From Natronorubrum aibiense (lineage in GTDB: Archaea > Halobacteriota > Halobacteria > Halobacteriales > Natrialbaceae): 64,000 nt of DNA. The notes under the pieces are model-generated. The model saw nothing but the letters and a program-made list of their open reading frames with translations. It did not search any database and was not told where the DNA came from. The translations under genes and the position numbers were made by a program. Shown in pieces: positions 1 through 64,000 of the stretch. The stretch is taken from NCBI RefSeq assembly GCF_009392895.1, contig NZ_CP045488.1, positions 2,418,001-2,482,000 on the forward strand. Direction: 5' to 3'. How positions within the stretch are numbered: the stretch's first letter is position 1; each line of letters opens with the position of its first letter.

Positions 1-4
1 ATAG

Positions 5-247
5 ACCGGCATCGTCGGCCGACTCGTCGGCGCCGGTTCCGTGTTCGGACTGGCAGTGTGGGCGATCCTTCCGCTACTCGTCTTGCCCGTCTGGATCGAA
101 ACGACCGGCGGCGGGGCCGGTGATTTCCCGACGGCAGCCGCCGAGAGCCTCGGCGGGCACCTCCTGTTCGGAACCATCCTCGGGCTCGTCTTCGCGACGA
201 TCGTCGACCTCAGCGACCGACCGACGGAACGACCGCTCGAGGAGTGA
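5..247 (+). CDS. C-terminal part of a small membrane protein (start uncertain)
   Basis: The open frame runs to TGA at 245-247. It encodes a hydrophobic segment (FGLAVWAILPLLVLPVW), a soluble loop and a second hydrophobic segment (HLLFGTILGLVFATIVDL), ending in a charged tail. Coding character seems to continue upstream of the first GTG (position 41) to about position 5, but TAG lies in frame at 2-4. Either the gene starts at GTG 41 as a short two-helix protein, or this is the end of a longer gene broken by a stop or frameshift just before the window. I do not recognise a specific family. The arrangement resembles the last two helices of haloarchaeal four-helix membrane proteins. Confidence 0.5.
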   Translation, partial: TGIVGRLVGAGSVFGLAVWAILPLLVLPVWIETTGGGAGDFPTAAAESLGGHLLFGTILGLVFATIVDLSDRPTERPLEE

Positions 248-352
248 CGTGGCTCGCCGAATCGGTTTTTCGTTATCACGTCTCACCAGGGATCTATCAT
301 CGATGGCAAATGTAAGGGAACGGTTGACATAGCCCCGGTAGCTATCTCTAAC

Positions 353-727
353 ATGGAGCCGGAAGACCGGTCGTCTGATCGCTCGACGGCGACTCGAGAC
401 GCTATCGACGATGCGTTTCTGGCACTTCGGGACCGAAAGCGTCGCTTCGCGTGTTACTTCCTGCTCGAACACGAGACGGCGTCGCTTTCGGAGGTGGCCG
501 ACGTCGTGTCCGGGTGGATCCACACGGCCGACGGGAGACTCGTCGAGTCGCGGTGTCGTGACCGGTGTCATCTGCAGCTCCGACACGTGCACGTTCCGAC
601 GCTTGTCGAAACCGGCGTGATAGCGTACGACGACGAGGCGGAGACGCTCTCGCTGGCACCGTGTCGGGAACCCGTTCGTGAACTGATCGCGCGGGCCTGC
701 CGGAACGAAACCGGCTCGTGCACGTAA
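353..727 (+). CDS. DUF7344-type winged-helix protein
   Basis: A 124-residue acidic protein. After a charged N-terminus comes a helix-rich DNA-binding-like segment: DAFLALRDRKRRFACYFLLEH, then SLSEVADVVSGW, then LRHVHVPTLVETGVIAYDDEAETLSLAP. This order (length-sensing helix, recognition region, 'H.HvP.L...G.i.yd' wing) matches the haloarchaeal DUF7344 winged-helix family, whose members are presumed transcription regulators. It stands alone, 43 bases before a DICT-domain gene on the same strand, so the two may form one regulatory unit. The target is unknown. Confidence 0.75.
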   Translation: MEPEDRSSDRSTATRDAIDDAFLALRDRKRRFACYFLLEHETASLSEVADVVSGWIHTADGRLVESRCRDRCHLQLRHVHVPTLVETGVIAYDDEAETLSLAPCREPVRELIARACRNETGSCT

Positions 728-770
728 CTGCGCGGCGTCTACGCGCCGTGGATACTCGAGGCCCACCCCG

Positions 771-1490
771 ATGACACTCACCGACTGCTTTGCCCGGCTC
801 GAACCGCCGACGCGAACGGTGACGATCTACTCGCCACAGCCACAGCCCGACGTTGCCGACTGGTTTCAGACGGGCATCGACACCGTCGACTACCGGTCGC
901 TCCCGGACGTGACCGCACCAGAGCGGAGTTTCTTCGTCGTCCACGACGACGGGACGTTCGTTGCGGCCGTCGGCCTCGAGTCCGCCCGTGAGTTCCTCGA
1001 GCCGCCGATCCACGAGCCGTGGGCCGACGCGTTCGACGACGCCACGTACCGCCGTCTGGTCGACGTCTTCGAGTCCACGGTGTGGCACTCCCTCGAGCGG
1101 CGGCAACTGCTCGCCGTCAGTCGCGGGATCGAGAACCGAGCCTGGCAAGCCGGTAGTGGCACGCTCCGAGTCGGCTTCCAGAACGCGGCTGCCCTCGAAC
1201 CGATGGAACCGGTCTACACCCGTCTCGCCGCGGAAACGGCGCTCGACATCCACGTGTACATCGCCGACGAGTGGGACCGTCCGGCGATTCCCGGGGTGAC
1301 GATTCACACCGACGGCGGCGACGGAATCGGGTCGTTCTGGGTGCTCGTCTTCGACGGCGACGGCGATCCACTCCGAACCAGCGGGCTCATTGCCAGAGAG
1401 CGCAACAGCGGTGGGTTCGAGGGAGTGTGGTCCGACGAGCCACAGGTCGTTGCGCGACTCGAGCGAGCGCTGCAGGCGGCTGGCGACTGA
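771..1490 (+). CDS. DICT sensory domain-containing protein
   Basis: A 239-residue soluble protein starting at ATG 771. The whole length reads as a haloarchaeal DICT domain protein: N-terminal RTVTIYSPQPQPDVADWF, central 'ESTVWHSLERRQLLAVSRGIENRAW', a C-terminal strand/helix region with LDIHVYIADEW, and GSFWVLVFDGDGDPLRTSGLIARE. DICT domains (DIguanylate Cyclases and Two-component) are sensory modules. Here no output domain is attached, so it probably signals through a partner; the winged-helix gene just upstream is a candidate. Ligand unknown. Confidence 0.8.
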   Translation: MTLTDCFARLEPPTRTVTIYSPQPQPDVADWFQTGIDTVDYRSLPDVTAPERSFFVVHDDGTFVAAVGLESAREFLEPPIHEPWADAFDDATYRRLVDVFESTVWHSLERRQLLAVSRGIENRAWQAGSGTLRVGFQNAAALEPMEPVYTRLAAETALDIHVYIADEWDRPAIPGVTIHTDGGDGIGSFWVLVFDGDGDPLRTSGLIARERNSGGFEGVWSDEPQVVARLERALQAAGD

Positions 1491-1728
1491 CGACTGATTC
1501 AGTGCCAGATTCGGCGTCTTCGAACCGATTGCTCGTAACGAGTGGTTGTGGTGAAAGACGACAACAGAATCCTATCGCTGTCTCCGACTCAATATCTGAT
1601 TGATTTTCGCTCGGACCATCTTTTCGGTCCCAATCGGCTATTGTGGGGTCTCGATGTATATAATATATGATTTCTGCCACTGACGATGTTGAATCTTTAT
1701 TCGGTCGATTACCGCAATTACGTGTGCC

Positions 1729-3882
1729 ATGGTACCAAACACCAATGGTGGGCGTGAGAGCGTGCAACGAGTCTATCGGCGGCGCTTCATGCAAGCGGCG
1801 GCGACCGGAACGGCACTCGGACTGAGCGGTACTGTTCTCGGGCAAGCGGACGAGATTCAGTTGGGCGGCGAGACGAGTGGCTGGGTCGGCGAGGCACCGT
1901 CGGAGATCGAGAGAGAGACGAACCCGACGCTCACCCTCGAGGCGGGCAGCGACTACACGCTCACGTGGACGAACCTGGATGGCGCGTCGCATAATTTCGC
2001 GATCGAAGACGCGGACGGCAACGATCTCGTCGGGCCGACCGAGATCGTGTCGTCGGAAGGCGAGAGCCAGACCGTCGAATTCACCGCCACCGAGGAGATG
2101 AGCGAGTACTATTGTCAACCACACGCACAGTCGATGCGGGGCTCGATCGAACTCGCGGGGGCGGCCGACACGACGGCAGCGGCCGACGAACCGGATCCAC
2201 TCGACGTGCGGCGGATTTCGGTGCGCGATCTCGACAACTCGAACTACGAGATGCTGTATACGTACCGCAAACGTCGGGCGCTCGAGGTCCTCCTGTCGGA
2301 TCCCGAGATAAACGACACTGTCGGGAACTTCCTCTCGGGATTCGAAGCGTACGATCCGCACACGGACCGACTCGACTCGATCAGCGTCCAGGGGAGTCCG
2401 GACGTCGAGATCGAAGGCGGTATCGACGAGGGTGCCTTCGAGGTGACCGTCCGCGACCGGCAAGTCGCCTACGGCCTCGTCGATCGCCAGCACGACGAAC
2501 TCGTCGGAGCGACGCTGACCGAGCCACACGACGTCTCCTGGACCGCCTGGGAAGCCGACGACCTCGGCGAGGCTCGGCTGCGGACGGTGATCGACGATTC
2601 GCGCGTCCAAGAACACATCGACGGAAACGATTGGTACCCGCTGTTCAAGGTCGCCGAAGAGATCACGTCGGCTCGAGGAATCGAACACGCCGGCGTGAGC
2701 CCAGTCGTCCTCTTCGTCAAGGACGAAGACGATCTCGCCGCTGTCGCGGCGTACCTCGACGTTCGGGAGGACGAGGCTGGGGAGGTCGTCGACGTCGTTC
2801 GGATCGACGACTTCGTCGAGTTCCCGCCGAACGAATTGGCCGCACAGGTCGCCACGAGCGACGAGTCGGTGCTCGAGGACGTTCAGGACGTGCCCTTCGA
2901 ACAACGTCCGTGGTACACCGCCAACGATGGCTACCACCGGATGGAAGAGCCGGACGACTCCTTCGAGCGCTCCGGCTGGAGCATCGACTGGGAACCGCCG
3001 GGCGTCCACGGGATCACCGTCTCTGCGTCCTACGAGGGGAAGCCGGTGTTCGAAACCCTCGACGCGCCGGTGACCTACACGGGCTACATGCTGCCGCCGC
3101 GCGAGGGCCGAAACACGCGCGAGTGGTTCTTCCCGGACGACGAGCCCGTGTTCAACGGCGACCTGCTCTTCTGGGACATCCACAGCGTCGACTTCGGCGG
3201 TCCGGGCCCGCTCGGCGTCATCGAGTACCCCGAAGAGCCCGGTCGACCCGAAGGCTTCCGCTTCCGGTCGCACTACCACACGGGGGCTCACGGCCGCTCG
3301 AGCGAGGACTTCCACTCCGGCCACCGCTTCGGGCCGTACAACTACGATATCTCGTACGACTTCTACGACGACGGCGTCTTCATGCCCGTCTGGCGGCGAC
3401 AGGGGCCGGGGTTCATCACCGAGTACATCGGACAGGACGACGAGAAAGTCACCCAGCAGTACATCTCCTGTATCGCGATGGACGTGACGCCGGGCACGAC
3501 CGACGGCGTCGAGGTCGAACTCTTCGACGGGGACGAGTGGATTCGGGCGAGCGAGGAGTTCTACGTCGAAGGCGAACCCGGAATGATCGCGCGCTTTAGC
3601 AACCCCGACGGCTCCGAAACGATCGACCTACCGCTCGATCACGACAAGGAACTCGTCGTCGTCAGACGCACGGAGGGCGAGATTGGCGTCGAACAACGGA
3701 TCGACGACATGGACGTCGAGTCGGCGTTCTACCATCCGTCGCAGTACGTCGACGGCGAGTCGATTCAGGGCGAGCGCGTCCTCGTCTGGTTGCTGATGGA
3801 GGCGTCGACGGACCAGATGCCACACCCCGCCGGGACCACGTCGTTCGTCACCTTCGGCGAAGTAACCCTCTCGGGGTACTGA
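1729..3882 (+). CDS. Tat-exported cupredoxin fused to a copper amine oxidase-like domain
   Basis: 717 residues. A twin-arginine signal (RRRF at 17-20, then a hydrophobic stretch to about 39) predicts export by Tat. Residues about 45-142 form a plastocyanin/halocyanin-like domain with a complete type I copper set: His88, Cys129, His132, Met136. Residues about 160-717 resemble copper amine oxidases. The motif Asn-Tyr-Asp at 538-540, followed by ISYDFYDDG, matches the site where Tyr (here Tyr539) is converted to topaquinone, and the tail (MPHP...SFVTFGE) resembles the third copper-ligand region. The His-x-His copper pair expected about 37 residues after the Tyr appears as Gln576-Gln577-Tyr578. 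Amine oxidase activity is therefore doubtful; it may be a redox or binding protein. The start at ATG 1729 lies about 30 bases after TATA-like CTTTATT. Confidence 0.75.
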   Translation: MVPNTNGGRESVQRVYRRRFMQAAATGTALGLSGTVLGQADEIQLGGETSGWVGEAPSEIERETNPTLTLEAGSDYTLTWTNLDGASHNFAIEDADGNDLVGPTEIVSSEGESQTVEFTATEEMSEYYCQPHAQSMRGSIELAGAADTTAAADEPDPLDVRRISVRDLDNSNYEMLYTYRKRRALEVLLSDPEINDTVGNFLSGFEAYDPHTDRLDSISVQGSPDVEIEGGIDEGAFEVTVRDRQVAYGLVDRQHDELVGATLTEPHDVSWTAWEADDLGEARLRTVIDDSRVQEHIDGNDWYPLFKVAEEITSARGIEHAGVSPVVLFVKDEDDLAAVAAYLDVREDEAGEVVDVVRIDDFVEFPPNELAAQVATSDESVLEDVQDVPFEQRPWYTANDGYHRMEEPDDSFERSGWSIDWEPPGVHGITVSASYEGKPVFETLDAPVTYTGYMLPPREGRNTREWFFPDDEPVFNGDLLFWDIHSVDFGGPGPLGVIEYPEEPGRPEGFRFRSHYHTGAHGRSSEDFHSGHRFGPYNYDISYDFYDDGVFMPVWRRQGPGFITEYIGQDDEKVTQQYISCIAMDVTPGTTDGVEVELFDGDEWIRASEEFYVEGEPGMIARFSNPDGSETIDLPLDHDKELVVVRRTEGEIGVEQRIDDMDVESAFYHPSQYVDGESIQGERVLVWLLMEASTDQMPHPAGTTSFVTFGEVTLSGY

Positions 3883-3905
3883 CGACACCCACGCGGTCGA
3901 CTCGG

Positions 3906-3911
3906 TTTTTT
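3906..3911 (+). terminator. T-run terminator after the amine oxidase-like gene
   Basis: Six consecutive T residues 24 bases after the stop codon; archaeal transcription typically ends at such T runs without a stem-loop. Confidence 0.45.
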
Positions 3912-4042
3912 GATCGATGAACGGTGAGCGGCGACTCGAGACCGCTGCCGCTGGCGGTACTGTTCATCGAACAGAATACGGATCGGATGTGAACTACGCG
4001 GAGACGGTCGCGTCGCTCACGCGCTGTGACGCCTCTATTTCG

Positions 4043-4099
4043 AATCCCTCGTACGACTGCTGCTGCTCGCAGCAGAAGTGCGCGGACCGGGATTTGAAC
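4043..4099. repeat. Direct repeat copy 1: tRNA-Gly 3'-end remnant
   Basis: Positions 4079-4099 repeat exactly, over 21 bases, the 3' end of the intact tRNA-Gly gene (4197-4217). The preceding AATCCCTCGTACGA at 4043-4056 also recurs, with one mismatch, at 4149-4162. The pair resembles the nested tRNA-tail duplications left when integrative elements insert at tRNA 3' ends and are later lost. Confidence 0.7.
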
Positions 4100-4148
4100 T
4101 ACCCCTGAGAACCTCCTCGCTCCGCTCGCAGCACCGCAGTATACTACA

Positions 4149-4217
4149 AATCCCTCATACGAGTCCTTCGGCTCACGGGTTTGTTCGCCGCAGGAATGCG
4201 CGGACCGGGATTTGAAC
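4149..4217. repeat. Direct repeat copy 2, overlapping the tRNA-Gly 3' end
   Basis: Second copy of the repeat. It comprises AATCCCTCATACGA at 4149-4162, an unmatched 34-base spacer, and the 21-base exact match at 4197-4217, which is the 3' end of the functional tRNA-Gly gene. Only about 100 bases separate it from copy 1, so any element once between them is gone. Confidence 0.7.
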
Positions 4218-4267
4218 CCGGGCCATGAGCTTGGAAGGCTCAGGTCCTACCACTAGACCATCCGCGC
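4197..4267 (-). tRNA. tRNA-Gly (anticodon UCC)
   Basis: On the minus strand the acceptor stem GCGCGGA (4267-4261) pairs with TCCGCGC (4204-4198), and the discriminator is A (4197). The anticodon arm is TGAGC-CTTCCAA-GCTCA, giving anticodon UCC (Gly). The T arm is CGGG-TTCAAAT-CCCG. No intron, 71 bases, CCA not encoded. Confidence 0.95.
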
Positions 4268-4366
4268 CTATCTCCCGATTCTGGTTCCGTGTTTAAGATG
4301 CTTCCGTTTTCGTTCAACCCGCTCGAGTCGGCCATTCGTGTGTGACTGAATCGCGTATCGACCGAC

Positions 4367-5077
4367 TCACTCGTCGCATCCGTCCAGATCAGTCGTCGGT
4401 GCTCCGGACACCGTCGCATAGCAGTTGCCGCTCGAGAGCTCCCACTCGAGGACCTCGAGCGCGCTGGCCTCGAGGGCCGTCTCGAACTCCTCGGGGCTGT
4501 AGATGTGATAGAACCGGTCGACGGTCTCACCGCCCGGAAGGGTCCACTCGACCGTCGTATCGAACCCGTCCGTCTCGTCGAACGTGTCGTGAGCGGTCGA
4601 CCACACGCTGAGAAGCGCGCGACTGTCAGGAGCGAGCACACGCGCGAGTTCGTCGAGACTGTCCCGGCGCGCCTGCTGGGTCGGCAGGTGATGGAGCGTC
4701 GCGACGTAGACGGCGAGGTCGACGCTGTCGGCTGCAAGCGGCACTCGGGCGGCGTCGCCCTGACAGAGTGCGACGTCGAAGCCGTGCTCACGGGCGCGGT
4801 CGCGGCCGGTCTCGAGGAGGCCGCGACTGACGTCGAGCCCGACGACGCGCTCGCAGTGGGGGGCCAGCAGTTCGGCGTGGCGGCAGTTCCCACAGCCGAG
4901 ATCGAGCCCCGTGAGGGGAGCGTCGGCCTCGAGGTCGTCAGCGTACGTGTCGACGAACGCTTCGACTTCGGGCCAGGCGTACTCTCTGGTGGCGGCGAAG
5001 TGTGTGGCGATCCGATCGTACGTGTCGCGAACGGCGGCTCGTCGCGAGGGTGCGATGTGCTCCTGCTCCTCGGCCAT
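4367..5077 (-). CDS. TRM9/ABH8-like class I SAM-dependent tRNA methyltransferase
   Basis: 236 residues from the ATG at 5077 (MAEEQEHI...); the open frame extends nine codons further but the sequence there is poor. Motif I is LDLGCGNCRHAELL, motif II GLDVS, motif IV DLAVYVATLHHLPT, followed by RRDSLDELARVL and the terminal RFYHIYSPEEF. That set (HHL-x-T, RR near motif IV, R-x-YH-x-Y/F near the end) is characteristic of the TRM9 branch, which methylates wobble-uridine carboxymethyl groups in tRNA. Those enzymes act with Trm112, and a trm112-like gene lies at 13881. Function is inferred from family; the exact tRNA target is unknown. Confidence 0.75.
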   Translation of the reverse strand: MAEEQEHIAPSRRAAVRDTYDRIATHFAATREYAWPEVEAFVDTYADDLEADAPLTGLDLGCGNCRHAELLAPHCERVVGLDVSRGLLETGRDRAREHGFDVALCQGDAARVPLAADSVDLAVYVATLHHLPTQQARRDSLDELARVLAPDSRALLSVWSTAHDTFDETDGFDTTVEWTLPGGETVDRFYHIYSPEEFETALEASALEVLEWELSSGNCYATVSGAPTTDLDGCDE

Positions 5078-5272
5078 TGTCCGTCCTCGTCGGGGCACGC
5101 GCAAAAAGCGTTCGCAACGCTGTCACGCGCAGTCTGCCATCATAATCTCGGCCGAGTAAGTGGGGTACCGAAGCGGTGCTGTCGGGTCGCCGACGGTACG
5201 GCGAACCGTCCCGATCGATGATCCATCGTGCGTTACGTTGATACGGTGTGAGTGCGAACCGTCAGGTACGGA

Positions 5273-5743
5273 ATGAGGCGCGAGCACTTCACGTTAGATG
5301 TCAACAATGTCGGCTGGGTCGAGACCAACGGCGAACCGAGCAAACCCTCGGTATCGATCAACTTTACCGGCCCGGCGACGATGCTTCGCGAGCGCCTTAC
5401 CGGCCCTGATGGAGACGTTCTCGAGGCAGGAGAAACGGACGTTGCGCTCCGGCTGCAGGGCCCATTGGGCGACGATACCGCGGGTGTCGTCAGCGTCACC
5501 AACCGAGTGACCGGCGAGTTCATCCTCGAACTCAACGAGGACGCCGACGACGTCCTGACGTTTATTCAGGCCGCCCGAGGCTACGGTGAGACCGCACCCG
5601 AGGACGAAGGCCGCTACGAGGTCGAGATCAGTCTCGACGGCGACCGATTTGTCACCTACGACAAGCGGACGTTTCTCGTCTACGACGACGAAGGGGATCT
5701 CCTTCGCCAGCACAGTCTGATTCCCAGCGGCGTCGAACTCTAA
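5273..5743 (+). CDS. DUF5793 family protein
   Basis: 156 residues from ATG 5273 (MRREHFTLDVNNVGWVE). The conserved opening and the beta-rich body (VSINFTGPATMLRERL, then DVALRLQGPLGDDTAGVVSVTNRVTGEFILELN, then GRYEVEISLDGDRFVTYDKRTFLVYDDEGDLLRQHSLIPSGVEL) match the small soluble haloarchaeal family DUF5793. No catalytic motif or membrane segment is visible. It stands alone between a convergent methyltransferase gene and the ABC ATPase. Function unknown. Confidence 0.8.
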   Translation: MRREHFTLDVNNVGWVETNGEPSKPSVSINFTGPATMLRERLTGPDGDVLEAGETDVALRLQGPLGDDTAGVVSVTNRVTGEFILELNEDADDVLTFIQAARGYGETAPEDEGRYEVEISLDGDRFVTYDKRTFLVYDDEGDLLRQHSLIPSGVEL

Positions 5744-5793
5744 TCGGCGCTCGGTCGTTTTACCAGACTGGTAGCAACCGGCAGATATAAGTA

Positions 5794-5811
5794 TTTTAGG
5801 CACGCCTAAAA
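5794..5811. promoter_or_regulatory. Iron-box-like palindrome (DtxR/SirR-type operator)
   Basis: TTTTAGGCACGCCTAAAA is an 8+8 inverted repeat around a 2-base centre. It begins a few bases after a TATA-like AGATATAAG (5783-5791), over the expected transcription start of the ABC ATPase gene. TTTAGGC..GCCTAAA resembles the operators of haloarchaeal DtxR/SirR-family metal-dependent repressors. Iron-dependent repression is inferred. Confidence 0.7.
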
Positions 5812-5846
5812 CGAATGAACGCCGGCAGATGCCGGAGGGTCGATAA

Positions 5847-7007
5847 ATGTCGAAGGGACAACTGTTTACAACGGCGGGTGGAGAACAAACGGACTCACCG
5901 ACAGTACCGGCAGACGACGTCGTCCTCGAACTCGAGGGCGTCGGCAAACGGTACGGGTCCGAAGAGGTCATTCCACAACTCTCCTTGTCCGTCCACGACG
6001 GCGAAATTCTCACGCTGCTCGGCCCATCGGGCTGTGGCAAAACGACGACACTCCGGCTGATCGCTGGCCTCGAGAGACCAAACGCCGGACGCATTCGGTT
6101 GCAAGGCAACGACGTTGCCGGCAACGGTCGGTTCGTCCCGCCGGAAGAGCGTGGCGTCGGCGTCGTGTTCCAGGAGTTCGCCCTCTTTCCGCACCTGACC
6201 GCCCGTGAGAACGTCGCCTTCGGACTCCAAGAGTGGTCCGAAGCCGACCGCGACACCCGTGTCGACGAACTGCTCGAACTCGTCGGCCTCGAGTCGCAGG
6301 GCGAGGCATACCCAGACGAACTCTCCGGTGGGCAACAACAGCGGATCGCACTCGCCCGCTCGCTCGCCCCCGAACCCGAGATGCTGTTACTCGACGAACC
6401 GTTCTCGAATCTGGACGTCGACCTGCGCGTCGAGATGCGCGAGGAAGTTCGTCGGATCATCAAAGAAGCCGGGGTCACGGCTATCTCGGTCACTCACGAT
6501 CAGGAGGAGGCACTTTCGATCTCCGATCGCGTCGCCGTGATGAACGATGGCGATATCGAACAGGTTGACACCCCGCAGCAGGTCTTCCAGCAGCCGGAAT
6601 CCCGATTCGTCGCCGGCTTCCTCGGCCACGCGAGCTTCCTCTCCGGAGCAGTTCACGGCGACAGCGTCGACACCGCACTTGGCCGTGTGCTCCGGGACGA
6701 CGTCAACGGCCTCGCCCATCAGTACGACGGCTCTAACATCGACCTGCTCGTCCGCCCCGACGACGTGACCGCCTTCCCGGCCGAAGACGACGAGACCAAC
6801 GGCCGTGTCGTCTATCGTCGGTATCTCGGCCCGACGGTCCTCTATCGTGTGGAACTCGACTCGGGTGAAACGATCGAGTGTATGCACAACCACTCCGATC
6901 AACTCGACCTCGACGAGCGCGTCGCCGTCCGGGTCACCGCCGACCACGAACTCGCGTGGTTCCCGGTCGACCAGCGCGACGAAACGGCAGCCATCGCGTC
7001 GGACTGA
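5847..7007 (+). CDS. ABC transporter ATP-binding protein (iron(III)/spermidine-putrescine class)
   Basis: 386 residues from ATG 5847, with GGAGGG at 5834-5839 as ribosome site. Walker A is GPSGCGKT (59-66), the signature is LSGGQQQR (159-166), Walker B is MLLLDEPFSNLD (from 179), and the switch His is in ISVTHDQEEAL. A C-terminal TOBE-like domain (about 290-380) puts it in the FbpC/PotA subgroup that energises iron(III), thiamine or polyamine importers. No permease or binding-protein gene is adjacent, so it is an orphan ATPase that must partner with subunits encoded elsewhere. The palindrome at 5794-5811 suggests metal-responsive control and favours iron as substrate, but this is inference. 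Confidence 0.85.
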   Translation: MSKGQLFTTAGGEQTDSPTVPADDVVLELEGVGKRYGSEEVIPQLSLSVHDGEILTLLGPSGCGKTTTLRLIAGLERPNAGRIRLQGNDVAGNGRFVPPEERGVGVVFQEFALFPHLTARENVAFGLQEWSEADRDTRVDELLELVGLESQGEAYPDELSGGQQQRIALARSLAPEPEMLLLDEPFSNLDVDLRVEMREEVRRIIKEAGVTAISVTHDQEEALSISDRVAVMNDGDIEQVDTPQQVFQQPESRFVAGFLGHASFLSGAVHGDSVDTALGRVLRDDVNGLAHQYDGSNIDLLVRPDDVTAFPAEDDETNGRVVYRRYLGPTVLYRVELDSGETIECMHNHSDQLDLDERVAVRVTADHELAWFPVDQRDETAAIASD

Positions 7008-7161
7008 GCGTCGGTCGCCGCTCGTCGACGCCGCTCGCGCTTTCCGCTCGTCCCTTCGACGCTTTCGTCACCGCTCGAGCGAGTCGTCTCCCCGTCAGCC
7101 AACCTGACGACAGTTCTGACAAACACACAGGTTGATACGTTTTCACACCGAGTCGACCAGT

Positions 7162-7815
7162 ATGGCAGACAAGAACTGGCGTCGAGTTGCGTCCGGCTGT
7201 GGACTCGCCGCGCCGATCGTCGCGCTGGGAGCGATCGTTCTCGCGACACTGCTCGCCGCCCCGGAGACGTTCACCTGGCGCGAGCGAGCGCTCTCGGATA
7301 TGGGCCGCTACGGCACCCGGACGTTCGTGCTTTTCAACGGCGGGCTGATCGTCGGTGGCCTGCTCGGTATCCCCTTCGGCTGGCGACTCTGGGTGGGCAG
7401 TCGGACGGTATTCGAGCGGGTCGGGGTTATCGCGCTGTGGGCGGCGACCATCGGACTGGTCGGCGTCGGCGTCTTCTTTCTCGGTCACACCGCGTTCTAC
7501 CTCGAGACGAGCCTCCACGGGCCGGCCGCGCTGTTGTTTTTCGGACTCGCGCCGGTCGCACAGTGGCTCTACGGCACCGGGCTTGTGCTCGCCGACGAGC
7601 GCCGACTCGGACTCGCGTCCATCTGGCTCGGCCTGATCCACCCGCTTTGCTGGCTCGGCTGGATCCTGTCTCGAGTCGGGAGCGCCGACACCGGGGCGTG
7701 GTTCGCCGTCCCCGAGTTCGTCGCTGCAGTCGCGTTCGGGGGGTGGACCCTGCTCATCGCCGGCACGCGATGGCGACGTGACAGCGCCAGCAGAACCACG
7801 GTACCGCGCCGCTAA
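7162..7815 (+). CDS. DUF998-family membrane protein
   Basis: 217 residues from ATG 7162 (MADKNWRRV); ten further codons are open upstream but not convincing. Six hydrophobic segments can be counted: LAAPIVALGAIVLATLL; VLFNGGLIVGGLLGI; VGVIALWAATIGLVGVGVFF; AALLFFGLAPVAQWLYG; LASIWLGLIHPLCWLGWIL; and VAAVAFGGWTLLIAG. The motif ERALSDMGRYGT after the first helix, and the overall layout, match the DUF998 integral-membrane family. Role unknown; no operon partner. Confidence 0.8.
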   Translation: MADKNWRRVASGCGLAAPIVALGAIVLATLLAAPETFTWRERALSDMGRYGTRTFVLFNGGLIVGGLLGIPFGWRLWVGSRTVFERVGVIALWAATIGLVGVGVFFLGHTAFYLETSLHGPAALLFFGLAPVAQWLYGTGLVLADERRLGLASIWLGLIHPLCWLGWILSRVGSADTGAWFAVPEFVAAVAFGGWTLLIAGTRWRRDSASRTTVPRR

Positions 7816-7884
7816 CTGCCCGTGACGGGTTTTGCGACTGCAGCGCACACAACGCTTAAATCGAAACCGTTCATACAACGGTGT

Positions 7885-8163
7885 ATGCATAAAGACGAAC
7901 TCCTCGAGCTCCACGAAGAACTCGTCGTCATCATGGAGCACTTCTCCCAGCGAGAGGACGTCGACGAGGAACTCTTCGAGCCGTACCACGAGCTCGACGT
8001 CGATCCATCGCACGTCCACAAATCGAAGAGCGAACACAAACACGCCGTCTTCATCCTCGGGAACGCCCTCGCGAAGGGCATGAGCGATGACGAGTTCTCG
8101 AGCGCCGGCCGAATCGGCAAGCGGATGAAAGAACTCGCCGAGGACGCCGAGTCGAAAATCTAG
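7885..8163 (+). CDS. UPF0058 family protein
   Basis: 92 residues from ATG 7885 (MHKDELLELHEELVVIMEHF). The charged, helical, His-rich protein (FEPYHELDVDPSHVHKSKSEHKHAVFILG) matches the archaeal UPF0058 family. The open frame extends 21 codons upstream, but the conserved start is MHKDE and a TATA-like CTTAAATC lies about 28 bases before it, consistent with a leaderless mRNA. Function unknown; the His cluster could bind metal. Confidence 0.85.
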   Translation: MHKDELLELHEELVVIMEHFSQREDVDEELFEPYHELDVDPSHVHKSKSEHKHAVFILGNALAKGMSDDEFSSAGRIGKRMKELAEDAESKI

Positions 8164-8200
8164 GCGAAACGTATTTATTTCAGTTCCGGCTTGTTGAACT

Positions 8201-10819
8201 ATGAACTCGCGCACGCAAGAGCGCGTCGAACGGTGGGATTCTCGTCAGTTCGAGGGCGGGTACGATGGCCTCGCTGATCTCGCTGCTGCTGACTTCTCGG
8301 GCGCCGTCGTCGCTAGTGGGACGTGGCTGTTTTTGCTCAATGGTCGTGTGGTCGGCGTCGTCGATGGAACGATGGCGGACTTCGAGACTGCAACGGGGAC
8401 CGTCTACGAGGCACCGCATCCATCGCTCCCGTTGCTCTCGGCGATGGAAGAAAGGGACGGGGACACGAGAGCTAAATACTACACGAACGAGACGCCGCTT
8501 CACGAGGTCGACGAGACGCTCCAGAGCGGGTCGTTCACTGGCTACGTCGAACTGAGCGAGAACGTTCTCAGTGGGGACTATTACGCCGTCTACTACGGCG
8601 GGCGTCGAATGGCAGCGGCCTACATCGGCAACGCCGAGCAACTGCTCACCGGCGACGAGGCGTTCGAACGTGCCGACGACGAGGTCGGTATCTACGAGGT
8701 GATCGACGTCGACATCGACGTCACCGACGTTCCCGGCACCGACACCGAAGCGGCCGAAACGACTGGCACCGACGATGAGAGCGCCGAGAACAGTGCCGGC
8801 GCCACTGACGACCGACAGGCGACGACCGCGGAGACAGCGGCCGAACCGAGCGCCGATCCGACGGAGTCGGCCATCGAGTCGATTGACATCTCCGGCTCGG
8901 AGTCGACAGCTGACGAGACAGCCTCGAGCCCTTCGATAACGGACATCACTCTTGGGGAGCCAGCGGAGTCGACACTCGAGAGCGAATCACCGACCGACGA
9001 CCCAGAGCCGGCGGCGGACGACCGACCGGGGATCACGGCGGCCACCGACGTGGAGCCAGAACCCGCCTCGAGCGGGATCACCGACGCAGAGGCGACGACC
9101 GATCTCGAGAACGAGCAATCGACGACCGAAGACGACCACGCGGACCGCGATCAGACGCCGAGCGAGTCCGGCGGCGAGCCGGATGCGGCGGTCACAGTAC
9201 GCGAGGACGAGCCCACCCCCTCCGAGTCGGACGGAACCGAGTTCGACGCCGAGCCAGCGGTCGACGACGCTCAGTCGGCCACTGACATCGATACCGACGG
9301 CGAGCGCGGTGCTATCGACGCTGCCGCAATGGATGCTGCGGTGGACGACGTCGACGAACCCGCCACCACAAGCGAGGGCCCCGACTCGAGCGCGCTCGAT
9401 CCCGCCACGGTCGAGGAGGCAGCAGCGCAACTGGATCAGAGCAACATTTCCTGGACCGAAGACGACGTCGAGTCAGCGGCCGAGGACGAGTCGGCCGACA
9501 GCGAACGATTCGAACAGGAGGCCCAGTGGCGCGAAACGCGTCGCATTCCGTCGATCGATCCGGACAACACCGAAGCAGCGACTCGAGACGGCGACGTCAC
9601 CGGCCGCGGCGACACACGCTCACGGTCGCGCGATCCGCAGTCGTCGACCACGACGGCCGAGACGGCCGACAGCGACGCTCGTGACACCCCGACGACAAGC
9701 AGTTCGACGGTCCCGGAGCCGACGAATCGAACGCACCAGCAGGCCAGCAACAGCACCGATGGCACCCGTAGCGGACCACAACGGACGGATCGGGCCGAGA
9801 CCAGCACCGACTCGAGCGCCGCCCAGCCGGCGTCTGACACTGCTTCGAGCGACGAGTACGAACGGAAGATCGCCACACTCACGCAGAAACTGGAGACCCT
9901 CGTGAAGAAACGCGATACGCTGGCAGCGACAGTCGAGGAGCTCGAGGCCGAACGCGACCGGCTGCGATCGGAAAACGAGGAACTGTCGACGACGGTCGAC
10001 CGGCTCCAGTCGCGAATCGAGGAGTTACAGACCGAACTCGAGGAGGCCCGTGCGGCGACGCCTAAGTCGGGTGCGAACGCGCCCGAGGCGAGGACATCGC
10101 TTCCGGCCCAGCAGGCGCTTGCCGAAACGAATCTCTTCGTCCGGTACGGATCGAAGAGCCAGCCGACCCTCGAGACGGCCCACGACGGCGAGGCCGACCG
10201 CACCGAAGTCGCCTCGAATCTTCGCCTCGAGTACCACACCGGCTTCGACGCGAGCGACGTCGTCGTCGACGGCACGCCGTACGAGGAGTTTCTCACGACG
10301 ACGATGGAGTACCGCTTTGTCGACTGGCTCACCGAGATGGTCCTCTACGAGATTCGGGACACCGGCAACGCCAACGGGCTCGGTGATCTCTACGATGCGA
10401 TCCCGCGGATCGACCGCGCCGAACTCGACGCGACGATCTCGCTCGCGGACGACGACACCGAGGACGTCCCCGAGCGCGTGACGTTCGATATCGTCGCGTT
10501 CGACAAGATGGGGAACCCGTTAGTCGTCGTCAATCTAAACGACTCGCGCGAGCCCGCAACGCAGGACATGCTCGAGGAGATGGAAGAAGCCGCCTCGGCG
10601 GTCAAGGCAAACTACCCCGACCTCGCGGCGGCGACCGTCGTCACCTCGAGTTACTTCGAACCCGGCGCGCTCGAGGTCGCCGACCAAGCGACGAGCAGCG
10701 GACTGCTCAGCCGAAGCTCGAAGCTAAGCTACGTGAACCTCTCTCGCAAGCAGGGATATCACCTCTGTCTGGTCGAGTCGCGTTCGGAAGGGTTCCACAT
10801 GAACGTCCCCGAACTGTAA
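8201..10819 (+). CDS. Large acidic coiled-coil protein (DUF7527-like, haloarchaeal)
   Basis: 872 residues from ATG 8201. Residues about 1-170 form a folded domain (GAVVASGTWLFLLNGRVVGVV, then ENVLSGDYYAVYYGGRRMAAAYIG). Residues about 175-550 are low-complexity, rich in Asp, Glu, Ser, Thr and Ala. Residues about 553-616 form a coiled coil (LTQKLETLVKKRDTLAATVE and onward). Residues about 630-872 are a second folded domain ending ...RKQGYHLCLVESRSEGFHMNVPEL. Only haloarchaea seem to have this layout; I recall the C-terminal part as DUF7527 but cannot verify it. No signal peptide or membrane helix, so it is cytoplasmic. The spacer may tether two domains. Function unknown. Confidence 0.75.
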   Translation: MNSRTQERVERWDSRQFEGGYDGLADLAAADFSGAVVASGTWLFLLNGRVVGVVDGTMADFETATGTVYEAPHPSLPLLSAMEERDGDTRAKYYTNETPLHEVDETLQSGSFTGYVELSENVLSGDYYAVYYGGRRMAAAYIGNAEQLLTGDEAFERADDEVGIYEVIDVDIDVTDVPGTDTEAAETTGTDDESAENSAGATDDRQATTAETAAEPSADPTESAIESIDISGSESTADETASSPSITDITLGEPAESTLESESPTDDPEPAADDRPGITAATDVEPEPASSGITDAEATTDLENEQSTTEDDHADRDQTPSESGGEPDAAVTVREDEPTPSESDGTEFDAEPAVDDAQSATDIDTDGERGAIDAAAMDAAVDDVDEPATTSEGPDSSALDPATVEEAAAQLDQSNISWTEDDVESAAEDESADSERFEQEAQWRETRRIPSIDPDNTEAATRDGDVTGRGDTRSRSRDPQSSTTTAETADSDARDTPTTSSSTVPEPTNRTHQQASNSTDGTRSGPQRTDRAETSTDSSAAQPASDTASSDEYERKIATLTQKLETLVKKRDTLAATVEELEAERDRLRSENEELSTTVDRLQSRIEELQTELEEARAATPKSGANAPEARTSLPAQQALAETNLFVRYGSKSQPTLETAHDGEADRTEVASNLRLEYHTGFDASDVVVDGTPYEEFLTTTMEYRFVDWLTEMVLYEIRDTGNANGLGDLYDAIPRIDRAELDATISLADDDTEDVPERVTFDIVAFDKMGNPLVVVNLNDSREPATQDMLEEMEEAASAVKANYPDLAAATVVTSSYFEPGALEVADQATSSGLLSRSSKLSYVNLSRKQGYHLCLVESRSEGFHMNVPEL

Positions 10820-11114
10820 GCCCCGGGATCGATTCAGCTGTAGTCGCGCTCGAGTTTTTGAGAATGGCTGATACTCGCGTACCGAGCGAGTCGTTACCGT
10901 GGCTGTCTCACCGTTGTCGTACGAAGAGAACCCACCCCTAAAGCGGGCGCTGCACAGCGCGGCGTCGGGCGCGCGTGAGACTGCCCGTGACCGGTCGGTG
11001 TCGACTGCGGGCAGTCCGTGGCGAGCATCGGTCGGTGGTCGAGGCGCAGCTACCTCGATATCTCCGGCCCGGGGACAGACGCACAGAGTCGGGCCGGAAC
11101 GGTTCGGAGAGAGA
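10820..11114. other. Intergenic stretch between convergent genes, with one inverted repeat
   Basis: Non-coding as far as I can tell. T5 at 10855-10859 may terminate the acidic coiled-coil gene. An inverted repeat of 9-base arms, GACTGCCCG (10979-10987) and CGGGCAGTC (11008-11016), encloses a 20-base loop; it could be a stem-loop of a small RNA or of a 3' UTR. Confidence 0.4.
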
Positions 11115-11420
11115 TTAGCCTTCGATCTCTGCGACGTCTTCGATCTTCATGCCGTCGAGCTTGTCGATGATGTCGTCGAGCTTGCCGTCGAGTTCGTCGA
11201 CGAACTCAGCGGTGCGCTCGGTCTTGATCGCACCCTGGCTGGAGGGCTCGATGAGGTTTTCCTCTTCGAGGACACGAAGCGAGTACCGAACTTTGTGGTG
11301 CGGGTAGCCCGTCTCGTTCGACATCTTGACGATCCCGATGGGTTCGTTCTCGATAACCATCTTCAGGACCTGGAGATGCCGTTCCAACATATCGACTTCC
11401 TTCTCAAGTCGGTCTATCAT
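11115..11420 (-). CDS. Haloarchaeal winged-helix regulator (COG3432-like)
   Basis: 101 residues. The N-terminal helix MIDRLEKEVDMLERHLQVLK is followed by a winged helix (IGIVKMSNETGYPHHKVRYS, RVLEEENLIEPSSQGA) and a C-terminal helical segment (FVDELDGKLDDIIDKLDGM) likely to dimerise. The layout matches small haloarchaeal regulators of the COG3432 type. Upstream on the minus strand, CTTTTAAAAG (11453-11444) is both a good TATA box and a perfect palindrome, placing transcription near the ATG. Target genes unknown. Confidence 0.8.
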   Translation of the reverse strand: MIDRLEKEVDMLERHLQVLKMVIENEPIGIVKMSNETGYPHHKVRYSLRVLEEENLIEPSSQGAIKTERTAEFVDELDGKLDDIIDKLDGMKIEDVAEIEG

Positions 11421-11811
11421 GGCATTTGTTAACTTGTCTTTGGACCTTTTAAAAGTTACTCTCGGCGGCTGACCGGTTGCCGTCCAACCGAAATGTCGGT
11501 CCTGTCAGTAGTTAACGGTTCCGTTCTGAGGGTCGGATCCAGCACGGTCTGTCAACCGATTCAACATAATCGCCCGACGAGACGGGGTTGGTGTCGACCG
11601 CGCGGCGAGCGACCGTGGTGTATCGACGACGCGCCACCGGTAGGAATCGTCCCTCGGCAAGTCGGCGTGCAAGTCGAGTCGTCACTCGAGTCCCGACGGG
11701 GAGTCGATCGATCGCGACACCCGATCATATGCATAGAAGTGTATAGATTGCCAGCCACACCCCGGCCATACCGTAATCTGTTTATCGGCCCGGCAAGAAT
11801 CCGCCGCTGTT
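11421..11811. other. Divergent intergenic region upstream of purA
   Basis: Carries two outward promoters: CTTTTAAAAG (about 11444-11453) for the minus-strand regulator, and CTGTTTATC (about 11776-11785) for purA. No gene in the 300 bases between is supported; open frames here lack haloarchaeal protein character. Confidence 0.45.
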
Positions 11812-13176
11812 ATGACCGTCACAATCGTCGGGTCGCAACTCGGCGACGAAGGCAAGGGTGGAGTCGTCGACGTCTACGGCGACTCCGCCGATGTCGTCGC
11901 TCGATATCAGGGTGGCGACAACGCTGGACATACCGTCGTTCACGATGGTGAGAAGTACAAACTATCGCTCGTGCCGTCCGGAGCCGTTCGAGGGAAGGTC
12001 GGCGTCCTCGGCAACGGCTGTGTCGTCAACCCGGAGACGCTGTTCGACGAGATCGATACGCTCCGCGAGCGCGGCCTTGAGCCGGACGTGCGCGTGGCCG
12101 AACGCGCACACGTCATCCTTCCATATCACCGCGCGCTCGACGGTATCGAGGAAGCAGAGAAAGAGGATCTCGCGGCCGGAACGACCAAACGCGGTATCGG
12201 CCCGACCTACGAAGACAAGGCCGGTCGACGCGGCGTCCGCATCGGGGACTTGCTCGATCCCGACGTGCTCCGCGAGCGACTCGAGTACGTCGTCCCCCAG
12301 AAGAAGGCCCTCGCAGAGGAGGTCTTCGACAAGGAGACGGGCGAGGCGTTCGATATCGACCACCTCTACGAGACCTACCGCGAGTACGGCACGCGACTCG
12401 AGGAAGAAGACATGACCGTCGACTGCGGAACGTTCCTCCAAGAGCGCATCGACGACGGCGACAACGTCATGCTCGAGGGTGCACAGGGGACGTCGCTCGA
12501 CATCGACCACGGCGTCTACCCCTACGTCACCTCCTCGAACCCGAGTTCCGGCGGTGCAACCGTCGGCACCGGCCTCGGTCCGACCGTCGTCGGACAGGGC
12601 GACGTTATCGGCATCGTCAAAGCCTATCTCTCGCGTGTCGGCACGGGGCCGCTCCCGACCGAACTCGGCGGCGTCGAGGACCAGACGCCCGACTACGACC
12701 CCGAGGAGGGTGCTGGTAAGGACGAAGAAGAACTCGCAACCCAGATTCGCGACGAGGGTGGCGAGTACGGCACTGTCACCGGTCGCCCGCGCCGTGTCGG
12801 GTGGCTCGACATGCCGATGTTGCGCCACGCGGCCCGTGCGAACGGCTTTACGGGACTCGCGATCAACCACATCGACGTGCTGGCTGGCCTCGACGAAGTG
12901 AAAGTCGGCCACAGCTACGAGTTCGACGGCGAGGAGATCTTCACCGTGCCCCCGACGACCGAGCAGTGGGGCCGCTGTGAAGCGACGTTCAAGTCGTTCG
13001 ACGGCTGGCCCGACATCGACTGGGCCGAGGTCGCAGACGAAGGCTACGAGGCAATTCCGGAAAACGCTCGCACCTACCTCGAGTACATCAGCGACGAACT
13101 CGACACGCCGATCTACGCGGTCGGCGTCGGTCCCGGCCGCGGCGAGACCGTCATCGTCGAGAACCCCTACGAATAG
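11812..13176 (+). CDS. purA: Adenylosuccinate synthase
   Basis: 454 residues. Joins IMP and aspartate using GTP to give adenylosuccinate, the first committed step to AMP, in the cytoplasm. The N-terminal loop GSQLGDEGKG (7-16) carries catalytic Asp12 and the GTP-binding Lys15; the usual Trp of this loop is Leu10 here. NAGHTV places catalytic His at 40. Further family signatures are GIGPTYEDKAGRRGVRIGD, LEGAQGTSLDIDHGVYPYVTSS, GRPRRVGWLDMPMLRHA and VGPGRGETV. Length is normal. ATG 11812 lies about 28 bases after TTTATC, so the mRNA is probably leaderless. Confidence 0.98.
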   Translation: MTVTIVGSQLGDEGKGGVVDVYGDSADVVARYQGGDNAGHTVVHDGEKYKLSLVPSGAVRGKVGVLGNGCVVNPETLFDEIDTLRERGLEPDVRVAERAHVILPYHRALDGIEEAEKEDLAAGTTKRGIGPTYEDKAGRRGVRIGDLLDPDVLRERLEYVVPQKKALAEEVFDKETGEAFDIDHLYETYREYGTRLEEEDMTVDCGTFLQERIDDGDNVMLEGAQGTSLDIDHGVYPYVTSSNPSSGGATVGTGLGPTVVGQGDVIGIVKAYLSRVGTGPLPTELGGVEDQTPDYDPEEGAGKDEEELATQIRDEGGEYGTVTGRPRRVGWLDMPMLRHAARANGFTGLAINHIDVLAGLDEVKVGHSYEFDGEEIFTVPPTTEQWGRCEATFKSFDGWPDIDWAEVADEGYEAIPENARTYLEYISDELDTPIYAVGVGPGRGETVIVENPYE

Positions 13177-13192
13177 CGGCCAACAGTTCCGC

Positions 13193-13197
13193 TTTTT
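13193..13197 (+). terminator. T-run terminator after purA
   Basis: TTTTT 17 bases after the purA stop codon; matches the usual archaeal T-rich termination signal. Confidence 0.4.
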
Positions 13198-13293
13198 GCT
13201 GTTCGCTGGAGTGAGTACAGCCGGACCTACCGGAACATACACACAGCGGTCTTTTGCACGCTCGAGCAGTAGGATTGGACGAAGATCCGTTCT

Positions 13294-13806
13294 ATGAGTG
13301 ATCCATTCGCTGCCCTCGTTCGTCGACTCGAATCGACGCTTGGCGTCCCATCGGAGACGGTTCGTCGGCTCGAAGCGCTCGACCGCGCGATCGCCGACTG
13401 GATGGGCCGATGGGGGCTGCCGACACTGCGTGTCGCGCTCGGCGTCGTGTTCGTCTGGTTCGGTGGCCTGAAGGTGGTCGGCGTGAGCCCGGCCGCGCAA
13501 CTCGTCGCCGAAACGGTGTACGTCGTCCCGGCAGCACTGTTCGTCCCGATATTGGGCATCTGGGAGGTTCTTATCGGCGTCTGTCTGCTCTATCGGCCGC
13601 TGATCCGACTCGGTATCCTCCTGTTGTTCCTCCAGCTGCCCGGCACCTTCCTCCCGCTCGTGCTCCTCCCGGATGTGGCGTTCACGACGGTTCCCTACGG
13701 GCTGACCGTCGAGGGGCAGTACATCGTCAAAAACCTCGTCATCATCGGTGCCGCGCTCGTCGTCGGCAGCACCGTCCGCGAGAGGACACGAACACCGCCG
13801 GAGTGA
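13294..13806 (+). CDS. DoxX-like integral membrane protein
   Basis: 170 residues with four hydrophobic segments: TLRVALGVVFVWFGGLKVVG, then AALFVPILGIWEVLIGVCLL, then IRLGILLLFLQLPGTFLPLV, then IVKNLVIIGAALVVGS. 'RvalGvvFvwfGglK...G.SPa..LV' near the start and the length fit the DoxX/YkgB membrane family, often linked to redox balance. An amphipathic, charged N-terminus precedes the first helix. Role here unknown. Confidence 0.75.
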   Translation: MSDPFAALVRRLESTLGVPSETVRRLEALDRAIADWMGRWGLPTLRVALGVVFVWFGGLKVVGVSPAAQLVAETVYVVPAALFVPILGIWEVLIGVCLLYRPLIRLGILLLFLQLPGTFLPLVLLPDVAFTTVPYGLTVEGQYIVKNLVIIGAALVVGSTVRERTRTPPE

Positions 13807-13880
13807 CACGCGCGCCGTTGCGCAGGCCGCGGTCGGTTCGTTCCCGAAGCCTTTTGCTGTCTGCGGTAAGCCTGTCTATC

Positions 13881-14081
13881 ATGAAGGAGTCGTTGCTGGA
13901 GATCCTCTGCTGTCCGCTGGACAAACACGAACTGGAACTCGAGGACGCCGAGTACGACGATGCCGACGAGGAGATCGTCGGGGGCACGCTCGTCTGCAGC
14001 GAGTGCGGCGAGCGATACCCGATCGAAGACGGCATCCCAAACCTGCTGCCGCCAGATATGCGCGAAGAAACCCCGGCCTGA
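13881..14081 (+). CDS. trm112: Trm112-like methyltransferase activator (zinc-binding)
   Basis: 66 residues from ATG 13881, within a longer open frame whose upstream part is not protein-like. MKESLLEILCCPLDK carries the first Cys pair (Cys10, Cys11), and CSECGERYPIEDGIPNLLP has Cys39 and Cys42 with the typical I-x-DGIPxLLP ending. Trm112 is the obligate partner of several RNA and protein methyltransferases (Trm9, Trm11, Mtq2 types); a TRM9-like enzyme is encoded about 9 kb away at 4367-5077. Bacterial UPF0434 proteins are similar, but in archaea the Trm112 role is the better reading. Confidence 0.85.
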   Translation: MKESLLEILCCPLDKHELELEDAEYDDADEEIVGGTLVCSECGERYPIEDGIPNLLPPDMREETPA

Positions 14082-14096
14082 TCGAGTACTCGAACC

Positions 14097-14675
14097 GTGT
14101 CCCGAGAGGTCATCGTCCACGTCAATCGCGGGGCTGGCGACTCCCTCGAGTCAGCCGTCGGTCACCTCGAGGTCCGGGGGTCGTTCGACCTTCGCTTACA
14201 GAGCCACGGGACACCCGCACACGTCCACTGTCGACTCGACGGCGACCTCGAGCGAATCGCGTCGCTCCCGGAGTCGAACTACTACGTCGACGCTGATGAC
14301 GAACTCGTCGTTCTCATCCGCGTCGACGCGGAAGCGATCGACCGCCCCGTCGAGGGCACGCTCGAGGTGCTGACCGGATACGGCTCGGAGTCGATCGCGA
14401 TTCCCGTCACTGTCAAGCCGGCGCCGGGCGACGTCGATGTCGACGACTCGCTCGCGAAACCTCAGTCAACCCCAGAGCCCGGCCTCCTCGAGCGAGTCGG
14501 AACCGGAACCGGAATCGGTATCGAGCCGGCGACGCTCGGCGTCGTCGCGCTCGGCCTCGTCGCCGTCGCCATTGCGGCGATGACGGCGGCCACGATCGGC
14601 GGCCCGGTCGCGATGGCCGGTCTCGCGATCGTTGGAGTCGGCTTTCTCGTTGCGCTCGTCTTGCTAGTGCGTTAA
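14097..14675 (+). CDS. Membrane-anchored haloarchaeal protein (DUF7524-like)
   Basis: 192 residues from GTG 14097, 15 bases after trm112 and probably cotranscribed. Residues about 1-115 form a beta-rich domain (EVIVHVNRGAGDSLESAVGH, FDLRLQSHGTPAHVHCRLDG). A Pro/Gly linker and two closely spaced hydrophobic segments (ATLGVVALGLVAVAIAAMTA, VAMAGLAIVGVGFLVALVLL) end the protein. This topology anchors the soluble domain to the membrane. I recall it as DUF7524 but cannot confirm. Function unknown. Confidence 0.7.
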   Translation: MSREVIVHVNRGAGDSLESAVGHLEVRGSFDLRLQSHGTPAHVHCRLDGDLERIASLPESNYYVDADDELVVLIRVDAEAIDRPVEGTLEVLTGYGSESIAIPVTVKPAPGDVDVDDSLAKPQSTPEPGLLERVGTGTGIGIEPATLGVVALGLVAVAIAAMTAATIGGPVAMAGLAIVGVGFLVALVLLVR

Positions 14676-14806
14676 GGAGCCCACGACTGGCGCGATAGTG
14701 CGGGGCTCAGTGTAACTCCTCGTCTCCCGTTTTCGCCGTGACAACCGTGAGTGAATCAAGCAGTCGTCCAGCTGTCGCACCGCGCGACAGCTGCCAGCAG
14801 TCGTCG

Positions 14807-15973
14807 TCAGTCGTCGCGCGTTCGCGCCTCGAGAGAGCCCTCGTCGTCGAACCGTTTCGCCCGGAGGTATCGCGCTCGATAGCGGTTCGCCCCGTCGTAG
14901 ACGTCCGCCTCGCGGATCTCGTCGGTGCGGCCGTCGGCGACGGCGTCGATCAGTTCCTCGAGTTGGTTGAGTTCGCTCGTGGTCAACTCGAGTTCGTAGG
15001 TGTGTTCCTCCTCGGACTCGAGGACAGTCCACTTGCGTGCGGCGGCGACGACGAGCGAACACGGCTCGCGGCAGGGGAACTGGCCGTCGCCGCCGTCGAC
15101 GGCAAGCTCGTTGCCCTCGTCGTACTGCCACTCGCGGCGGCGCAGACACTGGGAGTCGACACAACAGGCCTCGGTCATCCACTCGACGGCCTCCCGTGGC
15201 AGCTCATCGATGACGTCGTAGATTCCGGTCTGGCGCTCGGCAGTCTCGAGCCAGTGGTCGACGTCTAACTCTCCCTGGCGCTCGCGGTGCCAGTTTTCGA
15301 TCGTTGCCGGGTAGAAAAAGCCGATGGTCTCGACGAGTTCGGCGCCCGAGAGGCCGGTAAAGGCCCAGCCCGAGACGAGCGTGGGAGCCGTCTTCAGCGG
15401 CCGATAGCGGCCGTCGCCGTCGTACGTCGACAGCTCGCGGGCATCGCACGGGTCGTCATAGACCTCGAGGTCGGCGAGGTCGGTGTCGGCGTCGTCGACG
15501 TGCCAGAGATCGTATACTCGCTCGCCGGCGGGCTCGTCGACGTCGTCGACGAGTCGGGCCGTGATACAGAGCTGTCCCCACTCGCGGTCGATCCCCTCCC
15601 GCAGTGCGTCGTATCGCGCCGGGACGGCGAGTACGTCGTCGTCGGTCGACACGGTGTCGTCTGCCGGCGCGTCGTCGCCAGATTCGGCCTCGGGTGGTGC
15701 TCGCTCGCACCATCGCAGGAACGCCCGGCGGGCAGTGCCGTCCCCACCGACCGACGCCCGCCAGTAGCGCCAGTTCGTGACGTAGTCGGTGATCGGCTCG
15801 AGCGCGGCCTCGAGGTCGGCCGCCTCGAGATCGGTCTGGTCGCTCTCGGGCGTCTCGAGGGCGTACGTCTCGCCCTCGCGCTCGATTCGGAGGCCGTCGA
15901 ACACGATCGACGACTCGTCCTCGAGCGTCTCGAGCAGCGCGTCGAAATCGAACTCAGCTGTCGCCATCGTCAC
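14807..15973 (-). CDS. DR2241 family protein (4Fe-4S, partner of CbiX)
   Basis: 388 residues. The N-terminal two thirds are alpha/beta and acidic. A cysteine cluster follows (EACCVDSQCLRR, then GQFPCREPCSLV), fitting the DR2241-type 4Fe-4S binding domain, and then the conserved C-terminal segment ELTTSELNQLEELIDAVADG. DR2241-family proteins are described as a stabilising domain plus a 4Fe-4S domain found with CbiX-like chelatases. The gene starts three bases after the cbiX stop codon on the same strand, so the two form an operon for cobalt insertion in cobalamin synthesis. Exact role inferred from context. Confidence 0.8.
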   Translation of the reverse strand: MTMATAEFDFDALLETLEDESSIVFDGLRIEREGETYALETPESDQTDLEAADLEAALEPITDYVTNWRYWRASVGGDGTARRAFLRWCERAPPEAESGDDAPADDTVSTDDDVLAVPARYDALREGIDREWGQLCITARLVDDVDEPAGERVYDLWHVDDADTDLADLEVYDDPCDARELSTYDGDGRYRPLKTAPTLVSGWAFTGLSGAELVETIGFFYPATIENWHRERQGELDVDHWLETAERQTGIYDVIDELPREAVEWMTEACCVDSQCLRRREWQYDEGNELAVDGGDGQFPCREPCSLVVAAARKWTVLESEEEHTYELELTTSELNQLEELIDAVADGRTDEIREADVYDGANRYRARYLRAKRFDDEGSLEARTRDD

Positions 15974-15976
15974 GAG

Positions 15977-16882
15977 TCAGTCCCCCGCTCCCGTGCTCGG
16001 TTCGAGGTCCGACCCGCGGCTGCCGTCGGACGCCATCGTCGCCCGGACCGACTCGAGTGCGCCGCCGATGTCCGCGCCGGCGTCGGCCGCGCGCTCGAGG
16101 ACGACGTCGGCCATCAGTCCCTCGGTGCCGACGGCACCGGCGTACCAGATCCGGTGGCCGTCGACCTCGGCCGGAACCGACCAGCCGAGGCGGTAGTCGT
16201 CGGTCAGGCCCATATCCTCGGGGATGTCCTCCTGGGTGTGGTAGCCGTCGGCGATAAACAGCGGGACGACGACGATGTCGTCCGTCTCGAAGTAGTCCGT
16301 GACGTCGTCGACCTCGGGCTCTTCGTCCATGAACAGGGCCTCGACCTCGTCGAATCGGTCCTGCTGGCGGATTCGATCGGCGTGATACTCGACTGCCTTC
16401 GCGGAGTTTTCGTTGCGCTCGGTGCCGTGGCCGACGACCGCGAGGCCGACCCCCTCCCCGACGTCCGGATCGTCCGTCACGCTCTCGGCACGCTGAACGA
16501 TGACGTCGGTCATCGCATCGTGAGTGCCGACCGGCCCACAGTAGTGGATCGTCTTCTCGACGTCGTCAGCCTCGAGCGTCGCCTGCGAGGCGTCGGTCCC
16601 GTCGGAATCCCACTGGTCTGGGTCCCAGTCCTCGAGACGCAGTTCGCGGGGGATGACCTGCTCGGTGAAGTAACCCTCACTGATAAACAGGGGGACGACG
16701 AACACTTCATCGGACTCGAGCGTGCGGATCACCTCGCGGAAATGTGGCTCTTCTTTCCAGAACGCCTCGCGGACCTCGTCGAACGCTCCCGTCTCGCGGA
16801 CGGTGTCGGCATGGGCGTACGTGGGGTCCGAGGCGTCCGGATTCAGGTGCGATCCGTGCGCCGCGATAACCAGCGCTTGCAT
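15977..16882 (-). CDS. cbiX: CbiX/SirB sirohydrochlorin cobaltochelatase, two-domain form
   Basis: 301 residues with two CbiX-type halves. The first opens MQALVIAAHGSHLNP with the metal-site His9; the second has LAVVGHGTERNENS near residue 150. Each half has a 'VPLFI..GY.T..dIP' segment (VPLFISEGYFTEQVIPRE and VPLFIADGYHTQEDIPED), the chelatase active-site region. It inserts cobalt into sirohydrochlorin at the start of anaerobic cobalamin synthesis; the two-domain chain imitates the homodimer of short CbiX. It is the first gene of an operon with the DR2241-family gene. No other cobalamin genes are in the window. Confidence 0.9.
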   Translation of the reverse strand: MQALVIAAHGSHLNPDASDPTYAHADTVRETGAFDEVREAFWKEEPHFREVIRTLESDEVFVVPLFISEGYFTEQVIPRELRLEDWDPDQWDSDGTDASQATLEADDVEKTIHYCGPVGTHDAMTDVIVQRAESVTDDPDVGEGVGLAVVGHGTERNENSAKAVEYHADRIRQQDRFDEVEALFMDEEPEVDDVTDYFETDDIVVVPLFIADGYHTQEDIPEDMGLTDDYRLGWSVPAEVDGHRIWYAGAVGTEGLMADVVLERAADAGADIGGALESVRATMASDGSRGSDLEPSTGAGD

Positions 16883-17029
16883 GGCTCGTCGTTAGGATGG
16901 GGACGGTTTAGGGACTTCGCTGCCGGCGCGGGTCGCCGCGTCCTCGGACCCTCGACCGCCGGTCGACGAGCGCCGACGTGTTCTCGGGACAGCGAACGAT
17001 ATATCCCGACCCGCGCCGAACTCGAGGGC

Positions 17030-17788
17030 GTGCAACTGGTGGGCTACGAGCCGAGTGGGCGCGGATCGGCGCTGGTGGTCGGCGACGGCGGATCGGTCGA
17101 GCGCCAGCTCCTCGAGCCCGGCGACTCGCTTGCCTACGCGCTCGGCTCGCGCCACTGCGCCGGCACCGTCCACGACGGCGAGCACCGTCCCTGTGATCGC
17201 CCGTCGGCCCCCTACTGCGAGTATCACACGAGCACGTGGGTCTGTGCGCGCTGTACGGGCACCTGCCTGAAAGACGAGATGGACTGCTATCAGGACCACG
17301 CCGTCTACATCGCCGCCTTCGCGCCCGACACGTTCAAAATCGGCGTCACCAAACTCCGGCGACTCGAGACCCGTCTCCGAGAGCAGGGAGCCGACCGCGC
17401 GGCCCACGTTCACACCGTCTCGAACGGCCGCATCGCCCGCGAGATCGAAGCCGAGATCGCCCAGCGGCTGGTCGATCGCGTCCGAATGCCGACGAAGATC
17501 GCCTCGATCGCGGCGACCGTCGACGAGGACGCGTGGGACGCCACACTCGAGGAATTCGAGGTGATCGACCGCTTCGCGTTCGACTACGGCCTCGAGGGCG
17601 AGTGTGCGAGCCAGCCGGTTCCCGAAACGATCGCCGCCGGCACCGTCGCCGGCGTGAAAGGCCGACTGCTCGTCCTCGAAAACGGCGGGACGACCTACGC
17701 CGTCGACATGCGCGACCTCGTGGGGTATGACGTGACGGCGGGGACGACGGACCGACCCCTCCAGTCGTCGCTCGGCTCGTTCGGATAG
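17030..17788 (+). CDS. DUF2797 family protein
   Basis: 252 residues. I place the start at GTG 17030 (VQLVGYEPSGRGSALVV): a TATA-like GATATATC lies about 28 bases upstream, and the longer open frame runs through the opposite-strand cbiX. A Cys/His-rich part (CAGTVHDGEHRPCDRPSAP, YCEYHTSTWVCARCTGTC) probably binds zinc. Next comes HAVYIAAFAPDTFKIGVTKL...RLREQGADRAAHV, the family core; YIA..KIGVT..R...QG resembles the GIY-YIG/T5orf172 nuclease fold. A beta-rich C-terminus (GVKGRLLVLENGGTTYAVDM) follows. The family's function is unknown; nuclease activity is only a possibility. Confidence 0.8.
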   Translation: MQLVGYEPSGRGSALVVGDGGSVERQLLEPGDSLAYALGSRHCAGTVHDGEHRPCDRPSAPYCEYHTSTWVCARCTGTCLKDEMDCYQDHAVYIAAFAPDTFKIGVTKLRRLETRLREQGADRAAHVHTVSNGRIAREIEAEIAQRLVDRVRMPTKIASIAATVDEDAWDATLEEFEVIDRFAFDYGLEGECASQPVPETIAAGTVAGVKGRLLVLENGGTTYAVDMRDLVGYDVTAGTTDRPLQSSLGSFG

Positions 17789-17913
17789 CGCTGTCCCGCA
17801 GGACCGGGACGGCGAGTTCTGCGAATTTGTTTATCAATGTCGTTGTCAGGTTAGTGTGCGCTAGTGTGTCCAACACAGAAATCCTTTTCCGCGGCGGCAC
17901 AGAATCCGGAGGT

Positions 17914-18276
17914 ATGGCTGACGAAAACGAATCCAACGACGCGGGAGACGAGGGCAGCGAAGAGAAGTCGTTCCGCGAACGAGTCGAAGAGATTCGCGAA
18001 AAACGCGCCGAAGAAGGAGAGGGCGAGGGTGAGCCACCGGAGAGCCCGTTCGGCGGCGGCGGCGGCCCTGGCGGCATGGGCGGGGGCAACCCGTTCGCGC
18101 AGATGATGGGCGGCATGATGGGCGGCGGCCCCGGCGGCCCCGGTGGCGCACCAGGCGGCCGCAGTGAAGAAGCCGGGAACGAAGAACTCGTCCGCGAAGT
18201 CCGACAACTCCGTGACGAGATGCGCGATCAGACCCGCGCGCTCAAGCGGATCGCCGACGCGCTCGAGGACAACTAA
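17914..18276 (+). CDS. Gly/Met-rich low-complexity protein with terminal helix
   Basis: 120 residues from ATG 17914, with GGAGGT just upstream as ribosome site. Residues about 1-42 are charged and helical (SFRERVEEIREKRAEEGEGE). Residues about 43-85 are almost only Gly, Met and Pro (MGGGNPFAQMMGGMMGGG). Residues about 88-120 form an amphipathic helix (LVREVRQLRDEMRDQTRALK) likely to self-associate. Conserved in style among haloarchaea, but I cannot assign a function. The Gly/Met block resembles segments of chaperone tails and condensate-forming proteins (speculation). Confidence 0.7.
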   Translation: MADENESNDAGDEGSEEKSFRERVEEIREKRAEEGEGEGEPPESPFGGGGGPGGMGGGNPFAQMMGGMMGGGPGGPGGAPGGRSEEAGNEELVREVRQLRDEMRDQTRALKRIADALEDN

Positions 18277-18361
18277 CGACGCCCGTCGGTGTCGACTTTT
18301 CACTGTGCACAGACTGACCAGCGTCGCGTGGGCCAAAACTCGTCGCTTTTAAACGGCTCTT

Positions 18362-19207
18362 TCAACGCCGGCGAAGCGTCCGCAGCGACGGCACGCGGCC
18401 GTTCACCCACGATGAGATCGACCATCGACCGACGAGGATGCCGGCGAGTTCGACGCTGAGATACGCGAGGACGACGCCGGCGAGCACGTCGATTGCCCAG
18501 TGAATACCGAGGTACATCGTCGAAATCGCGACGGAGAGCCCGAGTACGGCCGCGACGACGTTCCACATTGGATAGTACGCTCGAGTGCGGTAGGCCAGGA
18601 TGGAGACGGTCGCGGCGAGCGAGGTGTGCAGCGACGGGAAGACGTTGGTGTTGCGGTTGACCTGTCGCGTGAGGTGTTGGTACTGCGGATACGTATCGTA
18701 CAACAGTGCATCGACGAGTTCGGGCATCATGTTTCGCGGCCCGTAGGCGATGACGAAGACGTACACCGCCAGTCCGATGGTGTAGTTCAGCGTGTACGCC
18801 GTCAGGAGTTCCCGGAGTTGACGCGTCTCCGAGAGCGCGAAGTACGCAACGACGGGAAACGCCAGCAAGAAGACGTAGCCGTAGATGTAGATGAACGAGA
18901 AGTACGCCGTCACTGCCGGCGTCGCCTGTGCCTGCAGCCAGACGATGAACTGTCCCTCGAGGTCGTAGATCGCCCAGGTAAGATTCCAGTCGATCATCCA
19001 CGAGAGTTCCGGGCCAACCTGTCTAGCGACGCTGTTCAAGAGCAACGCCGAGGCGAGGACGACGGTGATCGGTGCGGCCGCCCGCACTCGGTGTCGCCAC
19101 GCGCCGCGCGTCTCTCGGAGTCGATCCCGACCGACGAACAGCGCGGTCGAGAGGAGAAGAAGTCCCGTCACGACCACGATCAACTGGACTAACACTCTGC
19201 CGAGCAT
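18362..19207 (-). CDS. PAP2 superfamily membrane phosphatase, copy 1
   Basis: 281 residues from ATG 19207. This ATG overlaps the TAA of the upstream lipoprotein gene (TAATG), so translation is coupled. About seven to eight hydrophobic segments. Catalytic motifs are AYGPRN (conserved Arg region), NTNVFPSLHTSLAAT (PSLHTS in place of PSGH, catalytic His) and STMYLGIHWAIDVLAG (second catalytic His and Asp). Layout and motifs fit the PAP2_3/inositolphosphotransferase-like branch: lipid phosphate phosphatases or phosphotransferases with active site outside the membrane. It is paralogous to 21104-21973 (YFSFIYIYGYVFLLAFPVVA is nearly identical there). Substrate unknown; pairing with an extracytoplasmic lipoprotein suggests they work on the same surface. 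Confidence 0.85.
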   Translation of the reverse strand: MLGRVLVQLIVVVTGLLLLSTALFVGRDRLRETRGAWRHRVRAAAPITVVLASALLLNSVARQVGPELSWMIDWNLTWAIYDLEGQFIVWLQAQATPAVTAYFSFIYIYGYVFLLAFPVVAYFALSETRQLRELLTAYTLNYTIGLAVYVFVIAYGPRNMMPELVDALLYDTYPQYQHLTRQVNRNTNVFPSLHTSLAATVSILAYRTRAYYPMWNVVAAVLGLSVAISTMYLGIHWAIDVLAGVVLAYLSVELAGILVGRWSISSWVNGRVPSLRTLRRR

Positions 19208-21003
19208 TACTGTCTCACCCGCAGGTTTCCGTCGGCATCGTACCGAAACCCGGCCTCCTCGAACGCCGTTCGTGCTGCATCGACGTCGACCTCGCCGTTC
19301 GATCCCAGAAACGGCGTCTCCGGATCCGAACCGTTCCACGCGAGGTGGTCGGGAACCCACTCGTCGGTCAACGGTGTCGCGATCGGATTCGCGTGACCGT
19401 GGAAAACGTCGTCAACCAGCCACGCCTTGTCGATCAACTGCGCGACGACCTGTCGAAACCGGGGGTTTCCAAACGGTGCCCGCCGAGCGTTGAACCCGAG
19501 GTGGTAGAACGTCCACGACGGCGACTCGAGCAGTCGAACGCCGTCCGGTTCCTCGACGTCCTCGATGACGTAGCTCTCGAGGATCGAACTCGTGACGTCG
19601 GCGTTGTCGTTTTCGAGTAGTTGCATCGCCGACGTGCTCCGAGGATTGATCTCGATCCGTACCGCCTCGACGGTCGGTGCTGGCAACTCGACGCCGTCAC
19701 GACGCGTGAAATGCTCGTCGAAGCGCTCGAGGGTGACGTGCTCGCGCTCGGTGTGGGTCCCGTACTGAAACGGGCCACTCCCGATCGGTGGGATGTTGTC
19801 CGTGACTACCGCCTGCGTCGTCCCCTGTGCGACGCGGACGCCGGGGACGGTGGCAGGTGTTGCTCGATCTGACCAGTGATGCTCGGGCAGGATCGGCACT
19901 GTCAATGCGCGTTCGCCAACCGCCTGTCCAGTCTCGACCGTTAGCTCGAGGCTGTCCTCGCTTTGTGCATCGATATCGTCGATCGCCTCGACGGCACCTC
20001 GATAGCGCGGGGCCGGCGCGGGCGACGTGCTGGTCCCGAGGGCGGTGTCATCGAGGAGCCGATACGTAAAGACGACGTCGTCGGCCGTCACCGACACGCC
20101 GTCGTGAAACGTACAGTCCGGACGGAGAGTCACGCGCAGCGTCGACTCGTCGGTCCACTCCCAGCCGTCGGCGAGCCACGGCTCGAGTGTGTGTGTGCCG
20201 TCTTCGGCCACGAGATCGGCGACCAGCGAGTCGTACAGCAGGTCGGTGACCGTTCCCCGGCCACGGTATTCGGCGTTCAACGGATTGAGGTTCTGGGACG
20301 GTCGGGCGTCCGTGTGGACGACCCGAAGCTGCTCGGCGCTGTCGTCAGTCTGTGGCTCGAGACCGAGATACCCCGTTCGCGTCGCGAGATGGCCCGCGTC
20401 CCAACCATCGAATCGGTCGTCTCTGACGAGCCGGTGCTCGATCGGGGTGCAGATCGGTACGAACGGCTGTTCGATCGACAGTGCCTCGAGAATGTCTTCG
20501 ACGGCGTCGCGGCGTTCGTCCCCGTCGGCGTCGCGCTGGGCCTCGAGTAAGTCGTCGAGCAGCAGATTCGTAAAGCCGAACGGGTTCTGCCAGCCGGACT
20601 CGTCGGCGTACAACGAGTGGAGCATCTCGTAGAGGAAGTCCGGGTCGGTGTCTCCGGGATGGCGACCAACGTAGAGGTCGAAGTCGTGATTGATCAGGAC
20701 CGTCCGCAGGAACTCTTCGTCGGCTTGCATCTCGATGGCGACGTCGATGCCGACGGCCTCGAGCACCGTCGCGATCTCTCGGGCGAGGCGGATGCTCTCT
20801 CGATCACCGTCGGCGGACAGCGTCGTGATGGTCACCGACAGCTGTTGGATATCGTCTCGGTTGACGACGCTGCGAAGTTGGCGGACACAGCCGCTGGTCG
20901 ACGCCGTTAGCCCGACGGCACCGGCCAGCGCAGCCCGACGGCTGATGCCGCCAGCGCTGTCTCCGGTGATGTCTTGGTCCGGAATGGTCCGTCCGCGACT
21001 CAT
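19207..21003 (-). CDS. Tat lipoprotein of the peptide-binding (SBP_bac_5) family with permuted domain order, copy 1
   Basis: 598 residues. The signal has SRR at 21-23 and a lipobox ending at Cys39, giving a Tat-exported surface lipoprotein. The body resembles DppA/OppA-type solute-binding proteins in rearranged order. Residues about 52-200 (LSVTITTLSADGD, VGIDVAI, NHDFDLYVGRHPGDTDPDFLY, PFVPICTPIEH) look like the normal C-terminal part. Residues about 225-598 then start with the normal N-terminal part (LRVVHTDARPSQNLNPL, LLYDSL, PWLADGWEW, FHDGVSVTADDVVFTY) and end in the normal middle (FYHLGFNARRAPFGNPRFRQ, AARTAFEEAGFRYDADGNLR). No transporter subunits are nearby. See findings. Confidence 0.85.
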   Translation of the reverse strand: MSRGRTIPDQDITGDSAGGISRRAALAGAVGLTASTSGCVRQLRSVVNRDDIQQLSVTITTLSADGDRESIRLAREIATVLEAVGIDVAIEMQADEEFLRTVLINHDFDLYVGRHPGDTDPDFLYEMLHSLYADESGWQNPFGFTNLLLDDLLEAQRDADGDERRDAVEDILEALSIEQPFVPICTPIEHRLVRDDRFDGWDAGHLATRTGYLGLEPQTDDSAEQLRVVHTDARPSQNLNPLNAEYRGRGTVTDLLYDSLVADLVAEDGTHTLEPWLADGWEWTDESTLRVTLRPDCTFHDGVSVTADDVVFTYRLLDDTALGTSTSPAPAPRYRGAVEAIDDIDAQSEDSLELTVETGQAVGERALTVPILPEHHWSDRATPATVPGVRVAQGTTQAVVTDNIPPIGSGPFQYGTHTEREHVTLERFDEHFTRRDGVELPAPTVEAVRIEINPRSTSAMQLLENDNADVTSSILESYVIEDVEEPDGVRLLESPSWTFYHLGFNARRAPFGNPRFRQVVAQLIDKAWLVDDVFHGHANPIATPLTDEWVPDHLAWNGSDPETPFLGSNGEVDVDAARTAFEEAGFRYDADGNLRVRQ

Positions 21004-21031
21004 TTCGTTCGTTTGTTACGGTTCGCCGGCG

Positions 21032-21050
21032 GTGATATAACAGTATTGTG
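21032..21050 (-). promoter_or_regulatory. Promoter of cassette copy 1
   Basis: On the minus strand CAATACTGTTATATCACC lies about 30-45 bases before the ATG at 21003. It matches CAATATTGTTATATACC before copy 2 in both sequence and spacing, so the element (TATA box plus upstream CAATAyTG) was duplicated and kept. Confidence 0.6.
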
Positions 21051-21103
21051 TGAGCCCGGCTAGCGACCGGGGCATCTCGATCGGAGCAGTCCGGTATCTC
21101 GTC

Positions 21104-21973
21104 TCAGAACCGGTCTCGGTCGATGTCTGATAGTCGTTCGGACAGTTGTTCGGACAGCTCCGAAAGCGACCAGCGGCCGACGAGGCGGTACGAGAGGGCG
21201 ACACAGAGCACCGCGAGGACGAGCCCCGCGAGAACGTCGATCCCCCAGTGCAGTCCCAGATACATCGTCGAGATGATGACGCTGACGGCGAGAACGACGG
21301 CGATCGGGAGCCACTTCGGATAGCTCGAGCGGGTGAGATAGGCGAAGATCCCGACCGTAGCCGACAGCGAGGTGTGCAGCGACGGGAAGACGTTGGTGTT
21401 GCGGTTGACTTCCCGAGTCAGATACTTGAACTCGGGGGTGTGGTCGTAAAGGATCGTCGACGACCCCGTCCCCGAACTCGCACTCGCAATCAGCTCGTCG
21501 ACGAATACGTTCCGCGGACCGTACGCGATCACGAGTGCGTACAACACGAGTCCGAGCGCGTAGTTGAACGCGTACGCCGTGAGCAGCCGCCGGAACATCT
21601 TGGTGTCCGACAGGGCGAAATACGCCACGACCGGGAAGACCAGCAGGAAGGTGTAGCCGTAGACGTAAATAAACGAGAAGTACGTCGTTAGCTCAGGGCT
21701 AGCGATCTTCTGAAAGATCAGGACGAACTCACCTTCGATCCTCACGATCGTCGAGGTCATGTGGATGCCGAATCCCGTACCGTCCTGTCGGATCGTTCGG
21801 TTGAGCAACAACACGGCCGAAACGATGAGAATCGCTGGGCCGGAGATCCGAAACCGAGAGCGCCACTCGGTTCGCGTCGCCGCGAGCCGCTCGAGGCCGA
21901 CGAACAGCCCGAGTGAGATCGGGAGCAAAAACCCGACGACGAGAACGACTCGAGTCAGTACCTCAGAGAGCAT
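21104..21973 (-). CDS. PAP2 superfamily membrane phosphatase, copy 2
   Basis: 289 residues, ATG at 21973 overlapping the TGA of the upstream lipoprotein gene (TGATG). Motifs match copy 1: AYGPRN, NTNVFPSLHTSLSAT, STMYLGLHWGIDVLAG, with both catalytic His and the Asp present. It has an extra Ser/Gly-rich insert (IASASSGTGSSTIL) before the second motif and a longer charged C-terminus. About seven hydrophobic segments. The second half of a duplicated lipoprotein-PAP2 cassette. Biochemical substrate unknown; lipid pyrophosphate or phospholipid-like compounds are typical for the family. Confidence 0.85.
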   Translation of the reverse strand: MLSEVLTRVVLVVGFLLPISLGLFVGLERLAATRTEWRSRFRISGPAILIVSAVLLLNRTIRQDGTGFGIHMTSTIVRIEGEFVLIFQKIASPELTTYFSFIYVYGYTFLLVFPVVAYFALSDTKMFRRLLTAYAFNYALGLVLYALVIAYGPRNVFVDELIASASSGTGSSTILYDHTPEFKYLTREVNRNTNVFPSLHTSLSATVGIFAYLTRSSYPKWLPIAVVLAVSVIISTMYLGLHWGIDVLAGLVLAVLCVALSYRLVGRWSLSELSEQLSERLSDIDRDRF

Positions 21974-23922
21974 CAGTATCGGTTTTGCAGCCGACCCTCA
22001 TCGTCGTACCGGAATCCGGCCGACTCGAACGCGGCGCGTGCAGCCTCGGCGTTGAGTGTTCCATCGGATCCGATAAACGGAGTCCTGGAATCTTCACCAT
22101 CCCATGTGAGATCGTCGGGGACCCACTCGTCGGCGACTGGACTCGAGAGCGGCGTTGCGTGATCGTAGAAGATCTGTCTGGCGATCCAGTCTTTGTCGAT
22201 GAGTTGGCACACCGCTCGACGGAAGCGGGGATCGCTACACGGCGACACACGCGTATTAAATCCGAGGTGATAGAACGTCCACGACGGGTCCTCGAGCCGT
22301 TCGGCGTCGGAATCGTCCGAGATGTTACCGATCGCGTGTGACTCGAGCATCGACGATGTTAGATCGCCGTCGCCGCTTTCGACCCGTGAAATCGAGGAGG
22401 TACTGCCGGGGTCGACAGTGAAGCGAAGCTCGTCGACGGTCGGTTCTGGGAGGTCGACATCCGCTCGGAGAGTGAAGTGGTCGTCGAAGCGCTCGAGATT
22501 CAGATAGCTCCGCTCGGACTGGCTCTCGAACTGGAAGGGGCCGCTCCCGATCGGTGGGACGGAGTTGGTGGTGACGAGTCCCCACCGTCCCTGCGAGGCA
22601 GTGAAGTCGTCGACGTTGTTGATTCGGTCTTTGAGTTCTTCCCGCCAGATATGGCGAGGGAGAATCGGGACCGTCAGCGCGCGTTCGATGACCTCGCGGC
22701 CAGCGTCGAAAATGATCCGCAGTCGATAATCGTCACGTGGATCGGTCTCGATTCTGTTGACCGCGCTCACCTGACCGCGGTACCGGGGGGCTGGCGACGG
22801 GCGAACCGACTGACCGAGTGCGGTATCCTTGAGGAACCGGTAGGTGAACGCGACGTCTGCGGCAGTGACCGGCTCGCCGTCGTGGAACGTACAGTCCTCT
22901 CGAAGTCGTACTGTCGCGGCCATCGCGTCGTCGTCGACCGATTCGGCGTCGAGTGTGCTGTTATCGACCGATTCGGCGTCGAGTGTGCTGTTATCGACCG
23001 ATTCGGCGTCGAGTGTACTGTTATCGACTGTTTCGGACTCGTTCATCGCGGCTCCCCCTGCGTAGAACTCGTCCACTTCGGCGGCCGGTTCCAGCTCCCA
23101 GGAGTCGGCGAGCCACGGCTGGACCTCGTAGGAGACACTGTCGTCTTCCTCGGTTACATCGAGCGTTCCGAGGGAGTCGTACAACAGGTTGACGACCGTC
23201 CCCCGCTCGCTGATCGTCGCCGACAGCGGGTTGACGTTTTGGGAGGGACGCGCGTCGGTCACGAGCGCGTGAAGCCGGTCGACGCCGTCGTCCGGCTCGA
23301 GGCCGAGATACCCCTGTCGAGTCGCGGGATGGGCGTTCTCCCAGCCCTCGAATCGAGCGCTGGCGACGCGGTTTTCGTCGGGCCGACAGATCGGGTCGAA
23401 CGGCTTCTCTTCGGCGAGTGCTCGCAGCACCGGTTTGAGTCGTTCGCGTCGTTCGTCGCCGTCGGCGCGGCGCTGTTCTTCGAGGAGGGGATCGAAGAAC
23501 GTCGGATTGGAGTACTGAAACGGATTCTGCCAGCCGGCTTCGTCGGCGTACCGCGAGTGGAGGGCCTCGTAGAGGAAGTCGGGATCGTAATCGGCGGGAT
23601 GGCGACCGACGTAGAGGTCGAAGTCGCGGTCGATGAGGATCATTTCCAGAAACTCGGAGGGCGACCGCCAGGCGATGGTGGTGTTGATACCGACCGCTTC
23701 GAGGTTCCGCTCGAGATGGCGTGCGATACGGACCGTCTCTCTGTTGCCATCGTCGGGGACCGTGACGAGTGACAACGAGAGGTTGTCGTCACCATCGTTG
23801 CTGACGACACTTTCGACGCTATCGATGCAGCCGCTCAGCGAAATCGACAGTCCTGCCCCGGCAGCAGCGAGGACTGAACGGCGATCGATACCGTCAGTAT
23901 TGTCGGTTTTATCACAGTTCAT
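21973..23922 (-). CDS. Tat lipoprotein of the peptide-binding family with permuted domain order, copy 2
   Basis: 649 residues. DRR at 13-15 and lipobox Cys32 give Tat export and lipid anchoring. Same permuted layout as copy 1: first the normally C-terminal part (LSLSLVTVPDDGN, VGINTTIAW, DRDFDLYVGRHPADYDPDFL, NPFQYSNPTFFDPLLEEQ, PFDPICRPDENR), then the normally N-terminal part (LVTDARPSQNVNPL, LLYDSLG, PWLADSWELE, CTFHDGEPVTAADVAFTY), ending with FYHLGFNTRVSPCSDPRFRR and AARAAFESAGFRYDDEGRLQ. Compared with copy 1 it has an insert of about 45 residues containing three ESVDNSTLDA repeats. The two copies have diverged widely, so the duplication is old or came by transfer. Ligand unknown. Confidence 0.85.
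   Translation of the reverse strand: MNCDKTDNTDGIDRRSVLAAAGAGLSISLSGCIDSVESVVSNDGDDNLSLSLVTVPDDGNRETVRIARHLERNLEAVGINTTIAWRSPSEFLEMILIDRDFDLYVGRHPADYDPDFLYEALHSRYADEAGWQNPFQYSNPTFFDPLLEEQRRADGDERRERLKPVLRALAEEKPFDPICRPDENRVASARFEGWENAHPATRQGYLGLEPDDGVDRLHALVTDARPSQNVNPLSATISERGTVVNLLYDSLGTLDVTEEDDSVSYEVQPWLADSWELEPAAEVDEFYAGGAAMNESETVDNSTLDAESVDNSTLDAESVDNSTLDAESVDDDAMAATVRLREDCTFHDGEPVTAADVAFTYRFLKDTALGQSVRPSPAPRYRGQVSAVNRIETDPRDDYRLRIIFDAGREVIERALTVPILPRHIWREELKDRINNVDDFTASQGRWGLVTTNSVPPIGSGPFQFESQSERSYLNLERFDDHFTLRADVDLPEPTVDELRFTVDPGSTSSISRVESGDGDLTSSMLESHAIGNISDDSDAERLEDPSWTFYHLGFNTRVSPCSDPRFRRAVCQLIDKDWIARQIFYDHATPLSSPVADEWVPDDLTWDGEDSRTPFIGSDGTLNAEAARAAFESAGFRYDDEGRLQNRY
22934..23030. 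repeat. Three tandem 30-base repeats inside the copy 2 lipoprotein gene
   Basis: Units at 22934-22963, 22964-22993 and 22994-23023 differ by one base, with a partial fourth to about 23030. In frame they encode ESVDNSTLDA three times. NST is an N-glycosylation sequon (N-x-S/T), so the repeat multiplies possible glycosylation sites on this surface protein. Near identity means recent expansion by slippage or unequal exchange. Confidence 0.9.
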
Positions 23923-23950
23923 TCAGTCTAATATACAGCTTTGCTATTGG

Positions 23951-23965
23951 TATATAACAATATTG
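23951..23965 (-). promoter_or_regulatory. Promoter of cassette copy 2
   Basis: On the minus strand CAATATTGTTATATACC lies about 33 bases (TATA centre) before the ATG at 23922. It is nearly identical to the element before copy 1. Confidence 0.6.
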
Positions 23966-24150
23966 CGCATCGTAGTCGGGTATAGAGAGCTATCGAAATG
24001 CTCTTTGTGATGGTTCTGACTGTCGATAACCCGTATATGGGTACAGCGAACGTATAACAGTCATCGCTTGCAGTTGCCGCCATAAATACTCATGCGTGAT
24101 GATGGCCACGAGAACACAACATCAATAGGCGAACCCATGAAACGTGGGGT

Positions 24151-24429
24151 ATGGATATCGCCGCCGAGCGAATCGACCGCCTCCACGAGTTGGCTCGAGC
24201 GGCGGCAGCCGAAGGCGACCACGACCGGGCGCGCTACTACGTTCGACTCGCTCGCCGTGTCGCGGAACGGAACCGGCTGACGCTCCCTCGAGAGTTCCGA
24301 CGGTTCACTTGCGATCGCTGTGATGCCTACCTGCGACCGGGACAGAATGCCCGCGTGCGGCTGCAGGATGGCCACGTCGTGATCACCTGCGACTGTGGTG
24401 CACACGCACGCTACCCCTACGAGGGATGA
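24151..24429 (+). CDS. rnp4: Ribonuclease P protein component 4
   Basis: 92 residues. N-terminal paired helices (AAERIDRLHELARAAAAEGD, HDRARYYVRLARRVAERNRL) are followed by a zinc ribbon with Cys54, Cys57, Cys80 and Cys82 (FTCDRCDAYLRPGQNARVRL, ITCDCG). This is the Rpr2/Rpp21/RNP4 family. RNP4 pairs with RNP1-type protein and RNase P RNA to mature tRNA 5' ends. The next gene encodes a YhbY RNA-binding protein, a pairing that fits an RNA-processing operon. Length normal. Confidence 0.95.
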   Translation: MDIAAERIDRLHELARAAAAEGDHDRARYYVRLARRVAERNRLTLPREFRRFTCDRCDAYLRPGQNARVRLQDGHVVITCDCGAHARYPYEG

Positions 24430-24522
24430 GTACGGATCGCTGCTCGTCGTGACTCGCGACCGTTCACGTCGCGAAATTCCGAATCGGGAAGATTGAAACG
24501 GCTCGCGTCGCTACAGAGGGCC

Positions 24523-24771
24523 ATGGATACACAGCAGCTCAAGCAAGAAGCACACGACCTCGACGTCACTGTCTGGGTCGGCAAAAGCGGCCTCGAGGCA
24601 GTCGTCGACGAACTCGACAATCAGCTTTCGAACGAACACCTCGTGAAGGTCAAATTCCTCCGTGCGGCCCGCGCCGGCAGTTCGACCGATGAGAAGGCGG
24701 CCGAGCTCGCCGATCAGGTCAACGCCGAACTGATCGAGACGCGCGGTCACACGGCAGTGTTGCACCGATGA
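24523..24771 (+). CDS. YhbY family RNA-binding protein
   Basis: 82 residues from ATG 24523 (MDTQQLKQEAHDLDVTVWVG). The sequence fits the CRS1-YhbY (CRM) domain: VGKSGLEAVVDELDNQLSNE, then VKVKFLRAARAGSS, then NAELIETRGHTAVLHR; GKSGL stands where the domain's GxxG loop is expected. In bacteria YhbY acts in large-subunit ribosome assembly; the archaeal role is presumed similar. It lies between rnp4 and the MscS gene, overlapping the latter by four bases. Confidence 0.92.
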   Translation: MDTQQLKQEAHDLDVTVWVGKSGLEAVVDELDNQLSNEHLVKVKFLRAARAGSSTDEKAAELADQVNAELIETRGHTAVLHR

Positions 24772-25685
24772 GGGCGGTCGGTCTGAGTCCGTTGCAAGCA
24801 AATCCCGGCGCGATCGGTCGCGCGCTCGAGAATGCAGGACTCGACGCGGCCCTCGCCGGGAGTGCAGAGAGCGCGATCAAGTTCGTCATTGCGTTCGTCG
24901 CGATCTGGTTCATCGGTCGACTGATCGTCTTGCCGCTGGTCAAGCGCGCGTTCGACAAACGCGAACTCGACAAACACGCGCAGAATCCGCTGTTGATGTT
25001 GACGAAGTTCGGTATCGCGTTCGTCGCGATCGCGATCGCGTTCGGATTCGCCGGCTACGGGAACTTCCTCGTGTCGATGGCCGGCATCGCCGCGGCCGGT
25101 GCACTCGCGATCGGACTGGCGATGCAAAACGTCATCTCGAACTTCGTTGCCGGTGTGTTTATTTATACTGACAAGCCGTTCCGGATCGGTGACTGGATCG
25201 AGTGGGACGACGGCACCTACACGGGTGTCGTTGAGGACATCAGTCTTCGCGTGACGCGTGTTCGGACGTTCGATAACGAACTCCTAACAGTCCCGAACTC
25301 CGCACTGACCGACAGTGTTCTCAAAAACCCCGTCGACGCCGACAAACTCCGGCTGAAGTTCCTCTTCGGTATCGGCTACGGCGACGACATCGAGCAGGCG
25401 ACCGAGATCATCGTCGAAGAAGCCGAGCGCCACGCCGACATTCTGGACGAGCCCGCACCCTCCGTCCGACTGACCGAACTCGGTGACTCCGACGTCGGAC
25501 TGCAGTCGCGCTTCTGGATCGCAGACCCGTCTCGCGCTGACTTCGTTCGGACACGCGGCGAGTACGTCACCGCGGTCAAGGAACGCTTCGACGAGGAAGG
25601 CATCGACATCCCCTACCCCGTCCGTACACTCGAGGGCGGACTCAAGCTTGCAGACCGACAACGGATCGGACAGACGACCGACTAG
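24768..25685 (+). CDS. mscS: MscS family mechanosensitive ion channel
   Basis: 305 residues, ATG overlapping the YhbY stop (ATGA). Two to three N-terminal hydrophobic segments precede the pore helix FLVSMAGIAAAGALAIGLAM and the beta-domain signature NFVAGVFIYTDKPFRIGDWI, then VTRVRTFDNELLTVPNSAL and a C-terminal alpha/beta domain. It opens under membrane tension to release solutes after osmotic downshift, which matters for a halophile. Length and layout are typical of MscS. Confidence 0.93.
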   Translation: MRAVGLSPLQANPGAIGRALENAGLDAALAGSAESAIKFVIAFVAIWFIGRLIVLPLVKRAFDKRELDKHAQNPLLMLTKFGIAFVAIAIAFGFAGYGNFLVSMAGIAAAGALAIGLAMQNVISNFVAGVFIYTDKPFRIGDWIEWDDGTYTGVVEDISLRVTRVRTFDNELLTVPNSALTDSVLKNPVDADKLRLKFLFGIGYGDDIEQATEIIVEEAERHADILDEPAPSVRLTELGDSDVGLQSRFWIADPSRADFVRTRGEYVTAVKERFDEEGIDIPYPVRTLEGGLKLADRQRIGQTTD

Positions 25686-25896
25686 CAGCGCGTTTCGACG
25701 ACTCGTTTCTCCGATTTTCGGTGGCAGCTAGTAACTCGAGTCACGACGTCGCCGATCGACATCCAGCATACGATTCGTCGTTCATCGGTGAGCAGCGACT
25801 TGACTCGGCCCGTATACAACTACACTTTCCCTACAGAAAGTAAAATTGGAAACTGTTATAACGGAACGGCGAGTCGTGTCAACTGACGGTTCAATC

Positions 25897-26046
25897 ATGG
25901 AACCAGTACTCTTACACCACGTCAGCCACGGAATGCTACTCGGAATCTCCGCTCTCGTCGGCGTTCTCGGCTTCGCTGGCGGCATGAGCTTTGCAAAGCG
26001 ACAGGCACAACAGCAGCCGACCAACACCTCGTCGCTCGAGGAGTAA
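25897..26046 (+). CDS. Single-helix small membrane protein
   Basis: 49 residues from ATG 25897. One transmembrane helix (GMLLGISALVGVLGFAGGMSFA) with a short N-terminal part containing LLHHVSHG and a polar tail (KRQAQQQPTNTSSLEE). A TATA-like TGTTATAAC lies about 38 bases upstream. Too short for family assignment; codon usage and layout look genuine. Confidence 0.55.
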   Translation: MEPVLLHHVSHGMLLGISALVGVLGFAGGMSFAKRQAQQQPTNTSSLEE

Positions 26047-26342
26047 CACGACTGCGAGTCCCTCGAGCGTTGCCTGCAGGACCGAACCGAAATCCACACC
26101 CACCCACAGCAACCCGGTCGAGACTGCGGACTGAACGGCACTGGTGGGTCCTCTGACCTACCGACTGTCCACTCGAGGGGACCCTTTTGGCACCGACCAG
26201 AACGGCCCGGAGCGACATCGGTCGTCGAAAGCAACAGTCGATGAGCGTCGCTTATCGGACTCGAGTGACGGGTGCTGTCGTGGCCGGGAGTGACACGCCG
26301 CGCTCGTGGAGCACTGACTGTGTCGAGTAAAATCGGTATGAA

Positions 26343-26645
26343 TGTGGAAGCCGCGGTTGCCCGGCGTTCCGGCCGGAGGAATCCCGGTTGCCTTCTCCAC
26401 CCCGCGACCCGTCGAGCGACAGGTGTCCGGCGGTCCACTGCTCGCTTCCGCGCCTGATGGGCTGTCGCCGGCTAACCACGATGGGACGTCCCTGCGGACG
26501 GCCATCGTGGACCGCTGTCCCCGACGGACGAGGCTTCCATGTTGGCTCCCGGGGCTCCGGTCGGTCTGACCGGACGCCTGCGGTGTTCGGTCCCCGCTGA
26601 TGACCATAGCGCGGGTAATGAGCAGGGCCAAACTGCCCGACCTAT
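26343..26645 (-). ncRNA. ffs: Signal recognition particle 7S RNA
   Basis: On the minus strand the SRP helix 8 signature ATCAGGCGCGGAAGCGAGCAG is read at 26458-26438, matching the conserved archaeal pattern GTCAGG..CGGAAG..AGCAG that binds SRP54. Long complementary arms on either side (for example CCGACCGGAG near the 5' side with CTCCGGCCGG near the 3' side) form helix 5. A TATA-like CTTAAGTAC (26675-26667) puts the 5' end near 26645; ending the helix-1/5 pairing near 26343 gives about 300 bases, the usual archaeal length. Both ends are estimates. Confidence 0.88.
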
Positions 26646-26666
26646 CCAACTTGGTGTAAGCGATCG

Positions 26667-26675
26667 GTACTTAAG
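26667..26675 (-). promoter_or_regulatory. TATA box of the 7S RNA gene
   Basis: CTTAAGTAC on the minus strand, about 26 bases upstream of the inferred 7S RNA 5' end. Confidence 0.5.
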
Positions 26676-26972
26676 GGCCTTTCGCCTCGAAAATCGGACG
26701 ACTGCGCGGGGGCAAAGAGACCAACTGGCGTCGTCGCATCATCGTCGGCACTCGGATTCGTAAAGATCGTCAGGCCTCGCCTTCGGTACTCCCGATCACG
26801 CCCTCGAACTGGCCCGTGTCGGCACCGAATTCGGCAGCCGTTTTGGGCGAGACCGACTCGACTCGAGTCGATTGGACGTGTGGTCGACGACGTCGATCTC
26901 GGTCCCGCTGCCGATCACGACCGTCGCCAACAGAGGAAAAGGACCATTAGTCGCCCGACACATCTCTGGTGT

Positions 26973-27293
26973 ATGGGACTCGGCAGCACCGCAAAGAAGA
27001 TTCAGAGCCTTTCCGATCGCGCCGAAGCGATGTACAAGCAGGTACAGCAACTCCAAAAACGGATCATTGGCCTCGAGGAGGGGATGGACGAAACCCACGA
27101 GACAGTCTCACGTCTCGATCATCAACTCACCGAACAGCGCGCCCTCCTGCTCGCGATCGCCGAAGAGCAGGGAATCGACGGTGAGGAAATCCTCGCCGAA
27201 GCGGCGATCGATGAAGCCGAGGCCGCAGCCGAAGACACGGACGATACCGACGAGAACGCCGACGCAGTCACGGACGCCAAAACAGCCGAATAA
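26973..27293 (+). CDS. DUF5798 family coiled-coil protein
   Basis: 106 residues from ATG 26973 (MGLGSTAKKIQSLSDRAEAM). A long coiled coil (MYKQVQQLQKRIIGLEEGMD and onward, residues about 10-65) ends in LLLAIAEEQGIDGEEILAEA, followed by a disordered acidic tail. The conserved opening and length match the haloarchaeal DUF5798 family. No enzymatic motif; probably an oligomeric structural or adaptor protein. Function unknown. Confidence 0.8.
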   Translation: MGLGSTAKKIQSLSDRAEAMYKQVQQLQKRIIGLEEGMDETHETVSRLDHQLTEQRALLLAIAEEQGIDGEEILAEAAIDEAEAAAEDTDDTDENADAVTDAKTAE

Positions 27294-27372
27294 CGGCTGA
27301 TTCGGGTCCGTCTCTTCGGATTCGAAGTGAGCTACGTGGTCCCTGCGGGCGTCGCGTTCGCTGCGCTCGCAG

Positions 27373-28008
27373 TTACAGTCGAGTCGACAGTCCGGCCGTC
27401 CTGATCTGTGGCTCGTTATCGTCGTCTTCCTCGAGTTCGATGACGGCGTCAAACAGTTGCTTGAGCGTGTTCATCGTCTGCTCGTCGTGCGACGTCGAGT
27501 CGATGATGTAGACGCCCATCGCATCTGCGCTCTGAATGCGGCCGGTAAAGACGTGGAGAAATCGGAACACGGTCTGGAGATCAGAGTACATAAGCAGCGT
27601 CGAAACGGAGTGAAGCAGGACCCGATTCTCGGTGACGCCACGGCCTTCGTAAAACTCCTGGAGGAATTGGGAGAGCTTGATTCCGATTCCAGTCATGTCG
27701 ACAGGTGAGGAGGCGTACTTGACCCGTGGGTCATCGTCGACGGAGCCGATCCCTCGCTGTTTCGTCACGCAGTCGACGACGCCGATATCGGGGTCGATAC
27801 CGGGGCCCACCGACTCGGTGAACGACTCGAGCACCTTACTGGCGCTGTCTTTGGTGGTCACGACGATCGACCCGTCACCGCGAGCGGCACCGCTTGCGAG
27901 GATGTCGAAGGCGATCTGTCGTTTCCCAGTCAGTGGTGGACCTGCGATCAGCAGGTTCGTCCCGGGATCGGTTTCAGTGTCCGGGAGGACATCTGCGAGG
28001 TCATACAT
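27373..28008 (-). CDS. RAD55/KaiC-like ATPase of haloarchaea
   Basis: 211 residues. Walker A is LLIAGPPLTGKRQIAFDIL (the usual final Ser/Thr after Lys is Arg), with a Walker B-like VLLHSVSTLLMYSDLQTV and the RecA-fold end VYIIDSTSHDEQTMNTLKQLFDAVIELEED. These belong to the RecA superfamily, RAD55/KaiC-like group, seen near signalling and gas-vesicle or chemotaxis genes in haloarchaea. Replacement of the Walker A Thr/Ser and lack of a clear acidic Walker B suggest weak or no ATP hydrolysis. Stands alone; upstream TATA-like TAATATAAG on the minus strand. Confidence 0.75.
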   Translation of the reverse strand: MYDLADVLPDTETDPGTNLLIAGPPLTGKRQIAFDILASGAARGDGSIVVTTKDSASKVLESFTESVGPGIDPDIGVVDCVTKQRGIGSVDDDPRVKYASSPVDMTGIGIKLSQFLQEFYEGRGVTENRVLLHSVSTLLMYSDLQTVFRFLHVFTGRIQSADAMGVYIIDSTSHDEQTMNTLKQLFDAVIELEEDDDNEPQIRTAGLSTRL

Positions 28009-28182
28009 ACCAGATACTCACATCCATCTGCAGCCGTACCGATGTTGTTACTGCGCCCGTTGGCCACTCCGGTGTGTGGTATGAAGATACGGTATCCAGC
28101 TTATATTACTTTTGATTGCACCGGTACCACCACTACCAATTACCGGTAGAAGTGCAATGGAGGAGCGGAGACGATACCTAAC

Positions 28183-29037
28183 TCACAGCGCATTCGGCAC
28201 CGTAACGGCGAGTCTACCAACGATAAACGCCAGCGACGCGAGGAACATGCCGTATTTGAGGTGAGACTGGCCGGCCGTCGGGTCCTCGAAACTCTCGATG
28301 GCCGCATAGAGCATGATCGCATCCGCCGGCACCACCACCACCAGATAGACGCTGCCGAAGTACTCGAGCACGTATGGAACCGGGCTCGCGATGACGGCCA
28401 CGACGAGCAGCCCGGCGGCGAGCTGTAGGGCGCGTCGCTCGCCGATCGCGATCGGAAGCGTGTTCAGTCCTTCCTCGCGATCGCCGGTGATGTCTTCGAC
28501 GTCTTTGATGATCTCTCGAGTCAGCGTCGCGATCGCGGCGAGGACGAACAGCATCACGGCGGGACCCATATTGCCCACCGCAGCAGCGCCAAAGAGGAAC
28601 GTACTTCCGACGAGATACGCCACCAGCGCGTTCCCCAGCCCGGGCAGCCCCTTGAAGAACTCCGTGTACGCCACCAGCGCGATGAGGTTGATGGCCGCAA
28701 TCGCGATGGCCGCCACTGGGAGAGTCAGCGCGAGGACGACAGCACCAGCAAACAGGACGAGGCTAAAGCCGAGCGCACCGCGTGGGCTCACCGCCCCGCG
28801 AGGAATCGCCCGCTCGGGCTGGTTGATCCGGTCGATCTCGCGATCGAAGTAGTCGTTGATCGCGTTCCCGGCTCCGACCGCAACGCCCGTTGCGGCAACC
28901 GCCGCCGCTACGGCGAACGGCTCGGTCGTGACGCCGCCGGCGACGAACGCGCCGATAAACGTCAACACGCTCGCTGCGATCACGTTTATCGGTCGCGTCA
29001 ACTCGAGCAACCCACGAACCGTCTCTCCCGCAGTCAT
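28183..29037 (-). CDS. Digeranylgeranylglyceryl phosphate synthase (UbiA family)
   Basis: 284 residues, about eight or nine hydrophobic segments. The first Asp-rich motif is AINDYFDREIDRINQPERAI (Asn61, Asp62, Asp65/Asp69), with PERAIPRG typical of the archaeal lipid branch; the second is in TREIIKDVEDITGDREEGLN. It transfers the second geranylgeranyl chain to geranylgeranylglyceryl phosphate, building the ether-lipid core at the membrane. The sequence opening LLELTRPINVIAASVLTFIGAF fits this branch rather than menaquinone or heme UbiA enzymes. Confidence 0.93.
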   Translation of the reverse strand: MTAGETVRGLLELTRPINVIAASVLTFIGAFVAGGVTTEPFAVAAAVAATGVAVGAGNAINDYFDREIDRINQPERAIPRGAVSPRGALGFSLVLFAGAVVLALTLPVAAIAIAAINLIALVAYTEFFKGLPGLGNALVAYLVGSTFLFGAAAVGNMGPAVMLFVLAAIATLTREIIKDVEDITGDREEGLNTLPIAIGERRALQLAAGLLVVAVIASPVPYVLEYFGSVYLVVVVPADAIMLYAAIESFEDPTAGQSHLKYGMFLASLAFIVGRLAVTVPNAL

Positions 29038-29170
29038 GAACGGGTGTGCTCAGTCGGGCTGGTTAAACGGTCCGATCCACCGTCAAGCGATCAGACGATC
29101 GGCCGCCGGCGTCGGCTCGGCGGTCGGTCACGAAGAAGAACCGCCGTTTGGTGTAGCGAGAAGAGTGTCG

Positions 29171-29377
29171 CTACCGCCACTCTTCGAGATCACAGAGCGT
29201 GTCGGCATCGACGGAGAGCCACTTACAGACCCGTTCGTCGCCAGTGGCGTCCGCAGGGACGGCAGTCCAGACCTCGTTCTCGTCGTCGGAGAGCAACTCG
29301 AGCGGTGCGTCTGCAGACCGGCTATCGTCCGGGATCGGGGCCTCGTTCACCGTCATTGACACTCGAGTGTTGACCAC
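29171..29377 (-). CDS. Small haloarchaeal protein (DUF7511-like)
   Basis: 68 residues. The core LELLSDDENEVWTAVPADAT, then VCKWLSVDADTLCDLEEWR, is a conserved pattern of a short haloarchaeal family that I recall as DUF7511. Start may be ATG 29377 or the internal ATG 29356 (MTVNEAPIP). No membrane segment or catalytic motif. Function unknown. Confidence 0.65.
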   Translation of the reverse strand: MVNTRVSMTVNEAPIPDDSRSADAPLELLSDDENEVWTAVPADATGDERVCKWLSVDADTLCDLEEWR

Positions 29378-29525
29378 ACATCATAAAGACCCCGTACGGT
29401 AATTTTCACCGACTGAGAAGTGGAACGCTGTCGGAACAGCTTGACTCGAGTGTGGCATGCTGATCGGTGTCGAAATCATCTCGAATCGAGTGACTTATAC
29501 GGGGTCGCAAGAAAAGTGGTGGTAA

Positions 29526-29600
29526 GGGCGCTTAGCTCAGTCTGGACAGAGTGCTTGGCTTCGGACCAAGTTGCCACGGGTTCAAATCCTGTAGCGCCCA
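29526..29600 (+). tRNA. tRNA-Arg (anticodon UCG)
   Basis: The acceptor stem GGGCGCT (29526-29532) pairs with AGCGCCC (29593-29599), discriminator A. The anticodon arm TTGG-CTTCGGA-CCAA gives anticodon UCG (Arg, CGA codons). The T arm is ACGGG-TTCAAAT-CCTGT. 75 bases, no intron, CCA not encoded. Confidence 0.95.
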
Positions 29601-29882
29601 TTCGTTTTCCGAATGATCTAGATTCAACAGATAGCAGCGGGTCGCTTATAAAGAGACGCCACTGCGCGCGAAATAATCAGGCAGCCCGTGAGAACGACGG
29701 TCCGCCGGTGTCGGTCGCCGACGACTGACCCGTTTCCGCGGTGAGCAGTTCTTCACCGATACAATAATGGCAAACGTTTTGACCGGTCCATTCGACAACA
29801 GGTCTATGCGACGATCTCAGTGGAGCCGAACAGTTGCGATCCGGGGGTGCGACCGGCTCGCACACCTGACCCCAGTAAGCCC

Positions 29883-31004
29883 ATGAGCCAACATCGGCGA
29901 ACGTTCCTCGCGACCACCGGAGCGATCGCAGTCGGTGGCTGTGTCGTACCCGACTTCGATCCGACCGTCACCGACGACCGCGATTCTACTGCCGATCGCG
30001 ACGGCGACGGCGGCGGGCGCACCGAAACGACGATCGGCTTCGCCGGCGATACGATGGTCGGGCGGAAGCTCAACCGGCAATACGGGCGGCCCGACGTCGA
30101 CCCGGCGACGATCTGGGGTGACCTCCAGCCCCGGCTCGAGTCCCTCGACGGCGTCTGTTGTAACCTTGAGTGTTGTCTGTCGACGCGTGGTGAACCGGCC
30201 CCCGGACGGACGTATCACTTTCGCGGCGATCCGGAGTGGGCGGTCCCCGCGCTCAGCGCAGGGAACGTTCGGTTCGCATCGCTGGCGAACAATCACGCGA
30301 TGGATTACGGGCCGGTTTCACTGACCGACACGATAGACGCGCTCACCGAGGCGGGAATCGACGTCGCGGGTGCCGGCGAGACGCCGGCGGCGGCCCGCTC
30401 GCCGGCCACGTTTTCCGTCGGCGACGTCGCCGTCGCCGTCGTCTCGTTCGCGGACCGATACGTGGGCTACGCTGCGACCGACGACCGGCCGGGAATCGCC
30501 CACATCGCTCCGGATCCGTCGGCTCCCGAAACCCAGCGGGTCGTCGGCGAGGCGATCGAGCGCGCGAAGGCGACCAATCCAGATCTCCTCGTCGCCTCTG
30601 TTCACCTGGGACCCAACTGGGTCGAGCGTCCCAGCGGACAGCTCGTCGCGTTCAATCACTGGCTCGTCGATCGGGGCGTCGACCTCGTTCACGGTCACAG
30701 CGCCCACATCGTGCAGGGGATCGAGCAATACGGCGATGGCGTCGTGCTCCACGACACCGGCGATTTCGTCGACGATTTCGGGGTCAAAGAAGACCTCCGA
30801 AACGACCGCAGCTACCTCTTCGAAGTGACGCTCGAGGACGGAACTCTTCAGGAGATACGGCTCGTTCCGATCGAAATCGACGACGGCGTCTCCCGCGCCG
30901 GCGAGGAGTCGGCGGCGTGGCTCAGGGAGCGGATGCGTGCTCGGTCCGCGCCGTTTGAGACGACGTACGAACGGGACGGGGATGGGCTCGTGGTCCCGCT
31001 GTGA
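29883..31004 (+). CDS. CapA family lipoprotein (metallophosphatase-like)
   Basis: 373 residues from ATG 29883. Signal: RR at 5-6, hydrophobic ATTGAIAVGGC, lipobox Cys20, then an acidic linker. The enzyme-like part has the CapA pattern: IGFAGDTMVGR, CCNLECCLS, FASLANNHAMDYG, HLGPNW, VHGHSAHIVQGIE. These positions hold the metal ligands of the calcineurin-like fold. CapA takes part in poly-gamma-glutamate export/synthesis in bacilli, and some haloarchaea make that polymer. No capB/capC genes are adjacent, so the actual role is open. Stands alone after tRNA-Arg. Confidence 0.85.
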   Translation: MSQHRRTFLATTGAIAVGGCVVPDFDPTVTDDRDSTADRDGDGGGRTETTIGFAGDTMVGRKLNRQYGRPDVDPATIWGDLQPRLESLDGVCCNLECCLSTRGEPAPGRTYHFRGDPEWAVPALSAGNVRFASLANNHAMDYGPVSLTDTIDALTEAGIDVAGAGETPAAARSPATFSVGDVAVAVVSFADRYVGYAATDDRPGIAHIAPDPSAPETQRVVGEAIERAKATNPDLLVASVHLGPNWVERPSGQLVAFNHWLVDRGVDLVHGHSAHIVQGIEQYGDGVVLHDTGDFVDDFGVKEDLRNDRSYLFEVTLEDGTLQEIRLVPIEIDDGVSRAGEESAAWLRERMRARSAPFETTYERDGDGLVVPL

Positions 31005-31106
31005 CCGACCGCGCCTGGCTTCGATCAAGCTTGATTGCCTCCGAACAGAACCGACAAACGTGAGCTACAAGCACAAACAGCCGCCTTGCTCGAGCGATCC
31101 ACAGAC

Positions 31107-32396
31107 TCAGTCGTCGGTCGTCACGTGCGCGGGAGTGTCCGGAGCGGGTGCGGGTGGTTCGTGGGTTCCGAACTCGGGATGGGTTTCTTCCATCCAGAGG
31201 AACACGACCGCGCCGGAGATGAACATCAGGATGGCGGTCATGTAGAAGGCGGCTTCGGCGTTGATGAACTCCATCGAGAGGCCGATCAGGATCGCGCCGA
31301 CGCCGTAGCCCGCGTCGCGCCACATCCGGTAGACGCCCATGCCAGCTGACCGCCAGGTTGGGTGGGCGGCGTCGCTGGGGACGGTCATCAGGTTCGGATA
31401 GAGCAACGCCATTCCCAGCCCGGAGACGCCCGCCAAGATCGCCCACAGGAGGTAGCCCTCGACGAACACCATCCCGAGGACGCCGGCGCCGGCGAGGAAC
31501 ATCCCCGCGATGACGGGCGGTCGTCGGCCGATACGGTCGGCGAGACCACCAGTCCCGATCTGGAGGAAGTACATCGCGCTGTGGACGCCGACGACGACGC
31601 CGACGGCTTCGATCGCGAGGCCCTGGCTCGTGAGATACAGCGGGACGGCGATCCAGAACAGCGTATCGACGAAGTTCTCGATGTGGCCGGCCTGGGCCGC
31701 CGCGAACAGCGTTCGATCGCCGTAGGTCGCTCGCTTCAGCACCTCGTTGAACGGGAGGTTCGCGTCGTGATGGTCGTCGTCACCTTCGAGTTGTGCGAGT
31801 TGGACGGTCTCCTTGATGAGGAAAATCGAGATCAGAAAGGCGAGCACCACCACGGCAGCGAGGAAGTAAAACGGCTCCGGACGGAGGCTCATCTGGCCAG
31901 CGATAACGCCCGTAATCCACGCCCCTGCGGCGACACCGGTGTAGCCGAACGCCTCGTCGATGCCGACGGCCAATCCGCGCTGCTCGGGGCCAGCGAGGTC
32001 GATCTTGGCGTTGATCGCCATGCTCCAGGTCAGCGCCTGGTTGACGCCGAGCAAGATGTTTCCGACGGTGATCCAGCTCCAGTTCGGGGCATAGATGAGA
32101 ATAATCGGGATCGGGAGCGCGGTGAGCCAGCCGAGCACGAGCACCGGCTTGCGCCCGTACTCCTCACCCCACTTGCCGGCATAGAGATTGAGCAGCGCTT
32201 TGACGAAGCCGAAGGAGACGACGAACGAGCCGATGACCAGAAACGACTCGACGCCGAGGACGTCCTCTCCGAGGACGGGAACGACGGTCCGCTCCGACCC
32301 AATGGTCAGCCCCGTCGCGAACACCAGCAGCACGTGCAGCGAGAACTGGCCGAGGTGTTCGCGAATTCCCTGTGTGAGGTCGGATGTCTCGCTCAT
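31107..32396 (-). CDS. Major facilitator superfamily transporter
   Basis: 429 residues with about 12 hydrophobic segments in two halves separated by an acidic loop (LEGDDDHHDANLPFNEVLKR). The MFS loop motif is in GKWGEEYGRKP (between helices 2 and 3) and repeats as GGLADRIGRRP in the second half. Proline/glycine-rich helix segments and the C-terminal EETHPEFGTHE tail are typical of haloarchaeal drug- or sugar-type MFS proteins. Substrate unknown. Its ATG overlaps the stop of a 34-codon upstream gene (ATGA), so its translation is probably coupled to it. Confidence 0.88.
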   Translation of the reverse strand: MSETSDLTQGIREHLGQFSLHVLLVFATGLTIGSERTVVPVLGEDVLGVESFLVIGSFVVSFGFVKALLNLYAGKWGEEYGRKPVLVLGWLTALPIPIILIYAPNWSWITVGNILLGVNQALTWSMAINAKIDLAGPEQRGLAVGIDEAFGYTGVAAGAWITGVIAGQMSLRPEPFYFLAAVVVLAFLISIFLIKETVQLAQLEGDDDHHDANLPFNEVLKRATYGDRTLFAAAQAGHIENFVDTLFWIAVPLYLTSQGLAIEAVGVVVGVHSAMYFLQIGTGGLADRIGRRPPVIAGMFLAGAGVLGMVFVEGYLLWAILAGVSGLGMALLYPNLMTVPSDAAHPTWRSAGMGVYRMWRDAGYGVGAILIGLSMEFINAEAAFYMTAILMFISGAVVFLWMEETHPEFGTHEPPAPAPDTPAHVTTDD

Positions 32397-32497
32397 CGGT
32401 TACTGGTGAACACGACGGCTGAGCCGTCGTCGTATTCGAAAGATTCCTCGTCGATCCGTAACTGCATACTGCGTTCGTCGACGCTCGAGTCGGTCAT
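32393..32497 (-). CDS. 34-residue gene overlapping the MFS transporter start
   Basis: On the minus strand ATG (32497-32495) opens a 34-codon frame, MTDSSVDERSMQLRIDEESF followed by EYDDGSAVVFTSNR, ending with TGA at 32395-32393, which overlaps the transporter ATG by the four-base ATGA pattern used throughout this genome. A TATA-like ATATATTG (about 32532-32525) lies 30 bases before its ATG. The acidic composition and coupling favour a real small protein, possibly needed for or regulating transporter translation. No family recognised. Confidence 0.55.
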   Translation of the reverse strand: MTDSSVDERSMQLRIDEESFEYDDGSAVVFTSNR

Positions 32498-32535
32498 CAG
32501 TGATCGCTCATACACAGCACGCTTCAATATATGTG

Positions 32536-32555
32536 GTGCCGGTCATGACCGGCAC
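32536..32555. promoter_or_regulatory. Perfect 20-base palindrome in a divergent promoter
   Basis: GTGCCGGTCATGACCGGCAC reads the same on both strands. It starts a few bases after the shared TATA-like sequence ATATATG (32528-32534) and lies 32 bases before the ATG of the HTH regulator. Likely an operator (self-repression) or a hairpin in the leader. Confidence 0.6.
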
Positions 32556-32586
32556 TCCTAATTTCGTTGCGAACGGTACTCAGTGT

Positions 32587-33321
32587 ATGAGCCTATACGA
32601 GGCCTCGTTCAGGGTGAAACACGAGTGTCCCTACCGAGAGATTTCGGAGCGCTATCCGGATCTCACGATCCGAGAGTGGTATCTGAGCGACTGTCAGGTG
32701 CTCGAGATCACCTCGTCGGAGACGCCGACAGACGATTTGCGCGCCGAAATCGACGAGTTGGGGACGGTTCTGCACGAATCGGTCGACGACACCGGATTAC
32801 ACGTCGTCACGCAGGCCTGTCTCTGTTCGCTCGAGGGGCCGATCATCGACCGATTCGAGGAACACAACTGCCTGTACCAGCCGCCGACGATCCACCGTCA
32901 GGGCTGGGAGCATTACACGGTAATCGCGTTCGACGAGGCCGACGTTCGGGCACTGATTCGGGACCTCGAGTCGGATCGAGATATCGACGTGCTCTCGAAA
33001 ACCGCCATCTCGGAGCAAGAGATTCCCCACAGCATGTTGGCCCCGGTCGACCAGCTCTTCGACGACCTGACCGACCGACAGCTGGCGGCCCTTCGGTTGG
33101 CTCTCGAGAGCGGGTACTACGAGCAACCGCGAAAGACGTCGCTGCGCGAGTTGGCCGATCGGACATCCGTTGCCCGGTCGACGTACGAAGAACACCTCCG
33201 GAAGGCGGAGAACAAGCTGCTCACGAACGCCGGCGAGTTCCTCCGGTTGGTGACGGCGACCTCGTCAGCGGACCCGCTGCACGTCGATCGGTCAGCGACG
33301 GCCGAACGGCGGGCGGATTGA
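32587..33321 (+). CDS. Bat-type HTH-10 transcription regulator, Cys-rich sensor part
   Basis: 244 residues from ATG 32587 (MSLYEASFRVKHECPYREIS); 29 further codons are open upstream but cross the promoter palindrome. Residues about 1-150 are a sensor-like domain with several cysteines (CPYRE, DCQVLEI, QACLCSLEGP, HNCLYQPP) that could bind metal. Residues about 155-230 are the C-terminal HTH-10 (LTDRQLAALRLALESGYYEQ, TSLRELADRTSVARSTYEEH). A copper P-type ATPase remnant follows 100 bases downstream, so this is probably a metal (copper) responsive regulator of it. The specificity is inferred from context and the cysteines. Confidence 0.8.
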   Translation: MSLYEASFRVKHECPYREISERYPDLTIREWYLSDCQVLEITSSETPTDDLRAEIDELGTVLHESVDDTGLHVVTQACLCSLEGPIIDRFEEHNCLYQPPTIHRQGWEHYTVIAFDEADVRALIRDLESDRDIDVLSKTAISEQEIPHSMLAPVDQLFDDLTDRQLAALRLALESGYYEQPRKTSLRELADRTSVARSTYEEHLRKAENKLLTNAGEFLRLVTATSSADPLHVDRSATAERRAD

Positions 33322-33422
33322 CTGCCCATCGCTCGAGGCCGGGTGTATCGGCGCTGCGGGCGCGCAGTGAGCAAGCCGTACGGCCTTCAGCCGCGATATC
33401 GTAGGTTCGAGACGAGTCGATC

Positions 33423-34126
33423 ATGGACGACCATGGGGAGCCTTCCCGGGATGACGCGTTGCCCGGCCACCACTCACGTCACGGTGGGCACGACGGATCC
33501 GAAGACGGGCAGGAACCGGCCGGCGACGAGCGAAACGAGTCGCGCGTCGAACAGTCAGTGTTCGAGACGGAGGCCGAAGACGCCGAGGAGGCCGAACGGG
33601 CGGTCGACGAACAGCACGGACGCGGGGCGGAGCACGGACCTATCCGTGGCGGCCACGACGGCAACGGCACTCATAACGGAGATGGCGGGATGCACGAGAG
33701 ACACGAACAACTGTTTCGGCGACGGTTTTTCGTCTCGACCCTGCTCTCGATTCCCGTCTTGCTGTACAGCGAGACGCTGCAGACGTGGCTCGGCTTCTCG
33801 ATGCCGGTGTTTCCCGGCAGCGAGTGGATCACCCCCGTCTTCGCGGTGATCGTCTTCGCCTACGGTGGCGTACCGTTCCTTCGGATGGCCGTCCCCGAAC
33901 TCGAGGACCGCACGCCGGGGATGATGACGCTGATTTCGATGGCGATCACCGTCGCGTTCGTCTACAGTCTGGCGAGCATCCTCGTGCCGACCCAGTCGGC
34001 GTTCTTCTGGGAACTGGTGACACGGTGATCGTCGCGATCAATGCCCAGTTCCTCCGTCGAGTCGATCTCGACCTCTCGGATCTGCCGGGCGTATCCCCGC
34101 CACAGGAACCACAGCCAGCAGACTGA
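33423..34126 (+). pseudogene. copB: Copper-translocating P-type ATPase (CopB-like), internal deletion
   Basis: The first 200 codons read as the start of a CopB-type ATPase: a His/Gly/Glu-rich tail, then [79 protein letters not shown] and FFWELVT. The frame stops at TGA 34026-34028. Immediately after, in another frame, [18 protein letters not shown] is the typical C-terminal end of such ATPases. The phosphorylation (DKTGT), phosphatase and ATP-binding domains, about 500 residues, are missing. A single deletion joining at about 34015-34025 explains it. The protein cannot pump; the locus is a remnant. Confidence 0.85.
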
Positions 34127-34369
34127 CAGACGGATCCCCGCCTATCCGTCCGGTCAGTCGCTAACTGGTCACCTCGAGTCGGACTCCGATCTATGATTGA
34201 CGGGCCTCGAGTCCCAACAGTTATGTGAATACTGCACTATACTATATTCGATGAGCCGTCAGGAACACGACCGCCGCCCGCGTTGTTCGCCCGCAGCTGG
34301 GTTCGACCGGTCCAGCAACTTCACGGCCGATCCGATACCCGTGTCCGCACGCACTGCTCGGGTCGCGCA

Positions 34370-35425
34370 ATGACGCTGTACGATCGGCTCGCTGACCTCC
34401 CGCTGACGATCGAAACCTCGGAGCGGACCAGCCGTCGCCGCGAGACGGCGAGCGAGGGGACCCGCGTCACGTCAACGTTCGTCCTGCTTTCGGGGACGGA
34501 GTTCGGTGCTGGCGAGGACGTGACCCACGAGGTCGTCGACCACGAAGCGCTGCCCGAGCCCCCGGTGTTCGACTTCGCGGGCGAGTACACGGTCGACGAA
34601 TTCTCTCGGTCGCTCGAGGCCGTCGATCTCTTCCCGACGAAGCCGCCCGAGCGCGAGGTGTCGCGACACTACCGTCGCTGGGCGCTCGAGAGCGCCGCGC
34701 TCGATCTGGCACTCAAGCAAAACGACACGACACTCGCGGCGCGACTCGATCGCACGCGGTCACCGGTTCGGTTCGTCGCCAGCGCCCCGGTCCCGGACGG
34801 CGATCCGACGCGGGTCGAATCGATCCTCGCAGTCAACTCCGCCTGCGAGTTCAAGCTGTCGCCGACCGCAGCGTGGTCTGCGGACACAGTCGAAACGCTC
34901 GCAGCGACTGATGCCGTCCGCGTGCTCGACCTGCAAGACCAGTGTGCGGAATCGACAGACGATTCCCAGCCGGCTCCCGAACGCTATCAGCGGGTGCTCG
35001 AGGCGTTCCCCGACGCCATCGTCGAGGATCCGGCCGTCTCCGACGACGTCCGACCGCTGCTTCGAGCGAACGCGGATCGTCTCTCGTGGGACGCCCCGAT
35101 ACACGGGGTCGAAGACCTTCGCTCGCGGCCGTTCCCGCCACGCTGGTGTACCATTACACCATCGCGTTTCGGCACGGTCCGTTCACTCCTCGAGACCATC
35201 GAGTACTGTCTCGACCACGGGATCAGGATGTACGGCGGCGGCCAATCGGAACTCTGTGTCGGACGTGGCCATATCCAGCTGCTCGCCTCGCTGTTTTACC
35301 CCGACGGGCCGAACGACGTCGCGCCGCGGTCGTACAACGAGCCCGCAGTGCGAACGGAACTGCGCGCCAGTCCGCTCGAGCCACCTGAAATTCTGACGGG
35401 GCTGGAGTGGAAAGACATCGAGTGA
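34370..35425 (+). CDS. Enolase-superfamily protein
   Basis: 351 residues from ATG 34370 (MTLYDRLADLPLTIETSERT); upstream codons are open but unlike protein. Barrel-like features of the enolase/mandelate racemase superfamily: FKLSPTAAW, VRVLDLQDQ (metal ligand 1), FPDAIVEDPAV (ligand 2), LSWDAPIHG (ligand 3) and MYGGGQSELCVGRGHIQLLA. The segment TITPSRFGTVRSLLETIEYC has Thr where the acid-base Lys of 'iKPSRFG' is expected, so activity may be altered. Substrate unknown; these haloarchaeal members are not assigned to a pathway I know. Stands alone. Confidence 0.7.
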   Translation: MTLYDRLADLPLTIETSERTSRRRETASEGTRVTSTFVLLSGTEFGAGEDVTHEVVDHEALPEPPVFDFAGEYTVDEFSRSLEAVDLFPTKPPEREVSRHYRRWALESAALDLALKQNDTTLAARLDRTRSPVRFVASAPVPDGDPTRVESILAVNSACEFKLSPTAAWSADTVETLAATDAVRVLDLQDQCAESTDDSQPAPERYQRVLEAFPDAIVEDPAVSDDVRPLLRANADRLSWDAPIHGVEDLRSRPFPPRWCTITPSRFGTVRSLLETIEYCLDHGIRMYGGGQSELCVGRGHIQLLASLFYPDGPNDVAPRSYNEPAVRTELRASPLEPPEILTGLEWKDIE

Positions 35426-35483
35426 GCGTCGCTCAACTGGCCCTCGAGCGGCGTCCGATACTACGGGCCGAATTCGACGGGCC

Positions 35484-36047
35484 TTACGAACGGAACGCCG
35501 TGATCGCGGTTCGCAGACACCGTTTCGCCTGCCCGGCGTGACACCGGAGCGTGGCTCGAATCCCGTCGTAGGTGTTCCCGAGTAAGTTGCCGAAGTAGAT
35601 CGTTCGAACGAACGCTTGTATATCGGCGGCCGTCTCCGGACCGTACGTTTCTCGCAGTTCGGCGACGGCGTCTCGACCGGGGCACTCGTTCGTCTCGGCG
35701 TAGCGCTGGGCGAACAGCAGCGCCGGGCGTTCTGCCGCCGTGACGACACCGTCGACGTCTCGCTCGAGCAACTGTTCGATCGTCTCTTCGTCCATTCCGG
35801 CCTCGAGCGCGAGGTCGGTGTGATACCGCGAACAGTACTGACACTCGTTGATCGAGGTCACGGCTAGCATGATCTTCTCCGCGAACTGGGTGTCGACCCT
35901 GTTGGCTTTCTGCGCACGGACGAGCCGCGGCAGGTTTCGGAGAAACCGACCGAGTCCGACGACGAACGAGGTGGCCGTGAACGTCTTCTTTCGGAACTCG
36001 TCACATCCTCCTGACCGACATTGCTTGGTTATGGACACAATGCACAT
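35484..36047 (-). CDS. AhpD-like / carboxymuconolactone decarboxylase family protein
   Basis: 187 residues if started at ATG 36047; the frame is open to 36095, and a TATA-like CTTATAATT (36068-36060) would even allow GTG 36038. Helical protein with the AhpD redox motif EC-QY-CSRYH (Cys69, Cys72, His76), preceded by FAEKIMLAVTSINECQYC and followed by GNLLGNTYDGIRATL. AhpD-type proteins reduce peroxiredoxins or act on peroxides. Extra cysteines near the N-terminus (KQCRSGGCDE) are unusual. It lies alone, convergent with the enolase-like gene. Confidence 0.8.
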   Translation of the reverse strand: MCIVSITKQCRSGGCDEFRKKTFTATSFVVGLGRFLRNLPRLVRAQKANRVDTQFAEKIMLAVTSINECQYCSRYHTDLALEAGMDEETIEQLLERDVDGVVTAAERPALLFAQRYAETNECPGRDAVAELRETYGPETAADIQAFVRTIYFGNLLGNTYDGIRATLRCHAGQAKRCLRTAITAFRS

Positions 36048-36152
36048 TACTAATGCATCAATTATAAGCGAACTGGAGTCGGTCCGCTCGATCAATCGGT
36101 GGAGTCCGCACTCGAGACAGTTGTCCTGTCGGGAGAAGTGAGCCGCCGAAAC

Positions 36153-36953
36153 CTACAGATCGATGCCGCCGTTGACGTCGATCACTTCGCCGGTAATGTA
36201 GCCGGACTGCTCGGTCGCAAGGTAGCGCGCGAGGCTGGCGATTTCGTCGACTGCCGCGAAGCGCTCGAGTGGGATGTCCTCGCGCAGGCCGTCTTGAATC
36301 TTGTCCGGGATGGCTTCGACCATCTCCGTGCGCGTAAAGCCGGGGGCGATGCAGTTCGCCGTCGTGCCGGTGCCCGCCAACTCGAGTGCGAGCGAACGGG
36401 TAAAGCCGAAGAGGCCGCTTTTGGCCGCGGCGTAGTTGGCCTGACCGACGTTGCCCTGCTTGCCGATCACGCTCGAGATGTTGATGATCCGGCCGTGATC
36501 GACGGTCTCGAGGTCGTCGTAGAACGCCTTCGTACAGTTGAACGTACCGTGAAGCGAAACGTCGAAGACGCGATGCCAGTCCTCAGCGGTCATGTTGGCG
36601 AACGTGCAGTCGGCCGTAATCCCCGCGTTGTTGACCAGCACGTCGATCGGACCGAACTCGTCGTGAACGGCGTCACTCATCGCCTCGACGTCGGCGCGGT
36701 CGGTGACGTCGGCTTGGACCGGGTGGCCCGTCCCGTCGGCGTCGCTGTCGGTAATCGAATCGGCGACCGCGTGAGCGTCCCCCTCCGAGGAACGATAGTT
36801 GACGATGACGGTTGCGCCGTGACGGCCCAGTTCACGGGCGATTCCACGGCCGATTCCGCGCGACGCACCGGTCACCAGACACGTTCGACCCGAAAGCGGT
36901 TGTCGTGGCGGCAGTTCCAACTCGGTTGGTTTCGTGGTGATCGTTGCGTTCAT
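36153..36953 (-). CDS. phaB: Acetoacetyl-CoA reductase-type short-chain dehydrogenase
   Basis: 266 residues from ATG 36953. Rossmann motif TGASRGIG (28-35), NNAGIT, catalytic Ser in NISSVIGKQGNVGQANYAAAKSG with Tyr-x3-Lys, and the C-terminal SGYITGEVIDVNGGIDL typical of PhaB/FabG reductases. PhaB reduces acetoacetyl-CoA to 3-hydroxybutyryl-CoA for polyhydroxyalkanoate, a polymer made by many haloarchaea. It is the third gene of an operon behind two small DNA-binding-type proteins and overlaps the second by four bases. FabG-like use elsewhere cannot be excluded; no PHA synthase is in the window. Confidence 0.85.
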   Translation of the reverse strand: MNATITTKPTELELPPRQPLSGRTCLVTGASRGIGRGIARELGRHGATVIVNYRSSEGDAHAVADSITDSDADGTGHPVQADVTDRADVEAMSDAVHDEFGPIDVLVNNAGITADCTFANMTAEDWHRVFDVSLHGTFNCTKAFYDDLETVDHGRIINISSVIGKQGNVGQANYAAAKSGLFGFTRSLALELAGTGTTANCIAPGFTRTEMVEAIPDKIQDGLREDIPLERFAAVDEIASLARYLATEQSGYITGEVIDVNGGIDL

Positions 36954-37549
36954 TGGTGGCCTCCCAGCCGTGTCGGCTGCTCGGGAGTGGTGCGTTCGGT
37001 GAGCGGTTCTGAGTCGGACGGTTCGACTGCGGACAGCCACTCGTCGACGGTGTAGGTCCGCTCGTCGTCCGTCTGCGGGTGTTCCGTGTACGGAACGACG
37101 CCGCGAAGCGTCTCCTCGCCCGTCTCGTCGTCATCCTCGTAGATCGCAAGCGAGATGAACGGCACCCGCAGTCGTTCGCGTGAGTCGTCACAGTCGGACT
37201 CGAGCAGCGACTGCTGGACCTCTCGTCGACGGAACGCCGGCTCGAGCGAATGGCCATGTTGGGCAGCCCAGCGCTCGAACTCGCAGACGAGTTCGTCACG
37301 TGTCGTCGGCCGGTCGTCGTCGGCTGCATCGACGGTATGACACTCGGGCGGCCAGTGGGTGCTCCGATAGGCGTCGATCTGCCCGGCATCGGAGAGTCGC
37401 CGGAGCCGTTCGACGACGTCGTTGATCGCCCCGGTAACGTTCGTCGGGGTCGTCGGCCGCACGTAGCAGTCGATCCGAAGGCTCGCCTCCGAATCGAGGT
37501 CGACAGCAGGTGACGTCGTCGCTAGATACTCATTGACCGACATAGCCAC
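36950..37549 (-). CDS. HTH-domain protein in the phaB operon
   Basis: 199 residues (ATG 37549; ATG 37543 is also possible). Opens with SLRIDCYVRPTTPTNVTGAI and NDVVERLRRLSDAGQIDAYR, contains WPPECHTVD and EFERWAAQHGHSLEPAFRRR, and ends with VPFISLAIYEDD, LRGVVPYTEHP and TYTVDEWLSAVE. This pattern recurs in haloarchaeal HTH-domain proteins of unknown target. Its stop overlaps the phaB ATG and its start overlaps the end of the upstream 72-codon regulator, so all three are cotranscribed. Possibly an autogenous regulator of PHA metabolism. Confidence 0.65.
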   Translation of the reverse strand: MAMSVNEYLATTSPAVDLDSEASLRIDCYVRPTTPTNVTGAINDVVERLRRLSDAGQIDAYRSTHWPPECHTVDAADDDRPTTRDELVCEFERWAAQHGHSLEPAFRRREVQQSLLESDCDDSRERLRVPFISLAIYEDDDETGEETLRGVVPYTEHPQTDDERTYTVDEWLSAVEPSDSEPLTERTTPEQPTRLGGHQ

Positions 37550-37748
37550 CCTCCGTTCGCCGTGCGAGATCCTTCGAGACGAGCGACTCGAGAACGGATA
37601 ACAGCGTTAGCTTCGGGAGTGCCAACAACTCCTGGAGTTCCGTCACCGTCGGCTCCTCCAACACGAGGAGGGAGAGATAGACCAGTTTCGTCTGTGGCGA
37701 CATGAGATCGTCCGGAACGGTGAACTGTTGTGTACTCGTGGACATCAT
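37530..37748 (-). CDS. MarR-like small winged-helix regulator
   Basis: 72 residues from ATG 37748 (or ATG 37745, MSTSTQQFTVPDDLMSPQTK). A single winged helix: KLVYLSLLVLEEPTVTELQE, LLALPKLTLLSVLESLVSKD, LARRTEGGYVGQ. A TATA-like TTTATATG (about 37779-37772) lies 26 bases upstream, so the mRNA is leaderless. The longer open frame to 38054 is not coding. First gene of the HTH-HTH-phaB operon and a good candidate for its regulator. Confidence 0.75.
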   Translation of the reverse strand: MMSTSTQQFTVPDDLMSPQTKLVYLSLLVLEEPTVTELQELLALPKLTLLSVLESLVSKDLARRTEGGYVGQ

Positions 37749-38054
37749 CCATGGGAGATGCCAACGAACGATCATATAAAGCTGACTGAGCCATGCGCAC
37801 AAATGCCACATGAGTGCCAGCGGGCGATACGACCACGGAGTTGTACCACGGAACAGTATAGCGGCACGATTCTCCGCAAATCGGCGTGTACAGGGACTCC
37901 AGACGGCGCACAAACGCAACTGAACTCGAGCCACGTGGTTGACTCGGGCGGTTCCCGCTCGAGCGACGAGCGCACGCACGGCCGACGGAGTTAGACAGTC
38001 GTCGTGGCCGTACGTGAGCGAACTGGTGACGACGTCGTCACCCGCCGGTTCCAC

Positions 38055-38357
38055 TTACATTCCCATGTCTTCGGCCGCCGTCGGGATCGGAAGGTCGTGC
38101 GGTGAGACGCCCAGCAGTTCCGCGGCGTGGTCGAGTGCCATGTCGAACCCGTAGTAGCGCTCGAGTTCGTCGCCGTCGGCAGTTGGGCGTACTTTCAGCA
38201 TCGCGTACCCCTCGCGGTTCTGCGCGATCGCAGCAGTCGCACCGGGACGGGCCGTCGACGTCTCGCCGATCGCTGCGAACTCGAGAAGTCGTTCCGTCTC
38301 GGTTTCGTCGTAGCTCGCCGTGATACCGTCCGCTTCGGCCGTTCGATCGTCGGTCAT
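38055..38357 (-). CDS. Small haloarchaeal protein (DUF7111-like)
   Basis: 100 residues. The second half GYAMLKVRPTADGDELERYY and GFDMALDHAAELLGVSPHDL with the end MGM is a strongly conserved haloarchaeal pattern that I recall as DUF7111. No membrane segment or catalytic motif. Divergent from the membrane metalloprotease gene, 95 bases apart. Function unknown. Confidence 0.7.
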   Translation of the reverse strand: MTDDRTAEADGITASYDETETERLLEFAAIGETSTARPGATAAIAQNREGYAMLKVRPTADGDELERYYGFDMALDHAAELLGVSPHDLPIPTAAEDMGM

Positions 38358-38451
38358 GGCTGGTACTCACGGATCGACGACCGGGAAGCTATCGGTTCCG
38401 GCACGGCACGAGCGCGGAACCGATACCGATTTTTTCGTTCCTTGAGAGGAT

Positions 38452-39375
38452 GTGGCCGTGAGCCGGACGGAGTCACCGAAGACGGCGCGACTGATCGCGA
38501 CGTTCCGCCAGACGCAGGCGGTCGCGATTCAGTGGGTCGTCGTCTCCGCGATCGGTTTTTTCGCCTTCGCCTACGGCTTCGGGCACGTTCTCGCAGCGAT
38601 TCGAGGGCGGCCGCTCGAGCCGATCATCATCTCGCCGTTCGCGCCGCCGGACGTGCTCGTCTGGCTCGCGATTTCGGGGGTGCTGGTCGCGCTCGTCGTC
38701 GTTCCACACGAGTTGCTCCACGGGGTGGTCATGGCCTACTATGGCGCCGAACCGGAGTACGGTGTCGGCGTGTCACACTTCGTCTTGCCGTACGCGTACG
38801 CGAAAACACGGACGACGAGTTACACGCGAAATCAGATGCTCGCCGCCCTGCTCGCGCCGTTCGTGGGGATTACGGCCGTCGGACTCGTAGCGATGGTCGT
38901 CTATCCGAGCCCGCTGGTGCTCGTCCCGCTCGCAGCCAACGCTGCTGGCTCGATCGGTGATCTCTGGATGGCCGCCGTTCTGTTACAGTATCCGGCCGAC
39001 GTCCGCGTCGCACCGCTGCCCGACGCCGACGTACAGGGCTTTGGCATCTATGGCTCGAGCGACCGTGATCGTCGCTTCCCGGGTGCACGCGTCATCTCGA
39101 CGGTCGTCACCGGCGCGGTCGGCACCCTCTCGGTGCTGTCGATCGTGCTCGTTGGCTGGGTGTTGGTGTCGCTCGCCGTCGGGTCGGGAACCGTCGTGAT
39201 CGGCGATCCGAACGGGGGCTGGCTCCTCTTTCGACACGAACGCCACGCCCACGGCGCTGTCCACCTCGAGGTCGGCGCGACGCTCGTACTCGCCGTGACA
39301 ACGCTCGGCGGCCTCGGCTGGGCGCTCGTCCGAGCGGGGTATCGAGCGCTCGTCGCGGCGACGACCCGGTCGTAA
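38452..39375 (+). CDS. DUF3267-type integral-membrane metalloprotease
   Basis: 307 residues from GTG 38452 (GTG 38458 also possible). The zinc motif HELLH is in VVPHELLHGVVMAYYGAEPE inside or beside the third hydrophobic segment, with at least five further hydrophobic segments. SNAAGSIGDLWMAAVLLQYP-like NAAGSIGDLW supplies the typical third-ligand region 'N..GS.gDl'. This fits the DUF3267 putative zincin/intramembrane peptidase family. Substrate unknown. Separated by about 50 bases from a PadR regulator on the same strand. Confidence 0.82.
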   Translation: MAVSRTESPKTARLIATFRQTQAVAIQWVVVSAIGFFAFAYGFGHVLAAIRGRPLEPIIISPFAPPDVLVWLAISGVLVALVVVPHELLHGVVMAYYGAEPEYGVGVSHFVLPYAYAKTRTTSYTRNQMLAALLAPFVGITAVGLVAMVVYPSPLVLVPLAANAAGSIGDLWMAAVLLQYPADVRVAPLPDADVQGFGIYGSSDRDRRFPGARVISTVVTGAVGTLSVLSIVLVGWVLVSLAVGSGTVVIGDPNGGWLLFRHERHAHGAVHLEVGATLVLAVTTLGGLGWALVRAGYRALVAATTRS

Positions 39376-39423
39376 CGACCGCGAAACCGTAACGCTCGAG
39401 CGTCCCTCGAACCGACGACTGGT

Positions 39424-39723
39424 ATGTCCAAGTGGCTCCAAAGCGGCCGCCGTCGCGACGTCTGCATCCTGCTCGCTGGGTCGGCTGATGGCGAACTACG
39501 TGGCCAGCAGCTGAAATCGCGCCTCGAGTCGCACTACGATGACCACCTCGAACCGAAATCGTTCTACGGGTCGTTGTCGGCGCTCGTCGACGCGGGACTC
39601 GTCGAGAAACGAACGGACGGGATCCACGACGTCTACGCGCTCACGGAGGGTGGTGAACGTCGGTTGCGAGCGCACTACAACTGGATGCGTGCGTGTCTCG
39701 ACGGCGACGCGGATTCTGATTAG
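39424..39723 (+). CDS. PadR family transcription regulator
   Basis: 99 residues. A winged helix with PadR features: LLAGSADGELRGQQLKSRLE, HLEPKSFYGSLSALVDAGLV, EKRTDGIHDVYALTEGGERR. PadR proteins repress nearby genes until a ligand binds. It could regulate the upstream metalloprotease (same strand) or itself. Length is short, without the C-terminal dimerisation helix domain beyond RAHYNWMRACLDG. Confidence 0.85.
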   Translation: MSKWLQSGRRRDVCILLAGSADGELRGQQLKSRLESHYDDHLEPKSFYGSLSALVDAGLVEKRTDGIHDVYALTEGGERRLRAHYNWMRACLDGDADSD

Positions 39724-39878
39724 TCCATCGACAGGTCACGAGAGCGGTGAGTGTCGGTGCGAAACACGTCCGTTGGCACCGCCTGCAGCGACACAGACGG
39801 CTTTTGTCGTCCGAAAATGGAATATCCCGCCGGGACCGGGGTGTTTTTCCGGGATGGGAACAAAGTGAAACCGAGTAG

Positions 39879-40925
39879 ATGACCACGGGCCAGCCCGAAT
39901 TCACAACTGACGCCGACCTGGAGTGGTGTTACGACGCGGTTCACGGCGTCTCGCGGACTTTCTCGATCACTATCGATCGGCTCGAGGAGCCGATGGCGAG
40001 ACACATCTGTATCGGATACCTCCTCTGTCGTGTCGCAGACACGATCGAAGACGCGGGACACATCCCGCCGGACGCGCAGACCGAGTTGCTCACGACGTAC
40101 GACCAGTTACTCGACCCGGAGACGGACCAGTCCGTCTCGGCGTTTATGAACGACCTCGAGCCGTGGATCCCCGACGAACGGACCGACGACTGGGACGTCG
40201 TCGCCGAGACCCCGCGCGTGTTGCGCACGTTCGAATCTCTCGATGAGGAACCGCGGGAGATCATGCGCGAGCCCGTCCGCGAACTCGTCGACGGGATGGC
40301 GATGTTCACGGACCGCTACGCCGACGAAGGGGGACTGCGCCTGCAGACGCTCGAGGAACTCGAGGAGTACTGCTGGTACGCTGCTGGCACCGTCGGCACG
40401 CTAATCACGGGGCTGGTCGCTCGGGGTGCCTCCCAGAAGCGTGCCACCGAACTGCGAGAAAACGCCCGCTCGTTCGCACTCCTGTTGCAGCTGGTCAACA
40501 TCGCGAAAGACGTCGAGTCGGATTATCACGACGAGAACAACGTCTATCTCCCAGCGGAGTGGCTCGAAGCGGAGGACGTCGACGTCGAACAGGTTACCGA
40601 CGCGGACAACCACGGCGGCGTCACGAACGTCATCAAGCGCGTGACGAACCGAGCCGAAACCTACCTCGACGACGCCCACCGCTATCTCGAGGTCGTCCCC
40701 GAGACACACGGCAACCGCCTCTCGGCGTGGGCGATTCCGTACCTGCTTGCGGTCGGGACGATGCGCGAACTCCGTGAACGGCCGGAAGACGTCGTCCGCG
40801 AGGGCGACGTCAAGGTCTCACGATCGGAGGTATATGCGCTCTTGCAGACGTTCGAGGACGACGTGTCCCGGTCGACGCTTGCCGATCTCCGCAAGGAAAT
40901 GGCGGAGAAACCACTCCATCAGTGA
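39879..40925 (+). CDS. Squalene/phytoene synthase family protein
   Basis: 348 residues from ATG 39879. First Asp-rich motif LLCRVADTIEDAG (Asp54 to Asp58) and second NIAKDVESDYHDENNVYLP bind the diphosphate-magnesium of two prenyl diphosphates; VSRTFSITIDRL near the start and GLVARG and RSFALLLQLVNI in the middle fit the head-to-head synthase fold. The opening and the second motif look more like squalene synthase than phytoene synthase, consistent with haloarchaeal membrane squalene. Cytosolic with a hydrophobic C-terminal helix (LSAWAIPYLLAVGTMRELRE). No carotenoid genes are adjacent. Confidence 0.85.
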   Translation: MTTGQPEFTTDADLEWCYDAVHGVSRTFSITIDRLEEPMARHICIGYLLCRVADTIEDAGHIPPDAQTELLTTYDQLLDPETDQSVSAFMNDLEPWIPDERTDDWDVVAETPRVLRTFESLDEEPREIMREPVRELVDGMAMFTDRYADEGGLRLQTLEELEEYCWYAAGTVGTLITGLVARGASQKRATELRENARSFALLLQLVNIAKDVESDYHDENNVYLPAEWLEAEDVDVEQVTDADNHGGVTNVIKRVTNRAETYLDDAHRYLEVVPETHGNRLSAWAIPYLLAVGTMRELRERPEDVVREGDVKVSRSEVYALLQTFEDDVSRSTLADLRKEMAEKPLHQ

Positions 40926-41008
40926 CGGCACTATCGGTACTTGTCGACTCGGTTGCTCGCTGCGAACTCCGTCAGAAGCTATAACATCGCTCCGTTCGAT
41001 TACCCTTC

Positions 41009-41302
41009 ATGTGTCGGGAAACAAAGCGTGAACCCGCGTGGGTGTCGGCGATTCGGCTGGCGTTTCTCCGAGGACAGGTCACCGTCGACGGCGTGATGGA
41101 CGAGGCGAACCTCCCCACCGGGTACGAACGGACCGTCCAAGACGTTCTGTCGACGATGGCCGACCGCCGACTCCTCGAGTCGGTCGGCGAGACGGGCGAT
41201 CGGTACGTTCCCGGTCCGGTCCTCATCGAATCCGGCCGGTTCGACCTAGATTACACCAAAGCCTCCGACGGTGGGGCCCACCGATGGCACTCGAGCGGAT
41301 AG
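41009..41302 (+). CDS. Small HTH-like haloarchaeal protein
   Basis: 97 residues from ATG 41009. The segment SAIRLAFLRGQVTVDGVMDE, ANLPTGYERTVQDVLSTMAD, RRLLESVGETGDRYVPGPVL has the rhythm of a winged helix (helix, helix-turn-helix, wing). No family recognised with confidence. It lies alone between the synthase and the AbrB-type gene and could regulate either. Confidence 0.55.
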   Translation: MCRETKREPAWVSAIRLAFLRGQVTVDGVMDEANLPTGYERTVQDVLSTMADRRLLESVGETGDRYVPGPVLIESGRFDLDYTKASDGGAHRWHSSG

Positions 41303-41449
41303 CCAGGTTTCCGTCTCTCCCATTCTCGAGTTCTGGTTTTGACGTCGTCTCGATCGCAGCGGCTGGGCACCTTCCAGAACTGCGACAGTACGATGGCTGA
41401 AATTTGTATAGCGTAAACTATGTAGTGACTACGAGTGTAGCCGCTGTCA

Positions 41450-41602
41450 ATGGGCACGCTTACGGATACGAAAATCTCCTCGAAGAATCTGACAACAGTG
41501 CCGAAACCGGTTCGAAACTTCCTCGATGTCGGTGCCGGCGACCGAGTCGAGTGGCACGTTGAGGACGGCCAGATCGTCGTCAAAAAACACGACAGCGACT
41601 AG
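41450..41602 (+). CDS. AbrB/SpoVT-type DNA-binding protein, 50 residues
   Basis: A 50-codon frame, MGTLTDTKISSKNLTTVPKP then VRNFLDVGAGDRVEWHVEDG then QIVVKKHDSD, ending in TAG 41600-41602. The pattern 'T.S.K.lTTvPK.VR..L.v..GD.veW....g.i.v.k' is the swapped-hairpin AbrB/MazE fold, usually a dimeric DNA-binding antitoxin or regulator. Its ATG is about 40 bases after TATA-like GTATAG, and a GTAGT-G-ACTAC inverted repeat (41422-41432) sits upstream, possibly its own operator. No toxin gene is adjacent. It converges on mocA. Confidence 0.85.
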   Translation: MGTLTDTKISSKNLTTVPKPVRNFLDVGAGDRVEWHVEDGQIVVKKHDSD

Positions 41603-41621
41603 TCCTACAGACGCGACCGTT

Positions 41622-42317
41622 CTACAGATCCGCCGGCACATCGACGTCACGACGGACACCCGGATCGTCGACCGCGACGAGAACGCTCGAGTCACTCTCG
41701 AGGAAGATCTCGCGGCCGCCGATGTCGCCGTCGACGTCGGTGAGCACGTCGAAAAAGCGCGCATCAAACAGCACCGGGTTTCCGCGCTCGCCGTCGAACG
41801 CTGCGGCGATCGCCTCGCCGACGTTCGCGGCGTAGGCCGCCACCAGCGTCTCGACTGTTTCGGGATCGACGAACGGCATATCGCCGAGGGCGACGACAGC
41901 GGCATCACAGTCGCCGTGGTCACGGACCGCTCGAATGCCGGTCCGGAGTGACGACGCCTGTCCGGTCTCGTAGGCCTCGTTGAGGTGCGTCTCGACGGGC
42001 AGCCCCTCGAGTGCGGCCCGAACGCGGTCGGCCTGGTGGCCGAGAACGACGACGACCGGGTCGACACTGCTCTCGAGGAGGGTTCGGGTGGCCCGGCGCA
42101 CGACCGGTTCGTCGTCGACCGTCGCCAGCAGTTTGTTATCCGCTCCGAAGCGGCTGCTCGTTCCGGCGGCGAGGACCACGCCGGCCACCCTCGGCGCGTC
42201 GGTCCGGCCGGCGCGGTCGACGGACTCGAGGTCGGACACCGGGTCGTCGAGGTCAACGACGGGAAGGTCGGCGGTCGCCGACCGCGTCGTCTCCTCGTCT
42301 CCCGCGTCGGCTGTCAT
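41622..42317 (-). CDS. mocA: MocA-like molybdenum cofactor cytidylyltransferase
   Basis: 231 residues from ATG 42317, overlapping the moeA stop by four bases. NTP-transferase motif GVVLAAGTSSRFGADNKLLA, then VVVVLGHQADRVRAALEGLP, AVVALGDMPFVDPETVE and FDGERGNPVLFDARFF. MocA attaches CMP to molybdopterin, giving the cytosine dinucleotide cofactor required by CO dehydrogenase; the cox operon lies divergently 1.4 kb away. An N-terminal acidic extension of about 40 residues is haloarchaea-like. Related enzymes using other nucleotides exist, but the context supports cytidylyl transfer. Confidence 0.85.
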   Translation of the reverse strand: MTADAGDEETTRSATADLPVVDLDDPVSDLESVDRAGRTDAPRVAGVVLAAGTSSRFGADNKLLATVDDEPVVRRATRTLLESSVDPVVVVLGHQADRVRAALEGLPVETHLNEAYETGQASSLRTGIRAVRDHGDCDAAVVALGDMPFVDPETVETLVAAYAANVGEAIAAAFDGERGNPVLFDARFFDVLTDVDGDIGGREIFLESDSSVLVAVDDPGVRRDVDVPADL

Positions 42318-43543
42318 CGTTCCAGCGCGTCGCACGGAACGACGGCGACGTCCTCGTCGGCGGCGACGGCGTCGGTCGTCAGGACGAATCCGTCGGCCAG
42401 ACTCGCACGCGTACTCGAGGAGAGGACGCTGGGGTCGAACGTGTCCTCGTAGACGGCAAGCGGTGAATCGACGTGGCCGAGTGGCATCGCGACGCCATCC
42501 TCGAGCGTAACCGGGATGCCGTAGGTGAAGCCGGGCGTAGCAATGTCGACGTCGCGGGCCATCCGCGCGGACACCGTCGGCAGCGATGTCGACCCGGTAA
42601 AGAACGGCCGAGCGACGAGCGCCGTCACCAGATACGCGCCGACCGGTTTCCCCGGGATGGCGATGGCGACGGCGTCGTGGTCGGGCAGTCGGGCGACGGC
42701 GATCGGTTTTCCCGGCCGCAGTCGCACGCGGTGGAACAGCACCTCGCCGAGGTCGGCGAGTGTCCGAATCACGTAGTCCTTGTCGCCGACGCTGGTGCCG
42801 CCGGTCGTGACGACGACGTCGTGCTCGCGGGCCAACTCGTCGATCCGAGATTCGACCCGGTCGTCGATATCGGGGACCGATCCCTCGTACGTCACGTCGT
42901 GGCCCCACGAGCGCACCAGTCCGGCGAGCATCGGCGAGTCGAGGTCGCGGTGGCGTCCCTCGTGGATCTCCGTCCCGGTCGCCAGCAGGCCGACGGAGAG
43001 CCGATTTCGAACCTCGACGTCGTCGATGCCGAGGTCGCCGAGCAACAGCGTGTCCTTCGCACCGAGTCGATCGCCCGCGTCGAACAGCGTCTCGCCCTCG
43101 CTGACGTTGCTCCCGCGCTCGTAGACGTAGGTTCCGGGCTCGAGGTTGGTTCCCAGTAACTGGCCATCCTCGATCGTCGCCTCCTCGCGCTTGAGAACCG
43201 CATTCGCCGCATCCGGCAGCGGTGACCCGGTGGCGATCCGAACCGCGGTTCCGGACTCGAGTGTCGGCGGCTCGTCTTCGGGAAACACCGACGTCTCGAT
43301 GACCTTGAGGGGGTACTCGTCGGTCGCATCGAACGCAAAGCCGTCCATCGTCGCGTGGCTCTGGGCTGGGACGTCGACCGAGGCCGAAATCGATTCGGCG
43401 AGCGTTCGCCCAGCGAGTTCATCGAGCGAGACGCGTTCGGTCTCGAGCGACGGTATCCGCTCTGTTCGAAGCGCACGCACGCACTCGACAGCTTCGTCTA
43501 CGGCGATCAGATCGTCACCAGCGTGTGAATTAGCCCCTGTCAT
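42314..43543 (-). CDS. moeA: Molybdopterin molybdenumtransferase MoeA
   Basis: 409 residues. Domains in MoeA order: an N-terminal region with VDVPAQSHATMDGFAFDATD, the central VRIATGSPLP and VYERGSNVSEGE, the MPT-binding core VGLLATGTEIHEG and DVVVTTGGTSVGDKDYVIRT, and RPGKPIAVARL with IPGKPVGA, then a beta-barrel C-terminus. It inserts molybdate into adenylylated molybdopterin. It forms an operon with mocA and is divergent from coxG with about 160 bases between, so it likely serves the CO dehydrogenase. Confidence 0.93.
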   Translation of the reverse strand: MTGANSHAGDDLIAVDEAVECVRALRTERIPSLETERVSLDELAGRTLAESISASVDVPAQSHATMDGFAFDATDEYPLKVIETSVFPEDEPPTLESGTAVRIATGSPLPDAANAVLKREEATIEDGQLLGTNLEPGTYVYERGSNVSEGETLFDAGDRLGAKDTLLLGDLGIDDVEVRNRLSVGLLATGTEIHEGRHRDLDSPMLAGLVRSWGHDVTYEGSVPDIDDRVESRIDELAREHDVVVTTGGTSVGDKDYVIRTLADLGEVLFHRVRLRPGKPIAVARLPDHDAVAIAIPGKPVGAYLVTALVARPFFTGSTSLPTVSARMARDVDIATPGFTYGIPVTLEDGVAMPLGHVDSPLAVYEDTFDPSVLSSSTRASLADGFVLTTDAVAADEDVAVVPCDALER

Positions 43544-43627
43544 CAGTTTGTTTTCGAACCTGTCCTCTGAAAATCACTAATGTTTATTTGCTCGGTATGG
43601 GATAGCATAGAGTGTGGTAAATAGTAT

Positions 43628-43650
43628 GCACATAGTGCAGGGTTATAAAA
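43628..43650 (+). promoter_or_regulatory. cox operon promoter: inverted repeat plus TATA box
   Basis: TTATAAAA at 43643-43650 is a strong TATA box about 50 bases before the coxG GTG, implying a leader of about 25 bases. Just upstream, GCAC-ATA-GTGC (43628-43638) is an inverted repeat that could bind an activator or repressor. Confidence 0.55.
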
Positions 43651-43701
43651 GATGACGACGACCGACACGCGATCATCGCGGCCTCGGAGCGGGTGGTCCT
43701 A

Positions 43702-44295
43702 GTGGAGTTCGACGGCAAATTCGAACTCGAGGACGTCCCCCCGGAGAAGGCGTGGATCGTCCTTTCGGACCCGATCGCGGTACGAAACGCGCTGAAAGGC
43801 TGTCAGTACATCACGCCGATGGACGACGACTTCAGCTTCGACGACTACGAACCCGAGGAGGACGTCGAGACGCTACCCGAAGCTGATCCGGAGGACGTCG
43901 CCGAGCGCGCGTTCAAAGAAGGGCAGGAGTACGCGGCGCTGATGCAAGTCGGTGTCGGCAGCGTCAAGCCGCGATTCGAGACCTCGGTGACGATCGACGA
44001 ACGCGACCACGACGACTTTATCATGACTGCGACCGGGAGCGGGACCGCAAGCGGGAGCAGCTTCAGCATGGAGTCGGGGATGCAGATTCACCCACTCGAG
44101 GATGGCGAAGGGTCACGCATCGAGTGGTGGACCGAGGCCGATATCTCGGGCCGGATCGCCCAGCTCGGCTCGCGCGTGATCAAGCCCGTCGCGAACAAGA
44201 TCGTCGGCAACTTCTTCAGTAACATCGAACAACAGATGTCAGACGTCGAAGAGACGGATTCGAGCATCACGGATCGGATCCGCGGGATGTTATGA
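43702..44295 (+). CDS. coxG: CoxG family carbon monoxide dehydrogenase accessory protein
   Basis: 197 residues from GTG 43702 (VEFDGKFELEDVPPEKAWIV); GTG 43693 is an alternative. A single SRPBCC-fold domain with VLSDPIAVRNALKGCQYITP and, further on, PRFETSVTIDERDHDDFIMT. CoxG is thought to anchor CO dehydrogenase to the membrane or deliver quinone. First gene of the cox operon; its stop overlaps coxM (ATGA). The acidic insert (DDYEPEEDVETLPEADPEDV) is longer than in bacterial homologues, and no membrane helix is evident. Confidence 0.85.
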   Translation: MEFDGKFELEDVPPEKAWIVLSDPIAVRNALKGCQYITPMDDDFSFDDYEPEEDVETLPEADPEDVAERAFKEGQEYAALMQVGVGSVKPRFETSVTIDERDHDDFIMTATGSGTASGSSFSMESGMQIHPLEDGEGSRIEWWTEADISGRIAQLGSRVIKPVANKIVGNFFSNIEQQMSDVEETDSSITDRIRGML

Positions 44296-45179
44296 AACCA
44301 GCACAGTTCGAACAGCACGAACCCAAGACCGTCGAAGAGGCCGTGAGTCTACTCGAGAGTCTCGACAACCGTGCGATCCTCTCCGGCGGACAGAGTATGG
44401 TCCCGATGCTGCGGTTCCGGCTCGCGGTACCGGAGACCGTCATCGACATCAACCGGATCGAGAGCCTCGACTACCTCGAGGAGGACGACGGCTGGCTCAA
44501 AATCGGCGCGCTCGCACGCCACGCCGACGTCGAGCACTCCGAACTGATCGCCGAGCGCTACGGGAGCTTCGCCGATACGGCACCGCTGGTCGCGGACCCA
44601 CAGATCCGAAATCGTGGGACAGTCGCGGGCTCCGTCGCACAGGCGGACCCGAAAGGCGACTGGGGCAGCGTCTTACTCGCCCACGAGGGCGAGGTCGTCG
44701 CACAGGGACCCGACGGCGAGCGAGTCATTCCGGCTGACGAGTTCTTCTTGCTGCCGTACGATACGACTCTCGACGAGAACGAACTTCTCACCGAGCTTCG
44801 GGTGCCGACGCCCGCGCCTCGAGAGGGCAGCGCCTACCACAAACTGAAACGGAAGGTGGGCGACTACGCGATGGCTGGCTCGGCTGCACGGCTCGTCCTC
44901 GATGACGAGGGACGGATCGAGCAGGCGGGGATCGGCCTCACCGCCGTCGACATCACGAACGTCCGGGCGACTGACGCCGAGGAGCACCTCGAGGGCGAAC
45001 GGCCGAGCAGTGACCTGTTCAAACGTGCCGGCGAGTTGGCAGCCGAACAGTCAAATCCCGAGTCCGACGAACACGGTGACGCGAGCTACAAGGAACGAAT
45101 GGTAAATGTCCTCACGCAGCGCGCACTCGGCGACGCCGCCGAACGTGCCGGGCTGGTCAAACGGAGGGTATCACAGTGA
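44292..45179 (+). CDS. coxM: Carbon monoxide dehydrogenase medium (FAD) subunit
   Basis: 295 residues. FAD-binding PCMH-type features: [42 protein letters not shown], and [22 protein letters not shown]. The C-terminal CO_deh_flav_C region ([20 protein letters not shown], then [20 protein letters not shown]) follows. It passes electrons from the iron-sulfur subunit to the quinone pool. Overlaps coxG and coxS by four bases each, so the subunits are made in register. Confidence 0.93.
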
Positions 45180-45796
45180 CGAACACACGAGAGATCACGC
45201 TGACGGTCAACGGTACTGAACACACGATCGACGTCGAACCGCGCCAGCTGCTGGTTCACGCGATCAGGGAGGAACTGGACATGACCGGCACGCACATCGG
45301 CTGTGATACCGGCAACTGCGGGGCCTGTACGGTCCTCAAAGACGGCGAGCCGATCAAATCCTGTCTCATGTTCGCGACGCAAGCCGACGGGAGCGAACTC
45401 ATGACCGTCGAGGGCATGGAGGAACTTCCCGAAGCGCGGGGCGACCTGCATCCGCTGCAGGAAGGCTTCCGCGAGGAACACGGTCTGCAGTGTGGCTACT
45501 GTACGCCCGGCATGCTGATGTCCGGGAAGGCGTTGCTCGACGAGAACCCGGACCCGAGCGAGGCGGAGATCCGCGAGGCGATCAGCGGCAACCTCTGTCG
45601 GTGTACCGGCTACCAGAACATCGTGCGCTCGATCGAGTACGCCGCGGAGGAACTCGAGGAGGTCGCGGCTGCCGACGGCGGCACGACCGCTGCGTCGGCG
45701 TTCGACGGCGAGTTCGACTGCGGCGTCGAGAACTGCTGTGGCGGCCCGTCGACCGATCGCGACCACGACGCCACCGAAGGCGGTGAACACAGATGA
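45176..45796 (+). CDS. coxS: Carbon monoxide dehydrogenase small (2Fe-2S) subunit
   Basis: 206 residues from GTG 45176. N-terminal plant-type 2Fe-2S domain ([26 protein letters not shown]) and C-terminal second cluster domain ([38 protein letters not shown]), the arrangement of xanthine oxidase-family small subunits. An extra C-terminal tail of about 45 residues ends in [20 protein letters not shown], with three added cysteines not found in the usual 160-residue CoxS; it could bind metal. Overlaps coxM and coxL by four bases. Confidence 0.95.
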
Positions 45797-48276
45797 GCAG
45801 TGATTCAGAGCGGTTCGCGGAGGCAGAAGACGGCGGCCCCCAGCCCGAAAAACACTGCGGCCACGGCCGCGGCGGGATGGGGGAAGAAGTCAAACGAAAG
45901 GAAGACCAGCGCTTCATCACGGGGCGTGGCAACTACGTCGACGACATCAAGAAGCCGGACATGCTTCACTGCGAGATCGTTCGCAGTCCGCACGCCCACG
46001 CCCGCATCGAGAACATCGACAAATCGCGGGCGCTGGACGTCGACGGCGTCGTCGCCGTCCTCACCGCGGACGACTTGCGCGAGTACGATCTCGCGACGAT
46101 GCCGACGCTGATGGCCGACACGCAGGACGTGCTGGTCAACGACAAAGTCAAGTTCCAGTCTCAGGAGGTCGCCGCCGTCATCGCGACCGATCGGTACACG
46201 GCCAAAGACGGCGCACAGAAAGTTGTCGTCGACTACGACGTGCTCGAGCCGGTCGTCGACGCCGAGAAGTCACTCGAGGACGACGCGCCGCTGATCAGAG
46301 ACGACATCGAGGGTCAAGAGGACAACCACTGTCTCGACTGGGAAACGGGCGACGAGGAGGCCACCGCCGAGGCCTTCGAGAACGCGGACGTGACGGTTAA
46401 AGAGCAGATGCTCTACCAGCGCTTGCACCCGGCCCCGATCGAGACCTGCGGTGCCGTCGGCGACTACGATCCCGGCAAGGACAAACTGACCGTCCACATG
46501 ACCTCGCAGGCACCCCACATCCACCGAACCCTGTTCGCGCAGGTCTCGGGCATTCCGGAACACAAGATCCGGATCGTCAGCCCGGACGTTGGAGGTGGCT
46601 TCGGCAACAAGGTGCCGATCTATCCCGGCTACGTCGTTGCCGCCGCAGCGTCGTACGTTCTAGAGCAGCCGGTGAAGTGGGTCGAAGAACGCTCGGAGAA
46701 CATCCAGTCGACCGGCTTCGCCCGCGACTACGACATGACGGGCGAACTAGCCGCGACCGACGACGGCGAGATTCTGGCGGTTCGAACCGACGTGCTCGCA
46801 GACCACGGCGCGTACAACGCCGTCGCCCAGCCGTCGAAGTTCCCCGCCGGGTTCTTCAACATCTTCACGGGGTCGTACGATATCGACACGGCCTACGGCT
46901 CGTTGACTGCGGCCTACACCAACACCGCGCCGGGCGGCGTCGCCTACCGGTGTTCGTTCCGCGTCACGGAAGCCGTCTACCTCATCGAGCGGATGGTGAA
47001 AGTCCTCGCGGACGAACTCGGGATGGACCCCGTCGAGATCCGCCGGAAGAATTTCATCCAGCCCGAGCAGTTCCCCTACGAGAGTCCGACTGGGTGGAAC
47101 TACGACTCGGGTGACTACGAGGGGGCACTGGACAAGGCCCTCGAGATGGCCGACTACGACCACTACCGCGAGGAACAACAGCGCCGGATCGACGAGGACG
47201 CCGACACACTGCTCGGCATCGGCATCTCCTCGTTCACCGAAGTCGTCGGCGCTGGCCCCGGCAAGACCTGTGACATCGCGGGCGTCGAGATGTTCGACTC
47301 CGCCGAGATCCGGGTCCATCCGACCGGCAACGCGACGGTTCGGGTCGGCGTCCAGACGCAGGGACAGGGCCACGAGACCACGTTCGCCCAGATCGTCGCC
47401 GAGGAACTCGGCATGGACGTCGAGGATATCACCGTCGAACACGGCGACACCGACACCGATCCGTACGGCCTCGGGACCTACGGCTCCCGAAGTACGCCCG
47501 TCGCCGGCGCGGCGGCTGCCGTCGCCTCACGCAAGGTCCGCGAGAAGGCCAAAGCCATCGCCGCGAACGAACTCGAGGCCGCCAAAGAAGACATCACCTG
47601 GGACCGTGAGAGCGGCGAGTTCCACGTCGCCGGCGCACCGGATCGGTCGATCTCGATCACCGAGATCGCCGCGGGCGCGTACATGAACCATCCCTCGAGC
47701 GAAGAGCCGGGCCTCGAGGCGGTCAACTACTACGACCCACCGGAAATGACGTATCCGTTCGGCTCCTACATTGTCGTCGTGGAAGTCGACCGCGAGACCG
47801 GCGAGGTCGAATTCGAGAAGTTCGTCGCTGTCGACGACTGTGGCAACCGCATCAACCCGATGATCATCGAAGGCCAGATCCACGGCGGACTCGCTCAGGG
47901 GATCGGGACGGCGATGTTAGAGCACGTCACCTTCGACGACAACGGCAACGTCACCGGCGGTGACTTCATGAACTACCTGCTGCCGACGTCGATGGAGATC
48001 CCGAACTTCGAGACGGGCCACACCGTGACGCCGTCGCCCCACCATCCGATCGGTGCGAAAGGGGTCGGCGAGTCGCCGACGGTCGGGTCGCCGCCGGCGA
48101 TCGTCAACGCCGTCGTCGACGCGATGAGCCACGCCGGCATCACGCACGTCGAGATGCCGATGACGCCCGACACCGTCTGGGAGAAACTCGACGAAGCGGG
48201 GCTCGCGACCGACCCCGCCGACTACGTCTCCCTCGAGTTCGAGGGCCAATCGAGCGACGGCACGGCAGACGACTGA
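45793..48276 (+). CDS. coxL: Carbon monoxide dehydrogenase large (Mo-Cu) subunit, form I
   Basis: 827 residues. N-terminal [20 protein letters not shown] opens the aldehyde oxidase/xanthine dehydrogenase a/b hammerhead, followed by the Mo-cofactor domains. The active-site loop [16 protein letters not shown] (Cys387) is the AYxCSFR signature of form I aerobic CO dehydrogenases, where this Cys bridges copper to molybdenum; the position matches Cys388 of Oligotropha Cox[18 protein letters not shown] carries the catalytic Glu760. Oxidises CO to CO2 with water. It is the catalytic subunit of the coxMSL heterotrimer. Confidence 0.96.
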
Positions 48277-48303
48277 GCCCGTGATCGACGACCATCTCCC
48301 GAG

Positions 48304-49509
48304 ATGACACGAGACACACCACCCGACGCCGACGACGACCCCCCCGGCGACGCCGCGGCAACTGACGGCGCGCGCAGGGCTCGAGAGCGCGCGCTGCAGG
48401 CGCGCGAGGAACCGTACGCCAGGGCGACCGTCGTCAGGCGCGAGCCGCCGGTGTCGGCCACCGTCGGCGATCGGGCGCTCGTGACGGCCGACGGCGACCT
48501 CGACGGCTGGATCGGCGGCGTCTCCTGTGCGCAGTCGCGCGTGACTGACGAGGCCCAGGCCGCGATCGCCGACGGCGAGCCGCGGCTGATCGGCATCGCG
48601 CCCGACCCAGACGCGATCGACAGGCCCGGCCTCGAGGCGTTCCCGATGCAGTGTCATAGCCAGGGCACCCTCGAGGTGTTCATCGAGCCGGTGCTCCCGG
48701 CGCGAAGGCTGCTCGTCGTCGGTGGGTCGCCGATCGCCCACTCACTGGTCCGATTAGCAACCGAACTCGACGTCGACGTAACGCTCGTCGATCCCGAGGT
48801 CGAGGAGAACGCAGCCGAGTTGCCGGCAGACACGACAGTCCTGCCGACGCTCGAGCCCGAAGAAATCGCCGCGGCGGGCGGCCGTGGCCCGTTCGTCGTC
48901 GTCGCCTCGATGGGCGAGTACGATGCCCGTGGCGTCGCCGCCGGCGTCATCGCCGAGGCCCCGTACATCGGTCTCGTCGCGAGCGAGACGCGGGCCGCAG
49001 AGATCGCCGACCGGGCCGCCGGGCTCCTCGAGTGTGAGCCGGCGGCCGTTCGGGACGTGATCACGAGCCCGGCGGGGATCGACATCTCGGCGTCGACTGC
49101 GCCGGAGATCGCGACGAGCCTGCTCGCCGAACTGGTCGCCGTGCGAGCGACCACCGGCGCTGCGACGGCCTCGAGTGCGGGCGTCGCGGCTGCCGTGGGG
49201 AGTCAGGGAATCGAGACGGCAGGCACAGCAGACGAATCGGACACGGAGCACGACGACTCGAGCGACGACGCGACAGCGACGACGTCGTGTTGTTCCGGGG
49301 AAAGCGAGGACGAGGCGACGGCAGCCGACGAAACAGCGGCAGCGATCGATCCCGTCTGCGAGATGACGGTCGATCCGGACGAGGCACCGCATGTCACCCA
49401 CCAAGGAACGACCTACTACTTCTGCTGTCACGGCTGTGCCGACGCCTTCCGAACCGACCCCGACGAGTATCTCGAGGGAATCGAACACGAACAGATGAGT
49501 TCAGCATGA
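48304..49509 (+). CDS. XdhC-family (CoxF-like) protein with C-terminal YHS metal domain
   Basis: 401 residues. XdhC_CoxI half: ARATVVRREPPVSATVGDRA, GWIGGVSCAQSRVTDEAQAA. XdhC Rossmann half: RRLLVVGGSPIAHSLVRLAT, PFVVVASMGEYDARGVAAGV, APYIGLVASETRAAEIADR. Then a Ser/Asp/Thr linker with Cys329-Cys330, and residues 349-392, DPVCEMTVDPDEAP then YYFCCHGCADAFRTDPDEYL, a YHS (TRASH-like) domain with Cys352, Cys374, Cys375 and Cys378. Bacterial CoxF takes part in inserting copper into the CO dehydrogenase centre, so a fused metal domain is meaningful. In the cox operon between coxL and coxD. Confidence 0.85.
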   Translation: MTRDTPPDADDDPPGDAAATDGARRARERALQAREEPYARATVVRREPPVSATVGDRALVTADGDLDGWIGGVSCAQSRVTDEAQAAIADGEPRLIGIAPDPDAIDRPGLEAFPMQCHSQGTLEVFIEPVLPARRLLVVGGSPIAHSLVRLATELDVDVTLVDPEVEENAAELPADTTVLPTLEPEEIAAAGGRGPFVVVASMGEYDARGVAAGVIAEAPYIGLVASETRAAEIADRAAGLLECEPAAVRDVITSPAGIDISASTAPEIATSLLAELVAVRATTGAATASSAGVAAAVGSQGIETAGTADESDTEHDDSSDDATATTSCCSGESEDEATAADETAAAIDPVCEMTVDPDEAPHVTHQGTTYYFCCHGCADAFRTDPDEYLEGIEHEQMSSA

Positions 49510-50477
49510 CCGGGGAGAAGCCGGGCGCGCCGTTCGACTCGGTCGACGAAGAGACGCTGCGCGAGCGCTTCGAGGCCCAACACTACGTCGCGGACGACCG
49601 CGTGGTAACCACCGTCCAGCTCGCGTTACAGCTCGGCCGGCCGCTGCTCATCGAGGGTGCGCCCGGCAGCGGGAAAACCGAACTGGGGAAGGTGCTCGCC
49701 GACGGGTTCGACACTGAACTCATCAGACTCCAGTGTTACGAGGGGCTGACCGCCGAGAACGCCCTCTACGAGTGGAACTACACGAAACAGCTGCTCGCCG
49801 TGCAGTCGAACGAGGGCACGGTGACTGGCGACGCTGGCGCGGAGGACAGCGACGCGACTCGCTCCGTCTTCGACGACGAGTACTTACTCGAGCGGCCGCT
49901 GTTGCGGGCGCTGACGACCGACGACGATCGCTCACCGGTTTTGTTGATCGACGAGATCGACCGCGCCGACGAAGCGTTCGAGGCGTTCTTGCTCGAACTG
50001 CTCTCGGAGTATCAGGTGTCGATCCCGGAACTGGGGACCGTCCGCGCCGAGAACCCGCCGGTCGTCATCCTCACGTCGAACCGCACGCGCGGGCTCAGTG
50101 ACGCACTCAAGCGGCGCTGTCTGTACCTCCACGTCGAACCGCCCTCGTTCGAGACGGAGTACGAAATCGTCTCCCGCAAGGTTCCCGAACTCGATGCAGC
50201 CATCGTGGCCGAGGTCTGTGCCGTCGTCGAACGCCTCCGTGAGGAGTCGTTCCTCAAACGGCCGGGCGTCGCCGAGACGCTCGACTGGGCGCGGGCGGTG
50301 GCAACGCTACGGGCCGACGGCGACGACGAGCCGCTGTCGACCGCCGAGATCGAACGGACGATCGGCTGTCTGCTCAAAGAAGTCGAAGACGTCACCCGCG
50401 TCGACACCGCGTTGCTCGAACAGTTGCAGGCGGCCGCAGCCGCGGCCGACGATCGACTCGAGCCCGCCGAGACATGA
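49506..50477 (+). CDS. coxD: MoxR-type AAA+ ATPase CoxD
   Basis: 323 residues from ATG 49506, overlapping the previous stop. Walker A EGAPGSGKTELGKVLAD (51-58 core), Walker B VLLIDEIDRADEAFEAFLLE, sensor 1 PPVVILTSNRTRGLSDALKR, and a MoxR C-terminal helical domain. CoxD is the ATPase that sulfurates the molybdenum centre of CO dehydrogenase together with CoxE; both genes overlap by four bases here. Length and motifs are normal. Confidence 0.92.
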   Translation: MTGEKPGAPFDSVDEETLRERFEAQHYVADDRVVTTVQLALQLGRPLLIEGAPGSGKTELGKVLADGFDTELIRLQCYEGLTAENALYEWNYTKQLLAVQSNEGTVTGDAGAEDSDATRSVFDDEYLLERPLLRALTTDDDRSPVLLIDEIDRADEAFEAFLLELLSEYQVSIPELGTVRAENPPVVILTSNRTRGLSDALKRRCLYLHVEPPSFETEYEIVSRKVPELDAAIVAEVCAVVERLREESFLKRPGVAETLDWARAVATLRADGDDEPLSTAEIERTIGCLLKEVEDVTRVDTALLEQLQAAAAAADDRLEPAET

Positions 50478-51919
50478 CTTCACAGCAGGACCCGCCCGAG
50501 GACGCCGCCGGATCGGACCGCCCCAGCGTCACGGACGGCGGACGGGAGGGGCTCGACCGGCCGGCGGGACTCCACACCGTTCCCGATTTCGAGGCCGCAC
50601 GTACGCACGTTCTGACGGAACTCGTGCGGTTCACCGACGACCTGCGGCGGGCGGGCGTCGACGTGCCGGCGACGGGGACACTCGAGGGCGCACGAGCGCT
50701 CGCCGTGGTCGGATTCGCCGACCGAGAGCCAGTCGCGGACGCGCTGCGGGCGACGCTGCTCTCGGAGGTGGGCGAGCAGGAGGCGTTCGACGAGGAGTTT
50801 CCGACGTTCTGGCACCGGCTCCGAACCGGGCTCGATCGAATCGCGACCCACGAGGGGACGGGCACACTGAACGACGACGAGCCGGAGCCGTCCGGCACCG
50901 TCGCACTCGAGGGGGAGGCGTCCGAACTGCTGTCAGAGACGGAGCCGCCGTCGCTCAAGGACGGCGACGGAGACGACTCGGAACGCGCCGAGATTCGACT
51001 GAAGACCGGTCGACGCCACGCCACGGGCGAGCGGCCGGTCGACGACGGTGACGGCGATGGGGACGCCGTCCGCCGGTACAGTGCCATTGGCGGGCGCGAG
51101 CGCGTGGCGGCGACGCCGGCATCGCTGACGGATGCCGACCGCGACGCGATCGATCGGTTCGTGGACGCGCTGGCGACGATCCCCGGTCGGCGAACCCGAC
51201 AGGCCTCTAGCGGCGATCGGATCGACGCACGACGGGCGCTGCGGGCGAGCCTCGGTACTGGAGGTGCCGCGATGGAACTGCCCACCCGGGAACGGGTCCC
51301 GAGCGAGCTGCACTGCTGTCTGCTGATCGACGTCAGCGGCTCCGTGCTGGATACGGTCGACCGCGACACGCTCCTCGCCGTCGCGGAACGACTCCAGACC
51401 GTCGCACGTCGGAGCTCGGTCTTCCTGTTCGATACCGACCTCGTCGACGCGACCGAGCAGTTCGAACGCGCCGGCGGCGACCCTGCTGGGGCGCTGCGCG
51501 AAGCCGAAATCTCGTGGGGTGGCGGCACGCAGATCGGCGACGCGTTCGAAACCCTCCGGCGACGACACCGCGACGCGGTGGACCGCCGAACCGTCGTCGT
51601 CGTCATCAGCGACGGCCTCGACGTCGGCGAGCAGTCGGTCCTCGAGGAGCAAATCACGTGGCTCGCCCGCCGGGCCGCGGCGGTGCTCTGGCTCAATCCG
51701 CTCGCGGTCGCGTCGACCTACGAACCGCGGACGCGAGGGATGGAAACCTGTCTGCCGTACGTCGACGGCCTCTTCGGCTTCGCGGAGCCGACGGATCTGG
51801 CCGAAATCGCCCGCCAACTCGAGCGCCGTGGGCTCGACGGCCCGATCGGCTACGAGTACGATCCACGCCGCCAGCAGCCGGCCGACAGCACCGCCGCAGC
51901 CGAGGAGGACCACGAATGA
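50474..51919 (+). CDS. coxE: VWA-domain protein CoxE
   Basis: 481 residues, overlapping coxD and the DUF364 gene by four bases. The C-terminal half is a von Willebrand A domain with the MIDAS LLIDVSGSVLDTVDRDTL, Thr in SWGGGTQIGDAFETLRRR and Asp in VVVISDGLDVGE, followed by AAAVLWLNPLAVASTYEPRT and YVDGLFGFAEPTDLAEIARQ. The N-terminal half is helical and acidic. CoxE works with the ATPase CoxD in maturing the Mo-Cu centre. The acidic insert (GTLNDDEPEPSGTVALEGEA) is haloarchaea-specific. Confidence 0.9.
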   Translation: MTSQQDPPEDAAGSDRPSVTDGGREGLDRPAGLHTVPDFEAARTHVLTELVRFTDDLRRAGVDVPATGTLEGARALAVVGFADREPVADALRATLLSEVGEQEAFDEEFPTFWHRLRTGLDRIATHEGTGTLNDDEPEPSGTVALEGEASELLSETEPPSLKDGDGDDSERAEIRLKTGRRHATGERPVDDGDGDGDAVRRYSAIGGRERVAATPASLTDADRDAIDRFVDALATIPGRRTRQASSGDRIDARRALRASLGTGGAAMELPTRERVPSELHCCLLIDVSGSVLDTVDRDTLLAVAERLQTVARRSSVFLFDTDLVDATEQFERAGGDPAGALREAEISWGGGTQIGDAFETLRRRHRDAVDRRTVVVVISDGLDVGEQSVLEEQITWLARRAAAVLWLNPLAVASTYEPRTRGMETCLPYVDGLFGFAEPTDLAEIARQLERRGLDGPIGYEYDPRRQQPADSTAAAEEDHE

Positions 51920-52851
51920 GCGCTCCGGTCCTCCCGACTGTCATCGACCGACTCCGCGAGCGCGGAGCCACTGACGGGGCGACGGTAGAGCAGATTACGG
52001 TCGGGCGATCGACGCTCATGGTCGAGTTGGCTGGCTTGGAGGGCGAACTCGACAATACACCGCGGGGACGCGAGGAGCAACCGACCGCCGGCCTCGCCCA
52101 CCGCCCGCCGGGAGACGAGCCGTCGACGGCCGGTATCGACCTCGAGACGCTGCTCGAGTGGGCGGAACAGTCACCCGTCGATTCGGTACCGGATCGCGAC
52201 GCCGGCTCGAAGTCGGACGCCACGACGCTCGAGATCGCCCTCGGCGTCGCGGCCGTCAACGCGCTGTCGACTCCGTTCATCGAGTGGCAGACGGGTGACC
52301 CGATGGCGCTGCTCGACTCGAGCGTCGACACGATCGCGACTGTCGGGCTCTTTCGCCCCGCATTTCGGAAATTCGCCGACGTCGACGTGCGCGTGGTCGA
52401 ACGCACGCCCGTCGACGACGTGTCGACGCCCGACGACGTCACTGTCTCGACCCATCGACCGACCGACGCGGCCGCCGCAATGGCGGGTGCCGAGGTCGTT
52501 TTCATAACTGGTTCGACGCTCGTCTACGGCGGCCTCGAGCAATACCTCGAGGCCGCACCCGAGACGGCAACGGTCGTCTTGATCGGAGCGACCGCCTCCA
52601 TGCTCCCGGGGCCGGCGTTTGCCGCCGGCGTGACCGTCGTCGCCGGCGCGTCGGTCACCGATACCGATCGCGTTCGCGAGGCCATCCGCGCCGACGCGTG
52701 CGGAACTGAGTTACACGAGGCCGGCGTACAGAAGGTATACACAGTGATTCCCACACATACCGGTTCGGACCGCGGCCTGCGGCTGGCTAGATCCGACCAA
52801 CAGTTTGCAGACGAACCGAACGACGACCGATCCGAGAGACCCGACCGATGA
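51916..52851 (+). CDS. DUF364 (putative heavy-metal chelation) protein in the cox operon
   Basis: 311 residues from ATG 51916. Opens like the DUF4213/DUF364 pair (LPTVIDRLRERGATDGATVE), has LEIALGVAAVNALSTPF in the linker, then the C-terminal Rossmann-like part: TIATVGLFRPAFRKFADVDV, AAMAGAEVVFITGSTLVYGG, ETATVVLIGATASMLPGPAF. The Pfam name for DUF364 refers to predicted heavy-metal chelation. Four-base overlaps on both sides show it is a full member of the operon, which is not usual in described bacterial cox clusters. Role in Mo or Cu handling is inferred. Confidence 0.8.
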   Translation: MSAPVLPTVIDRLRERGATDGATVEQITVGRSTLMVELAGLEGELDNTPRGREEQPTAGLAHRPPGDEPSTAGIDLETLLEWAEQSPVDSVPDRDAGSKSDATTLEIALGVAAVNALSTPFIEWQTGDPMALLDSSVDTIATVGLFRPAFRKFADVDVRVVERTPVDDVSTPDDVTVSTHRPTDAAAAMAGAEVVFITGSTLVYGGLEQYLEAAPETATVVLIGATASMLPGPAFAAGVTVVAGASVTDTDRVREAIRADACGTELHEAGVQKVYTVIPTHTGSDRGLRLARSDQQFADEPNDDRSERPDR

Positions 52852-53993
52852 CACGAAGCAACTGGAGCGTCCCGGAAACAGAGGTGCTACAGCGCGTTCA
52901 CGAGCGACTCGACGACGACAGCGCGGACGTCCTCGCGACGATCGTCGACGTCGAGGGCAACGCCTACCGCCGGCCGGGGGCGAAGATGCTCCTCGACGAA
53001 GCAGGCGACGGCGTCGGCAGTATTACAGCGGGTTGTCTCGAGGACGACCTGCTCGCGGCGGCCGAGTCGGTGCGCGAGGACGGCCGACCGGAGCTGATCA
53101 CGTACGATCTGATGGACGACGAAGACGACGTCTGGGGGCTCGGCGTCGGCTGTAACGGCATCATCGACGTCCTACTCGAGCCGCTCACCGAGACGTATCG
53201 CCCGGCCGTCGAGGCGTTTGCCGACAGTCGAAACGTGGCCGTACTCACCGTCCTCGAGGGCGGCGATGGCCCCCTGACCCGTGGTGATCGCGCGTACTAC
53301 CATCCCGCTGGGGAAGGGCTGACGACGCCCGAAGGAACGCCAGCAGACGAGTGGCCAGCCGCGTTAGCCGATCCGGCGGCGGTTCTCGCCGAGCGTGGCC
53401 GAACGGACACCATCGAGGTCGACGACCTCGAGGTGTTCATCGACGGGCTGGCCGCGCCGACGGAGCTGGTCGTCTTCGGCTCCGGCCACGACGTGGGGCC
53501 GGTCACCGAACTGGCGGCGAAAAACGACTTCCACGTCACTGTCGTCGGCTTTCGGGGAAGTGTCGACCTCGAGGATCGGTTCCCGGATGCTGACGAGACG
53601 GTGACGACCTCGCCGTCGGCCGTCGCCGACGAACTCGACCTCGAGGAGCGCACCCACGCGGTCGTGATGACGCACAACTTCATCGACGACCGGCTGACCG
53701 TCGAGCAGTTGCTGGACTCGTCGGTCGCGTATATCGGCCTGATGGGACCGCACGACCGGTTCGAGAAGATGCTCGCGGAGTTTGACGACGAGGGCCGAAC
53801 GTTCGACGAGGATGCGCTGTCATCGCTGTACACCCCGATCGGTCTCGACCTCGGCGGGGGGTCGCCCTACCAGATCGCCCACAGCATCGTCGCCGAGGTG
53901 CTCGCGGTCTCGAACGATCGAACGCCGCGCCATCTGCGAACTCGAGAGGGCCACATTCACGACCGAGTCACCGTCGACTCGCCACCGCAGTAG
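52848..53993 (+). CDS. XdhC/CoxI family protein
   Basis: 381 residues, last gene of the cox operon. XdhC_CoxI half: ADVLATIVDVEGNAYRRPGA, GVGSITAGCLEDDLLAAAES, GLGVGCNGIIDVLLEPL (the conserved GCNG). XdhC Rossmann half: LVVFGSGHDVGPVTELAAKN, AVVMTHNFIDDRLTVEQLLD, AYIGLMGPHDRFEKML and LGGGSPYQIAHSIVAEVLAV. These proteins protect or sulfurate the molybdenum cofactor before insertion. It is a second, YHS-free paralogue of the protein at 48304. Confidence 0.9.
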   Translation: MTRSNWSVPETEVLQRVHERLDDDSADVLATIVDVEGNAYRRPGAKMLLDEAGDGVGSITAGCLEDDLLAAAESVREDGRPELITYDLMDDEDDVWGLGVGCNGIIDVLLEPLTETYRPAVEAFADSRNVAVLTVLEGGDGPLTRGDRAYYHPAGEGLTTPEGTPADEWPAALADPAAVLAERGRTDTIEVDDLEVFIDGLAAPTELVVFGSGHDVGPVTELAAKNDFHVTVVGFRGSVDLEDRFPDADETVTTSPSAVADELDLEERTHAVVMTHNFIDDRLTVEQLLDSSVAYIGLMGPHDRFEKMLAEFDDEGRTFDEDALSSLYTPIGLDLGGGSPYQIAHSIVAEVLAVSNDRTPRHLRTREGHIHDRVTVDSPPQ

Positions 53994-54134
53994 CGCCCCG
54001 TCTCAGACGGACGACTATCGATCAGTACCGGTGCACCTGCGAGTGTCCCGAGAACTCGGGACAGCAGACCGTTTCAGTGTCAATCGGCGGCAGAAACCTT
54101 CAAGAACGATGAGTGTGAGATCAAGACAGATTCG

Positions 54135-54911
54135 GTGACTCGCGTGAGCAAGAAAGACGTCGCCGGTGACTCGGGAACGGGGGTGGGGAGCGACACTGAA
54201 ACAACCAGCGACGGGACCGACTGCGAGACGCTCGACCTCGGACTCGGCATCGACATCGACATCGCCCTCGAGGCAGTCGAAACCGACGCCGAAACCGGCG
54301 TCGAACTCACGTTCGACGAAGGAGACCTGCTCGAGGCAGCAGATGCCACCGACCCACACGAGTCAGACGACGACACGCCTGCGGGTACTGAACGGGAACC
54401 GCTCGAGACCGACGAAAGAGCACAACTCGAGGCGACCGACATCGATCTCGACTCGCTTCAGGAGAAACGGTGTTCCTACCGGATGGTCGTGGAGGCTGGC
54501 GTCGACGAGGCCGTCGCGGAGTCGCTGCGACGACGGTTCTCGCTTCCCTGGTCGTTCGACGGGGACGGCGACCTCGAGCGGCGATCGAGTGCGGTTCGCG
54601 GTCTCGGCGCGGCCGAACGGGAGTGGATCGCCAAAAGCGGCGACGAGGGATGGCAGACCTTCGAGTACGACGAGTCGCCCATCGCGGCCGTTGCTCGAGA
54701 GAAGCCCACAGAGCGACCGTGGCCGAAGCCGACGCCGGTGACGGCGGTGACGGGTGTCGGCCCCGACGACGCCGACGCGTTGGCCGATGCCGGCATCTGC
54801 TCGGCGGAACGACTGGCGACGATCAACGCCTTCGACGTGGCCCGCGTCCTCGACCTCGACGTCGTCCACGTTCGGACGTGGCGACACAACGCACGGGAAC
54901 TGCTCGCATGA
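54135..54911 (+). CDS. Acidic helix-hairpin-helix protein
   Basis: 258 residues from GTG 54135 (GTG 54144 also possible). Residues about 1-100 are acidic and poorly ordered. A middle domain (RCSYRMVVEAGVDEAVAESL, RRRFSLPWSFDGDGDLERRS, ERWI-like REWIAKSGDEGWQTFEYDES) precedes a C-terminal helix-hairpin-helix (VTAVTGVGPDDADALADAGI, CSAERLATINAFDVARVLDL) of the RadA/topoisomerase type that binds DNA without sequence specificity. Likely a DNA- or chromatin-associated protein of haloarchaea. Function unknown. Confidence 0.7.
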   Translation: MTRVSKKDVAGDSGTGVGSDTETTSDGTDCETLDLGLGIDIDIALEAVETDAETGVELTFDEGDLLEAADATDPHESDDDTPAGTEREPLETDERAQLEATDIDLDSLQEKRCSYRMVVEAGVDEAVAESLRRRFSLPWSFDGDGDLERRSSAVRGLGAAEREWIAKSGDEGWQTFEYDESPIAAVAREKPTERPWPKPTPVTAVTGVGPDDADALADAGICSAERLATINAFDVARVLDLDVVHVRTWRHNARELLA

Positions 54912-55062
54912 CACATCTCGGAGTCGACTGACACCGGTTCGTTGTGGCTAGTACGAGGTCCGTACAGCGACGCCTTCTCGAGAAACCACCCACCTCACGT
55001 GCGCTCGCGCAGATATGTACGGACTGCAGTTGATGGCCGCCATCCCACCACAACCGTCAACT

Positions 55063-55078
55063 TACAACTACAGTTGTA
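55063..55078. promoter_or_regulatory. Inverted repeat upstream of the aldolase gene
   Basis: TACAAC-TACA-GTTGTA lies about 35 bases upstream of the TATA box TTTATA (55109-55114), itself 27 bases before the aldolase ATG (leaderless start). The position suits a sugar-responsive activator or repressor site. The factor is unknown. Confidence 0.55.
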
Positions 55079-55138
55079 CGTAATTTCGATAGCTCGGACC
55101 ATCAAAGATTTATAGCGGCCAGTTGGACCGACTAACAG

Positions 55139-55927
55139 ATGATTCCGATCGACGACTCTCCGATCGTTCGCGACGGCAAGTCACTGATTCTCGCGATGGA
55201 CCACGGGTTAGAGCACGGACCGGTCGACTTCGAGGACGTCCCGGAGAAACTCGACCCGTCGACGGTCTTCGAGACGGCGACCCACGACGCCGTCACCGCG
55301 ATGGCCGTCCAGAAAGGCGTCGCCGAGGGCTACTACCCGAGCTACGAGGACGACGTCAACCTCCTGCTCAAGCTCAACGGCACGTCGAACCTCTGGATGG
55401 GCGAGCCCGACTCGCCGGTCAACTGCTCGGTCGACTACGCCGCCGAACTCGGCGCTGATGCGGTCGGCTTTACCGTTTACAGCGGATCTAATCACGAAGT
55501 CGAGATGTTCGAGGAGTTCCGCGACGCTCAGGAGAAAGCCCGCGAACACGACCTCCCGATGGTCATGTGGTCGTACCCGCGCGGACAGGGCCTCAAAAAC
55601 GACACCAAGCCGAGCACCATCTCCTATGCGACCCGTATCGCCCTCGAGATCGGTGCCGACATCGCGAAGGTCAAATATCCCGGCAGCAAGGACGCGATGG
55701 CCCACGCCGTCAAATCCGCCGGAGACATGAAAGTCGTCATGAGCGGCGGCTCGAAAACCTCCGACTACGAGTTCCTCTCGACGGTCGAAGCCGTGATGGA
55801 CGCCGGTGCGAGCGGACTCGCCGTCGGACGTAACGTCTGGCAGCGCGAGGACCCGACCCAGCTGCTCGACGCGCTGGAGAAGGTCATCTACGAGGGCGAA
55901 ACCGCCGACGCCGCACTCGAGGAATGA
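55139..55927 (+). CDS. Class I fructose-bisphosphate aldolase (archaeal FbaB/DhnA type)
   Basis: 262 residues, ATG 27 bases after the TATA box. TIM-barrel features: SLILAMDHGLEHGPVDFEDV, AVQKGVAEGYYP, LLLKLNGTSNL, MVMWSYPRGQGL, Schiff-base Lys in GADIAKVKYPGS, and VVMSGGSK with GASGLAVGRNVWQRE. It interconverts fructose 1,6-bisphosphate with the two triose phosphates. First gene of a sugar-phosphate operon with fructose-bisphosphatase (four-base overlap), which favours gluconeogenesis. Confidence 0.93.
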   Translation: MIPIDDSPIVRDGKSLILAMDHGLEHGPVDFEDVPEKLDPSTVFETATHDAVTAMAVQKGVAEGYYPSYEDDVNLLLKLNGTSNLWMGEPDSPVNCSVDYAAELGADAVGFTVYSGSNHEVEMFEEFRDAQEKAREHDLPMVMWSYPRGQGLKNDTKPSTISYATRIALEIGADIAKVKYPGSKDAMAHAVKSAGDMKVVMSGGSKTSDYEFLSTVEAVMDAGASGLAVGRNVWQREDPTQLLDALEKVIYEGETADAALEE

Positions 55928-56781
55928 CAGTGTCCGACCCAGTCGAGGCCGTCGTCGCGACGATCAGCCGCTCGGCGACCGAGATCCGACAGGGACTGGT
56001 CGGTCGACGGGGGAAAGCCGACGAGGAGAACCCGAGCGGCGAGACCCAAGCTGAGGCTGACGTCTGGGCCGACGACTTGCTCGCCGAACGACTGTCGTCG
56101 ATCGACGGCGTCGCCCAGTACGCAAGCGAGGAGCGCGCAGAGATCATCGACTGCAGCGACGACGGCCTCTGCGTTGCGGTCGATCCGCTCGATGGCTCCT
56201 CGAACCTCAAATCGAACAACACGATGGGGACGGTGTTCGGCATCTACGACGAACCGCTCCCTGCACCCGGCGCCGCCCTCGTTGCGGCTGGGTACGTGCT
56301 CTACGGCCCGATCACGACGATGGTGTACGCCCGTGACGGGAACGTCACGAAGTACGAACTCACCGGCGGCGAGCGCACGGTCGTCGAGGACGACGTCACC
56401 CTCCCCGACGATCCGGTCACCTACGGCTTCGGCGGTCGCGTCCCCCACTGGCCCGACGACTTCGAGGCCTACGTTCGCGAGATCGAATCGAACCCCCAAC
56501 ACAAACTCCGCTACGGCGGCGCGATGATCGGCGACGTCAATCAGGTCCTCACCTACGGCGGCATCTTCGCCTATCCCGCCCTCGAGGATAGCCCCGAAGG
56601 CAAACTCCGCCTGCAGTTCGAAGGGAACCCGATCGCCTTCGTCATCGAAGCCGCCGGCGGTCGATCCTCGAACGGCGAGCACTCGATCCTCGAGGTCGAA
56701 CCGACCGACCTCCACCAGCGCGTGCCGGTCCACGTCGGCAATACGAGCCTGATCGACCGCCTCGAGGCCGCACTCGAGTAA
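55924..56781 (+). CDS. fbp: Class 1 fructose-1,6-bisphosphatase
   Basis: 285 residues. Metal-site motif AVDPLDGSSNLKSNNTMGTV and upstream SEERAEI-like YASEERAEIIDCSDDG, VLYGPITTMVYARDGNV, KLRYGGAMIGDVNQVLTYGG, IAFVIEAAGGRSSNGEHSIL: the class I FBPase arrangement with Glu/Asp metal ligands. It removes the 1-phosphate of fructose bisphosphate in gluconeogenesis. Its ATG overlaps the aldolase stop. A T run (56786-56790) just after the gene likely ends the transcript. Confidence 0.93.
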   Translation: MTVSDPVEAVVATISRSATEIRQGLVGRRGKADEENPSGETQAEADVWADDLLAERLSSIDGVAQYASEERAEIIDCSDDGLCVAVDPLDGSSNLKSNNTMGTVFGIYDEPLPAPGAALVAAGYVLYGPITTMVYARDGNVTKYELTGGERTVVEDDVTLPDDPVTYGFGGRVPHWPDDFEAYVREIESNPQHKLRYGGAMIGDVNQVLTYGGIFAYPALEDSPEGKLRLQFEGNPIAFVIEAAGGRSSNGEHSILEVEPTDLHQRVPVHVGNTSLIDRLEAALE

Positions 56782-56785
56782 ATCG

Positions 56786-56790
56786 TTTTT
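56786..56790 (+). terminator. T-run terminator after fbp
   Basis: TTTTT five bases after the fbp stop codon; a typical archaeal termination signal. Confidence 0.45.
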
Positions 56791-56889
56791 CCGGACCGAT
56801 CGAGCGTCGGTCGGTCGACTTTCGTTTTCGTCGTTGCTGACCAGCCCACACACAGTGTTAACACGCTGGGACTGGGAGACAGCCCAACC

Positions 56890-58278
56890 ATGGACGACGC
56901 CCGCACACGGCTGCGTGCCGACATCGCAGCGCTTGCCGACCTCCCGGTGTTCGTCGCCTACAACGCGAACGTCGATGCGATCGTCCGAGTCGATGACGGG
57001 CTGGGGCCTGTCCTCGAGCGACCATCCGAGCCCGGCGTTCGGTCGCCCCCGAGTCCACTGGCGTCGACGCGAGACCTCGCGACGGCGATCACGCACACGA
57101 TGGCGACCGGACAGGGCGACGAAATCGCGATGACGGACGCGCTCGCCGACAGGCTCGAGTCATCGTTGTCCCCCGATCGCCAGCAGCTGGGTGGACAGAC
57201 GGGGATCATGACCGATCTCTGTGCCTCACTGGGGGCGGCACCGATCACGTACACGTATCTATTGTCGGAGCGACAGTGCTCGCAGTTCGACCACCCCGAT
57301 GCGGTTCGGTACCCAATCGTCGAGGACGGGCAGATTCGGTTCGTCCCCCTGTGCGAGGCCGAGCCCGCGGATCGAACCAAAATCAACTGGGTGTTCGAGT
57401 TCAGGGCTGGGGACGAACTCTTCGGCGTGCGGGCGACCGAGGATACCCGGTTTATCGCCGCCTCGAGGCCGCCGGAGTTCGACTTACACGCCGGGACCCT
57501 CGACGACGCGATCGATCAGGTCGGAGAGGCCGTCGACGGGGCGCTGCTCGCGGGCTATCACAACCTCACCCCCGAGCACGTCGAGGCAGGCTACGAAGAC
57601 GCACATCGACACGCACGCGAAGTGATTCGACGCCTTCGGACGGGCGGTACGGTCGACGTGCACATCGAGTACGTCGCGGCCCACGACGACGACCTCAGAG
57701 CGAGCATCTACGAGTGGATCCTTCCGGAAGCGAACGTCATCGGTGTTGATACCCGCGAACTCGCCGTCCTGTCCGACGACGCGGGTCTCGACAGTCGGGG
57801 AAACGGACCAACGGCGGAGACGCCGTTCGACGAAACCGAGATACTCGCTCACTACCGACTGCTCGACGCGCTCCGGGCGGACCTCGGCGTTGCGTGCATC
57901 AGGTTACACGCGATGGAGTATCACCTCGCCGTGCTGGACTCGTATCTCCCACCCGACGCGGTCCGTCGGGGACTCGAGTTCGCCGCTATCAACGCCGCGA
58001 CCAAAGCATCCCGGGGCGAGATTACGGCGCCATCCGACCTCAGGACAGGACTCGAGTACGGGCCGTCGGCGCAGGGTCGCGAGGCGATCGAACGGCTAGC
58101 AGAGTACGTCGACGAACCAGTCGATGACGGCACGCTCTGTACGCCGACGGTCGTCGCCTGCCCCAACCGCGTCGTCGACGACCCGGCGGGCACGGTCGGG
58201 ATCGGCGACATCGTGTCGGCCTCGAGTTTTCTACTCGAACTGGCTGTCGCCACCGACCGTGATGGGACGTCGACGTAG
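56890..58278 (+). CDS. ADP-dependent glucokinase/phosphofructokinase family kinase
   Basis: 462 residues. N-terminal VFVAYNANVDAIVRVDD (sugar site), QQLGGQTGIMTDLCASLGAA, RTKINWVFEFRAGDELFGV, ALLAGYHNLTPEHVEAGY, HIEYVAAHDDDLRASIYEWI with LPEANVIGVDTRELAVL, and the C-terminal TVGIGDIVSASSFLLEL with the catalytic Asp of the G-x-GD motif. This is the ADP-dependent kinase family of the ribokinase fold, known from hyperthermophile glycolysis. Haloarchaea mainly use ATP-dependent and semi-phosphorylative routes, so its substrate (glucose, fructose 6-phosphate or another) needs assay. It follows aldolase and FBPase. Confidence 0.85.
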   Translation: MDDARTRLRADIAALADLPVFVAYNANVDAIVRVDDGLGPVLERPSEPGVRSPPSPLASTRDLATAITHTMATGQGDEIAMTDALADRLESSLSPDRQQLGGQTGIMTDLCASLGAAPITYTYLLSERQCSQFDHPDAVRYPIVEDGQIRFVPLCEAEPADRTKINWVFEFRAGDELFGVRATEDTRFIAASRPPEFDLHAGTLDDAIDQVGEAVDGALLAGYHNLTPEHVEAGYEDAHRHAREVIRRLRTGGTVDVHIEYVAAHDDDLRASIYEWILPEANVIGVDTRELAVLSDDAGLDSRGNGPTAETPFDETEILAHYRLLDALRADLGVACIRLHAMEYHLAVLDSYLPPDAVRRGLEFAAINAATKASRGEITAPSDLRTGLEYGPSAQGREAIERLAEYVDEPVDDGTLCTPTVVACPNRVVDDPAGTVGIGDIVSASSFLLELAVATDRDGTST

Positions 58279-58385
58279 GTCTCACGGAACGCAGTCCGTT
58301 CGGTCGATCCGGAACGAGCTGGACTCGAGTAGACCACCAACGCAGTGAGCAGGGTCGACGCTCGCTGCAGGGAACTCGAGGTGGA

Positions 58386-58622
58386 TTACGACCGACCCGT
58401 GGTCCGCCACGCCGCGGTGACGGTGACGTAGAGTCCGACGCCGCCGATCAACAGCGCGTAGAACGCCCATCGCGGCCACGTACTCTGGAGAAAGAACAGT
58501 GCCAGGAGGACGACCCAACCAGTGACGGCGAGGAGGTCACCCACGAGGCGAACGGCGGTGGTCGTCACTGGCGTCGTGCGGTCTGCCCCGCCGCCCGTTC
58601 CGTCAGTCGGTTCTGAAGCCAT
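58386..58622 (-). CDS. Two-helix small membrane protein
   Basis: 78 residues. Two transmembrane helices (VGDLLAVTGWVVLLALFFLQ and WAFYALLIGGVGLYVTVTAA) with a Thr/Gly-rich N-terminus and a short basic C-terminus. Layout and composition fit small haloarchaeal membrane proteins. No family recognised. It lies 74 bases downstream of the protease gene on the same strand and may be cotranscribed with it. Confidence 0.6.
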   Translation of the reverse strand: MASEPTDGTGGGADRTTPVTTTAVRLVGDLLAVTGWVVLLALFFLQSTWPRWAFYALLIGGVGLYVTVTAAWRTTGRS

Positions 58623-58695
58623 TAGCGTCGCTGTCGTCGGAGCGGTGGTGTGTGTACAGTCATCGGTGTCAGTTGTGGTTCATCGTGTCCATCGG

Positions 58696-59919
58696 TCAGA
58701 AGTAGTAGCCGTATGCTTCGGTGAGTTTGTACGCGCCGACGCCCCAGACGTAACTCTGTCCCGGCCACCACGTGCGGGCGTTGTTGAACCCCGCGATGAG
58801 CACGTCTCCGTCTTCCCCCTCGGGATCAGGGTAGTAGCTCACCGACCCACTGTCGCCGTCGGTCAGATCCATCTCGCCGCCCCAGCGGAGCTGGCCGCGC
58901 CGACAGTGCTCGTCAGTGAAACAGGTAACGGCATCGACACCCTGTATCTTGCCGATGGTGTGTCCGGTCACCGCACCGACTTTCTCGAGGGATTCGTCTC
59001 GAGCGATGAGGTCGGCGAGTCCGAGCCGGGTCAACTGCCCGCGAACGCGCGTCGGCGTGGGCGTTTCGATCGCCGTCGAGGGCCTGAATCGGTTCTCGGG
59101 CGCGACGGTGGCGACATCTTCGACCGGATGAGCGTGCTCGACCGAGCCCAGTTGGACGCTGTCACCGCCTTCGACCGGCAGCGACAGCGTATCCTCATTC
59201 GGACTGGCACCGCCGTTAAACGCGTGTTCGGCCGTCACGAAGAGTTCCTGTTTGGAGTTGGGATCGTACAGGACGGGGCCGAGCGTGGCGATGCTGCCGG
59301 GCGTTTCACAGGCGACGCCGCTCGGCACGTCGCCACTCGAGAGGGAGTCGACGAGCCGCGGTTTGAATCGCTCGTGTCCATCCTGAATGTCGTCGATATC
59401 GCCGATGTCGACGATCGTCTCGACGTCGAGTGAAACGCCGTCGAAGAGATCGTCGACCGTCTCCCGGAACGAACCGAGGCCACCAGAGACCCCGACGGAG
59501 ACGGACGCCGTCTTGCTGTCGTACGATCCGGGAACGACGGCACTCCCGAGATAGCCAGTAAACGCCGTTTGGGCCAGCAGTTCGTTCAGTTCGAACGCTT
59601 TTTCGACGGCGGCGTACCACGCGGCTGGGACGTGTTTGATCCGTTCCTCGAGCGACCACGGATCGGTGGGATCCGGTCTGACGAGTGCGGTGACGATCGG
59701 GACGTCACCGTCGTCGGCGGCGAGGAAGTCGTCGACACCGAGAAACTGGGCGATACCGAGCGCGTAGCCACCGGTGAGGAGGGTCCGGACGAACTCGCGA
59801 CGATCCATGCCCTCCTCAACCCGGTCGCGAATCGTCACGAGACGGGAGACGAGAGACTCAGTGTGTGTGCGTTCCATCCCGAGATACAGGTGTTCAGTCG
59901 TGTACTCTCTCCATGCCAT
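58696..59919 (-). CDS. Tat-exported chymotrypsin-like serine protease
   Basis: Up to 407 residues; ATG at 59919, 59877 or 59808 are all possible. From residue 38, MDRREFVRTLLTGGYALGIA is a twin-arginine signal, preceded by a charged region. The protease domain has the order of the chymotrypsin triad: His in ELFVTAEHAFNGG, Asp in HPVEDVATV and Ser in LTDGDSGSVSYYP, plus a Cys pair (VTCFTDEHCRRG). A helical region (ERIKHVPAAWYAAVEKAFEL) lies before it. Probably extracellular or membrane-attached. Substrate unknown; related haloarchaeal proteins are poorly studied. Confidence 0.8.
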   Translation of the reverse strand: MAWREYTTEHLYLGMERTHTESLVSRLVTIRDRVEEGMDRREFVRTLLTGGYALGIAQFLGVDDFLAADDGDVPIVTALVRPDPTDPWSLEERIKHVPAAWYAAVEKAFELNELLAQTAFTGYLGSAVVPGSYDSKTASVSVGVSGGLGSFRETVDDLFDGVSLDVETIVDIGDIDDIQDGHERFKPRLVDSLSSGDVPSGVACETPGSIATLGPVLYDPNSKQELFVTAEHAFNGGASPNEDTLSLPVEGGDSVQLGSVEHAHPVEDVATVAPENRFRPSTAIETPTPTRVRGQLTRLGLADLIARDESLEKVGAVTGHTIGKIQGVDAVTCFTDEHCRRGQLRWGGEMDLTDGDSGSVSYYPDPEGEDGDVLIAGFNNARTWWPGQSYVWGVGAYKLTEAYGYYF

Positions 59920-60724
59920 CTAAGCTAATGTCCACGTACACAGGACGATCGGTGGCAATCACGTACGCCAAACGTGTCAAAAGACGTTCTGCCTGCAACT
60001 GCTGTGCGAAACATGTGACCAGTAGTCTATTTCAATCGAGCCCCAGAGTATCGGACGGCAGCCGGTCTCAGCCGGTCAATTCACGACCCGGACGATGGTA
60101 TGAACCCGAGGGTGGTGTTTGCGACCGCTGCGACGGTCATGACAGCACGTGACAAATAGACTGATATAATGGCTGGACGGCTGAACACGAGCATTGGTGG
60201 CAGTGACTCGCGTACCGACGATCGTCTCCGTGATGGTGACCACGGAGGCAGCGCCCCACTCCCGATCAGTTCGCATCGACCCACGACGGTGACTCCTCAC
60301 TCGCCGCGTGGCGAAGCCGACCGTATCAGTGGCGATCGGGCGACGCGAACTGTCTCTCTCTCTTCGTTCAACGACCTCGATTCGCTCGGCCGTGGTGCGT
60401 TTCCACAGGCGCGTACGGTCGAACCGCTGAACCGCTGTTCGTCATACTGACGAGCAGTGGTCAGTTTTGCCCGTCTTACTGACACCGTCTCTGTGGTTAT
60501 CACTCACTACCGGTCGAAAACCAGCCGGCGACGCCTCGTGATCGATGCTGTCGAGCGTCCCGGTCGTGATTGTCACACCGCGCGGCAATCGACTGTTACC
60601 GGTGCGTTATGCCGTGGGGAGAGTTGCTACGCCTGCCATAACAATACCGCGAGTGGTGGAACCATGGAGTGCGTTCGACTCCCAACGGGTGGCAGACGGC
60701 CGGTTCGACTCCGGCGGGGAGGGT
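59920..60724. other. Gene-poor 0.8 kb stretch
   Basis: I find no convincing gene. Open frames on both strands are rich in Arg/Ser/Thr, unlike the acidic proteins around them. TATA-like elements occur (TGATATAATGG near 60167-60175, readable in both directions) but without a supported gene behind them. It may hold the promoters of the divergent protease and DUF5658 genes, a small RNA, or decayed coding sequence. Confidence 0.4.
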
Positions 60725-61075
60725 ATGCGTTCCGACGGCGCGTCGCTGCGTGTCGCACTGCCGGTGGAGATGTCGCCGGCCGCTCTCGAGCGACTGTTGT
60801 GGGGACTCGTCGCCCTCTCGCTGGTGGGCGATATCGTGACGACGTTCGCCGGGCTTCGATTGGGGCTGGCCGAATCGAACCCAGTTGCCCAAAGCGCGAT
60901 CGAGGACCACGGACTGATTGGGATGCTCGCGTTGAAGGGGATCGCGATCGTCGTCGGACTCGTCTGTCGACCGTTGCTCCCTGCTGCCTACCGGTCGATC
61001 GTTCCCGCGGGACTTGCGATTCCGTGGGCGGTGGCTGCCTGTATCAACGTCTATATGATCTCGACGGCGATCTGA
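60725..61075 (+). CDS. DUF5658 family membrane protein
   Basis: 116 residues from ATG 60725, within a longer open frame whose first 60 codons look non-coding; GGGGAGGG lies a few bases before the ATG. Three to four hydrophobic segments: LLWGLVALSLVGDIVTTFAG, then GLIGMLALKGIAIVVGLVCR, then SIVPAGLAIPWAVAACINVY. The motif LSLVGDIVTTFAGLRLGLAE followed by SNPVAQ is the DUF5658 signature ('D...T...l..G..E.NP'). Function unknown. Confidence 0.8.
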   Translation: MRSDGASLRVALPVEMSPAALERLLWGLVALSLVGDIVTTFAGLRLGLAESNPVAQSAIEDHGLIGMLALKGIAIVVGLVCRPLLPAAYRSIVPAGLAIPWAVAACINVYMISTAI

Positions 61076-61153
61076 TCCGAGTCGCAGCTGGTGGCCAAAC
61101 TGAGACCGAGACGGGCCACAGCAGCGAGTGCGATCAACGGCTCTGTGAGGTCG

Positions 61154-61873
61154 CTACGTGTCGACGGAATCGTCGGATTTGAGCGACTCGGTGGACTCGT
61201 GCTCGAGGGTGACGTCGTCCGCTGGCGTCTCTGCTGCCGTCTCCGAGGTCGACCCTGTACGTGTGCGTTTCTCTGCAGTCTCGTTCTCGAGCGCCGCCCG
61301 GATCGCCCGGAGTTCGACGAGGATCTCGTCGGTCGGCTCGACGGGGTCGGCCGTTTCGGGACGGGTAGCCTCCTGACTGCGTGAGACGTGACTGCTGATA
61401 AGCTGTTGGACCGCTCGCGGCTCCGGAACAGACCGAAACCGCATCTCCACGCCTGCGCCGCCGGCGGAACTCACCTCGACGTGGCCGTAGCCAAAGCGCG
61501 TGCCGAGTGCGCTCTGTCTGTACGCGGTATTCTGGACCTTTTCGAGGTCGATCCGTTTGACGTCTCGAGAGAGGACGCCGTGTTTCTCGTAGAGGCCGGT
61601 AGTGGTGACGACGTAGTTCGTACTCCGAAGCCAGAGGACCGCCCAGCCGACGATCGGGACCGTGACGACTGCGAGCACGGCGGCAAGCGCCAACCCGGCG
61701 ACCGTGTTGAACGGGACGACGGCGAGTGCGAGTACCGGCAACGCGAGCAACAACGCCGTCGGTGCGATCGTTCGCGGATCCGGGCTGCCGGCCCAGCGGA
61801 TCGACTCGTCGGCATCCAGTGAGAGCCACTCGAGGTCACCGTCGAGGTCGCCGTCGGGAGACAGTCCACTCAT
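61154..61873 (-). CDS. PH domain-containing membrane protein (bPH2/YdbT-like)
   Basis: 239 residues from ATG 61873 (MSGLSPDGDLDGDLEWLSLD). Two hydrophobic segments (TALLLALPVLALAVVPFNTV, LAAVLAVVTVPIVGWAVLWL) precede the bacterial PH domain (NYVVTTTGLYEKHGVLSRDV, KRIDLEKVQNTAYRQSALGT, FGYGHVEVSSAGGAGVEMRF), then a helical acidic tail. This is the DUF304/bPH2 architecture: a membrane-anchored cytoplasmic PH-like domain. Function unknown in archaea. Separated by 78 bases from the stop of the dehydrogenase gene, same strand. Confidence 0.85.
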   Translation of the reverse strand: MSGLSPDGDLDGDLEWLSLDADESIRWAGSPDPRTIAPTALLLALPVLALAVVPFNTVAGLALAAVLAVVTVPIVGWAVLWLRSTNYVVTTTGLYEKHGVLSRDVKRIDLEKVQNTAYRQSALGTRFGYGHVEVSSAGGAGVEMRFRSVPEPRAVQQLISSHVSRSQEATRPETADPVEPTDEILVELRAIRAALENETAEKRTRTGSTSETAAETPADDVTLEHESTESLKSDDSVDT

Positions 61874-61951
61874 ATGCTCGAGGTCACACAGCGAGGAGAA
61901 AAGCGTGCCGTTCGCACGGGTGCGAGACGCCACCAGTCGTGTGCTCGCGTC

Positions 61952-63352
61952 TCACTCGACCTGTATCGTTTCTTCGCCGGCCTCGCGTTGGACCCATATC
62001 GTCTTCGCGTTCACGAACTCGCGAACGCCGTCGCGTGCGAGTTCGCGGCCGTAGCCCGAGTCCTTGACGCCGCCGAAGGGCAGACGCGGATCGGATTTGA
62101 CGAGTTCGTTGACGAAGGCAAGTCCGGATTCGAACTGCCGGGCAACCCGTTCGCCGCGCGCTAGATCCGCTGTCCAGACGCTCGCACCGAGTCCGAAACG
62201 GGTGTCGTTCGCTTGTTCGATCGCGGCGGCCTCGTCGGGGACGCGAAACACCGACGCCACGGGGCCGAACAGTTCCTCGCTGTCCGCGGGGGAGTCGGCG
62301 GGGATGTCCGTGAGCACCGTCGGCGGATAGAACGCTCCCTCACGATCCATCGGCTCACCACCGAGTCGGCACTCTCCGCCCGCCTCGAGGGTCGCCTCGA
62401 CCTGTTCGTGGAGGTCGTCCATCAGGTCCGCACGCGCCTGCGGGCCGACGTCGGTCGCGTCGTCCATCGGGTCGCCGACGACCTGACCGTCCATCGCCTC
62501 GACGAACCGATCGAGAAACTCGTCGTAGACGTCGTCGACGACGATGAATCGTTTCGCCGCGATACATGACTGCCCGGAGTTGATGAGGCGGGCCTGGACC
62601 GCGGTTTCGACGGTGTGTTCCATCGGCGCGTCCTCGAGGACGACGAACGGATCGCTCCCGCCGAGTTCGAGGACGGTCTTTTTGAGTTCGCTGCCGGCTG
62701 TTTCGGCGACCGACCGACCCGCGCCGTCGCTGCCGGTGAGGGTGACGCCGGCAATGCGGTCGTCCGCGATCACCTCGTCGACCTCGTCGGAGCCAATCAG
62801 CAGCGATTGGAACGCACCTGCCGGGAATCCTGCTTCCCGAAAGACGGCCTCGATCGCTCGGGCACAGCCGGGGACGTTCGAGGCGTGTTTCAACAGACCG
62901 ACGTTGCCCGCAGCGAGGTTCGGGGCGGCAAAGCGAAACACCTGCCAGAACGGGAAGTTCCAGGGCATGATCGCGAGGATCGGCCCCAGCGGCTGGTAGG
63001 TAACCAGCGTTCGGGCATTCGGTTCACCCGCGACGACCTCATCGGCGAGGAACTCGGCAGCGTGTTCGGCGTAGTAGTCACAGACCCACGCACACTTCTC
63101 GACCTCGTCGCGGGCCTGTCCGATCGGTTTCCCCATCTCGCGGCTCATCAGTTCCGCGTAGTCATCGCGTCCCTCTCGCAGGACGTCTGCGGCAGCGGAC
63201 AACAGCTGTTGTCGGTGTTCGATCGACGTCTCGCGCCACCCCTCGAAGGTGTCGCTCGCCCGCTCAAGTCGGTCGTCTCGGTCGGTCCCGGAGTCGCTCT
63301 CGAACGTGTCGACGACGGTCCCGGTGGTCGGATTGGTGCTTTCGATCGGCAT
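61952..63352 (-). CDS. NAD(P)-dependent succinate-semialdehyde dehydrogenase
   Basis: 466 residues from ATG 63352 (MPIESTNPTTGTVVDTFESD). Aldehyde dehydrogenase motifs: ILAIMPWNFPFWQVFRFAAP, VTLTGSDGAGRSVAETAGSE, the general base Glu in LELGGSDPFVVLEDA, the nucleophile Cys in INSGQSCIAAKRFIVVDD, and LPFGGVKDSGYGRELARDGV. The closest class is the short SSADH group that oxidises succinate semialdehyde to succinate (GABA/glutamate breakdown). It diverges from a glutamate dehydrogenase gene, supporting a link to glutamate metabolism. Its promoter overlaps an inverted repeat (63401-63417). Confidence 0.85.
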   Translation of the reverse strand: MPIESTNPTTGTVVDTFESDSGTDRDDRLERASDTFEGWRETSIEHRQQLLSAAADVLREGRDDYAELMSREMGKPIGQARDEVEKCAWVCDYYAEHAAEFLADEVVAGEPNARTLVTYQPLGPILAIMPWNFPFWQVFRFAAPNLAAGNVGLLKHASNVPGCARAIEAVFREAGFPAGAFQSLLIGSDEVDEVIADDRIAGVTLTGSDGAGRSVAETAGSELKKTVLELGGSDPFVVLEDAPMEHTVETAVQARLINSGQSCIAAKRFIVVDDVYDEFLDRFVEAMDGQVVGDPMDDATDVGPQARADLMDDLHEQVEATLEAGGECRLGGEPMDREGAFYPPTVLTDIPADSPADSEELFGPVASVFRVPDEAAAIEQANDTRFGLGASVWTADLARGERVARQFESGLAFVNELVKSDPRLPFGGVKDSGYGRELARDGVREFVNAKTIWVQREAGEETIQVE

Positions 63353-63400
63353 GGAACGGTCGACAACGACGAGCGGCTTGAAACCGCGGGGCACGTGTGC

Positions 63401-63417
63401 CGTGCAAATATTGCACG
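63401..63417. promoter_or_regulatory. Inverted repeat CGTGCAA-ATA-TTGCACG in a divergent promoter
   Basis: Seven-base arms around ATA. On the minus strand the centre AATATTTG is a TATA-like element about 55 bases before the dehydrogenase ATG, so a bound protein would block or modulate that promoter. The sequence type (TGCA...TGCA with an AT-rich centre) resembles Lrp/AsnC-family sites. Confidence 0.6.
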
Positions 63418-63460
63418 AACTCCGACGAAGTAGCAAGGGTTATCTTTTGCGCCGGGAAAC

Positions 63461-63527
63461 AGTTTTTATCAGTACCCGGAGAGAGTCGCCGCTGGGGGCG
63501 GCTAGCAAAAGAGGGGAACGACCCTCT
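63461..63527 (+). promoter_or_regulatory. Promoter and structured leader of glutamate dehydrogenase
   Basis: TATA-like AGTTTTTATC at 63461-63470 places transcription near 63493-63497, giving a leader of about 60 bases, long for this genome. GCCGC-GGGGG-GCGGC-type pairing (63488-63492 with 63498-63502) spans the predicted start, and AGAGGG (63510-63515) pairs with CCCTCT (63522-63527) around GAACGA. Confidence 0.45.
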
Positions 63528-63553
63528 CGCTTCGGGCGATCTACGGCAACACT

Positions 63554-64000
63554 ATGACAACGTCTAAACCTGCGTCGGAACCGGAAGAGGAGAGTGCCGT
63601 CGAAACAGCCCGTCGCCAACTCGAGCGCGCAGCCACTCACCTCGACGTCGACGAGGGGATCGTCGAACGGCTGCGACACCCGACGAGTGTCTACCGCGTA
63701 ACGATCCCGCTCGAACGCGACGACGGCAGTCGAGAGATGTTTACGGGCTATCGCGCCCACCACGACAGCGTTCGCGGACCGTACAAGGGCGGCCTTCGCT
63801 ACCACCCCGGTGTGACCGAGGAGGAATGTGTCGGCCTCTCGATGTGGATGACCTGGAAGTGTGCCGTCATGGACCTCCCCTTCGGCGGGGCGAAAGGCGG
63901 CGTCGTCGTCGATCCGAAAGACCTCAGCGAGACCGAGACCGAGCGACTCACTCGTCGGTTCGCAGAGGAACTGCGCCCCGTTATCGGCCCGATGAAAGAC
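63554..64000 (+). CDS. gdhA: Glutamate dehydrogenase, N-terminal part (cut by window end)
   Basis: The first 149 residues from ATG 63554. After an acidic start comes [20 protein letters not shown], the substrate-domain signatures [40 protein letters not shown] and [20 protein letters not shown]; the catalytic Lys is in PFGGAKGG (GxxK). It is the Glu/Leu/Phe/Val dehydrogenase family, and glutamate is the most likely substrate, interconverting glutamate with 2-oxoglutarate and ammonium. Divergent from succinate-semialdehyde dehydrogenase. The NAD(P)-binding half lies beyond the window. Confidence 0.92.

Follow-up and report, generated by a model that had tools for sequence, protein, structure and literature searches.

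Two neighbouring lipoprotein genes of Natronorubrum aibiense raise the question of whether a solute-binding protein (SBP) can carry its chain segments in exchanged order and, if so, how this order arose and what it serves. The window analysed here, by which we mean the whole stretch of 64,000 nt taken from NZ_CP045488.1, encodes both proteins on the minus strand, P0001 (598 aa) at 19207-21003 and P0002 (649 aa) at 21973-23922, with positions counted within the window. These lengths and coordinates agree with the original prediction, made from this DNA alone, which read both proteins as circular permutations. Our analysis makes it nearly certain that P0001 and P0002 are cluster C (SBP_bac_5, DppA/OppA-type) solute-binding proteins whose chain was circularly permuted in nature, and long ago. 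The explanation as a whole, namely permuted cluster C lipoproteins of likely single origin with a transporter-less, PAP2-linked haloarchaeal sub-branch and an inferred ligand-presenting function, is given a probability of roughly 85%.

Segment Order of P0001 and P0002

The Tat lipobox predicted at the start of both proteins was found, with a twin-arginine motif and a lipobox Cys at C39 in P0001 (SRRAALAGAVGLTASTSG-C39; 20887..21003, minus strand, assigned by sequence) and at C32 in P0002. Within the permuted family the twin Arg was present in all 115 ORFs and a recognised lipobox Cys in 111 of them. As judged from their sequences, both proteins meet the description of predicted Tat lipoproteins, secreted or lipid-anchored. 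Mature residues 39-223 of P0001 (20335..20889, minus strand) correspond to the old C-terminal third of SBP_bac_5 according to PF00496 and Foldseek, and residues 224-598 (19210..20334, minus strand) to the old N-terminal two thirds according to PF00496 positions 2-284 and the starts of PDB SBP chains. In P0002, the old C-terminal third is represented by mature residues 32-214 (23281..23829, minus strand), as indicated by alignment with P0001, the family profile, and the rotation test, and the old N-terminal two thirds together with a repetitive insert by residues 215-649 (21976..23280, minus strand; PF00496 1-284). A short linker at approximately residues 215-224 connects the old C- and N-termini in both. 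The insert in the P0002 chain consists of ESVDNSTLDA repeats encoded by a 30-bp tandem repeat of 3.4 copies (22934-23036) and is missing from P0001 as well as from L005 and L009, two further genes of this genome. The element AGFRYD..G.L, at which both proteins had been thought to end, is present; the chains nevertheless run 5-10 residues further.

Profile searches yielded crossed matches in both proteins, consistent with the proposal that the normal C-terminal part comes first and the N-terminal part follows. Residues 273-592 of P0001 match PF00496 positions 2-284 (E 1.9e-49) and the upstream part matches positions 287/288-360, the N-terminal piece alone reaching E 2.2e-5. On the genome, positions 287-360 lie at C1:2438620-2438844, upstream of positions 2-287 at C1:2437219-2438187 on the minus strand, and a third N. 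aibiense gene (C1:766614-768299) carries its PF00496 stretches in the same permuted order. For P0002, residues 266-643 match positions 1-284 (E 4.3e-45), and the N-terminal part, which is missed by Pfam alone, was detected with a more specific profile of normal SBPs. P0001 matches PF00496 significantly over most of the profile length and is in this respect a member of SBP_bac_5; it does not meet the normal segment order with the old N-terminus first, an order which is typical of known members but lies outside the definition of the profile. Neither Pfam nor the PDB chains provided a full-length collinear match of P0001 or P0002 to SBP_bac_5 in normal order, and the PDB SBP matches shown aligned with the permuted proteins in crossed or partial order only.

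Rotation of the sequences in silico, suggested along with the original prediction, raised the scores of both proteins. When rotated at the linker, P0001 matched Pfam in a single stretch (2-360 of 368, 179.7 bits), compared to a best stretch of 2-284 and 169.2 bits summed over stretches without rotation. A rotation test was performed in 10-residue steps with a profile derived from normal-order SBPs only, from which the control L002 and its near copies were excluded, and the best single-domain scores of the natural sequence and of the best rotation were compared. P0001 rose from 175.9 to 229.0 bits (+53) on rotation at mature residue 180, matching profile positions 38-507 in one piece, and P0002 from 120.6 to 186.8 bits (+66). 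Gains were also obtained for the third and fourth N. aibiense genes (156.4 to 206.2 and 113.8 to 146.1 bits), for L119 of Nitratireductor (268.7 to 366.7 bits), and for L121 of Natrononativus (247.6 to 314.6 bits), whereas the normal-order control L002 gained nothing and scored best at zero rotation (within 0.2 bits). The reverse search gave the mirror result, normal-order SBPs encoded by N. aibiense being hit by the permuted-family profile in crossed pieces; in L002, profile positions 182-501 fell on residues 38-349 (E 6e-27) and positions 33-176 on residues 399-543 (E 3e-9). The crossed order exceeds what chance would give, and the reading as a circular permutation is supported by these data.

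Structure Prediction

An AlphaFold2 model of the mature P0001 chain, a check named along with the original prediction and built with 54 family sequences, yielded a single confident chain (mean pLDDT 92.3, pTM 0.90), in which the N-terminal third was as confident as the remainder except for the first dozen residues. The N-terminal 185 residues modelled alone dropped to a pLDDT of 70.8, and all 50 PDB matches shown by Foldseek for the N-terminal piece were SBP_bac_5-type binding proteins or fragments thereof. This drop and these matches exclude that the N-terminal part forms an unrelated domain of its own; the PF00496 match likewise rules out such a domain, which at residues 50-200 would have refuted the permutation. 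With the whole model, Foldseek, which respects chain order, retrieved SBP_bac_5 structures at E 1e-16, yet aligned only approximately 395 columns for the 560 residues at a TM of 0.4-0.5. Closure of the permuted lobe in three dimensions is inferred from the model confidence and the separate matches of the two halves, as no coordinate superposition was made.

Distribution of the Permuted Order

N. aibiense possesses four permuted genes (P0001, P0002, L005, and L009) beside the normal-order genes L001-L003, and each of the four directly precedes a gene for a PAP2_3 membrane enzyme. The original prediction of a permutation retained in two diverged copies was right about the permutation and too narrow in scope, as the range elsewhere is far wider still; the four SBP-PAP2 pairs and the same-order relatives in ordinary ABC importers had been overlooked. 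Within the Halobacteria, P0001 was matched at E 1e-10 or better in 343 of 391 genomes, most of the matches listed being collinear with P0001 over nearly the whole query, and the search for the same order in other haloarchaea retrieved it in more than 100 genes. A count of segment orders covering all fetched ORFs, which is not a census, comprised 190 permuted ORFs (the same gene being repeated, so that not all are independent), 27 clearly normal ones and none with both orders; 15 were left undecided by the N-part profile alone. In other classes of Halobacteriota, the listed matches of the permuted query start at about residue 180 or later, that is, they are normal-order proteins.

Weaker collinear matches on plasmids revealed permuted SBPs inside complete ABC importer operons. 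These were found in the Halobacteria Halalkalicoccus, Natrononativus, Halobaculum, Halobacterium, Haloprofundus, and Natrialba magadii and in the Alphaproteobacteria Ketogulonicigenium, Roseomonas, Nitratireductor, and Maritalea; SBPs of Neorhizobium and Microvirga are also permuted, the records carrying no annotation at those places. In segment order the ABC-linked proteins agree with P0001 and P0002, and their chains likewise stop at or close to the "AGY..dG.L" element. Among 72,556 plasmid records, the listed matches in one piece and near full length came from Halobacteria and Alphaproteobacteria. The bacterial range is based on plasmid records alone, bacterial chromosomes not being included. 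One Phyllobacterium plasmid row, which spans two genes, is of normal order. Four of the ABC-linked SBPs (L116, L117, L130, and L132) adjoin genes for M28 or other metallopeptidases and for hydantoinase/oxoprolinase, neighbours which suggest peptide-like or cyclic-amide substrates.

PAP2_3 Partner Genes and Possible Function

The partner of P0001 is located at 18362..19207 (minus strand; PF14378, E 2.7e-18) and that of P0002 at 21104..21973 (minus strand; E 1.5e-19, with PSLH and STMYLGLHWGID motifs), and the stop codons of P0001 and P0002 each overlap the ATG of the partner by one base (TGATG). The partner genes satisfy both the PAP2_3 profile and the catalytic motif test (PSxH; S...H...D). 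They share the profile and the motifs PSLH and ST..LG.HW..D with PAP2_3 (PF14378), which comprises AUR1-like phosphatases and phosphotransferases; both motifs are conserved and were recovered with a simple pattern in 87 of 97 ORFs. Unlike known PAP2_3 enzymes, they are paired with a solute-binding lipoprotein, and nothing relevant to this pairing was found in the open full-text literature searched.

A PAP2 gene of this kind is present in 74 of 75 fetched family loci and lies directly downstream of 94 of 112 SBP ORFs (97 when three over-extended ORFs are counted). Among the exceptions to this order are 14 second copies in Natrinema, which follow an SBP-PAP2 pair and lack a downstream PAP2, one of them having a PAP2 upstream. 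Natrinema loci such as L054, L057, L059, L061, L063, and L067 thus read SBP-PAP2-SBP, and two receptors may share one enzyme there. A presumed SBP-PAP2-SBP polyprotein (a 1529-aa open frame in G704) turned out to be ordinary separate ORFs (L199). The moved segment of PAP2-linked SBPs contains a nearly invariant GWQNPF motif. Several SBP-PAP2 pairs outside the Natrialbaceae have as neighbours an arylsulfotransferase-like gene and a gene for a conserved protein whose function is unknown; glmM is sometimes present as well. Examples are L120, L193, L195, L196, L197, L088, and L090, and Haladaptatus has both glmM and glmS; such a cluster may serve the modification of surface glycans or lipids.

The association of SBP and PAP2 is evident from these counts, whereas a functional link is inferred and rests on gene order only. 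The most likely function, for which there are no ligand data, would be that of a membrane-tethered receptor capturing an extracellular ligand, plausibly phosphorylated or lipid-linked. The bound ligand might then be presented to the outward-facing active site of PAP2, or PAP2 might be regulated by the receptor; that the SBP ligand is the substrate of the enzyme, or controls it, is likewise an inference. We tentatively propose, as a possibility and no more, a transporter-independent two-component surface system in which an anchor-shifted permuted SBP hands its ligand directly to the neighbouring outward-facing PAP2 enzyme. If true, a membrane phosphatase or phosphotransferase would here be supplied by a binding protein, and we found no description of such a partnership for solute-binding proteins.

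Import through permeases encoded at other loci is still a serious rival, although we regard it as somewhat unlikely. The PAP2-linked SBPs would then be ABC importer receptors using orphan or shared Dpp/Opp permeases, and PAP2 would dephosphorylate the solute for import. Orphan SBPs that share a permease are common, and sister permuted SBPs do occur within complete ABC operons. A Dpp/Opp-type importer receptor is, however, expected to share its operon with genes for a permease and an ATPase, as the ABC-type sister proteins do. No such genes accompany the PAP2-type SBPs in their operon at any of the 75 loci (at L085 alone, an ABC cassette lies nearby on the opposite strand), and yet the SBP-PAP2 pair has been kept across haloarchaeal families.

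Origin of the Permutation

Since the normal SBP_bac_5 order is widespread in bacteria and archaea, we regard the permuted order as derived. The permuted gene most likely arose once, when a normal SBP gene was duplicated in frame and the outer parts were then lost. The new termini lie at the point where, in a normal chain, the "AGY/AGF..G.L" element is followed by the next strand of the C-lobe; the fold and the binding cleft should be kept, and the lipid-anchored N-terminus would now begin from the C-lobe instead of the N-lobe. In solved homologues the breakpoint falls at about residue 340 of 500; from this and from the lobe boundaries of DppA/OppA the position of the anchor is inferred. That the required duplication intermediate exists in nature is documented, though in another subfamily, by the haloarchaeal L202 (2611-6489, minus strand; 1292 aa as called), in which a single signal peptide is followed by two tandem SBP_bac_5 units, each of normal order. 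The lineage in which the permutation most likely arose has members in haloarchaea and Alphaproteobacteria that still resemble ABC importer receptors.

A single event is argued from the breakpoint common to all permuted lineages. When the rotated sequences were placed in a quick tree, the normal rows fell apart from the permuted ones, save for one long branch (L160), which lay beside the PAP2-type. The permuted rows did not form one group there, at weakly supported branches; a tree constrained to hold all permuted rows together was not rejected and had the higher likelihood (AU p 0.685). One origin is compatible with the tree and most likely, but not proven. L160 (952-2601, minus strand) is a haloarchaeal SBP of normal order whose operon also encodes what is likely a permease-ATPase fusion. 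As this is an ordinary ABC operon and the joint permuted grouping is not rejected, we treat its position as a long-branch placement and reject the alternatives that it has reverted or forms a sister of normal order to the PAP2-type. The alphaproteobacterial rows are placed in at least two positions among the haloarchaeal ones, which suggests transfer between the domains in an uncertain direction.

Repeated origin of the permutation within SBP_bac_5, for instance with one event each in the PAP2-type and the ABC-type branch, appears improbable. The deep branches are weakly resolved and the PAP2-type sits on a long stem, which would leave room for it, but breakpoint and linker position are identical and the likelihood is higher with all permuted rows together. 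Still less probable is a fusion of a foreign SBP C-lobe fragment upstream of a truncated SBP instead of a true permutation. Separate sources of the two pieces are conceivable in principle, and the authors who described the cluster B protein TpMglB-2 entertained a fusion (PMC4990184); here, however, the pieces complement each other to a whole SBP_bac_5, with no large overlap and no large gap between them (rotated match 38-507), the breakpoint is the same in all lineages, and the ABC-linked relatives show the same order. A sequencing, assembly, or frame artefact is ruled out, as the original prediction of a functional arrangement had implied, by the recurrence of the full-length order in hundreds of genomes, with those more than 100 genes coming from independently sequenced haloarchaeal genomes, and in plasmid records including Alphaproteobacteria.

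Comparison with Known Binding Proteins

P0001 and P0002 consist of the same fold pieces as DppA, OppA, and AppA (SBP_bac_5, PF00496, cluster C) and match the same family profile. The conserved blocks LLYDSL, PWLA..W, FHDG..T..DV.FT, and GSGPF and the C-lobe block with DPD..L are found in the permuted proteins too; unlike in DppA, OppA, and AppA, two chain segments are swapped and the new termini lie in the C-lobe. The ABC-operon proteins L116-L119, L121, L122, L124, and L132 share order and breakpoint with P0001 and P0002 but are followed by permeases and ATPases where the latter have PAP2. They are annotated merely as "ABC transporter substrate-binding protein" and are not called permuted in any source found.

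A natural permutation of an SBP is known from cluster B. TpMglB-2 (Tp0684) of Treponema pallidum, a lipid-tethered sugar-binding protein of "Type Ic / Cluster Bc", is circularly permuted, and most of its relatives are probably tethered according to its authors (PMC4990184). It has a cluster B fold, in which the permuted segment is smaller and the hinge is crossed a fourth time (PMC4990184), whereas in the cluster C proteins P0001 and P0002 about 180 residues are moved and the breakpoint lies inside the C-lobe. P0001 does not meet the test for the cluster B sugar-binding fold, its profile and listed fold matches being cluster C. The cluster C case is undescribed so far as we could find: no permuted cluster C SBP was encountered in PDB, NCBIfam, Pfam, or the open full-text literature (subscription papers were not covered), nor was a solved structure, ligand, or phenotype found for any permuted member.

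Few receptor families of prokaryotes are as large as the cluster C binding proteins, and the persistence of the permutation in many genes of two domains of life shows that profile-based domain annotation conceals topology changes. The permuted SBPs represent a natural experiment on the importance of chain order and anchor position in permease docking, and permuted biosensors could be built on them as a scaffold. Their conserved coupling with PAP2 points to a use of binding proteins besides import, which is testable in genetically tractable haloarchaea.

Follow-up and report, generated by a model that had tools for sequence, protein, structure and literature searches.

Two tandem cassettes of Natronorubrum aibiense, each of which couples a permuted SBP_bac_5-type lipoprotein (SBP) to a PAP2-family membrane enzyme, belong to a real and conserved haloarchaeal module that is not described in the literature searched. 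The partnership of the two proteins is very probable. The safest reading of the data is that an SBP-type lipoprotein serves as the fixed partner of a predicted outward-facing lipid phosphate enzyme.

The duplicated cassette and its genes

The window, which is the whole stretch of 64,000 nucleotides that was analyzed, contains cassettes A and B in tandem with all four genes on the minus strand. The features are listed below.

23952..23965, minus strand: promoter-like element CAATATTGTTATAT before cassette A, one of the two exact CAATAYTGTTATA sites in the genome
21973..23922, minus strand: SBP-A, permuted SBP_bac_5 Tat lipoprotein, 649 aa (Pfam, alignment of relatives)
21104..21973, minus strand: PAP2-A, PAP2_3 membrane enzyme, 289 aa, TGATG start/stop overlap with SBP-A
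21035..21048, minus strand: promoter-like element CAATACTGTTATAT before cassette B, the other exact CAATAYTGTTATA site in the genome
19207..21003, minus strand: SBP-B, permuted SBP_bac_5 Tat lipoprotein, 598 aa (Pfam, PDB alignment, AlphaFold2 model)
18362..19207, minus strand: PAP2-B, PAP2_3 membrane enzyme, 281 aa, TAATG start/stop overlap with SBP-B

The initial annotation had described a lipoprotein gene joined to a PAP2 gene by TAATG or TGATG, with the two-gene unit present twice in a row. The coupling was confirmed at both cassettes, and so was the repetition, the copies being 48% identical for SBP-A and SBP-B and 54% identical for PAP2-A and PAP2-B. The two SBPs match the Pfam family SBP_bac_5 with E values of 4e-45 and 2e-49 (154.8 and 169.2 bits; cut-off 32.4), and PAP2-A and PAP2-B match PAP2_3 with E values of 1.5e-19 and 2.7e-18 (71 and 66.9 bits; cut-off 27). 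The RR pair and the G-C of the lipobox are invariant in 20/20 aligned SBPs. No signalling domain was detected by Pfam in the SBP or PAP2 proteins.

No opp-type permease was found within the 64-kb window. The sole ABC gene noted there encodes a PotA/PhnT-type ATPase (5847-7007, plus strand) and the closest gene of either cassette is approximately 11 kb away. The surroundings of the cassettes consist of ordinary genes, including those for the RNase P Rpr2 subunit (divergent), an MscS channel, CbiX, and UbiA. A role in defence was considered and rejected, as no PADLOC match was obtained for the four cassette proteins or for the gene 3 protein described below.

The sequence CAATAYTGTTATA is a cassette-specific promoter-like element. 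It occurs at exactly two sites in the 4.35 Mb genome, each about 30 nt before a cassette start codon; three one-mismatch sites are present elsewhere in the genome and none was found for the reversed control. Among the named loci of relatives, all 52 of the 52 exact matches fall within 110 nt upstream of the start of SBP homology. The element is borne by 39/75 loci, all from Natrialbaceae according to their record names.

The circular permutation of the cassette SBPs, which had been proposed from the sequence, is real. The chains do not follow the canonical SBP_bac_5 order. In the best PDB match, residues 254-545 of SBP-B align with residues 69-329 of 5u4o, and residues 62-190 align with residues 367-494; the later two thirds of SBP-B thus correspond to the initial two thirds of 5u4o. 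The AlphaFold2 model of SBP-B (pLDDT 82.3, pTM 0.81) agrees with this order: residues 216-598 superpose on residues 18-357 of AppA with a Z score of 22.7 and an rmsd of 2.8 over 332 aligned residues. By this model, SBP-B is predicted to keep an intact two-lobed SBP fold. A two-profile order test was applied to the N. aibiense genome, where four full-length SBP matches all score as permuted. The other four SBPs (L143-L146) gave three canonical calls and one without a call, and OppB adjoins all four.

Pairing and distribution across Halobacteria

The initial annotation had noted that the pairing might occur in this genome alone by chance. Chance pairing is rejected by a neighbourhood survey, which found the pairing of SBP_bac_5 and PAP2 genes to be conserved across Halobacteria. 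In the 75 named loci, drawn from the best 80 of 259 relatives and including a second copy from the same strain (L052 and L051) and one matching pair (L086 and L033), 98/113 full-length permuted SBPs are followed directly by PAP2 on the same strand. Of these 98 PAP2 genes, 60 overlap the SBP stop codon, 35 start 1-27 nt past it, and 3 start at 103-160 nt. The 15 permuted SBPs without PAP2 directly downstream are 14 second SBPs in tandem loci of the Natrinema type, which lack PAP2-B alone, and one SBP from Halorussus amylolyticus (L100).

The same partnership is apparent from co-occurrence. With a PAP2 profile built from SBP-adjacent genes, the best few candidates scored per genome, and cut-offs (E < 1e-30 for SBP, E < 1e-60 for PAP2) that were set after the gap between scores was seen, 263 of the 391 haloarchaeal genomes carry both genes, 1 carries the SBP only, 0 carry PAP2 only, and 127 carry neither. 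SBP profile matches of any type appear in 376/391 genomes, and a permuted-type match in only 264. In the single SBP-only genome (G131), the gene after the permuted SBP encodes an OppB permease, and this SBP belongs to another permuted clade. According to presence lists and genus labels transcribed by hand, 20 genera hold both pair-positive (66) and pair-negative (80) genomes, and none of these genomes has a single partner. Fisher p-values are treated as descriptive only, because the genomes are related. Among 392 genomes of the phylum, close PAP2s (E < 1e-70) are confined to Halobacteria, and a scan of 9 non-halobacterial genomes with the SBP profile gave no full-length permuted match; occurrence of the module outside Halobacteria was rejected on these grounds.

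The statement that no ABC permease accompanies the cassette holds in the window and among its relatives, and homologous cassettes do not include permease genes. OppB was found in 1/75 named loci, as part of an opposite-strand opp cluster with its own SBP (L096), and an OppF-like ATPase was found in one further locus (L120). The initial annotation is partly supported and needs amending on one point here: permuted SBPs of other lineages do lie beside OppB in some haloarchaea. In a quick tree, the PAP2-linked SBPs form one clade on a long branch (SH-aLRT 100). OppB adjoins 9 of the 14 other permuted SBPs of haloarchaea in the tree (L096, L137, L151, L153-L157, L171), the permuted calls of L171, L170, and L096, all outside the PAP2 clade, resting on weak N-part matches of 8 to 18 bits; an OppB match is absent from the short flank of the remaining 5.

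The OppB-linked permuted SBPs L137, L151, and L153-L157 have their partner gene directly downstream, like the cassette SBPs, and the break point of L137 is the same as that of the cassette SBPs, just past the AGY helix. They differ in that the partner is an ABC permease rather than PAP2 and that they belong to a separate tree group. Replacement of OppB by PAP2 at one operon position is an attractive but speculative possibility. The quick tree leaves the OppB-linked and PAP2-linked permuted SBPs unjoined and is compatible with one origin of the permutation. In quick trees, cassette-A SBPs group with one another and cassette-B SBPs likewise, a split that recurs in the PAP2 tree (SH-aLRT 96-100); the one exception is cassette B of Natribaculum, which was unplaced in the quick trees. 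Since the two trees divide alike, the duplication probably involved the whole cassette and took place within or before Natrialbaceae.

The PAP2 enzyme and the gene 3 protein

The catalytic His and Asp motifs were reported to be kept in both PAP2 proteins, and the alignment of relatives bears this out. The C2 His and the C3 His-Asp are invariant in 19/19 aligned PAP2s and align with those of PgpB and YodM; the sequences GPR, FPSLH, and TMYL..HW..DV are common to all 19. The C1 motif of PAP2 enzymes contains Lys and Arg-Pro. The invariant GPR sits in the region expected for C1, which itself gave no alignment. In the alignment with the yeast inositol phosphorylceramide synthase AUR1 (PDB 9vj3 and 9ivc), the letters of C2 (FPSLH) and C3 (STMYL..H...D..AG) coincide with those of the cassette PAP2, and both carry Thr in C3 where PgpB and YodM carry Arg. 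The lipid phosphatases PgpB and YodM (PDB 5jwy and 5jki) belong to the same PAP2 superfamily and share the C2 His and the C3 His-Asp; they differ from the cassette PAP2 by Arg instead of Thr in C3 and by PSGH instead of PSLH in C2.

Overall similarity to AUR1 is weak (E = 0.005 with a profile, 0.022 with a single sequence, ranging to 0.024), and the likeness is therefore a motif argument. The best NCBIfam matches are to PgpB and undecaprenyl-diphosphatases, far under the cut-offs. Judged by its motifs, the cassette PAP2 resembles AUR1, a phosphotransferase, more closely than it does PgpB or a plain phosphatase. Of the two activities named in the initial annotation, lipid phosphotransferase is thus favored and plain phosphatase less so. 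A crude hydropathy and charge analysis places the catalytic loops outside. Archaea are not known to have a ceramide pathway of the AUR1 kind, and no SBP partner is known for AUR1 or for PgpB, YodM, and related PAP2 phosphatases.

Clustering of open reading frames around 53 loci exposed a third family, gene 3. The encoded proteins are ~370-450 aa long and consist of a single N-terminal helix, an outer domain, and five TM helices at the C terminus. The outer domain carries the motifs WPYTS...TLAINV and H.EYWDWFRLRHTV. The gene is often directly upstream of the SBP-PAP2 pair, and in the 16 genomes with readable coordinates it shares the strand of PAP2 and precedes it by the length of one SBP. Gene 3 is present in 246/391 genomes, of which 241 also carry the pair and 5 do not; the pair occurs alone in 22 genomes, and 123 have neither. 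It is commoner with the pair in 18 of the 20 mixed genera. Gene 3 is probably the third component of the SBP-PAP2 system. In N. aibiense it lies away from the cassettes (C1:703754-705094). No Pfam match was obtained for this protein, and an assignment to LssY_C suggested by eye was dropped for want of Pfam support. Foldseek returned nothing convincing from the PDB (best E 0.26), and the best hit of a VIA structure search (Z 6.7) covers the TM part only, with the outer domain barely included.

A GT-C glycosyltransferase gene is often found beside gene 3 or PAP2. Its distribution is patchy, at 80/391 genomes with a profile alignment made from 4 rows of 8 candidates (L111 and L102, which contain stops, and L108 and L105 were left out). 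The pair is present in 58/80 genomes with GT-C versus 205/311 others (p = 0.29, 391 genomes), and GT-C was rejected as an obligate fourth part. Because GT-C is patchy yet shows no association with the pair, patchiness alone does not give the pattern seen for gene 3 and the pair.

Proposed function and alternatives

We infer an outward-facing active site, phosphotransfer, ligand hand-over, and a physical complex for the module. In the proposed mechanism, a transporter-type permuted binding lipoprotein anchored at the outer face would have become the dedicated partner of an AUR1-like PAP2, often accompanied by the gene 3 membrane protein. The lipoprotein would bind a hydrophilic acceptor or headgroup and hand it to PAP2, as an SBP hands its cargo to a permease, and PAP2, with its active site at the outer face, would transfer or remove the phosphorylated headgroup of a lipid or glycolipid in the membrane. 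Headgroup transfer is favored over hydrolysis because the motifs are of the AUR1 type, and ligand hand-over is favored because the SBP fold is predicted to be intact. The statement as a whole, a conserved haloarchaeal envelope module in which a permuted SBP lipoprotein is dedicated to an AUR1-like PAP2 and acts by this mechanism, comes close to an even chance of being correct. The mechanism itself, outer-face headgroup chemistry by PAP2 with hand-over by the lipoprotein, is put forward tentatively, at less than even chance. A three-part machine of SBP, AUR1-like PAP2, and gene 3, in which the ligand delivered to the phosphotransferase would be attached to a surface lipid or glycan, is doubtful. 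In this last reading, PAP2 holds the slot that OppB has in related permuted-SBP operons, and a transporter receptor would have been re-plugged into an enzyme. Points in favor of the proposed explanation are the conserved pairing, the joint presence and absence of SBP and PAP2, also within the mixed genera, the matching distribution of gene 3, the AUR1-type motifs, the crude topology, the distant PAP2 relatives that precede a GT28-like gene and LPG_synthase_TM in two loci, and the mycobacterial LpqZ/FecB precedent. Points against it are the weak similarity to AUR1, the 15 SBPs without downstream PAP2, the lack of a detectable gene 3 in 22/263 pair genomes, its presence in 5 genomes without the pair, and its distance from the cassettes in N. 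aibiense.

The lipoprotein may instead bind no ligand and act as a scaffold or chaperone that holds PAP2 and gene 3 in place or active. Such a role is favored by mycobacterial precedent: according to excerpts of PMC12802301, the orphan SBP lipoproteins LpqZ and FecB bind and aid the envelope enzymes AftA and AftB and are conserved at the interface rather than the pocket. The obligate pairing of SBP and PAP2 would fit a scaffold as well, and the intact two-lobed fold in the AlphaFold2 model argues against it; we consider it unlikely. A sensor, in which an outside ligand bound by the lipoprotein would switch PAP2 on or off, is quite unlikely: Venus-flytrap proteins often signal and the two genes overlap in most loci, but neither protein has a signalling domain.

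In another reading, the SBP is still part of an importer: PAP2 would dephosphorylate a nutrient at the cell surface, with the product passed by the SBP to an Opp permease encoded elsewhere. Membership in SBP_bac_5, the adjacency of OppB to permuted SBPs of other lineages, and the permeases available in trans from SBP-OppB operons in the same genome are consistent with import. It is nevertheless very unlikely, as 0/263 PAP2-positive genomes lack the SBP, the one genome that has the SBP but no PAP2 carries an OppB-linked SBP, the PAP2-linked SBPs form a single clade, OppB is nearly absent from the named loci, and gene 3, which co-occurs with the pair, is no known component of permeases. Recycling of carrier lipid by PAP2 as an ordinary phosphatase of lipids or polyprenyl diphosphates, with the lipoprotein as a helper of little specificity, would suit membership in the PAP2 superfamily, the best NCBIfam matches, and the frequent position of GT-C genes, would-be users of polyprenyl-phosphate sugars, beside gene 3 or PAP2. 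The AUR1-type C2 and C3 motifs, the absence of PAP2 from 128/391 haloarchaea, unexpected if recycling were a general need, and the lack of co-occurrence of GT-C with the pair make recycling highly improbable.

The suggestion of an undescribed envelope system is supported. In the open-licence PMC papers searched, no description of a haloarchaeal system of SBP lipoprotein and PAP2 was found, nor anything on a haloarchaeal inositol phosphorylceramide synthase; PMC12802301 alone seemed pertinent among the other papers listed. The general idea that an SBP lipoprotein may serve an envelope enzyme already has precedent, with mycobacterial LpqZ/FecB as the nearest analogue. In the excerpts of PMC12802301, these are SBP-fold lipoproteins outside an ABC operon and tied to an envelope or membrane enzyme, as proposed for the cassette SBP; they belong to SBP families other than SBP_bac_5, and their chain order there is canonical or unreported. 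Their partner is a GT-C arabinosyltransferase encoded elsewhere, whereas the cassette partner is PAP2 in an overlapping gene pair, a tie seen in genetic linkage and co-occurrence. Natural circular permutation of a membrane-tethered binding protein also has a precedent in TpMglB-2 (Tp0684), which, according to excerpts of PMC4990184, is thought to serve an ABC transporter. TpMglB-2 has a glucose-binding type I fold ("Type Ic", cluster B), in contrast to the family-5 fold of the cassette SBP.

SBPs are mostly annotated as transporter parts by default. The SBPs of the module form a large set whose partner is nearly always an enzyme, and transporter annotations and haloarchaeal transporter counts are therefore probably wrong for these proteins. 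The module offers a tractable test of the recruitment of binding proteins to enzymes and gives context to gene 3, an uncharacterised membrane-protein family. It also suggests that lipids or glycans undergo an undescribed modification in roughly two thirds of the sampled haloarchaeal genomes (263/391). More distant relatives of the cassette PAP2 occur in two loci judged to be of Methanosarcina type (L179 and L180); no SBP adjoins them, and the genes downstream encode a GT28-like glycosyltransferase and LPG_synthase_TM.

Further cassettes of the genome and variation in the SBPs

Two more SBP–PAP2 cassettes, each of them single, are present in the genome of N. aibiense besides the tandem of the window.

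L031, 6725-9432: single cassette elsewhere in this genome; SBP 45% identical to SBP-B
L032, 6193-8922: single cassette elsewhere in this genome; SBP 35% identical to SBP-B

A tandem repeat with a 30-base unit (3.4 copies, 95% match) is located at 22934-23036 within SBP-A. The repeat contributes a VDNSTLDAES-type linker that is absent from SBP-B and the other relatives in the SBP alignment. The PAP2 that follows SBP-B has been lost and SBP-B retained at the Natrinema-type loci L021, L023, L024, L026, L029, L030, L064, L067, and L069.

Permuted SBPs and ABC transporter genes

The ABC permease OppB directly adjoins a permuted family-5 SBP at loci L137, L151, L153-L157, and L171 of other haloarchaea. 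As judged from this arrangement, these SBPs have apparently retained their use in ABC import. In Haloterrigena-type genomes (loci L045, L048, and L096), a complete opp-type ABC cluster, which includes its own SBP, adjoins the cassette on the opposite strand. An unrelated ABC ATPase is encoded in the window.

5847-7007, +: ABC ATPase of the PotA/PhnT type

Other neighboring genes

In at least 20 genomes (including G095, G122, G287, G322, and G358), a PMT_2-like GT-C glycosyltransferase, exemplified by the locus L042, is encoded no more than 3 kb away from gene 3 or PAP2. Despite this proximity, no overall co-occurrence with the SBP–PAP2 pair was obtained.

L042, 9078-10682: PMT_2-like GT-C glycosyltransferase

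The window also encodes a capsule synthesis family protein, the N-terminus of which resembles a lipoprotein signal by eye.

29820-31004, +: PGA_cap family protein
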